DNA from: Acidobacteria bacterium RIFCSPLOWO2_12_FULL_65_11
Lineage (GTDB): Bacteria > Acidobacteriota > Vicinamibacteria > Vicinamibacterales > CAVVIG01
Reading direction: 5' to 3'
Length of the DNA: 36,842 nt
Assembly (NCBI GenBank): GCA_001767495.1
Contig: MELA01000067.1
Coordinates: 40,420 to 77,261, forward strand
Below, in pieces: positions 1 to 36,842 of the stretch; position 1 is the first letter of the stretch; each line of letters opens with the position of its first letter. The translations under genes were made by a program, and so were the position numbers. The notes under the pieces are model-generated. The model searched no databases and had not been told where the DNA came from. It was given only the letters and a program-made list of their open reading frames with translations.

Positions 1-2331
<2,331 letters not shown>

Positions 2332-2346
2332 CTCACCTCACACAAG

Positions 2347-2364
2347 GTCCGGCAAAGGCCGGAC
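2347..2364. repeat. GTCCGGC...GCCGGAC stem-loop, copy 1
   Basis: A 7-bp perfect inverted repeat with a 4-base loop lies in the leader of hppA, between the DUF502 stop and the hppA start. The same stem recurs at 10636, 26045 and 26522. Confidence 0.7.
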
Positions 2365-2402
2365 GCCACATCAGAATGCCGTCACACGCGCAAAAGCTCC
2401 GA

Positions 2403-2408
2403 ATTATA
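2403..2408 (-). promoter_or_regulatory. Probable -10 element for hppA
   Basis: On the minus strand the context reads CGTATAATTC, an exact TATAAT that shares its TAA with the stop codon of the DUF502 gene. Transcription from here would give a leader of about 65 bases carrying the 2347-2364 hairpin. No good -35 is visible. Confidence 0.45.
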
Positions 2409-2988
2409 CGCGGAGCCGGGGAGGTAGCGCCATGCCGCCGGTCAGGAAGATGCGGATGCCGTCCTCGACCGAAATATCCGGGAACGCCGCACGCTCGCGC
2501 TCACAGATGACGATATTGCCCAGATACAGGTGGTTGGTGGGCACATAGACCGACAGCATAGGCTCCGGACCACGGCCCCGATCGATCGTGAACTCCCGCG
2601 TCAAAAACCCGAGGACGTAGCCTCGTTTCGGGTCCTCAATCAAGACCACGCGTTTGAAGCCCGATTCGTTGTCGGGAGAAAATGCCACCACGAGCTGTTT
2701 GACCGGCGCGTAAATCGTCCGGAATACCGGCACTCGCAGCAACCACCCCTCGCCACGCTGGAGCACTCGCCTGCCAATGACGTTGGTCGCGATGGCACCA
2801 ACGAGCAAGATCACCACGGCTGTCGACAGGATCCCCAGTCCCGGAATCCGCCGGCCCAGCACTTGATCGTAAAAAGGCGTGGTCAGGCCATCGACCACGC
2901 CGAAGATCCAGATGAAGGCCGCGACGCTCACGAAGAGCGGCACCGTGACGAAAAATCCGGCGATGAAGCTGCGGCGCAGCCACTGCAT
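2404..2988 (-). CDS. DUF502 family membrane protein
   Basis: This 194-residue protein matches the DUF502 family of small inner-membrane proteins, whose function is unknown. Two hydrophobic helices occupy roughly residues 8-30 and 50-75. They are followed by a soluble region with the family-typical stretches VPVFRTIYAPVKQ, GFLTRE and VYVPTNHLYLGNIV. The start chosen is the ATG at 2988, which overlaps the uppP stop codon as TAATG and implies translational coupling. The frame stays open upstream, but that part is antisense-like, arginine-rich and lies inside uppP. Its tight link to uppP and hppA suggests an envelope role, but this is only context. Confidence 0.85.
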   Translation of the reverse strand: MQWLRRSFIAGFFVTVPLFVSVAAFIWIFGVVDGLTTPFYDQVLGRRIPGLGILSTAVVILLVGAIATNVIGRRVLQRGEGWLLRVPVFRTIYAPVKQLVVAFSPDNESGFKRVVLIEDPKRGYVLGFLTREFTIDRGRGPEPMLSVYVPTNHLYLGNIVICERERAAFPDISVEDGIRIFLTGGMALPPRLRV

Positions 2989-3791
2989 TACAGCCGTCCA
3001 GCCGCCTCGGCGGCGAAAAGCGCAAGCCCAACGACGATGCGGTACCACGCGAACGGCGCGAATCCCGATCGCTGGACGTAGTTCAGAAACGGTTTGACGA
3101 CACACGCGGAGGCCAGGAACGCCATGACAAAGCCGACTGCGATCTCCAATCCGCGCGCGGACCCAAGATCATGACGCACGTCCAGCAGATCGTGCACAAA
3201 TGCCGCGGCCATCGTCGGCATCGCGAGGAAGAACGTGAACTCAGCTGCCGCCGCGCGGTCCACGCGCATCAGCATCGCCGCCACAATCGTCCCGCCTGAT
3301 CGGGAGACGCCAGGAACGAGGGCGAGGGCCTGCCACGTACCGACCGCCAGCGCGCGGCCGACCGGCAGACTGTCCACATCGTGGACGTCGGGCTTCGGTC
3401 GGAACCGCTCGACCAGCAGCATGACGATGCCGCCCGCGATGAACGCGACCGCGATGACGGTGACGCTGCCGTACAGGACGCGTTTCACGAACGTCGAGAA
3501 CAGCGCGCCGGCCACGATCGCGGGAAGGGTCGCCACGAGGATCATGAAGGCGAACCGCCGCGCTTCCGCGTTCGAGGGCAGGCCTGTAAGAACCGCAACA
3601 ATCTTGGCGCGGTACAGCCACATCACCGCGAGAATCGATCCAAGTTGAATCATGACCGCGAAGATGCCGCCCGGATCATCGTACCCGAGCAGCCGCTCGC
3701 CGACCAGCAGGTGCGCGGTCGAGGAAATCGGCAGGAATTCGATGACGCCTTGGACGATGCCGAGGAGCGCCGCTTGGAGTGTGGTCGGCAT
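2988..3791 (-). CDS. uppP: Undecaprenyl-diphosphatase
   Basis: UppP (BacA) dephosphorylates undecaprenyl pyrophosphate to the lipid carrier reused in peptidoglycan and O-antigen synthesis, and its loss sensitises cells to bacitracin. The 267-residue length is normal. Both signature motifs are present: EFLPISSTAH at residues 18-27 and PGVSRSGGT at 160-168, which hold the catalytic Glu, Ser, His and Arg. Six or more hydrophobic helices are evident. The ATG at 3791 gives the usual N-terminus. The stop overlaps the next gene start. An 82-bp gap with a small hairpin separates it from secF upstream. Confidence 0.95.
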   Translation of the reverse strand: MPTTLQAALLGIVQGVIEFLPISSTAHLLVGERLLGYDDPGGIFAVMIQLGSILAVMWLYRAKIVAVLTGLPSNAEARRFAFMILVATLPAIVAGALFSTFVKRVLYGSVTVIAVAFIAGGIVMLLVERFRPKPDVHDVDSLPVGRALAVGTWQALALVPGVSRSGGTIVAAMLMRVDRAAAAEFTFFLAMPTMAAAFVHDLLDVRHDLGSARGLEIAVGFVMAFLASACVVKPFLNYVQRSGFAPFAWYRIVVGLALFAAEAAGRL

Positions 3792-3817
3792 CTTAGGAGG
3801 GAAGTCTCACGCGTGAA

Positions 3818-3833
3818 GTCTCAGGTCTGAGAC
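3818..3833. repeat. Small hairpin between secF and uppP
   Basis: GTCTCA-GGTC-TGAGAC is a perfect 6-bp stem. Just beside it, TCACGCGTGA (3807-3816) is a 10-bp palindrome and GAAGTCTCA occurs twice in direct orientation. There is no T-run, so a terminator is uncertain; it may attenuate read-through between the sec genes and uppP. Confidence 0.4.
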
Positions 3834-3873
3834 GCCGCACACTGTTGGCAAACGTCGGACTGAAACTTGCGCC

Positions 3874-4881
3874 TTACGACGCCCGCGCCTTGCGCTGCGG
3901 TTTCGCCTTGCGCGTCGGTTGTTGCGGCGAGGTTTGAGCGGCGGCAGCCGGCGCGTGGGCGGCGGCGCGCGTCGGACCGGCGCCCCGCCAGAAGCTGACA
4001 ATGGCGGCGGCGATGAACACGGTCGAATAGGTGCCGGTGATGATTCCCACAACCAGGGTGAACGCGAAGCCGTGCAGCACCTCACCGCCGAAGAAGAACA
4101 GCGCGAGCGCGCTCAGCAGCGCCGTGCCCGCGGTGATAATCGTGCGGCCGAGCGTCTGATTGACCGACGCGTTGATGATCTCGTTCAGCGAGTCGCGGCG
4201 CATCGACCGGAGGTTCTCGCGCACGCGATCGAAAATGACGATCGTGTCGTTGGTCGAATACCCGGTCATTGTCAGAATCGCCGCGATGACGTTGAGCGTC
4301 ATGTCGTATTGGAAGAACGCCAGAAACGCCAGCGTGATGAGGAGGTCGTGAATCGTCGCGACGACTGCGCCCACGCCGAAGCTGAACTGGAAGCGGAATG
4401 CCAGATACGCCAAGATGCCGGCGAGCGAGAGAATCGTGGCCGAGAGGCCCTTGGTCGTGAGGTCGCGGCCAACGGTCGCGCTGACGATCTCGGCCCCCTG
4501 CCGGCGGAACGCGCCGAGATTCGCCTTGCTCAGGGCGTCCTCGACCTGCTGCGCCGTGTCGCCGAGCGACGCCCCGGCCTCGGCGCCCACCTGCGGCACG
4601 CGGATCATCATCATGCGCGCCGAGGGGTCGCCGTACGCCTGCACGACCGCATTCCCGCCGCCCCCCGGATAGTTGCCCTCGAGCGCCGTCCGGACCTGGT
4701 CCTCGCTCACGACCTGATCGAACTGCTCGATGACGACCGTGCCGCCCGCGAACTCGACGCCTCTCGGAATCCCACGGGTGAAGATCACCGCGAGACCGGC
4801 GAGGATGATGACCCACGAGACACCGATCGCGTACCAGCGCCAGCGGAGGAAGTCGTAGTGGGGCTTATTGAAGATCTGCAT
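3874..4881 (-). CDS. secF: Protein translocase subunit SecF
   Basis: SecF is the smaller RND-family partner of SecD. The SecDF complex uses the proton gradient to pull exported proteins through SecYEG. The 335-residue protein has the SecF N-terminal helix, the GVEFAGGT motif at residues 41-48, a periplasmic domain of about 100 residues, and a five-helix C-terminal membrane block with the family signatures TMTGYSTNDTIVIFDRVREN and NQTLGRTIITAG. A basic, alanine-rich cytoplasmic tail follows. It starts 3 bp after the secD stop, so the two are co-transcribed and probably co-translated. Confidence 0.97.
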   Translation of the reverse strand: MQIFNKPHYDFLRWRWYAIGVSWVIILAGLAVIFTRGIPRGVEFAGGTVVIEQFDQVVSEDQVRTALEGNYPGGGGNAVVQAYGDPSARMMMIRVPQVGAEAGASLGDTAQQVEDALSKANLGAFRRQGAEIVSATVGRDLTTKGLSATILSLAGILAYLAFRFQFSFGVGAVVATIHDLLITLAFLAFFQYDMTLNVIAAILTMTGYSTNDTIVIFDRVRENLRSMRRDSLNEIINASVNQTLGRTIITAGTALLSALALFFFGGEVLHGFAFTLVVGIITGTYSTVFIAAAIVSFWRGAGPTRAAAHAPAAAAQTSPQQPTRKAKPQRKARAS

Positions 4882-4884
4882 GGC

Positions 4885-6474
4885 TTAGATGGACAGCGTC
4901 GTGACCTGCTGGCGCCGGGCGAGCGCGAGCTCGAAGAGCGTCTTCGACACGAAGGTCGAGGTGAAGAGGTTCGAGACCAGACCGACAGCCAGCGTGATGG
5001 CAAACCCGCGGATCGGGCCCGTCCCGAACTGAAACAAGAATGCCGCCGAAATGAGCGCCGCCAGATGAGTGTCCACCAGGGTCAGGAACACGCGGCTGAA
5101 ACCGGCATTGAGTGCGGCGCGCACGCCGCGCTGCGCCTCGAGCTCTTCCTTGATGCGCTCAAAGATCAGCACGTTCGAGTCGACGCCAATCCCCATCGTC
5201 AGCACGAAGCCCGCGATGCCAGGCAACGTCATGACCGCACCAATGTACGCCATCAGCCCGAGCAGGATGACGAGATTGAAGACCAGCGCCACGACCGCGT
5301 TCACGCCAGACAGTTTGTAGTACACCAGCATGAAGGACACCACGAGCAGCAGCCCGACAATCGAGGCCATCACACCCGACCGAATCGAGTCGGCACCCAG
5401 ACTCGCACCGATCGTTCGCTCCTCGAGGTAGTCCATCTTGGCTGGCAGGGCCCCCGACCGCAGGATCAGCGACAGGTCCGCCACTTCCTGCTGCGTGAAG
5501 CTCCCGTAGATGCGGCCATCGGTCGTGATTCGCCCCTCGATGCGGGGCGCCGACTGGACGCGGCCATCGAGGACAATTGCGAGCTGGCGCCCAATGTTCT
5601 CGCCGGTTGCGCTACCGAACTTGCGCCCGCCCTCCGTGTTGAGCGTGAAGCTCACTGCCGGCTGGTTGTTCTCGTCGAGCGATGGCCGAGCGTTGCGCAG
5701 GTCGCGACCGGTGACAGGCGCGACTCTCCGGACCAGATAGTAGACCGTCCCCGAGGGCTCGCCCACTCCAGCGCTCACGCCGGGCAGGATCTCCATCCCG
5801 GACGGCACCTGGCCACTCGGAATGAGCGCCTCACGTGTCGCCGCCGGTCCCTGCTCCACGATCTTGAACTCGAGCAAACCCGTCGACTGGATGATCTCCT
5901 TCGCCCGATTGACATCGGCGACGCCTGGCAGCTGAACGATCAGCTGATCGGCGCCCTGCTGCGCGATGGTGGGCTCGGTGACACCGAGTTCGTTGATGCG
6001 CCGCTCGATCGTCTGCCGCGCCTGTACGACCGCCTCGTCCCGCAGGGTCACCTCGATATTCGGCTTCAACGTGAAGGTGTAGGTGCCGCCGGGGACCGAA
6101 CTGCGATCGAAGGTCGTCTGGACCTCAACGGCCGCCTGTCGGAATGCCGCATCCTGCGCCTGCGGCACCCCTTCCGCGCGGAAGTGGGTGGCGTCAACCG
6201 TCGTGACATTCGTGTACGGAATTCCGCCCGTGGTCAGCAGCTCGCGCAGCCGCTCCATGGTCCGATCGGTCTCAAGCTGGAGCGCGGTGTCGGTCTGGAC
6301 CCGCAGAACAAGATGTACGCCGCCCTGGAGATCGAGGCCCAGCTTCAGCTGCTTGGCCATCAACCAACTCGGCCACTGCACGCCGTAACGCGCGGCGACG
6401 AGCGGGTACACGCCCACACCTGCAAACACGACGAGCACGATGAGGATCGTGACAACTTTCCACCGCAAGGTCAT
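4885..6474 (-). CDS. secD: Protein translocase subunit SecD
   Basis: This is the larger subunit of the SecDF motor that drives late steps of Sec-dependent export. The 529-residue length is usual. It has an N-terminal helix, then the signature LGLDLQGGVHLVL (residues 45-57), the P1 periplasmic domain, and a six-helix membrane block with GIGVDSNVLIFERIKEE. The ATG at 6474 overlaps the yajC stop as ATGA, so translation is coupled. Gene order tgt-yajC-secD-secF is conserved across many bacteria. Confidence 0.97.
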   Translation of the reverse strand: MTLRWKVVTILIVLVVFAGVGVYPLVAARYGVQWPSWLMAKQLKLGLDLQGGVHLVLRVQTDTALQLETDRTMERLRELLTTGGIPYTNVTTVDATHFRAEGVPQAQDAAFRQAAVEVQTTFDRSSVPGGTYTFTLKPNIEVTLRDEAVVQARQTIERRINELGVTEPTIAQQGADQLIVQLPGVADVNRAKEIIQSTGLLEFKIVEQGPAATREALIPSGQVPSGMEILPGVSAGVGEPSGTVYYLVRRVAPVTGRDLRNARPSLDENNQPAVSFTLNTEGGRKFGSATGENIGRQLAIVLDGRVQSAPRIEGRITTDGRIYGSFTQQEVADLSLILRSGALPAKMDYLEERTIGASLGADSIRSGVMASIVGLLLVVSFMLVYYKLSGVNAVVALVFNLVILLGLMAYIGAVMTLPGIAGFVLTMGIGVDSNVLIFERIKEELEAQRGVRAALNAGFSRVFLTLVDTHLAALISAAFLFQFGTGPIRGFAITLAVGLVSNLFTSTFVSKTLFELALARRQQVTTLSI

Positions 6475-6827
6475 GTGTGCTCCGTGCTCTCCTTCGGCTC
6501 CACGACCGGCTCCTGACCCTGATAGCCGCCGACGGCCGCCCGCGAGACGTCAATGCGCACCTTGTCCGCGATCTGCAGCTGGACGCTCTGCCCAGCCAGG
6601 CGCGTGATTTGTCCGTAGATCCCGCCGGTCGTGACGATGCGATCGCCCACCTTCAGATTCTCGAGGAATGCCTGGACCTTCTGCTGCTTCCGCTTCATCG
6701 GCAGCAGGATGACGAAATAGAAGATCGCCAGGACAATGGCGAACGGCACAAACTGCAGCCAGGGACTCCCGCCGTCCGGGGGCGCGGCCATGGCGAACAC
6801 GGGGCCGATATCGAACGTTGTCATCAT
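6471..6827 (-). CDS. yajC: Preprotein translocase subunit YajC
   Basis: YajC is a small accessory protein of the SecDF-YajC holocomplex. The 118-residue protein has one transmembrane helix (about residues 25-44, ending PMKRKQQK), then the conserved soluble KVGDRIVTTGGIYGQI motif. Two ATGs stand in tandem at 6827 and 6824, and either could be used; the upstream bases are AT-rich (TATATATAG) with no Shine-Dalgarno. This may be an internal promoter in the 40-bp gap after tgt. The 3' end overlaps secD by 4 bases. Confidence 0.93.
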   Translation of the reverse strand: MMTTFDIGPVFAMAAPPDGGSPWLQFVPFAIVLAIFYFVILLPMKRKQQKVQAFLENLKVGDRIVTTGGIYGQITRLAGQSVQLQIADKVRIDVSRAAVGGYQGQEPVVEPKESTEHT

Positions 6828-6867
6828 CTATATATATCTGTCTATCTCGACTCTTGTCTCGCAGGCG

Positions 6868-8049
<1,182 letters not shown>

Positions 8050-8081
8050 TTACAATCTGAGTCGGGTGCTGATTCAACACG

Positions 8082-8152
8082 AAGGACACTAAGGACACCA
8101 AGGCTGGTTCTTGGCTCCGTTAGATCGATCCTTTGCATCCTTAGTGTCCTTG
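8082..8152. repeat. Long-loop inverted repeat in the tgt/ddl divergent spacer
   Basis: AAGGACACTAAGGA at 8082-8095 is the exact reverse complement of 8139-8152, a 14-bp stem with a 43-base loop. Both arms are built from the smaller unit AAGGACAC(T/C)AAGG, which is tandemly repeated in each arm. It fills most of the region that must hold the promoters of both tgt and ddl. Confidence 0.75.
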
Positions 8153-8165
8153 GTGTCAAACGTTC

Positions 8166-9305
8166 TTGTCCAAGAAGCTACGCGTCGGCATCATCTACGG
8201 CGGCCGGTCGGGCGAGCACGACGTGTCGCTCGCCTCGGGTGCAGCCGTCTTCAAGAATCTCGATCCCGAGCGTTACGACGCGGTCCCAATCCGCATCGAG
8301 CGTGACGGCCGCTGGTCGTTGCCGGACCACCCGCCGACGCTCGTCTCGGCGGCAGCGGTGATCGAGGCCGCTCGCCCCGATCGCGCCGAGGTCGCGCGCG
8401 AGGCCCACCTGGTCGCCCACCCTGACGGCGACGCCCTCATGACGATCGACCGACGGGGACCGAGCGCCTCGCCGACCATTTCCGCCGTCGGACTTGATGT
8501 CATCTTTCCGGTCCTGCACGGCCCGTACGGCGAAGACGGCACCGTTCAGGGGCTGCTCGAGCTCGCCGGCGTGCCGTACGTGGGCGCTGGGGTGCTCGCG
8601 TCGGCGATCGGGATGGACAAGGCGGCGATGAAGCTGGCGTTTGCCGCCAGGGGGCTGCCCATCTGCGATTACGAGGTGGTACTCAAGCGCGATTGGCGGC
8701 GAGACGAGCGGGGCGTCATGAGCGCGGTGGTCAACCGCCTCGGGTTGCCGGTCTTCATCAAGCCGGCCAACCTCGGGTCGAGCGTCGGCATCTCGAAGGT
8801 CAAGCACGCGGTCGAGTTCGTGGCGGCGATGAATCTGGCCGCCCAGTTCGACCGCAAGATCGTCATCGAGGCCGCGGTTCCCCACGCGCGCGAGATCGAG
8901 TGTTCTGTGCTCGGCAACGACGAGCCCGAGGCCTCGATCCCGGGCGAGGTCGTCCCGTCGCGTGAGTTCTACGATTTCGAGGCCAAGTACATCGACGAGG
9001 GATCGAGGCTCCTGATTCCGGCACCGTTGACCGACGCGCAGGCGGCCGAGGTACGAACGCTGGCCCTCGCCGCGTTTAAAGCCATCGACGGCGCGGGCAT
9101 GGCGCGCGTCGATTTTCTCCTCGCCGGCGACAGCGGCATCCTGTATCTCAATGAGGTCAACACGATTCCTGGTTTCACCACGATTGGCATGTACGCAAAG
9201 CTGTGGGAGGCGAGTGGGTTGTCCTTTCCGGCTCTGCTCGATCGCCTGATCGCGCTCGCCCTCGAGCGACATGCCGAGAAGCAGCAGTTAAGGACGAGCC
9301 GGTGA
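8166..9305 (+). CDS. ddl: D-alanine--D-alanine ligase
   Basis: Ddl is an ATP-grasp enzyme that makes the D-Ala-D-Ala end of the peptidoglycan stem peptide. The 379-residue protein has the N-terminal GRSGEHDVSL motif with the catalytic Glu, GPYGEDGTVQG and GVPYVGAGVLAS, the ATP-grasp lysines, IECSVLG, and the metal- and product-binding LNEVNTIPGFT near the C-terminus. The start is uncertain: the TTG at 8166 gives the best family alignment, and an in-frame GTG at 8154 is possible. No Shine-Dalgarno precedes either. Its stop overlaps the next gene as GTGA. Confidence 0.95.
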   Translation: MSKKLRVGIIYGGRSGEHDVSLASGAAVFKNLDPERYDAVPIRIERDGRWSLPDHPPTLVSAAAVIEAARPDRAEVAREAHLVAHPDGDALMTIDRRGPSASPTISAVGLDVIFPVLHGPYGEDGTVQGLLELAGVPYVGAGVLASAIGMDKAAMKLAFAARGLPICDYEVVLKRDWRRDERGVMSAVVNRLGLPVFIKPANLGSSVGISKVKHAVEFVAAMNLAAQFDRKIVIEAAVPHAREIECSVLGNDEPEASIPGEVVPSREFYDFEAKYIDEGSRLLIPAPLTDAQAAEVRTLALAAFKAIDGAGMARVDFLLAGDSGILYLNEVNTIPGFTTIGMYAKLWEASGLSFPALLDRLIALALERHAEKQQLRTSR

Positions 9306-10363
9306 ATCTTGGTGGCTGGCGGCTGGTGACTGGAACAACGCGACTGAAGTCCGCCGTCTTCTCTCTGTTGGTTGCAATGGCTGCGGCGCCAGCCGAGGCT
9401 GCACTCACCGAAGGGCCGCGACTCGCCGCCGTCTACGACGCCATCCTTGATGCGCGATTCGATCGCGTGGACGCGCTGCTCAAGCAGGCGTGCCCTCCGG
9501 CGCCGTCTGAGGCCTGTCAGGCGTTCGCCGTCGAATCGCTCTGGTGGCAGATCCTCATCAACCCGGAGAGCCGAGCGCTTGACGATCGATTCGCCGCGCT
9601 GGCGGCCCGGGCGATTGCCGCGAGCGAGGCCTGGACGCGCCGCGAACCTCGGCGTGGCGAAGCCTGGTTCTACCTGGCTGGCGCGTACGGGCCGCTCGTA
9701 CAGTGGCGGGTCCTGAGGGGCCACCATTTCGCCGCCGCACGTGAGGGCAAGAGAATCAAGGTCGCGCTCGAGCGCTCCCTCGAGCTCGACCCGACGCTCG
9801 ACGACGCGTATTTTGGGATTGGCCTCTACCACTACTATGCCAACGTCGCTCCGGCCGCCCTGAAGATGCTGCGCTGGCTGCTATTGCTTCCGGGAGGCGA
9901 TCGGGTGGCGGGCCTGCAGGAAATGCTGCAGGGACGCGAGCGCGGCCAGTTGCTCAAGGGCGAAGCTGACTACCAGCTTCACTTCATCTACCTCTGGTAC
10001 GAGCGCCGGCCCGATCAGGCGCTGGCGCTGCTTGGACGGCTGGACGCCCGCTACCCTGGCAATCCCCTGTTCCTCCGGCGCATCGCCGAAATCCGCCAGA
10101 CTCTCCGCGATCATAGCGACGGTGCCGCCGCGTGGCAGCTGCTGCTCGACCGCGCGCGTGCGGGGAGCGTCTACGCCGCTCGCGCCACCGAAGTGCGCGC
10201 GCGGCTGGGCCTCGCGTCCACACTCACCTCGATGAATCAGATCGATGCGGCCGTCGAACACCTGAAGATGGTGATCGACATGCGTCCGATCGATCCGAAC
10301 GGCGCGCTGGCCCTTGCCGAGCAGCAGCTGCGCGCGACGCGCGCGCGAGTGAGGACGCGCTGA
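9302..10363 (+). CDS. Secreted TPR-like protein coupled to ddl
   Basis: I do not recognise a named family. The GTG at 9302 overlaps the ddl stop (GTGA), and this start gives a clean signal peptide ending APAEA near residue 34, so the 353-residue protein should be exported. The mature part is helical with TPR-like character, for example RSLELDPTLDDAYFGIGLYH, LGRLDARYPGNPLFLRRIAE and a final helix pair around AAVEHLKMVIDMRP. The frame stays open upstream inside ddl, but that part is a shadow. Coupling to ddl suggests an envelope task, perhaps a protein-interaction scaffold; this is inference. Confidence 0.8.
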   Translation: MNLGGWRLVTGTTRLKSAVFSLLVAMAAAPAEAALTEGPRLAAVYDAILDARFDRVDALLKQACPPAPSEACQAFAVESLWWQILINPESRALDDRFAALAARAIAASEAWTRREPRRGEAWFYLAGAYGPLVQWRVLRGHHFAAAREGKRIKVALERSLELDPTLDDAYFGIGLYHYYANVAPAALKMLRWLLLLPGGDRVAGLQEMLQGRERGQLLKGEADYQLHFIYLWYERRPDQALALLGRLDARYPGNPLFLRRIAEIRQTLRDHSDGAAAWQLLLDRARAGSVYAARATEVRARLGLASTLTSMNQIDAAVEHLKMVIDMRPIDPNGALALAEQQLRATRARVRTR

Positions 10364-10399
10364 CCGAAAAGATTTTTGACTTTCCCCGCACGTTTGTGC

Positions 10400-10427
10400 T
10401 TGACACTCGCCCGATCTCGTCCATAAT
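10400..10427 (+). promoter_or_regulatory. Near-consensus sigma-70 promoter for the 16-residue peptide unit
   Basis: TTGACA (10400-10405) and CATAAT (10422-10427) are separated by 16 bases, the best promoter match in the window. The predicted transcript starts near 10434 and has a leader of about 94 bases. A nine-codon frame (10439-10468, MSTANSGYS) opens almost at the 5' end and could be a leader peptide. Confidence 0.75.
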
Positions 10428-10527
10428 CTACATCTGGTATGAGTACGGCGAACTCAGGCTATTCCTAGTGAGGTCGCTGGCGAGGTTGGAGTCATCGTAA
10501 CCCACTTGAAGGGGGGGACAGAAGACA

Positions 10528-10578
10528 ATGGCGAAGAAAGCCAAGGGCGGGAAGAAGAAGGCCGGCAAGAAACGCTAG
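10528..10578 (+). CDS. 16-residue lysine-rich peptide
   Basis: The ATG at 10528 opens a 16-codon frame, MAKKAKGGKKKAGKKR, ended by TAG at 10576. Nine of 16 residues are Lys or Arg, and the rest are only Ala, Gly and Met. A purine-rich AAGGGGGGGA lies nine bases upstream as a strong Shine-Dalgarno. It sits alone between a near-consensus promoter and a perfect terminator, so it is a plausible monocistronic gene rather than chance. The composition recalls the tails of histone H1-like and other nucleic-acid-binding bacterial proteins. Function is unknown. The alternative is that the RNA itself is the product. Confidence 0.6.
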   Translation: MAKKAKGGKKKAGKKR

Positions 10579-10597
10579 TTGCCTCGCCCGTCACGAT

Positions 10598-10624
10598 AAA
10601 GGGGGCGCCGCGGCGCCCCCTTTT
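10598..10624. terminator. Bidirectional Rho-independent terminator
   Basis: GGGGGCGCCGCGGCGCCCCC (10601-10620) is a perfect palindrome flanked by AAA on the left and TTTT on the right. The hairpin has an 8-bp GC stem with a CGCG loop and serves both the peptide unit (plus) and the convergent HEAT/cyclophilin gene (minus). Confidence 0.88.
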
Positions 10625-10635
10625 CCCTGTACGAC

Positions 10636-10653
10636 GCCCGGCTGAAGCCGGAC
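10636..10653. repeat. GTCCGGCT/AGCCGGAC stem-loop, copy 2 (one mismatch)
   Basis: GCCCGGCT-GA-AGCCGGAC is an imperfect copy of the stem found at 2347, 26045 and 26522. It lies just beyond the 3' end of the HEAT/cyclophilin gene. Confidence 0.6.
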
Positions 10654-10660
10654 AAACTGC

Positions 10661-12835
10661 TCAGCGCGCGCGCGCAGCCGCCTCAGGCGGCACCGACCCG
10701 TCCCATACACGGACGCGTCGAATGAGATCTCCCTGTTCAATCCGATCGACGATCTCCATGCCAGACACCACGCGTCCGAACAGCGTGTACTTCGCATCGA
10801 GGTGCGGCTGCGGCGAGTGCACGACAAAGAACTGGCTGCCGCCCGTGTCGGGCCACGGATCGAGTGCCATGCCCACCGCACCACGCAGATAGAGGCGCTC
10901 GTTCATTTCGTCGCGAATCGTGTAGCCGGGGCCACCCTCGCCGTCTCCTCGCGGGTCGCCTGATTGAATCACAAAGTCCGGCACGACACGATGGAACGTA
11001 CGGCCGTTGAAAAACCCGCTCCGCGCCAGCGTCACGAAGTTCTCGACGGTGAGCGGGGCCTCGATCATCGCCAGCTCGATCTGAATCGTTCCCCGATCCG
11101 TATCGATGTAGGCCTGGGTGGAGTACGGCGGGCTCACGAGGCGGGTCAGCTGATAGCCGTCCGCCGGGCGCATGGTCGGCGCGGGCCGGATCTGGCGTTC
11201 GACGTCAGAGGCCGACGCCGGGTCGAGCTGCTTGAGGAGCAGGGCGGCGCGCACGCGGACCGCCCAGTCCTTGTCGGCCAGCGCCGTTCTGAGGACCGGT
11301 ACTGCCGCTGGCACCCCATACTTCGTCAACGCCGCAAGCGCGGCGGCGCGGGCGGCGTAGGACGAATCGCGCAACCCGGATCGGTAGGCGTCGGCAAGCG
11401 CCTGTTCGCCGCCGGGCGGCCTGAGCTCGCCCAGGCTGGACGCCGCGGCCGTTCGCACGATGGCATCATCGGCCTTGAGGTGCCGCAGGAGCACATCGAC
11501 AACGTTCCCCGCCCCGAGCTTCACCAGCGACTCGAGAACCGCGGGAATGACCCGCACGTCCGGGTCGTCGAGCATCAACGTCAGACGCGGCACGGCGACC
11601 TCTGGCGCGAGCGTGCCGAGCGAGGTCGCCAGCGCCGCGCGCACGCGCCACTCGGGATCGGGATCGAGGCCCGACAGCACGACGACGAACTGTCGCGGAT
11701 CCAGCGCGGCGATCGATCGGATTGCCGCAGCGCGAATGGCCGCACTCGGGGCCGACAGCCAATCGAGCAGCTGCTCGGCCACCTCAGGCGCCGGCACCGT
11801 GGCCAGAGCCGAGATCGCCTCGAGCCGGATCTGGGCATCGGTGCCCGGGGTCTGAACGAGCCTCAGAAGCGCCGGGACGGCCGCCGGATCGCCGATCCGA
11901 CCGAGTGCGCGCACGCTTTCGATGACGATTGCGCGCTCGGGGCTGGCAAGAAGGGGCAGGAGCACCGACATCACGGTGCGGTCCTTGAGCGCGCCGAGAC
12001 CTTTGACCGCGAAGGCGCGGGTGTAGGGGTGTGCGTCCTTCGTGAGAGCGACGAGCGCGGTCGTGGCTCGCTTGTCGTCGATCCGCTGCAGCGCGTACGC
12101 GACCGGCCACCACCGGACGCGCGGCAGTCCCGACCCGTCAAGAACCGCCGACGCGAGCTGGTCGTACGCCTTCAGGCGGACCAGCGCATAGACGGCAAGC
12201 CGGAACGCGGCCGCCGGCGTGTCCCGCCGCGCGTCGGTTTCGTCGCCAGGCGGCTCGGTCAGCGCGCCGGAGTCGACGATGCCGACAGCCAGCCGGCTGA
12301 GCGCGTCGGCGGCGCCGGAGTCGCCGATGAGACCCAGCGCCTCCGCGGCGCTTCCTTGCACGAGCGGCGAACTGTCTCCGAGCGCGGCGATGAGCGGATC
12401 GCGAGCGCTCGCGTCCCCCAACAGGCCCAAGGCGAAGGCTGCGATCTGCCGCAGCTCGATATCCGGATCGCCTAAGAGGCCGACGAGCGGCTGAACGCCG
12501 GCGCGCAGCCCGACGCGTCCGACCGCCAAAGCCGCACGCCGCCTCACGCGTGGGTCCGGATCCTGGATCAGCCGCAACAGATCCGGTGCGGGCGGCTGGA
12601 GGACCACCGGCACCGCCTCGCTACGCCGCAGAATTGACGGCGTGGGTGAAACCGGCGGCGCGGGGTCGCGGAGCACGCGTTGGTCTTCCAGCCGGAGGAT
12701 CCACGCCAGCTTCTGCTCGAAGCCGAGAGCCTCAGGCGCCGCCGGGATCGCGAGTGTCGCGGGTACGGTCGGCACCGTCGCGCATGCAGCGCCACCGAGG
12801 GCCAGCGCGAGCACCAAGCCAGTTGTCGAACGCAT
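10661..12835 (-). CDS. HEAT-repeat lipoprotein with C-terminal cyclophilin domain
   Basis: This is a 724-residue two-part protein. Residues 1-20 form a lipoprotein-like signal ending in LGGAAC. About 500 residues of HEAT repeats follow, with recurring AVLESLVKLG, AVPALLRLV and RAAALAALTKYG units. The last 165 residues are a cyclophilin-type peptidyl-prolyl isomerase: GTIQIELAMIEAPLTVENFV, NGRTFHRVVPDFVIQSGDP with the catalytic Arg, GGSQFFVVHSPQPHLD and YTLFGRVVSGMEIVD. It probably folds or scaffolds envelope proteins from a lipid anchor. The ATG at 12835 gives the lipoprotein signal. The frame continues upstream to 12862 and beyond, but that crosses the palindromic promoter region and then runs antisense to the kinase gene. 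Confidence 0.9.
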   Translation of the reverse strand: MRSTTGLVLALALGGAACATVPTVPATLAIPAAPEALGFEQKLAWILRLEDQRVLRDPAPPVSPTPSILRRSEAVPVVLQPPAPDLLRLIQDPDPRVRRRAALAVGRVGLRAGVQPLVGLLGDPDIELRQIAAFALGLLGDASARDPLIAALGDSSPLVQGSAAEALGLIGDSGAADALSRLAVGIVDSGALTEPPGDETDARRDTPAAAFRLAVYALVRLKAYDQLASAVLDGSGLPRVRWWPVAYALQRIDDKRATTALVALTKDAHPYTRAFAVKGLGALKDRTVMSVLLPLLASPERAIVIESVRALGRIGDPAAVPALLRLVQTPGTDAQIRLEAISALATVPAPEVAEQLLDWLSAPSAAIRAAAIRSIAALDPRQFVVVLSGLDPDPEWRVRAALATSLGTLAPEVAVPRLTLMLDDPDVRVIPAVLESLVKLGAGNVVDVLLRHLKADDAIVRTAAASSLGELRPPGGEQALADAYRSGLRDSSYAARAAALAALTKYGVPAAVPVLRTALADKDWAVRVRAALLLKQLDPASASDVERQIRPAPTMRPADGYQLTRLVSPPYSTQAYIDTDRGTIQIELAMIEAPLTVENFVTLARSGFFNGRTFHRVVPDFVIQSGDPRGDGEGGPGYTIRDEMNERLYLRGAVGMALDPWPDTGGSQFFVVHSPQPHLDAKYTLFGRVVSGMEIVDRIEQGDLIRRVRVWDGSVPPEAAARAR

Positions 12836-12850
12836 CGGCACAGCCGTCGG

Positions 12851-12864
12851 CGATGATATCATCG
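12851..12864. promoter_or_regulatory. Perfect 14-bp palindrome between divergent genes
   Basis: CGATGATATCATCG sits in the 36-bp gap between the lipoprotein start (12835, minus) and the kinase start (12872, plus). Each strand carries a TATCAT that could serve as a -10 element, so it may be a symmetric divergent promoter or an operator. The plus-strand TATCAT (12857-12862) ends nine bases before the TTG start, leaving no room for a Shine-Dalgarno. Confidence 0.5.
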
Positions 12865-12871
12865 TGCCGCC

Positions 12872-13513
12872 TTGCCCTTCCGCCACATCGCGATTGAAGG
12901 TCCGATCGGCGCAGGCAAAACCGTTCTCGCCGAGCGGCTCGGCACGCGCCTCGACGCCACGGTGGTGCTGGAAGAAACCGAGAATCCGTTCCTCGCCGAC
13001 TTCTATGCCGACCGTCCCGGTGCGGCGCTCCAGGCGCAGCTTTTTTATCTGCTCAACCGCCACCGGCAGCAGACCGCGCTCAGGCAGACCGACCTCTTCA
13101 ATCAGATCACGATCGCCGATTACCTCTTCGACAAGGACAAGATCTTCGCGTACCTCAACCTCGATGATAATGAGTTGTTCATCTATCAGCGGCTCTACGA
13201 TCTGTTGGCTCGCGACGTACCCTCTCCGGATCTCGTCGTCTATCTCCAGACACCAACCGATGTCCTGCGGCGGCGCCTCCACAGCCGCCGCCGCGATCCC
13301 GATGCGGTGGCGCTCGAGCCCGACGATACGTACCTCCGCGAGCTGAACGAGGCGTACCATCACTTTTTTTTCCACTACACGACGACGCCTCTGCTCGTCG
13401 TCGAAACGTCGCAGTTTGACGCTGACAGCAGCAACGAAGCGCTCGACGACCTGGTCAGGCAAGTTCAGGGAATGGGCCCCGGCACCCGGTACTACGTGCC
13501 GCGCACGCGTTAG
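12872..13513 (+). CDS. Deoxynucleoside kinase family protein
   Basis: The 213-residue protein belongs to the dNK/dCK/dGK P-loop family that phosphorylates deoxynucleosides for salvage. It has the P-loop GPIGAGKT (residues 10-17), an EETENPF segment carrying the catalytic acid, ADYLFDKDKIFA, the long helix with LYDLLA, and the lid-region arginines in VLRRRLHSRRR. Substrate preference cannot be read from the sequence. The TTG at 12872 is the first possible start, since an in-frame TGA lies at 12854. It leads a plus-strand run with accD 29 bp downstream. Confidence 0.88.
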   Translation: MPFRHIAIEGPIGAGKTVLAERLGTRLDATVVLEETENPFLADFYADRPGAALQAQLFYLLNRHRQQTALRQTDLFNQITIADYLFDKDKIFAYLNLDDNELFIYQRLYDLLARDVPSPDLVVYLQTPTDVLRRRLHSRRRDPDAVALEPDDTYLRELNEAYHHFFFHYTTTPLLVVETSQFDADSSNEALDDLVRQVQGMGPGTRYYVPRTR

Positions 13514-13542
13514 TCCCCGGACTTTTGGTAAGCTGACACTTC

Positions 13543-14499
<957 letters not shown>

Positions 14500-14519
14500 C
14501 GTTCGGCACAGCACGAGTA

Positions 14520-14534
14520 GGGGCGGGGCCCCCC
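14520..14534 (+). repeat. GGGGYGGGGCCCC repeat, copy 2 (accD-folC gap)
   Basis: GGGGCGGGGCCCCCC followed by GAGCATAAAG, about 34 bp after copy 1. It is immediately upstream of the folC ribosome-binding region. Confidence 0.75.
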
Positions 14535-14548
14535 GAGCATAAAGAAAG

Positions 14549-15865
14549 GTGACGAGCGACCCTCTCTCGTACCTCTTCGGCCTCGAACAATTCGGGATCA
14601 AGTTCGGCCTCGAGAAGACGTCGGCGCTTGTCGACCGCCTGGATCATCCCGAGCGGGCATTTCAGTCGGTCCACATCGCAGGCACCAACGGCAAGGGTTC
14701 GGTCACGGCCATGGTCGAAGCCGCGCTCCGGGCGGCCGGACATCGTGCGGCCCGCTACACCTCTCCGCATCTCATCGACCTCACCGAGCGTTTCGTGATC
14801 GACGGGCGGGCCGTGGCCACCGACGTGCTCGTGGCTGTCGTCGCCGACCTCCGTACGGTCATCGAGGGCCTGCTGAGGGACGGCACCCTGCAGGATCAGC
14901 CGACCTTCTTTGAGGTCACGACAGCCGCCGCCTTTGAGATCTTCCGGCGAGCTGGTGCCGAGGTTGGCGTCATCGAGGTCGGGCTCGGCGGCCGGCTGGA
15001 TGCCACCAACGTCGTCCGCCCGGCGGTGACAGCCATCACCTCGATCGCGTTCGACCATGAACGGTATCTCGGCTCGACGCTCGATCAGATCGCGACCGAG
15101 AAGGCGGGCATCATCAAGCCCGGGGTGCCGGTGGTCGTCGGGGCGCTCGCGCCAGAAGCGGCCCGCGCGATCGAAACGGTCGCCCGAGAGCGCGGCGCCG
15201 AGTTGATTCGAGCGTCAGACGGCGCACGCGTCGTCAGGCTAGAGCCGGACGCTACGCACGACACTAGGTACGATGCACCATCCGGGACCGTTGTCCGGTT
15301 GGTGACGCCGGTGCGCGACTATGGCGAGGTCGCGATCGGCCTGCCGGGCGTGCACCAGATCGACAACGCGCTGGTGGCGGTCCGTCTGCTCGAGACTCTG
15401 CATGAACAAGGGATCGCCGTGCCTCCGGAGGCGATCGTCGCGGGCCTCGCGCGGCCCTCGTGGCCGGGTCGCCTCGATCGCCGTCGCCTGAAGGACGGCC
15501 GCGAAGTGCTGCTCGATGCCGCCCATAACCCGGCCGGCGCCGCTGCGCTCGCGTCCTACCTACACGAACTGCCGGGTCCCCCTCCGCCGCTCGTCTTCGC
15601 CGCCATGGGTGATAAGGACATCGGCGGCATGCTGCGCGTGCTGCTGCCCGCGGTCAGCCGCATCGTGCTGACTCGCGCCTCAAGCCGACGCTCGGCGGAT
15701 CCGACAGACCTCGCCCGACTGGCGCGTGCGATCGCACCGGACGTGCCCGCCGTCGTCGAGCCGTCTGCAGCGGCGGCGATCGCCGCCGCTTGGTGCGTCT
15801 CGCCGCGGATCGTCGTCGCCGGATCGATTTTCCTGCTGGGTGACGTGATGAAGGAAATAGGATAG
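14549..15865 (+). CDS. folC: Bifunctional folylpolyglutamate synthase / dihydrofolate synthase
   Basis: FolC adds glutamate to dihydropteroate and to reduced folates. The 438-residue Mur-ligase-family protein has the P-loop GTNGKGS (residues 45-51), the TSPHL motif, the EVGLGGRLDATNVV signature, SIAFDHERYLGSTLDQIA(T)EKAGI, and the C-terminal LLDAAHNPAGA. The start is taken as the GTG at 14549, directly after AGAAAG; this leaves an unusually short spacing, so it is not secure, but the N-terminus YLFGLEQFGIKFGLE is the family standard. The lptD gene begins seven bases after its stop. Confidence 0.95.
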   Translation: MTSDPLSYLFGLEQFGIKFGLEKTSALVDRLDHPERAFQSVHIAGTNGKGSVTAMVEAALRAAGHRAARYTSPHLIDLTERFVIDGRAVATDVLVAVVADLRTVIEGLLRDGTLQDQPTFFEVTTAAAFEIFRRAGAEVGVIEVGLGGRLDATNVVRPAVTAITSIAFDHERYLGSTLDQIATEKAGIIKPGVPVVVGALAPEAARAIETVARERGAELIRASDGARVVRLEPDATHDTRYDAPSGTVVRLVTPVRDYGEVAIGLPGVHQIDNALVAVRLLETLHEQGIAVPPEAIVAGLARPSWPGRLDRRRLKDGREVLLDAAHNPAGAAALASYLHELPGPPPPLVFAAMGDKDIGGMLRVLLPAVSRIVLTRASSRRSADPTDLARLARAIAPDVPAVVEPSAAAAIAAAWCVSPRIVVAGSIFLLGDVMKEIG

Positions 15866-15872
15866 CCGGGGC

Positions 15873-18182
15873 ATGCTCAGGACTCGACTACTCGTGCTCT
15901 GCCCGATGGCGATCGTCCTGACGGCCGCCACCTCACGCGCGCAGCAGCCGCCTGTGGCCGACACGACCCTCAGCGACAGCCGAGAGGTGTCGAACGGCCA
16001 GAAGGACTGGCATTTCATCGGCCACGTCGAGATGGAACGCGGCGACGCGAAGATCTACGCCGACGATGTGAAGTACACGGGTGACGATCGCCGCGCGGTT
16101 GCCACCGGAAACGTCGTCTTCGTGCAGGGGAACAATCGCATTTCAGCCGAGCGCGCCGACTTCGATACTGAAACGCGCCTTGGCACCTTCTACCACGCGA
16201 CGGGTATGGCTGAGGTTCAACCACCCCGGCAGCCGACGCGCCCCGGGACGCTCGCCATCCCTCAGGTGCCCGGCCAGGAGACCACGGTGTTCTTCTTCGG
16301 CGATACGGTGGAGAAGATCGGACCCCGAAACTACAAGATCACCAACGGCGGCTTCACGACGTGCGTTCAGCCAACGCCCCGCTGGGATCTGCACGCCGAT
16401 ACGGTGACCCTCAACGTGAATGACTACGTGGTACTGCGACAGGCGGTGCTGACGGTCAAGGGCGTGCCGATGTTCTATCTGCCGATCATGTACTACCCGA
16501 TCAAGAGGGAGAATCGGGCGACCGGCTTCTTACTTCCCACGTACGGTCTCTCGACCATCCGCGGCCAGTCCCTTCACAACGCCTTCTTCTGGGCGATCGA
16601 TCGCAGTCAGGACTTGACGTTCATGCACGACTATTTCTCGAAGACAGGTCAGGGCATGGGCAGCGAATACCGCTACAGCCTGGCGGAGGGATCGGAGGGT
16701 AGCGTCCGCGCGCACCACCTCACTCAGCGCCAGACGAGCTACGCGCTGCCCGACGGCACATATTCGACGCTCGCGGCCAGCCGCAGCTACGAGATCCGCG
16801 GTGGTGCGAACCAGATCCTGCCCGGGAGCCTACGCGCCCGCGCCCGCGTCGATTACTTTTCGAGCCTCGCCACGATGCAGACCTTCAACACGAATATCGT
16901 CGATGCCTCGCGCAGTCGGCGCAGCGTCGGCGGAAATGTGGTCGGCGCCTGGGGCTCGTACGCGTTGAACGGCACGTTCGATCGCACCGAGTCTTTCTAT
17001 AACGAGACCAACTCCGCCGTGACCGGCAGCTGGCCACGGGTCGCCCTCACCCGTAACGAGCGTCCGATTCCCGAGACGCCCCTCTACTTCTCGGTGGCGA
17101 GCGAGTACGCGCGACTGCTGCGCGACAACAGGACCGACACGGGCGAGAGCGATCAGAGCCTGACGCGACTCGACCTGGCGCCGCAAGCCCGCCTCCCGTT
17201 TCGCAAGTGGCAATGGTTCACCGTCAACTCGACTCTAGGATGGCGCGATACGTTCTATACTCGCGGCCTCGATGACAACCTCATCATCGCTGACCGATCC
17301 GTCAACCGACGATTTCTGACGGCCCAAAGCCAGTTGGCCGGTCCGACGTTCGTCAGGCTGTGGGACACGCCGGCCAACGGGTACGCCGAGCGATTCAAGC
17401 ACTCCATCGAGCCGAACCTCACCGTCACACGCACCTCGTCTATCGACAACGCCTCGCGCATCGTTCGGCTGGAAGCCACCGACTTCATCGTCGGCGACGT
17501 CACGCAGTACGCGTACGGCGTGACAAACCGCCTCTACGCCAAACGCCGCGTGGCTCCCGGCCAGACGTCTCAGGCGCGCGAGATCGCCAATGTCGAATTG
17601 ACCCAGACCTACTACTCGAACCGGCGGGCGGGGCAAGTCGATCCCCGGTACGCCTCGAGCTTCACCGGCGCCGCGCAGAGCAATTTTTCGCCCATCGCGC
17701 TCGCCATGCGGGCGTTGCCGACCAACGACTTCAGCGCGACGCTGAGGGCCGAGTTCGATAGCCGGTACCGCGCGCTGCGCACGATCGCGGCGACCGGCAC
17801 GTACGCGTGGACCGGGCGCGTGCAGACGACCGTGGGCTGGAGCAAGCGGGCATTTATTAAAGACCTGCCGGGATTCGACGACCCGGCCCAACTCGATCAC
17901 TTCATCAACACCTCGTCGACCGTTCGCACGAGGGACAACCGCTACGGCGGCATCTATTCGTTCAACTTCGACGCGTTGCACGGGACGCTGCTCCAGCAGC
18001 GGATGTCGGCGTTCTACAACGCACAGTGTTGCGGCATCGCGATCGAATACCAGCGCTTCAATCTCGCCGGTGCGAGCGGCACGCCCGTGCTGGCCGATCA
18101 CCGGTTCTTCCTGTCCTTCACACTCGCCGGGCTGGGCAATTTTTCGCCACTGAACGGCGCGCTCGGCGGCGTGCCCCGGTAG
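15873..18182 (+). CDS. lptD: LPS-assembly protein LptD
   Basis: LptD is the outer-membrane barrel that inserts lipopolysaccharide into the outer leaflet. The 769-residue protein has a signal peptide ending SRAQ near residue 24, an OstA/LptA-like jelly-roll domain (GHVEMERGDAKIYADDVKY, then AVATGNVVFVQGNNRISAERA), and a long barrel with the family landmark FYLPIMYYPIKRENRATGFLLP. Near the C-terminus AQCCGIAIEYQ matches the family's conserved Cys pair region. This is the best evidence in the window for an LPS-bearing diderm. The sugar reductase gene follows six bases downstream. Confidence 0.93.
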   Translation: MLRTRLLVLCPMAIVLTAATSRAQQPPVADTTLSDSREVSNGQKDWHFIGHVEMERGDAKIYADDVKYTGDDRRAVATGNVVFVQGNNRISAERADFDTETRLGTFYHATGMAEVQPPRQPTRPGTLAIPQVPGQETTVFFFGDTVEKIGPRNYKITNGGFTTCVQPTPRWDLHADTVTLNVNDYVVLRQAVLTVKGVPMFYLPIMYYPIKRENRATGFLLPTYGLSTIRGQSLHNAFFWAIDRSQDLTFMHDYFSKTGQGMGSEYRYSLAEGSEGSVRAHHLTQRQTSYALPDGTYSTLAASRSYEIRGGANQILPGSLRARARVDYFSSLATMQTFNTNIVDASRSRRSVGGNVVGAWGSYALNGTFDRTESFYNETNSAVTGSWPRVALTRNERPIPETPLYFSVASEYARLLRDNRTDTGESDQSLTRLDLAPQARLPFRKWQWFTVNSTLGWRDTFYTRGLDDNLIIADRSVNRRFLTAQSQLAGPTFVRLWDTPANGYAERFKHSIEPNLTVTRTSSIDNASRIVRLEATDFIVGDVTQYAYGVTNRLYAKRRVAPGQTSQAREIANVELTQTYYSNRRAGQVDPRYASSFTGAAQSNFSPIALAMRALPTNDFSATLRAEFDSRYRALRTIAATGTYAWTGRVQTTVGWSKRAFIKDLPGFDDPAQLDHFINTSSTVRTRDNRYGGIYSFNFDALHGTLLQQRMSAFYNAQCCGIAIEYQRFNLAGASGTPVLADHRFFLSFTLAGLGNFSPLNGALGGVPR

Positions 18183-18188
18183 GTAAGG

Positions 18189-19148
18189 ATGCGCGTGATC
18201 GGCGCGACGGTGGCTGGCCCGATTCTCGTCACCGGCGCAGCTGGTTTCGCGGGACGCCATCTCGTCGATCTGCTCGCCGGCGTGACCGGCGACCTCGTCG
18301 CGTGGTATCGGCCCGGCGGCACGCCGCCCGGACGCGACTCGATCGCCAAGTGGACCGCCGTTGATTTACTGAATCGGCAGGCGGTCTTCGAGGCGATCGC
18401 GCGTCTGCGGCCCGCCGCCGTGTACCACTGCGCCGGCGCCGCGCACGCCGGGCGCGCGTGGGATCGGACCGAGTCAACCTTCGCGATCAACGTCCGCGGC
18501 ACCCATCACCTTCTCGAGGCCATGGCCCAGGCCGGCGTGCAGGCTCGCGCCCTGATTCCCAGTTCCGCCATGATCTATCGACCGGCGAACAAGGCGCTGG
18601 CCGAGGACGATGCGCTCGTACCGACCGGCCCCTACGGCCTGAGCAAGCTTGCGCAGGAGCTGCTCGCCGTACGCGCGATGTCCGACAGCCTGGAGGTGAC
18701 AATTGCGCGCGCCTTCAATCACATCGGACCCGGTCAGGATCCGCGCTTCGCCGCGTCGGGATTCGCCCGCCGGATCGCCGACATCGAGGCGGGACGTTGG
18801 GCGCCGGAAATTACCGTCGGCAATCTCGACGCGCGGCGCGACCTGACCGACGCCCGCGACACGGCCCGCGCCTACCGCGTCATCCTGCACACGGGCCGCC
18901 CTGGGCGGGCGTACAACGTCTGCTCGGGTCGGGCTGTGGTCATCGGTGACCTGCTCGAGATGCTGCTGGCCAGGGCGCGCGTCCCCATTCGCATCCGCGT
19001 CGATCCCGCCAGATTCCGGCCCGACGATGTCCCGTTGCTCGTTGGCGATCCAAGCCGGATCCGCGATGAGCTTGGCTGGACGCCGCTCGTGCCCCTCGAT
19101 CAGACCCTCGACGATTTGCTGGAGTACTGGCGCGCCGAAACGCGATGA
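18189..19148 (+). CDS. NAD(P)-dependent sugar epimerase/dehydratase, probably GDP-6-deoxy-mannose reductase-like
   Basis: This 319-residue extended short-chain dehydrogenase has the nucleotide-binding GAAGFAG (residues 16-22), catalytic Ser126, Tyr149 and Lys153 (PYGLSK), AFNHIGPGQ, and the closing YNVCSGRAV, VPLLVGDPSRIRDELGW and LDDLLEYWR typical of the GMD/RMD branch. Such enzymes reduce GDP-4-keto-6-deoxymannose to GDP-D-rhamnose for O-antigen or exopolysaccharide. Placement directly after lptD supports an LPS role. The exact substrate is inferred, and other NDP-sugars are possible. Confidence 0.85.
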   Translation: MRVIGATVAGPILVTGAAGFAGRHLVDLLAGVTGDLVAWYRPGGTPPGRDSIAKWTAVDLLNRQAVFEAIARLRPAAVYHCAGAAHAGRAWDRTESTFAINVRGTHHLLEAMAQAGVQARALIPSSAMIYRPANKALAEDDALVPTGPYGLSKLAQELLAVRAMSDSLEVTIARAFNHIGPGQDPRFAASGFARRIADIEAGRWAPEITVGNLDARRDLTDARDTARAYRVILHTGRPGRAYNVCSGRAVVIGDLLEMLLARARVPIRIRVDPARFRPDDVPLLVGDPSRIRDELGWTPLVPLDQTLDDLLEYWRAETR

Positions 19149-19215
19149 CTGAGGACAGCGGGATGTGACCACATGATGCCAAATTGTCGTTACTTCCTCG
19201 CCGAGGTGTTGAACG

Positions 19216-19390
19216 GAGACGGTCGGCATTCGTGACCTCAAGACGCACCCCACCTGACGTCGATTGGGCCCACCAACTCGTGGCGGAGGGACGAGCGCAC
19301 TGGAATGGCGGCAAGCCGACCGGCTCCAAGCGGCCGCCGGCCATCAAAGGCAGGACGGCATCGTCGATGGTGCTGGAGGATCGCCGGTGA
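19216..19390 (+). pseudogene. Remnant of a Phd/YefM-type antitoxin
   Basis: Two pieces of one antitoxin lie in different frames. The N-terminal piece reads ETVGIRDLKTH (19216-19248), the typical opening of Phd antitoxins, but an in-frame stop at 19210 leaves it no start codon and it runs into TGA at 19255. The C-terminal piece (19250-19390) reads PPDVDWAHQLVAEGRAHW then GGKPTGSKRPP and ends MVLEDRR, the typical tail of this antitoxin family. The middle, about 35 codons, is missing. A GTG overlapping the stop (19387) followed by REISSS in another frame could be a trace of the lost PIN toxin, but this is weak. Confidence 0.6.
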
Positions 19391-19458
19391 CGCTATCAGG
19401 CCGCCCGGAAGCTGATCGGGCGCGAGATCTCGAGCAGCCTGCGGTGCGCTCGGTGGGT

Positions 19459-19743
19459 TTATCGCTGACTGGCTGCGACTGTTACCAGCGGTGGGATACC
19501 CTCTCGCGGCGGGCCGTTCCAGATCAGCACGTCCGGGCACAAGTCGGCCCCGTTGGGCCAAACGACGGTGCCATGCTCAACGCGCGCCGATTGGAAGACC
19601 GCACGATTGTCGCGAACCGGATCGAACACAGGCCCGACGAGCAGCGGTTCGACGTCCCGATCGACCGTTGAACCGTCCGTCAACACCAAACGAAGACGGA
19701 AGCGATCGAGGGGGATAACGCCGGCAATTCGAAGAAGCTTCAC
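19459..19743 (-). CDS. DUF2442 domain protein
   Basis: The 94-residue protein matches DUF2442: RFRLRLVLTDGSTVDRDVEP, then GPVFDPVRD and the hallmark GTVVWPNGADLCPDVL. Genes of this family often stand beside a DUF4160 gene in toxin-antitoxin-like pairs; no intact partner is visible here, so it may be an orphan. The start is the GTG at 19743. A TAGAAT hexamer ends six bases before that GTG and no Shine-Dalgarno is present, so the message may be leaderless. It sits in an island of toxin-antitoxin genes and remnants. Confidence 0.82.
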   Translation of the reverse strand: MKLLRIAGVIPLDRFRLRLVLTDGSTVDRDVEPLLVGPVFDPVRDNRAVFQSARVEHGTVVWPNGADLCPDVLIWNGPPREGIPPLVTVAASQR

Positions 19744-19749
19744 CGCGCC

Positions 19750-19755
19750 ATTCTA
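19750..19755 (-). promoter_or_regulatory. Possible -10 element for the DUF2442 gene
   Basis: TAGAAT on the minus strand, six bases before the GTG start. A short palindrome, CTCCAGTGGAG, overlaps its upstream side (19755-19765). Confidence 0.35.
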
Positions 19756-20067
19756 CTCCAGTGGAGCGATGGGTTCAGGCGCGCGGCCACTGCGGGCAAG
19801 CGTCCAATCCTTGCGCAGGATCACGCGGAAGACCACTGGCTCTGGCCTTCCTCAGCATCCAGGCGGTCCGCCAGGAATCTCAGGTCCGCACGCGCCTCAC
19901 TCGCGGCGGCGAACACAACGTCACGCCTTGCAGCGCTCTTTGGAACGAATTGTTCCGGGCGACGGCACGCCTCGCGTGCATCGCGCACGCGTAACACGCG
20001 TCTGCGCCTGCACTTGCACTTTGTGGCTGCTGCGGCACGCATCGTGATACAGAAACATGCGAATCCT
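19756..20067. other. Stretch without a recognisable gene
   Basis: Frames are open on both strands, but none shows a family motif, a convincing start or a Shine-Dalgarno. A minus-strand frame with AASEARADLRFLADRLDAEE could be an old helical fragment. I see no tRNA, repeat or insertion sequence here. Confidence 0.4.
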
Positions 20068-20160
20068 ATGAAACATCTACATCGGTTCGATCGTTTCCGC
20101 TGCGGCTTTGCTGGCCGTCGTAACACTGGCGCCGGCATTTGCGAAAGCGCAGACCGCGCC
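20068..20160 (+). pseudogene. Remnant start of a secreted protein
   Basis: An ATG at 20068 is followed, one frame away, by IYIGSIVSAAALLAVV and TLAPAFAKAQ, a textbook signal peptide. The two frames would join if a single base were missing after ATGAAA. The sequence beyond the signal does not read as a recognisable mature protein in any frame. It is best read as the 5' relic of an exported protein; chance is possible. Confidence 0.35.
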
Positions 20161-20297
20161 AGAAGATCCAGACCGGCGGCGAAGAAGTGAGACCCGCTGG
20201 TCCGTTTGCGTCTGGCAGCGGCCCCATGACGATCCGAGCGCGAACAGAGGGAAGCGCCGCCGTGCCAATGACTCGGAGTTATTCTCGATCTCCAGGG

Positions 20298-20695
20298 CTA
20301 TTGGCGCTCTTGCTCAGGCTCGTCAGGATCGAGCGGTTCCGCGACATCACCAGCAGCTGCCTGCGCCCGGACCAGATCCAGGACATGTCTCAAGGCCTCG
20401 TCGACGTGCGCCACACCGGCGCCGTCGAGCTTCGTCAGAGGCCCCTTGACGAGCCGTGCGTTGTCGATCGCTCTCAGTTGATCGATCAGGAGGTCCGAGC
20501 GCCGGCGCAGCGCGCCTTGTGGCTCGACGCGGATGCGCAGGGGTTCCGCATCCTCGGTCAGCGCGGTGGTGAGCGGGACGATCAGCGTGGACGGGTGGCC
20601 GGCGTCGAGCAACGCCTGGGCTTGGACGATCAGGACCGCCCGCGTCTTGCCGGCCTCGGTACCGCGACGCGGATTGCCGAGCCGCCCGACTTCAT
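20298..20695 (-). pseudogene. MazF/PemK-type toxin, 5' end damaged
   Basis: The frame carries most of a MazF fold: NPRRGTEAGKTRAVLIVQ, GHPSTLIVPLTT, DAEPLRIRV and DLLIDQLRAIDNARL, then an atypical 27-residue Pro/Glu-rich tail. The expected start is the ATG at 20695, which overlaps the stop of the relE-like gene (TGATG), but from that ATG the frame gives MKSGG and then leaves the MazF frame by one base. The first beta strand (normally RGEIWxVDL) is missing, so a small deletion probably removed it. An in-frame ATG at 20744 lies inside the upstream toxin gene and does not restore the strand. The usual GHRP or GKTRP is GKTRA here. Confidence 0.65.
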
Positions 20696-20988
20696 CAATC
20701 GGCCTTGTGGCGATTTCGAAGGATCTGCCGCGCGGTTTCTTCATAGATCGTTATTCGCGGCCCGATCGCGACGATTTCAGCTCCTCTGTCATCCGGACGA
20801 TAAATGACGCGATGCCGGCCGACGCGAAGACTCCACAGGCCTTTCAGCTGTCCTTCGAGGGGTTTGCCGCAGTCCGGATCGTCGAGGATATCTGTGAGGG
20901 CGGCGCGCACTTTGCGCTTCAACTGGGGGTGCATGTTCCGGATAAGGCTCCGGACTGTGGTAGGAGTCTTGAGGGTTCGAGCCGGCAT
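20695..20988 (-). CDS. RelE/ParE-family toxin
   Basis: The 97-residue protein has the RelE/ParE barrel pattern: HPQLKRKVRAALTDIL, then DPDCGKPLEGQLKGLWSLRVGRHRVIYR and a final IYEETARQIL helix. Toxins with this LKGLWSLRVGRHRVIYR core usually cleave ribosome-bound mRNA; activity here is inferred. The ATG at 20988 begins six bases after the antitoxin stop, so the pair is one operon. Its stop overlaps the ATG of the damaged mazF-like frame. Confidence 0.88.
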   Translation of the reverse strand: MPARTLKTPTTVRSLIRNMHPQLKRKVRAALTDILDDPDCGKPLEGQLKGLWSLRVGRHRVIYRPDDRGAEIVAIGPRITIYEETARQILRNRHKAD

Positions 20989-20994
20989 GCCGTG

Positions 20995-21255
20995 CTAGTC
21001 TGCAAATAGTTCGTCGACCGTCTGCCGCTTCTTCGTGCGCGCCAATCGCCGAACGCCGTCGCGAATCTCCTCAAGGAACCGAGCATCTCGCAGAATCTCA
21101 ACGGTCTCGTGCCAGCCGTCGTATTCCTCTTTGCTCACAATGATCGCGATGGCTTTCCCGTTCCGGGTGATGGTAATGGGTTCATCCCTGCGATCCACAA
21201 CATCAACGAGCTCGCTGAGCTTCGTCTTCACTTCTGACAGGGGTAGAACCTTCAA
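20995..21255 (-). CDS. Phd/YefM-family antitoxin
   Basis: The 86-residue protein opens with the Phd DNA-binding fold, LSEVKTKLSELVDVVD and EPITITRNGKAIAIIVS, and ends in an acidic/basic helix (TKKRQTVDELFAD) that should wrap the toxin. It neutralises the RelE-like toxin encoded next and represses the operon. The start is the TTG at 21255, fixed by a GGAGG Shine-Dalgarno at 21261-21265 five bases upstream. An upstream promoter and operator are readable at 21270-21316. Confidence 0.9.
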   Translation of the reverse strand: MKVLPLSEVKTKLSELVDVVDRRDEPITITRNGKAIAIIVSKEEYDGWHETVEILRDARFLEEIRDGVRRLARTKKRQTVDELFAD

Positions 21256-21269
21256 GCCAGCCTCCGCAG

Positions 21270-21289
21270 TTAGTCTGAATTTAGACCAA
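21270..21289. promoter_or_regulatory. Candidate Phd operator
   Basis: TTAGTCTGAATTTAGACCAA is a 20-bp inverted repeat of the form TTRGTCTRAATTYAGACYAA. It overlaps the predicted -10 element and transcription start of the toxin-antitoxin operon, the standard position for autorepression by an antitoxin. Confidence 0.65.
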
Positions 21290-21316
21290 TATATGCGTGA
21301 GGCCGTCAGCCGTCAA
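21288..21316 (-). promoter_or_regulatory. Promoter of the Phd/RelE operon
   Basis: On the minus strand TTGACG (21316-21311) and TATATT (21293-21288) are separated by 17 bases. Transcription would start near 21281, about 26 bases before the TTG start codon. Confidence 0.7.
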
Positions 21317-21349
21317 GACGACGGCCCAAAACCTCGACCCCTTGACACC

Positions 21350-21442
21350 CCTCCTGGCTGCCACTACTGCTTTGCCCGCCGCAACCACACCCAGTTCGAG
21401 ATGAACGCGGACGATGAGTTCGCGTCGGTCATTCTGGTGCCC
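21350..21442 (+). pseudogene. Fragment of a radical-SAM (SPL-like) protein
   Basis: The frame reads PPGCHYCFARRNHTQFE and then MNADDEFASVILV. This matches the cluster-binding region of the PA0069/Rv2578c-type radical-SAM family, where an RGCxHxCxYCFAR motif is followed by a Leu-Asn-Ala-Asp-rich stretch. Only about 31 codons are recognisable, the first cluster Cys is lost and the flanks do not align, so it is a relic. It lies upstream of the toxin-antitoxin promoter and ends 35 bp from htpX. Confidence 0.55.
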
Positions 21443-21476
21443 GGAAGCAGAACAGGTCGCGTTTCGATGGTAAGGG

Positions 21477-22310
21477 TTACGAGCGCGATCCGAGGAGCGC
21501 TTCGATCCGCTTGTCGGTGGGCGGATGCGTGCGGAACAGTCCACCGACCCCGGACAGCGAGAATGGCTTGATGATAAACATGTGCGCCGTGGCCGGGTTG
21601 GCCGCGAGGGGTACGGCGCGCGAGGCCGCTTCGAGCTTCCTCAACGCACCAGCCAGTCCCCGCGGACTGCCCGCGATCGCCGCCCCGCCGGCGTCTGCCG
21701 CGTACTCGCGCGAACGGGAGATGGCGGCCTGAATCAGCCCGGCAGCGATCGGCGCGAGCAGCATCGTGGCAATCATGGCCACGGGATTGACGCCCCCGCC
21801 TTCGTCGTCGCGGGAACGGCCGCCGAAGAACATCGCGAAGTGCGAAATCATCATGATCGCTGCGGCGATGGTCGCCGCCACCGAGCTTGTCAGGATGTCG
21901 CGATGCTTGACATGCGCCAGCTCGTGGGCCATCACGCCGGCCAGCTCTTCGTCGTTCAGGATCCGCAGGATGCCCTCGGTCGCCGCAACTGCCGCGTGCT
22001 TCGGGTTGCGGCCGGTCGCAAACGCGTTGGGCGACGCCTCGGGGATGACGTAGCAGCGCGGCTGCGGCAGACCGGCTCGATCCGCCAGACGGCTGACCAT
22101 GCGATGGAGCCGGTGGTCCGGCCCGACTTCCTGGGCGCGGTACATTTTGAGCACGATCTTGTCGGAGAAAAAGTACGAACCGAAATTGGTGGCCACGGCG
22201 AACATGAAGCCCAAGACGAGCCCCTGGGCGCCGCCAAGCGCCTGGCCGATGACGAGCAGAAGAGCGCTGAGGGCGCCGAGCAGAACCGCAGTCTTGAGTG
22301 CGTTAGGCAT
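21477..22310 (-). CDS. htpX: Zinc metalloprotease HtpX
   Basis: HtpX is an inner-membrane M48 protease that degrades misfolded membrane proteins. The 277-residue protein has two N-terminal helices, the zinc motif HELAH (His129, Glu130, His133), two further helices around residues 145-200, and SRSREYAAD that supplies the third zinc ligand. The C-terminus HPPTDKRIEAL is the family standard. The ATG at 22310 is divergent from the proline-rich protein gene across a gap that contains a GC-rich stem-loop. Confidence 0.95.
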   Translation of the reverse strand: MPNALKTAVLLGALSALLLVIGQALGGAQGLVLGFMFAVATNFGSYFFSDKIVLKMYRAQEVGPDHRLHRMVSRLADRAGLPQPRCYVIPEASPNAFATGRNPKHAAVAATEGILRILNDEELAGVMAHELAHVKHRDILTSSVAATIAAAIMMISHFAMFFGGRSRDDEGGGVNPVAMIATMLLAPIAAGLIQAAISRSREYAADAGGAAIAGSPRGLAGALRKLEAASRAVPLAANPATAHMFIIKPFSLSGVGGLFRTHPPTDKRIEALLGSRS

Positions 22311-22329
22311 GTTTGACTTTACTTAATGA

Positions 22330-22350
22330 CGCTGGGGCCCCACCCCAGCG
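22330..22350. repeat. GGGGYGGGGCCCC repeat, copy 3
   Basis: CGCTGGGG-CCCCA-CCCCAGCG, an 8-bp stem. Read on the minus strand it is GGGGTGGGGCCCCAGCG followed by TCATTAAG. It lies between the divergent htpX and proline-rich protein genes. Confidence 0.75.
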
Positions 22351-22351
22351 C

Positions 22352-22357
22352 TATAAT
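22352..22357 (+). promoter_or_regulatory. Probable -10 element for the proline-rich protein gene
   Basis: TATAAT ends six bases before the GTG at 22364, directly after the repeat stem-loop. The predicted transcription start coincides with the start codon, which implies a leaderless message. Confidence 0.45.
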
Positions 22358-22363
22358 TCCTTC

Positions 22364-22930
22364 GTGCTGGTTGTCGCGCTCATTCTGAATATCATGTTCG
22401 CCGCGCCTGAGCAAGGACAGCAGCAGGCGCCGCCGGTGCCGCAGCCGTTCCCACGCTCCGGACCTGCGCAGCCGACGCCACCGCGTCCCGCGCCGCAACA
22501 GCCGACCACGCCGACTCCTCCGCCCAGGACGGCACCCGCGAGTCCCGTGCCCGCTCCGGACGAGGCCGAGGCGCTCCCGACCCAAGCCACCCTTGGAATG
22601 CCGATCTATCCAGGGGCCCAGTTCATCAGGTCGTACTACGCGGGCCGTGGCCAGCGGTACTACATCTTTGGGTCGGCGGCACTCTTTGGCGATGTCGTGG
22701 CTTACTACCGGAACGTGCTGAAGCAGAGGGGCCAGCTGGTGTTCGAGGTGCCCGCCACGCACCAGTTCGATATCGGGAAATTCGAAGTCGAGACGATGGC
22801 GTTTCCGCCCGGGGTGACGGTCAAGGATTTCCAGTCCGAGGTCTCGAAGGGGTTTCCCAATCCCACGCCGGGTGCGCTGCCCGAACGGTTCCCGACAATC
22901 ATTCAGGTCGTGCCGAGCATCCTCAAATGA
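22364..22930 (+). CDS. Secreted proline-rich protein of unknown function
   Basis: The 188-residue product starts at GTG 22364 with a hydrophobic segment (VLVVALILNIMFAA) that should be a signal peptide or anchor. About 55 residues of Pro/Gln/Thr-rich linker follow. A compact C-terminal domain of about 100 residues begins LGMPIYPGAQFIRSY and includes QRYYIFGSAALFGDVVAYYR, which looks like a conserved alpha/beta unit. I do not recognise the family. An alternative upstream start at 22313 would run through the repeat. It ends tail-to-tail with thiC, three bases apart. Confidence 0.75.
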   Translation: MLVVALILNIMFAAPEQGQQQAPPVPQPFPRSGPAQPTPPRPAPQQPTTPTPPPRTAPASPVPAPDEAEALPTQATLGMPIYPGAQFIRSYYAGRGQRYYIFGSAALFGDVVAYYRNVLKQRGQLVFEVPATHQFDIGKFEVETMAFPPGVTVKDFQSEVSKGFPNPTPGALPERFPTIIQVVPSILK

Positions 22931-22933
22931 GGG

Positions 22934-24632
<1,699 letters not shown>

Positions 24633-24655
24633 TACGAACGCGAATATATCATGTC

Positions 24656-24862
24656 GTGCTTGGCGCGCGGCCAGACGAAGCCGAACGTCTCCACACCGCG
24701 GGTGTCGTGATCGCCTGCGTAGGTAACAGGCTAGTCGCCATAGAGGTGTTCCGAGCACTGGACGATGACGCAAAGGCTGAGGATGTGCCCAAGGAAACCG
24801 CTCTCGGGGTGCGCTCGAGTGCCTTCAGCATCCGAGGCATCGCGAGAAATACCGGCAGCTAG
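24656..24862 (+). CDS. Possible small ORF between the riboswitch and the methyltransferase
   Basis: A 68-codon frame that includes HTAGVVIACVGNRLVAIEVF and RALDDDAKAEDVP stays open to TAG at 24860 and meets the methyltransferase stop. There is no recognised family, no Shine-Dalgarno and no clear promoter, and the opposite strand is also open. The 226-bp gap holds nothing else I can name. Treat as doubtful. Confidence 0.2.
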   Translation: MLGARPDEAERLHTAGVVIACVGNRLVAIEVFRALDDDAKAEDVPKETALGVRSSAFSIRGIARNTGS

Positions 24863-26019
24863 ACGAGCTTTCGCAAGATGAAACACTTCAGATAGTAGGT
24901 CTCCGGGACGCCGAGCAGCACGGGATGATCGCGCCCCTGCATCCGCTTTTCAACCACGGTGACGGCCGCACGTGCGTCGATCGCCGCCTCGTAGACGATC
25001 TCCCCGAACGCCGCCTCGCCGACGTTGTACGAACAACTGCACGTCACGAGCGTTCCGCCAGGCGCCAGCAGCTTCAGCGCGCGCAGATTGATCTCCTTGT
25101 ATCCGGCGCGCGCCTTGACCACGGCCGCCTTGTTCTTCGCAAAGGCCGGCGGATCGAGCACGATGGTCTCGAACCGCTCGCCCAGCCGCTCCAGCCCGCG
25201 CAGCTCGTCGAACACGTTGCCGACGCGGGCGTCGACGCTCAGCCCGTTGCGCTGGGCATTCTGCTTCAGGCGCGCGATGGCGTCCTCCGACACGTCGATC
25301 GCAATCACCTCCTGACACCGGCGCCCGAGCACGAGCGAGAACCCGCCGTGGTAGGCGAAGCAGTCGAGCAGCCGGCCGCGGGCGTAGGCGGCCGCCGCGG
25401 CGCGGTTCTCGCGCTGATCGAGAAACAACCCGGTCTTCTGGCCCCGACGGAGATCGGCGTCATAGCTGACGCCAAGCTCGGTGACGGTCACCGAATCCGG
25501 CACGTCGCCCGCAAGGACCTCCACCCGCTGGTCGAGCCCCTCCAGGACACGCGATCGCGAGTCGTTGCGCGCCAGGATCCCACGGGGATGCAGGAGGTCG
25601 GTCAACGCCGACACGACCACCGGGAGCAGCCGATCCATGCCCTGCGACAGCGCCTGGACGACCAGATGGTCGCCGTACCGATCGACGATGAGCGAAGGCA
25701 GCCGATCGGATTCGCCGTGCACGAGCCGGTATGCCGTCGCGTCGATGGCCAAGGACTCGCGAAAGCCGATGGCCGACTCGATCCGCCGCCGCACAAGCGC
25801 TTCGTCGGCAGCCTGTTCACCAGCTGTCAGCATCCGAAGCGCGATCTGCGATCGACTGCTGTAGAATGCGTGCCCGAGCTGCCGCCCCCGTGGGTTGCGC
25901 ACGGCCACCACGTCGCCGGCACCGGCGCGAACGTCGGCCACGTCCGCGCGATAGATCCACGGATGGCCGGCGTTGAGGCGATCTTCGCCGCGGGCAGAGA
26001 CGACGACGGTAGGAGTCAC
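24859..26019 (-). CDS. RlmI-like class I rRNA methyltransferase
   Basis: The 386-residue protein has an N-terminal PUA domain (HPWIYRADV, to about residue 75), a central linker with VDRYGDHLVVQ, and a C-terminal Rossmann methyltransferase domain. That domain has DQRENR, LLDCFAYHGGFSL as the SAM-binding motif I, VLDPPAFAKNK as motif IV, and the paired cysteines of TCSCSYNV. This architecture is that of RlmI/RlmK, which methylates 23S rRNA cytosine-1962 at C5; the exact target is inferred. The GTG at 26019 is divergent from rpiB across 65 bp containing a stem-loop repeat. Confidence 0.88.
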   Translation of the reverse strand: MTPTVVVSARGEDRLNAGHPWIYRADVADVRAGAGDVVAVRNPRGRQLGHAFYSSRSQIALRMLTAGEQAADEALVRRRIESAIGFRESLAIDATAYRLVHGESDRLPSLIVDRYGDHLVVQALSQGMDRLLPVVVSALTDLLHPRGILARNDSRSRVLEGLDQRVEVLAGDVPDSVTVTELGVSYDADLRRGQKTGLFLDQRENRAAAAAYARGRLLDCFAYHGGFSLVLGRRCQEVIAIDVSEDAIARLKQNAQRNGLSVDARVGNVFDELRGLERLGERFETIVLDPPAFAKNKAAVVKARAGYKEINLRALKLLAPGGTLVTCSCSYNVGEAAFGEIVYEAAIDARAAVTVVEKRMQGRDHPVLLGVPETYYLKCFILRKLV

Positions 26020-26044
26020 GGCAGACAGTGTTTCAAGACGTAGT

Positions 26045-26062
26045 GTCCGGCTTCAGCCGGAC
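26045..26062. repeat. GTCCGGCT/AGCCGGAC stem-loop, copy 3
   Basis: GTCCGGCT-TC-AGCCGGAC, a perfect 8-bp stem in the divergent spacer between the methyltransferase and rpiB. It is preceded by GTAGT, which also flanks copy 4 in inverted orientation. Confidence 0.8.
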
Positions 26063-26070
26063 CTCTATAG

Positions 26071-26076
26071 TACAAT
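26071..26076 (+). promoter_or_regulatory. Probable -10 element for rpiB
   Basis: TACAAT (overlapping TATAGT at 26066-26071) ends eight bases before the rpiB GTG, with no Shine-Dalgarno, so the message is probably leaderless. Confidence 0.4.
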
Positions 26077-26084
26077 CGCGCGCT

Positions 26085-26531
26085 GTGCACGTTGCGATCG
26101 GCGCCGATCACGCGGGCTTCTTGCTCAAAGAGCACCTGTTGGGCACGCTTCGGACGCTCGGCCACATCGTTGACGATCACGGCACCAATAGCGAAGCGTC
26201 GGTGGACTATCCGCCGATCTGCCTTGGCGTCGCCCGGGCGGTCGCCGAAGGCCGCGCGGACCGGGGCATCGTCCTCGGCGGCAGCGGACAGGGCGAGCAA
26301 ATGGCCGCCAACAAGGTGCCGGGCATCCGGGCCGCGCTCTGCAACGATCTCTACACCGCGCGGCTGTCGCGCGAGCACAACGACGCCAACGTGCTCTCGA
26401 TGGGCGGGCGCGTCGTCGGGTTCGGGCTGGCCGACGAGATTCTCGCGCTGTGGCTGACCACGGCGTTTGAAGGCGGGCGGCATCAACGACGCGTCGAGCA
26501 GATCGCAGCGGCCGAGCGACGGTCCGGCTAG
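26085..26531 (+). CDS. rpiB: Ribose-5-phosphate isomerase B
   Basis: RpiB interconverts ribulose-5- and ribose-5-phosphate. Starting at GTG 26085 the 148-residue protein has the ADHAG opening with phosphate- and ring-binding residues, VDYPPICLGVA, GGSGQGEQMAANK and SREHNDANVLSMGGR. The usual catalytic Cys of the E. coli enzyme is replaced by Glu71 in GSGQGEQ, as in the mycobacterial type. The frame stays open upstream to 26028, but that part crosses the repeat and the -10 element. The stop codon lies in a repeat stem. glyA follows 42 bases later. Confidence 0.95.
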   Translation: MHVAIGADHAGFLLKEHLLGTLRTLGHIVDDHGTNSEASVDYPPICLGVARAVAEGRADRGIVLGGSGQGEQMAANKVPGIRAALCNDLYTARLSREHNDANVLSMGGRVVGFGLADEILALWLTTAFEGGRHQRRVEQIAAAERRSG

Positions 26532-26539
26532 AGCCGGAC
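26522..26539. repeat. GTCCGGCT/AGCCGGAC stem-loop, copy 4 (contains rpiB stop)
   Basis: GTCCGGCT-AG-AGCCGGAC, a perfect 8-bp stem with a 2-base loop. The TAG that ends rpiB lies in it, so the repeat encodes the final Ser-Gly-stop. Copies 3 and 4 flank rpiB in opposite orientation. Confidence 0.8.
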
Positions 26540-26573
26540 ACTACAGCCTCACAAAAGCAGGTGTCATAAGCCA

Positions 26574-27842
26574 ATGGCCACGCAACTCACGAGCGCGATG
26601 TGGCGGACGCTGGCGGAAGCCGATCCCGAGGTCGCGCGGGCGCTCAAAGACGAGCTGCAGCGTCAGAACAACGGGCTCGAGCTCATTGCGTCAGAGAACT
26701 TCGTCAGCCGCGCGATCCTCGAAGCCGCCGGCTCGATCTTCACCAACAAGTACGCCGAAGGGTATCCCGGCCGCCGCTACTACGGCGGCTGCGAGTTTGT
26801 CGACGTCGTCGAGCGCGCCGCCATCGCACGGGCCAAGGCGCTCTTTGGCGCCGACCACGCCAACGTGCAGCCGCACTCGGGCGCGCAGGCCAACATGTCG
26901 GTGTACTTCACGCTGCTCAAGCCGGGCGACACCGTGCTCGGTATGAACCTCGCGCACGGCGGCCACCTCACCCACGGCCATCCCCTGAATTTCTCGGGCA
27001 AGCTGTACGCGATCGTGCCGTACGGCGTCCGGCAGTCGGACGAGCGGATCGACTACGACGAGCTCGACCGGTTGGCTGAACAGCACAAGCCCAAGATGAT
27101 CATCGTCGGCGCGAGCGCGTACCCGCGTGTCATCGAGTTCGCGCGAATCCGTGCCACCGCGGATCGCGTGGGCGCGCCGGTCCTCACCGACATGGCCCAC
27201 ATCGCGGGCCTCGTCGCCGCCGGCGTCCACCCGAGTCCCGTACCGCACTCCGACTTTGTGACCACGACCACGCACAAGACACTGCGGGGGCCGCGAGCAG
27301 GGATGATCCTTTGCAGAGAGCAGTACGCGAAGGATCTCGATAAGAGTGTGTTTCCGGGCGTGCAGGGCGGTCCGCTCATGCACATCATCGCGGCCAAGGC
27401 CGTGTGTCTCAAGGAAGCGGCCGAGCCGGCGTTTGGCGTCTACCAGCGTCAGATCGTCGCCAACGCGAAGCGGCTCGCCACCGTCCTGTCGGCTGCCGGC
27501 TTCCGGCTCGTGAGTGGCGGCACCGACAATCACTTGATGCTCGTCGACGTGTTCTCGAAAGGCACCACCGGCAAGCTGGCCGAGGCGGCGCTCGGCAAGG
27601 CCGGCATCACCGTCAACAAGAACGCCATCCCCTTTGACAAGAATCCCCCGCTCGTAGCGAGCGGCATCCGCGTCGGCACGCCGGCCGTTACGACGCGCGG
27701 CATGCGCGAGCCCGAAATGGAGATCGTCGGCGAGCTCATCACGCGGGCGCTCAAGACGCCGGAAGACGAAGGTGCGCTCGCGATGGTTCGCGCGGAAGTC
27801 GAGGCGCTGTGTCGGAAGTTCCCTCTGTACCCGGAAATCTGA
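26574..27842 (+). CDS. glyA: Serine hydroxymethyltransferase
   Basis: GlyA converts serine and tetrahydrofolate to glycine and methylene-tetrahydrofolate. The 422-residue PLP enzyme has the LIASENFVS start region, YPGRRYYGG, the PLP-contacting Asp206 and His209 in TDMAHIAG, and the Schiff-base Lys235 in [11 protein letters not shown]. The ATG at 26574 is preceded by AGCAGGTG. The 3' end overlaps the helicase gene start by 34 bases. The rpiB-glyA pair is a common gene order. Confidence 0.97.
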
Positions 27843-29959
27843 GCGAACTCGTCGAGGCCGTCTTCGCGGCCGACGGCGCCTTGGCGTCTTCGTTGCCTGA
27901 TTTCGAGGCCCGCGCCGGACAGACCGAGATGGCCGCCGCCGTCGCGCACGCGTTCGAGAGGGGCGGCGTGCTGCTGGCCGAAGCCGGCACGGGTACGGGC
28001 AAGACCATCGCGTACATCGTGCCCGCGATCCTCAGCCGCCAGCGGGTGCTCATTTCCACCGGCACGAAGAACCTGCAAGAACAGATCTATTTCAAAGACA
28101 TACCCGCGCTGCGCGAGGCGCTCGACGTCCCGTTCACAGCGACCTACATGAAGGGCCGGGCGAACTATCTGTGTCTGCATCGGCTGGATCAACTGAGCGG
28201 CGAGGCGCGAGCGAGCGGCAGCCTTGAGCCGTTGCGAGGCGCGAAGCCGCCGAGCAACAGCCGCGGGGGCGGGGCCCCGCGGCGCAGTGATGATGGTTCA
28301 GGTCCTCAACGATCCCTTGGTAATGACGTCTTCCTGCCGATCATCCGCGAGTGGTCGCATCGCACCGAAATGGGCGACCGGGCCGAGCTCGAGAGCCTGC
28401 CGGAGGATCTGCCGTTCTGGAGCGACGTGTCGGCGACCGCCGAAACCTGCCTCGGCACCGAGTGTCCACGGTACGACGACTGCTTCGTCACGCGGATGCG
28501 CCAGCGCGCCGCGGCCGCAGACGTGGTCATCGTGAATCATCATCTGCTCTGCGCCGACGCCGCCGTGCGGCAGAGCGCCTTCGGCGAGGTCATCCCGGCG
28601 TGCCACAACGCCATCCTGGACGAAGCCCATCAGCTGGAGGACGTCGCGACGCAGTACTTTGGCTACAGCGTCAGTACTTATCGCGTCGAAGAGCTGGCGC
28701 GCGACGTTGAACGCCTCGTCGCGAGCGGCCCCGCGAGCGTCGGTCATGAGGTGGACCGTCACGACATCGCCAAGGCCGTCGAGCGGCTCCGCGACCACGC
28801 CCGGGCATTCTTCAGCGAGCTGACGCTCGCACATCGCACCGTATCCAAAGAGCAACGCGTCCGGGCCACCGAGACATCGCTCGCGCCAGCGAGCGAGGCC
28901 GCCGCCGATCTCACCTGCGCACTCGACGGCGTCGAGGCTGCGCTGGCGCTCGCGGGCAAGCCGCGTGCAGCCACCAACGATGATGACCCGGACACCAGTC
29001 AGGAGCTGGCGGCGCTCGTGCGCCGCGCCGGCGAACTGCGCGACGAGCTGCGCCTGCTATTGAGGGCGAGCGACCGAGACTATGTGTATTTCGTCGAGTT
29101 CCGCGGCCGGGGAGTCTTCTTGCGCGCGGCACCAATCGACGTGTCGACCATCGTCCGCGAGCTGCTCGTCGACCGCATGCGGACGCTCGTGCTCACGTCT
29201 GCCACGTTGACGGTCGATGGGGGGTTCGCCTACGTGCGCCGGCGACTCGGGATCGCGCACGCCGACGAGATCTGTTTGCCGTCGGAGTTTGATTTCAGCC
29301 GCCAGGCCCTTCTCTACCTGCCGCCGCGGATGCCCGATCCGCGGTCGGCCGATTTCGCGATGGCGGCCGGACAGCAGGTGGTGGAGATCCTCAAGCGGAC
29401 CCGCGGACGGGCGTTCGTGCTCTTTACGAGCTACGCGACGCTCGGCGCCGTGCTGGCCATCGCCGAGATGGCGCTCGACTATCCGATCTTCGCGCAGGGA
29501 ACCGCGCCGCGAACCGAGCTGCTGAGGCAGTTCCGCGAGACGCCGCATGCGGTGCTGTTTGCCACGTCGAGTTTCTGGCAAGGCGTCGACGTCGTGGGCG
29601 AGGCGCTCAGTTGCGTGATCGTCGACAAGCTGCCGTTCGCCTCGCCCTCAGACCCGGTGACCGCAGCGCGGATCGACGCGATTCGCGAGCAGGGCGGCGA
29701 TCCGTTCGGCGAATACCAGCTTCCCCTCGCGATCCTCGCGCTGCAGCAGGGCCTCGGCCGCCTGATCCGCCACCGGCTCGACCGGGGCGTGCTGGCCGTG
29801 CTCGATCCGCGCCTCCAGACAAAAGGATACGGTCGCCGCTTCATCGCCTCGCTGCCCCCGGCGCCCATGGTGCGCGACCTGTCGCGAATTGACGCTTTTT
29901 TCACAAATTGCCGGCCCGGGCCCGACGCCCCCGCGGCCCTTAAAGGGGAAAAAGGGTAG
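27809..29959 (+). CDS. DinG-type ATP-dependent DNA helicase with Fe-S cluster
   Basis: This is a 716-residue XPD/DinG-family superfamily-2 helicase. It has Walker A AGTGTGKT (residues 59-66), cluster cysteines Cys122, Cys214, Cys219 and Cys225, Walker B LDEAH, and C-terminal motifs [16 protein letters not shown] and QGLGRLIRH. It should unwind DNA or R-loops during repair or replication restart. Residues about 132-172, between the first and second cluster cysteines, are a Gly/Ser/Pro/Arg-rich insertion absent from the usual fold and overlapping a GC-rich dispersed repeat. The GTG at 27809 lies inside glyA; no later start suits. Confidence 0.9.
28261..28282. repeat. GGGGYGGGGCCCC repeat, copy 4 (inside helicase gene)
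   Basis: CCGCGGGG-GCGGGG-CCCCGCGG, an 8-bp stem within the helicase coding sequence. It contains GGGGGCGGGGCCCC and codes for part of the Gly/Arg-rich insertion. Confidence 0.75.
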
Positions 29960-30005
29960 ACTAAGGACCAAGCGCTCGTTGCTCTTATAGTTCAGGAGGA
30001 GGTTC

Positions 30006-30992
30006 ATGGTTCGCCACATCAACGGCCGCCAGCCTTGGATGTTCACGTGTGCTGCGCTGATTGTCCTAGTGGTCGCCGCGCCTGCCACGGCGCAGACGCA
30101 CAGGCTGGGAGGCCTGGTCACCGACGCCGCGGGGAAACCCGTCGAGGGCGCGACGGTGACGATCGCACCGGTCAGCGGCTCCGCCAGGTACCAGGCGAAG
30201 ACCGATAGTAGCGGTCTGTACAACCAGATCGGGCTCATCGGCAATACTGACTACTCTGTGACCGTGACGAAGGACGCGTTGACGGCGACTCGGGTCACGC
30301 GCGTCGTTGGTGGCGCAGTCACACAGCACCGCGCGGATTTCGTGCTCATGGCTGGCAGGCCCGACGGGACCCTTCCCGCAGCGGTCAATGCCGCCGCTGA
30401 GTTCCAGAAGATCTTTACCGAGGGCCTCGACTTGAGCCGCGCGGCCAAGCACGACGAGGCCATCGTGAAGTTCCAGGCTGTCGCCGATATGAGTCCGATA
30501 TGCTCCGACTGCTTCTACAACATCGGGTACTCGCACTTCCAGAAGAAGGACTACGACAAAGCAGAAGCGGCCTACAAGAAGGCGATCGAAATTAAGCCAG
30601 ACTACGCGGACGCGTATTCCGGCCTAGCAACCATCTACAACGTGCAGCGAAAATTCGACCTGGCGGCAACGGCCAGCGCGAAGGCCGCTGAGTTCGGTGC
30701 CGCCAGCGCCGCCGCACCTGGCGCCCTTGGCGGCGCGAACGCCGACGCGCTGTTCAATCAGGGCGTCACGCTCTGGAACGGCGGCAAGATTGCCGATGCC
30801 AAGAAGGCGTTTGAATCGGCGATCGCGGCGAACCCGAACCACGCCGAAGCGCATTATCAGCTCGCCATGGCGCTCATCAACGAAGGCAACCTGAAGGGCG
30901 CGGGGGCGGAGTTTGAAGCGTACTTGAAGCTCGCACCAAACGGGCCCAACGCCGCGCAGGCCAAGGCCATCGCTGCACAGCTACCGAAATAA
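30006..30992 (+). CDS. Secreted TPR protein with carboxypeptidase-regulatory-like domain
   Basis: The 328-residue protein starts at an ATG behind an unusually strong AGGAGGAGG Shine-Dalgarno and has a signal peptide ending APATAQ near residue 30. A beta-sandwich of the CarboxypepD regulatory-like type follows (LGGLVTDAAGKPVEGATV, then TDSSGLYNQI). Four or so TPR units come next, including CFYNIGYSHFQKKDYDKAE and AYKKAIEIKPDYADAYSGLA. An Ala/Gly-rich linker splits the TPR block. It is probably a periplasmic or surface interaction protein. TATAGT at 29986-29991 may be its -10. It is 46 bp past the helicase. Confidence 0.85.
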   Translation: MVRHINGRQPWMFTCAALIVLVVAAPATAQTHRLGGLVTDAAGKPVEGATVTIAPVSGSARYQAKTDSSGLYNQIGLIGNTDYSVTVTKDALTATRVTRVVGGAVTQHRADFVLMAGRPDGTLPAAVNAAAEFQKIFTEGLDLSRAAKHDEAIVKFQAVADMSPICSDCFYNIGYSHFQKKDYDKAEAAYKKAIEIKPDYADAYSGLATIYNVQRKFDLAATASAKAAEFGAASAAAPGALGGANADALFNQGVTLWNGGKIADAKKAFESAIAANPNHAEAHYQLAMALINEGNLKGAGAEFEAYLKLAPNGPNAAQAKAIAAQLPK

Positions 30993-31040
30993 GGCGCCCT
31001 GTGCCAGGGTGAACGAGGCCCGGCCGCAGCGCGCTGCCGA

Positions 31041-31059
31041 GCGGGGTGGGGCCCCCCGC
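31041..31059 (+). repeat. GGGGYGGGGCCCC repeat, copy 5
   Basis: GCGGGG-TGGGGCC-CCCCGC, a 6-bp stem with GGGGTGGGGCCCC, followed by GAGCCTAAGAG and then the yggS ATG at 31072. Confidence 0.75.
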
Positions 31060-31071
31060 GAGCCTAAGAGC

Positions 31072-31779
31072 ATGTTAGATTCCGCCGCGCTTCGCACCCG
31101 GCTGGCTGATGTCCGCGATCGTCTGACGCGGGCCGCCGGCCGGGCCGGACGCGATCCGGCTGGTATCCGCCTCGTCGCGATCTCCAAGACCTTCGACGCC
31201 GACTACGTGCGCGCCGCCGCCGACTGCGGTCAGATCGATTTTGGCGAAAACAAGGTCCAGGAAGCTTTGCAGAAGATGGACCAGACGGCCGATCTGCCGA
31301 TCTGCTGGCATCTGGTCGGCCATCTGCAGTCGAACAAAGCCAAGAAGGCCGGGCTGCGCTTCGATGTCGTGCACTCGATTGACAGCGCCGATCTCGTTAG
31401 CCGGCTCGACGAAGCGGCCGGTGGAGCCCGCCGCTCCCTTCAGCTTCTCGTGCAGGTGGACCTGGCAGGCGAAGCCACGAAGTTCGGCGCGCGCGCGGAG
31501 GGCCTCCCCTCGATCTTCGAAGGGGCACGATCCTGCCGGTCGGCGCGGGTTGTCGGCCTGATGCTGCTGCCGCCGACCGTCGACGACGCGGAGCAGGCGC
31601 GGCCCCATTTCCGGGCGCTCCGTGCGATTCGCGACCGGCTCCTGGCGCGCGGTGTTGACGCAGCGATGCTCGGCGAGCTCTCCATGGGCATGAGCCACGA
31701 TTTCGAGGTGGCCGTCGAGGAAGGGGCCACCATCGTCCGGGTGGGGACGGCGATCTTTGGCCCCCGGACCTGGGTATAA
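31072..31779 (+). CDS. yggS: YggS family pyridoxal-phosphate homeostasis protein
   Basis: YggS-type proteins bind PLP and maintain B6 and amino-acid balance; no catalytic reaction is established. Starting at ATG 31072 the 235-residue barrel has the PLP lysine Lys39 in LVAISKT, FGENKVQEA, WHLVGHLQSNK, and the C-terminal ELSMGMSHDFEVAVEEGATIVRVG with the phosphate-binding residues. The frame is open upstream to 31009, but that part encodes only repeat-derived Arg/Ala/Pro sequence. Its final codons, GTA TAA, overlap a TATAAT. DivIVA follows; yggS next to divIVA-like genes is a familiar arrangement. Confidence 0.93.
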   Translation: MLDSAALRTRLADVRDRLTRAAGRAGRDPAGIRLVAISKTFDADYVRAAADCGQIDFGENKVQEALQKMDQTADLPICWHLVGHLQSNKAKKAGLRFDVVHSIDSADLVSRLDEAAGGARRSLQLLVQVDLAGEATKFGARAEGLPSIFEGARSCRSARVVGLMLLPPTVDDAEQARPHFRALRAIRDRLLARGVDAAMLGELSMGMSHDFEVAVEEGATIVRVGTAIFGPRTWV

Positions 31780-31780
31780 T
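31775..31780 (+). promoter_or_regulatory. Probable -10 element for the DivIVA gene
   Basis: GGTATAATCC overlaps the yggS stop codon exactly as CGTATAATTC overlaps the DUF502 stop at 2404. The start would be near 31787, with a leader of about 53 bases. Confidence 0.4.
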
Positions 31781-31839
31781 CCTTCCCCTGTCGTCAGTGC
31801 ACAGAGCTGCCGATAGCTTCCACGGGAGCACAGACGCCC

Positions 31840-32397
31840 ATGAATGTCAGCCCTCTTGACTTGCGCCAACAGCGCTTTCGGCACTCGTTCCGTGGCTTCG
31901 ACCGGGTCGAGGTGGCCTCGTTTCTCGCCGCCGTCGCCGACGACTACGAGCAGGCGTTACGCGAAACCGACCACCTGCGCCAAGATCTGGCGCGGATGGA
32001 GTCGGTGCTCAACGAGCATCGCGAGCGCGAGAAGGATCTCCGAGCCACGCTCATGACGGCCCAGCGAGTGGCCGACGACATCAAGGCGCAAGCCGACCAG
32101 GAGGCCAAGCGGATCATCCGTGAAGCCGAAGGACGATCGGACCTGCTGCTCGAAAAGGCACAGGCGCGGCTCGAAGACGTCCAGCGCGAGATCGACGGTC
32201 TGAAGCTCAAGCGCAAGGACGTCGAGACGACGGTCGAGGCCATCATCCAGGGCTTGCGCAACACGATCGAGTACGTCCGTGGACAAGATGCGCACGAGCG
32301 CGAGGACAGAATCCTGCTCCACCGCCCGCGACACGCCGAGACGGCCACCTCCGACGCGGATCAAGCCGATCGCCGCCGCCGCCAGAACATTCCTTAA
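31840..32397 (+). CDS. DivIVA domain protein
   Basis: The 185-residue protein begins with the DivIVA lipid-binding opening NVSPLDLRQQRFRHSFRGFD and VEVASFLAAVADDYEQAL. Long coiled-coil helices follow (DLARMESVLNEHREREKDLR and RLEDVQREIDGLKLK), and it ends in a charged tail. DivIVA/GpsB proteins bind curved membrane and recruit division or polar partners. Presence beside yggS and a DUF167 (YggU-like) gene recalls the division-linked yggS-sepF-yggT-divIVA cluster of Gram-positive bacteria, although the LptD above shows a diderm host. The spacing of GGGAG to the ATG is long. Confidence 0.88.
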   Translation: MNVSPLDLRQQRFRHSFRGFDRVEVASFLAAVADDYEQALRETDHLRQDLARMESVLNEHREREKDLRATLMTAQRVADDIKAQADQEAKRIIREAEGRSDLLLEKAQARLEDVQREIDGLKLKRKDVETTVEAIIQGLRNTIEYVRGQDAHEREDRILLHRPRHAETATSDADQADRRRRQNIP

Positions 32398-32398
32398 T

Positions 32399-32422
32399 CG
32401 CGTGGGGCCCCACCCCCACGCG
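32399..32422. repeat. GGGGYGGGGCCCC repeat, copy 6
   Basis: CGCGTGGGG-CCCCAC-CCCCACGCG, a 9-bp stem two bases after the DivIVA stop. On the minus strand it reads GGGGGTGGGGCCCCACGCG followed by ATTAAG. It could slow transcription at the end of the gene. Confidence 0.75.
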
Positions 32423-32450
32423 CAGCCGTCGCTAACGCTCCGGATCCTGA

Positions 32451-32756
32451 TTGCGGCGACCTGCCTTGAATTCGACCATTCGTGACACTGGCGCTGGCGT
32501 CGAACTCGATGTCCGTGTGATTCCTCGCGCCAGGAAAACCGCCGCGGCCGGCATCCGCGACGCCACCCTCGTCATCCGACTGGCGGCGCCGCCCGTTGAA
32601 GGCGCCGCCAACACCGCCCTCGTCACATTTCTCTCAGAAGCGCTTGGCGTGCCGCGCCGCGCCGTGGTCGTTCTCTCCGGGGAGCGGAGCCGTCACAAGC
32701 GCGTCGCGGTCGCCGGCGTCACCGCGGCGCTCGTGCGGGAGCGACTGCTTCTCTGA
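32451..32756 (+). CDS. DUF167 (YggU-like) protein
   Basis: This is a small alpha/beta protein of the widespread DUF167 family, whose function is unknown. The 101-residue frame shows the family core VELDVRVIPRARKTAAAGI, RLAAPPVEGAANTALV, FLSEALGVPRRAV and LSGERSRHKRVAVAGV. The start is uncertain: TTG at 32451 or TTG at 32466, neither with a good Shine-Dalgarno. It ends a plus-strand run and converges on the small membrane protein gene. Confidence 0.85.
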   Translation: MRRPALNSTIRDTGAGVELDVRVIPRARKTAAAGIRDATLVIRLAAPPVEGAANTALVTFLSEALGVPRRAVVVLSGERSRHKRVAVAGVTAALVRERLLL

Positions 32757-32778
32757 AATTGTGGCGTCCGCTGCTGCC

Positions 32779-33120
32779 TTACGGAAGCGTCGATGTCGGT
32801 ATGTCCAGATGAACAGTGAACGGGAACGTATACGCGTACCTGGGGAAGATCTCAACAGTCTGCTCATACGATCCGTCGACGATCGTGCGAGTGTTTTCGC
32901 GCCGGATCTTCAGGCTGTCGCCAGAGAGCGGAATGTCGGACTGCGCCGCCAGATCCAAGATTCGCTTCCGGATCTCCGCGTCGGTCTTGGTGCCACGGTA
33001 CTGTATCGTTCCACGAACCGAATCCTCGAACCTATAGAAGGTCAGGTAGACGGACCCGGCGCGCCAAGCCGCGTTCGCGAGAAGGACAACGATGACCAGC
33101 TTCAGGATGAACTTGATCAT
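32779..33120 (-). CDS. Small membrane-anchored protein of unknown function
   Basis: The 113-residue product begins with one hydrophobic helix (MIKFILKLVIVVLLANAAWR) and continues as a soluble domain. That domain has TFYRFEDSVRGTIQYRGTKT, a DAEIRKRILDLAAQ helix and VEIFPRYAYTFPFTVHLDI strands. The layout resembles small DUF4845-like anchored proteins often found beside lepB, but I cannot assign a family with confidence. The ATG at 33120 is chosen over an upstream frame opening at 33147 because it starts the helix. It lies 54 bp after lepB and may share its transcript. Confidence 0.7.
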   Translation of the reverse strand: MIKFILKLVIVVLLANAAWRAGSVYLTFYRFEDSVRGTIQYRGTKTDAEIRKRILDLAAQSDIPLSGDSLKIRRENTRTIVDGSYEQTVEIFPRYAYTFPFTVHLDIPTSTLP

Positions 33121-33174
33121 GCAGCCTCCATAATCTGCAATTCGCAATCCGCCATCAGCAATTCACCTACTCGC

Positions 33175-33813
33175 TCAGTGAATCACCCGCAGCAGGCGGC
33201 TCCATCGCGTCCGCGTGAAGCTGTCGTCATCGTACGACCAATAGATGAGCAGCGCTTTGCCCTTGATGTACTCGCGCGGCAGGAACCCCCAGTAGCGGCT
33301 GTCCTGTGAGTTGTCGCGGTTGTCGCCCATGACAAAGTACTGGTTGGGCGGAACGGTTACCGGGCCGTACCGTTCCCTCAAGTCTGATGAGATCACTTCG
33401 TGAAATCCCGACGCATCGCCCGGCCCCTCGAGGAAGTGGACATAGGGCTCGTCGAGCACGCTGCCGTCGATCGAGACCTTCTTTTCCCGGAGCTCGACCG
33501 TCTCGCCCGGCAGGCCGATCACGCGTTTGATGAAATCGCGCTCGGGCTCCTCCGGGTACTTGAAGACGACGATATCGCCCCGATTGATGGTGCCGATCGG
33601 CAGCAGCGCCCGCTCGACGCCAGACGCTGACGGGCCGAAGACGAACTTGTTCACCAGTAGATGATCGCCGATGAGCAGATTGTTCTCCATCGAGCCGGTC
33701 GGAATCTTGAACGCCTGGACGACAAACGTACGGATGAAGAGCGCCAGAATCACCGCAATCACGATCGATTCGAAGTATTCGCGGACGACGGACTTCTTGA
33801 ACGGCTCGGGCAT
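33175..33813 (-). CDS. lepB: Signal peptidase I
   Basis: LepB cuts signal peptides from exported proteins at the inner membrane. The 212-residue protein has one N-terminal helix (about residues 14-32). The catalytic Ser41 is in IPTGSME and Lys97 in RDFIKRVIGLPGE, and the box GDNRDNSQDSR lies near the C-terminus. The ATG at 33813 fits the standard start. An open frame upstream lies antisense-like within lepA and is arginine-rich. It follows lepA by 11 bases, the classic lepA-lepB operon. Confidence 0.96.
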   Translation of the reverse strand: MPEPFKKSVVREYFESIVIAVILALFIRTFVVQAFKIPTGSMENNLLIGDHLLVNKFVFGPSASGVERALLPIGTINRGDIVVFKYPEEPERDFIKRVIGLPGETVELREKKVSIDGSVLDEPYVHFLEGPGDASGFHEVISSDLRERYGPVTVPPNQYFVMGDNRDNSQDSRYWGFLPREYIKGKALLIYWSYDDDSFTRTRWSRLLRVIH

Positions 33814-33824
33814 GGTGCGTGCGG

Positions 33825-35630
33825 CTACTCCTCTGTCCCCATTTTCAGCACGGCCAGGAAGGCCTCTTGCGGGATCTCGACGCGGCCGACCCGCTTCATC
33901 CGCTTCTTGCCTTCCTTTTGCTTCTCGAGCAGCTTCCGCTTCCGTGTGATGTCGCCGCCGTAACACTTCGCGAGCACGTTCTTCCGGAGTGCCGAGACCG
34001 TCTCACGCGCGATGACCCGGCTGCCGATCGCGGCCTGAATCGCCACCTCGAACATCTGCCGCGGGATGAGCTCGCGCATCTTCGCCGCCAGCGCCCGCCC
34101 GCGCTCGTACGCCGTGTCGCGATGCACGATGATCGAGAGCGCATCGACCGGTTCGCCGTTCACGAGAATATCGAGCTTCACGAGCGGCGACGGCCAGTAC
34201 CCCGTCACATGATAGTCGAGCGATGCGTACCCGCGCGACAGCGTCTTCAGCCTGTCGTAGAAATCCAGCACGACCTCGTTGAACGGCAGCTCGTACGTGA
34301 TGAGTACCCGGTCCGACGCCACGTACTCCAGCGACTTCTGCACGCCCCGCTTGTCCTGACACAACTGCAGGATCCCGCCCACGTGCTCGGCCGGCGTCAG
34401 AATCATCGCGGTAATCACGGGTTCCTCAATCTTGCCGATCCGGCCGGCCTCAGGGAGCTTCGCCGGGCTGTCGATCTCCTCCACACGCCCGTCGGTGGTC
34501 GTCACCCGGTACAACACGCCTGGCGCCGTGGTCACCAGGTCCATGTTGAACTCGCGCTCGAGCCGTTCTTGCACGATATCCATGTGGAGCAGGCCGAGAA
34601 AGCCACAGCGAAAGCCGAAGCCAAGCGCGGCGGAGGTCTCCGGCTCGTAGAAAAACGACGCATCGTTCAGGCGCAGCTTCTCGAGCGCGTCCCGCAGCTC
34701 GGGATACTCATGACCTTCTACGGGGTAGAGGCCCGCAAACACCATCGGCTTGAGCTCTTTGAAGCCGGGGAATGGCGCGGCAGCCGGACGCGCGGTCTCG
34801 GTGATCGTGTCGCCGATCTTCGCGTCGCTGATCTTCTTGATGTTGGCGACGAGGAACCCGACCTCGCCGACGCCCAACTCCGTGGCCGGGACCGCCTTCG
34901 GCGTGAAGTAGCCAACCTGTTCGGCGTCGTAGTCCTGGCCCTCGGCCATCAGGCGGATGCGCATGCCCGGACGAAGGACCCCGTCAATCACGCGGACAAC
35001 GATGACGACGCCGCGGTAGGGGTCGTACCAGGAATCAAAGATCAAGGCCTTGAGCGGCGCTTCAGGATCGCCGGCTGGCGGCGGCAGCCGGTGCACGATC
35101 GCCTCGAGGATCTCCGGCACGCCCGTGCCCTGCTTGGCGCTCGCCAAAATGGCCCCCGCTCCGTCCAGCCCGATGATCTCCTCGATTTGACGCCGCGCCT
35201 CCTCGGGCTGGGCGCCAGGAAGATCGATCTTGTTGATGACAGGAATAATCTCGAGATTGTCGTTGACGGCGAGATAGGCGTTGGCGAGCGTCTGCGCCTC
35301 GACTCCCTGGGACGCGTCGACCAGCAGCAGCGCGCCTTCGCACGCGGCCAGCGAACGCGTGACCTCGTACGAGAAATCCACGTGCCCGGGCGTGTCGATC
35401 AGATTGAGGACGTACGGCTGGCCCTCCGTCGATGTGTAGTTGAGCCGGACCGGATGCGCCTTGATCGTGATGCCGCGCTCGCGCTCGAGGTCCATGCTGT
35501 CGAGGACTTGCGCTTCCATCTCGCGCGCCTGGAGCGCGCCGGTCAGCTCGAGGAAGCGGTCAGCCAGCGTCGACTTCCCGTGGTCGATGTGCGCGATGAC
35601 CGAGAAATTACGAATACGTTGTGGGTCCAC
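33825..35630 (-). CDS. lepA: Elongation factor 4 (LepA)
   Basis: LepA is a ribosomal GTPase that acts in translation and 30S biogenesis. The 601-residue protein has G1 AHIDHGKST (residues 13-21), G2 RGIT, G3 DTPGHVDF, G4 NKID, and the LepA-specific C-terminal domain with [15 protein letters not shown] and VLAKCYGGD. The GTG at 35630 gives the standard [15 protein letters not shown] opening. The start shares one base with the vapC stop (TAGTG), so lepA may be translated downstream of the toxin-antitoxin genes; an alternative ATG at 35675 lies inside vapC. Confidence 0.97.
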
Positions 35631-36043
35631 TACCGGATGACTTCGATTCTGATCGCAAGACGCAGCGATCGCCATGCCCGATCGGTCGTGAAGACCGGCA
35701 GACGGTGCAGGCGGCCAAGCGCGAGGCAGGCTCGATCGGCGAGTGAAAGACCGAGCGACTTGGTCCGCGTTCTCAAGCGCGCCGTCTCGACCGCTTGATC
35801 TTCATCGTACGGCCAGATCGTCAGCGTGCCGATCGCCTCGACTTGGGCCTTGAGGCGGCGCACCCCGACGTCGACCGAATCCCCGCGCTCCACCATCCCC
35901 GACAGCGTCTCAGCCCAGTTGACCGTGCTGATCAACGCGCCGCGCCGGAGCACGGGCTCCACGCGATCCGCGCCGATCTCGTCGTACACGAGGGCCAAGA
36001 GCGCCGACGCGTCGAGCACGCCGCCCTGCCCGCCGCCGTTCAT
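35630..36043 (-). CDS. VapC-like PIN-domain toxin
   Basis: The 137-residue PIN-domain RNase has the four acidic active-site residues: Asp11 ([11 protein letters not shown]), Glu45 (NWAETLSG), Asp103 ([10 protein letters not shown]) and Asp121 (VFTTDRAW). VapC toxins cut tRNA or rRNA; the target here is unknown. The ATG at 36043 overlaps the antitoxin stop as ATGA. Its own stop overlaps the lepA GTG. Intact motifs suggest a working toxin. Confidence 0.92.
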
Positions 36044-36432
36044 TTCCCGGCCTTCCGCAAGCGCGCGTCCCACTCCCGAAATTTCCGATCCTCCATCCGC
36101 GCTTCGCGCCGGCGCTCGGCAATCAGCTGGTCGCTGGCCAGCCGGCCCGGTCTCGCCAGATGCTTGAACATGCCGCGCAGGCGGCCGATCGCCACCTCGC
36201 GCGTCTGGAGTACCAGACTTCCGTCCTCCTCAAGGGTGAGCGAGACGCGGTCGCCGTCCCGGATCTTGAGCGTGTCCCGCACCTCGACCGGCAGCACGAA
36301 CCGGCCGCGATCGGTCACGGTCACGTGGTAGACGACCGGCGACTGCCTCGACTGACTCGCCGCCGGCTTGTACGCGACCGCCGCTTCGCTCGCACGGCTC
36401 GGCCGCCGCCGCTTGATCTTGTACGCCACCAT
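36040..36432 (-). CDS. AbrB/VapB-type antitoxin
   Basis: The 130-residue protein contains a swapped-hairpin AbrB DNA-binding domain (YHVTVTDRGRFVLPVEV, then RDGDRVSLTLEEDGSLVL) at about residues 35-80. A helical C-terminal arm follows that should bind VapC. The first 33 residues form an unusual basic, serine-rich extension (KIKRRRPSR). The ATG at 36432 is assumed; a shorter protein starting nearer the AbrB domain is possible. It should repress its own promoter. Confidence 0.87.
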   Translation of the reverse strand: MVAYKIKRRRPSRASEAAVAYKPAASQSRQSPVVYHVTVTDRGRFVLPVEVRDTLKIRDGDRVSLTLEEDGSLVLQTREVAIGRLRGMFKHLARPGRLASDQLIAERRREARMEDRKFREWDARLRKAGK

Positions 36433-36441
36433 GATTCCCGC

Positions 36442-36471
36442 ATCCTACCATCGTCTTGGCCAGGTGGGCAA
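36442..36471 (-). promoter_or_regulatory. Possible promoter for vapB-vapC
   Basis: On the minus strand TTGCCC (36471-36466) and TAGGAT (36447-36442) are separated by 18 bases. The predicted start lies about three bases before the ATG. TTCCCAC occurs twice on the plus strand just upstream of the -35 element and might be an operator half-site. Confidence 0.4.
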
Positions 36472-36551
36472 TATCAGTGTGACTTCCCACACGAGTCGCC
36501 TATTTCCCACTAACGTCGTGCTTGCGGGTAAACGGAGAATCTTTGGCGAGG

Positions 36552-36842
36552 TTACCGTGCTTCGACAGGTCGATACGTCTGCGGGTACTCGGGACCGATG
36601 TACTCGGCGCGCGGGCGAATCAGCCGGTTGTTCGCGTACTGCTCCAGCACGTGCGCGGTCCATCCCGAAACGCGGCTTACCGCGAATATCGGCGTGAAGA
36701 GATCGGTCTTGATGCCGAGTGAGTGGTAGGTCGACGCCGAGTAGAAGTCGACGTTCGGATTGAGCTTCTTTTCGGCCTTGACCACGGCCTCGATGCGCTC
36801 GGACATCTCGTACCAGATCGGCTCGCCGGCACGCTGGCCCAG
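36552..36842 (-). CDS. gltA: Citrate synthase (5' part missing)
   Basis: The frame enters from the right edge and gives the last 96 residues of citrate synthase, which condenses acetyl-CoA and oxaloacetate. Landmarks are KLNPNVDFYSAS with the catalytic Asp, GIKTDLFTPIFAVSRVSGW, AHVLEQYANNRLIRPRAEY and a typical C-terminus ending in YRPVEAR. The stop at 36552 lies 120 bp upstream of vapB. Confidence 0.96.
   Translation of the reverse strand: MGQRAGEPIWYEMSERIEAVVKAEKKLNPNVDFYSASTYHSLGIKTDLFTPIFAVSRVSGWTAHVLEQYANNRLIRPRAEYIGPEYPQTYRPVEAR

Follow-up and report, generated by a model that had tools for sequence, protein, structure and literature searches.

The Hc2 protein varies in length through lysine-rich repeats and binds both DNA and RNA (PMC2848022). 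Short KPAA peptides bind DNA, and the tail of AlgP positions and organises polyphosphate granules (PMC9239181). The actinobacterial protein bL37 is only 24 aa long and is confined to one bacterial branch (PMC5876184). We compared these systems with a mini-gene found in a window of 36,842 nucleotides (the whole stretch analysed) from Acidobacteria bacterium RIFCSPLOWO2_12_FULL_65_11, contig MELA01000067.1. Judged by the genomes compared here, the unit is present throughout a single order of Acidobacteriota, the Vicinamibacterales (the order name was taken from record titles), and we read it, with moderate confidence, as a stand-alone gene encoding an ultra-small polycation that coats DNA or RNA.

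The encoded peptides are like Hc2 (HctB) and the H1-like proteins (PF07382; Bordetella BpH1) in their lysine/alanine repeats with T, V and P and in their in-frame length variation, and by analogy DNA or RNA binding would be expected (PMC2848022). Unlike Hc2, which has 165-237 aa, they span 14-65 aa, have their own dedicated promoter and leader, and occur in tandem copies. Since the 16-mer of the window is too short for an HMM scan, the HC2 scores come from long relatives: the longest copies reached at best 25.9 and 19.1 bits against HC2 PF07382 (cut-off 40) and 19.4 bits against the Hc2-like NCBIfam model NF038052 (cut-off 135), all below threshold. The family was therefore not filed as an HC2 member, although it is likened to the H1-like tail. 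The C-terminal tails of AlgP and PhaF share the KPAA-type disordered basic repeats, and those tails are DNA-binding and occur in association with polyphosphate or PHA granules (PMC9239181). AlgP and PhaF combine a folded N-terminal domain with the tail, whereas the mini-ORF is wholly tail, with no folded domain. The likeness to bL37 (~24 aa) lies in the ultra-small size, the limitation to one lineage and the fact of being overlooked by annotation (PMC5876184). In contrast to bL37, which is docked in an rRNA pocket as an ordered helix, the mini-gene family has neither a fixed core nor a fixed length.

Table 1. Features of the mini-gene unit, in positions of the window
Feature	Position	Strand	Details and evidence
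Conserved flank upstream of the -35 box, TTTGTGC abutting TTGACA	10380..10399	+	GTGC abutting TTGACA in 75/89 distinct units; T-rich TTTTTGACTTTT stretch farther upstream in relatives
Sigma-70-type promoter TTGACA-N16-CATAAT	10400..10427	+	Read directly: -35 at 10400-10405, -10 at 10422-10427; conserved order-wide, spacer 16 in 84/89 units
Conserved 5' leader (CTACATCTGGTATGAG...CTCAGG...TAGTGAGG)	10428..10475	+	Sequence conserved; includes a nine-codon frame (ATG..TAG, 10439-10468, MSTANSGYS) that is not kept
G-run ribosome-binding site GGGGGGG	10511..10517	+	Ten bases 5' of the mini-ORF ATG; invariant core across an alignment of 25 leaders
Mini-ORF MAKKAKGGKKKAGKKR, 16 aa (8 K + 1 R)	10528..10578	+	16-mer unchanged across 23 distinct sequences of the family; homologues throughout the order, 14-65 aa long
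Intrinsic terminator between convergent genes	10598..10624	.	AAA, inverted repeat GGGGGCGC-CGCG-GCGCCCCC (10601-10620), TTTT (10621-10624); sequence and predicted fold; equivalent hairpins in relatives

The preliminary description of this DNA had noted a near-consensus promoter, a strong Shine-Dalgarno, a 16-codon frame with nine basic residues and a perfect GC-rich terminator. The promoter was found as described, with 11 of 12 consensus matches, and is the top-scoring site in 8000-14000, where four promoter-like sites were counted against a shuffle mean of 0.7. The frame was likewise confirmed. A ribosome site is present, but it is a G-run rather than AGGAGG, which stands there in relatives with the first ORF. 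The inverted repeat of the terminator also held, but the T-tail has only four T, and a terminator scan requiring at least five T did not list the hairpin. As the next gene is convergent, the terminator can act in both directions. A second -35/-10 consensus pattern was absent elsewhere in the source genome, the -10 being sought as TANAAT, stricter than that of the unit itself. On its 5' side the unit follows a TPR-repeat gene, itself located after a D-Ala-D-Ala ligase gene (8166-9305); on its 3' side lies a convergent HEAT/cyclophilin gene (10661-13462, minus strand), with no same-strand gene in between. The window also contains an ordinary TPP riboswitch (24522-24636, minus strand); the gene downstream of it (22934-24532, likewise on the minus strand) looks like thiC.

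A nucleotide search of 60 relatives matched both the promoter and the ORF parts in same-family genomes, and in most of these matches the distance between the two was greater than in the window. The promoter pattern retrieved 73 loci from named genomes, nearly all titled Acidobacteria, Vicinamibacterales or Luteitalea, and in a phylum-wide draw it occurred in 20 of 396 genomes, all Vicinamibacterales. The MAKK...KKR pattern, to which longer copies are invisible, matched 81 of 149 Vicinamibacterales genomes, and 53 genomes each had a single occurrence of the leader pattern. Five MAG records titled Bifidobacterium breve, Cyanobacteria, Acidimicrobiia or Sulfopaludibacter (L070, L047, L062, L086, L113) contain a Vicinamibacterales-type locus; these titles are probably wrong. 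The mini-ORF with its ribosome site was not found in about 310 Acidobacteriota genomes outside the order, a weak negative because the search pattern also missed most order members. The genomic place is nearly constant: the convergent cyclophilin gene lies beside the unit in 77/89 and ddl upstream in 54/89, and where a neighbour went undetected, the flanking DNA was mostly too short or the match scored under the search threshold.

The comparison set comprised 89 distinct promoter units, 86 of them with one or more lysine-rich mini-ORFs. Two mini-ORFs were present in 47, only the second type in 25, only the first type in 14 (a few of these truncated by contig ends) and none in three. The second-type ORF is preceded by a G-run and the first-type ORF by an AGGAG-type ribosome site. 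Most families retain both, the family of the window retains mainly the second, and another family retains the first only. In two-ORF units a crude test placed a terminator-like hairpin after ORF1 in 38 of 47, with another after ORF2. One unit (L123, G053:C358) has three tandem lysine-rich mini-ORFs. The three ORF-less units are copies of the promoter and leader directly before ftsZ in one genus, which still has an ordinary mini-gene unit at the usual place (L134); such ftsZ-associated copies were seen at L125 (1471-1600), L044 (5270-5400), L109 and L112. To judge from these copies, the promoter and leader can move as a module. Because ORF1 alone or ORF2 alone is retained in whole groups, the two peptides appear interchangeable.

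The exact 16-residue peptide was read at the locus in almost all same-family genomes, identical across about 20 of them, and every nucleotide change was silent. Among 23 distinct same-family sequences, 6 of 51 columns vary, all at third codon positions with the stop included, which by our own arithmetic has a probability of about 7e-4 if the changes were randomly placed. Other families have variants such as MAKKTAKGGKKKGGKKR, usually in two tandem mini-ORFs, with length differing by whole codons; across families the codons vary freely and the frame is kept. The 133 mini-ORFs collected encode 62 distinct peptides of 14-54 aa, and a further copy, at L118, reaches 65 residues. The N-terminal MAKK is present in 132 of 133 (one MAKR) and the C-terminal KKR in 119 of 133, with a composition of 50% K, 28% A and 8% G, followed by arginine, threonine and valine. 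The longest copies at the same locus consist of KKAA/KKVA/KKPA repeats. This pattern of substitution shows that the encoded peptide is under selection. Alignment across related genomes, the check proposed in the preliminary description, found the peptide and the promoter conserved and the leader conserved as sequence only; the absence of a conserved frame or promoter, named there as grounds for rejection, was not observed. The silent changes within the family and the frame-preserving length changes outside it support the earlier view of the mini-gene as a real stand-alone gene with a conserved peptide.

Selection also acts on the nucleotides. In 22 same-family genomes, pairwise fourfold identity was 0.84 in the mini-ORF vs 0.55 in the neighbouring cyclophilin gene, and 3 of 7 fourfold sites were invariant in the mini-ORF vs 0 of 33 amino-acid-conserved sites in the cyclophilin gene. 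Seven of the eight lysine codons of the mini-ORF never vary, one of them being AAA despite the GC-rich genome. Since the silent sites are far more conserved than those of the neighbouring gene, the nucleotide sequence is also constrained, and the peptide alone, as compared here, does not explain this conservation. Possible causes are the codon preferences of a very highly expressed gene, constraints on the start region or an RNA function. The leader is strongly conserved (TACATCTKGTATGAGGG..GCTCAG.CCACC), but the nine-codon peptide proposed to start almost at the 5' end of the transcript was rejected: relatives have early stops (M*, MRE*, MRA*, MRMVT*) or shifts, and the stretch is conserved as DNA or RNA sequence. 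The motif GACCTCGCCC is found in the leader and again just past the stop codon in many same-family genomes (alignment A1 columns 41-83; L002-L023). Both copies could pair with the leader GAGGT, and ACCTC mimics the 16S anti-Shine-Dalgarno, so a switch is possible.

These silent sites and the conserved leader are what favour an RNA that is itself the product or co-functional, in the form of a structured or regulatory transcript whose lysine codons serve to control translation, for instance with ORF1 as a lysine-sensing leader for ORF2. The same reading is favoured by the hairpin after ORF1 in most two-ORF units and by the element GTGCCAGGCGGCAGCCAC between leader and ORF2 in nearly all compared same-family genomes. 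However, the copy in the window has lost GTGCCAGGCGGCAGCCAC (the GTGCCAGGCGGCAGC element) and most of the sequence around it (10476-10510; A1 columns 46-243) and still encodes the peptide, so the element is not essential to the gene. RNAalifold on the leader alignment gave a covariation of -0.09, almost no support; other settings gave a larger covariation term, which we did not rely on. A leader hairpin GGRUGG/CCAYCC with a possible pseudoknot was considered, and several groups break its pairing. Rfam 15 gave no match at the locus with gathering or relaxed thresholds, only weak sub-threshold hits, and the free change of codons across families while the frame persists also speaks against an RNA role. 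Lysine attenuation by a leader gene is disfavoured because whole groups have kept just one of the two ORFs, in some ORF1 and in others ORF2, and in the window no same-strand gene follows before the convergent one. Taken together, we consider an RNA product or co-product rather unlikely.

The foremost alternative at the level of the protein, a lineage-specific ribosomal protein docking on rRNA like the basic, 24-residue bL37 of actinobacteria, is doubtful to a similar degree. The size, the MAK start, the high charge, the strong stand-alone promoter and the lineage restriction would all fit, as would the identity of the peptide throughout one family. Across the order, though, the peptides range over 14-65 aa with only the ends conserved and no conserved non-basic core, the length being fixed within the family of the window only, and 47 of 89 units carry a tandem pair whose members often differ. 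Free length variation and the missing core argue against a docked ribosomal protein, which would be expected to keep a fixed core.

Far less probable is a membrane-active, antibacterial or toxic cationic peptide, or a toxin with a regulatory RNA. The peptide is indeed short and very basic, and a long relative matched the spider peptide cupiennin at E 0.076, a chance-level similarity only. But the composition (K, A, G, R, T and little V) offers almost no bulky hydrophobic residues from which to build an amphipathic helix, neither an antitoxin RNA nor a gene for immunity or export was seen beside the locus, and the locus is single and vertically inherited rather than patchy. A chance promoter-like site next to a functionless open frame, conceivable in that DNA commonly contains short frames, is ruled out, since promoter, frame, place and terminator are all conserved across the order.

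The reading that we prefer, a polycation coating nucleic acid, starts from the unit itself, which has a single promoter and a terminator, one or two tandem mini-ORFs (three in one case), each served by a ribosome-binding site, and a near-constant place. Judging by the promoter, the transcript would be plentiful and its translation efficient. The lysine-rich peptide, presumably disordered, would bind polyanions (DNA, RNA or polyphosphate) without sequence specificity, and could thereby help to pack or buffer nucleic acid, like the lysine-rich tails of Hc1, Hc2, AlgP and histone H1. The coat is supported because 14-65 residues are tolerated as long as about half are lysine and MAKK...KKR is kept, and because either tandem copy can be lost. 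Relatives of up to 65 residues resemble the histone H1 tail, so the lysine-packed peptide is probably a miniature DNA- or RNA-coating protein, undescribed so far; peptide strings and small RNAs of Vicinamibacterales were not found in the literature searched. Of the two roles suggested in the preliminary description, nucleic-acid binding thus appears the likeliest from composition and the longer H1-like relatives, and ribosome binding less likely. Two points weigh against a coat. So short a peptide would bind only weakly unless present in very large amounts, and the exact conservation in the family of the window, including several silent sites, seems to exceed the needs of a role based on composition only. 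To our knowledge, no H1-like protein studied comes close to a length as small as 16 residues. A bolder version, which we put forward tentatively, is that this could be the smallest known protein dedicated to condensing chromatin or RNA, a gene-encoded 'protamine' of 14-20 residues with a dual-purpose transcript whose nucleotides are selected and a redeployable promoter and leader.

In summary, an entire order of abundant, mostly uncultured soil and marine Acidobacteriota keeps a gene whose protein is so short that ordinary annotation and standard gene finders skip it. Should the protein coat nucleic acid, it would set a lower size limit for such proteins, and the gradation in length at one locus, between 14 and 65 residues, would be a natural experiment on how long a basic tail has to be. 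Should it belong to the ribosome instead, it would add a lineage-specific ribosomal protein to those known.
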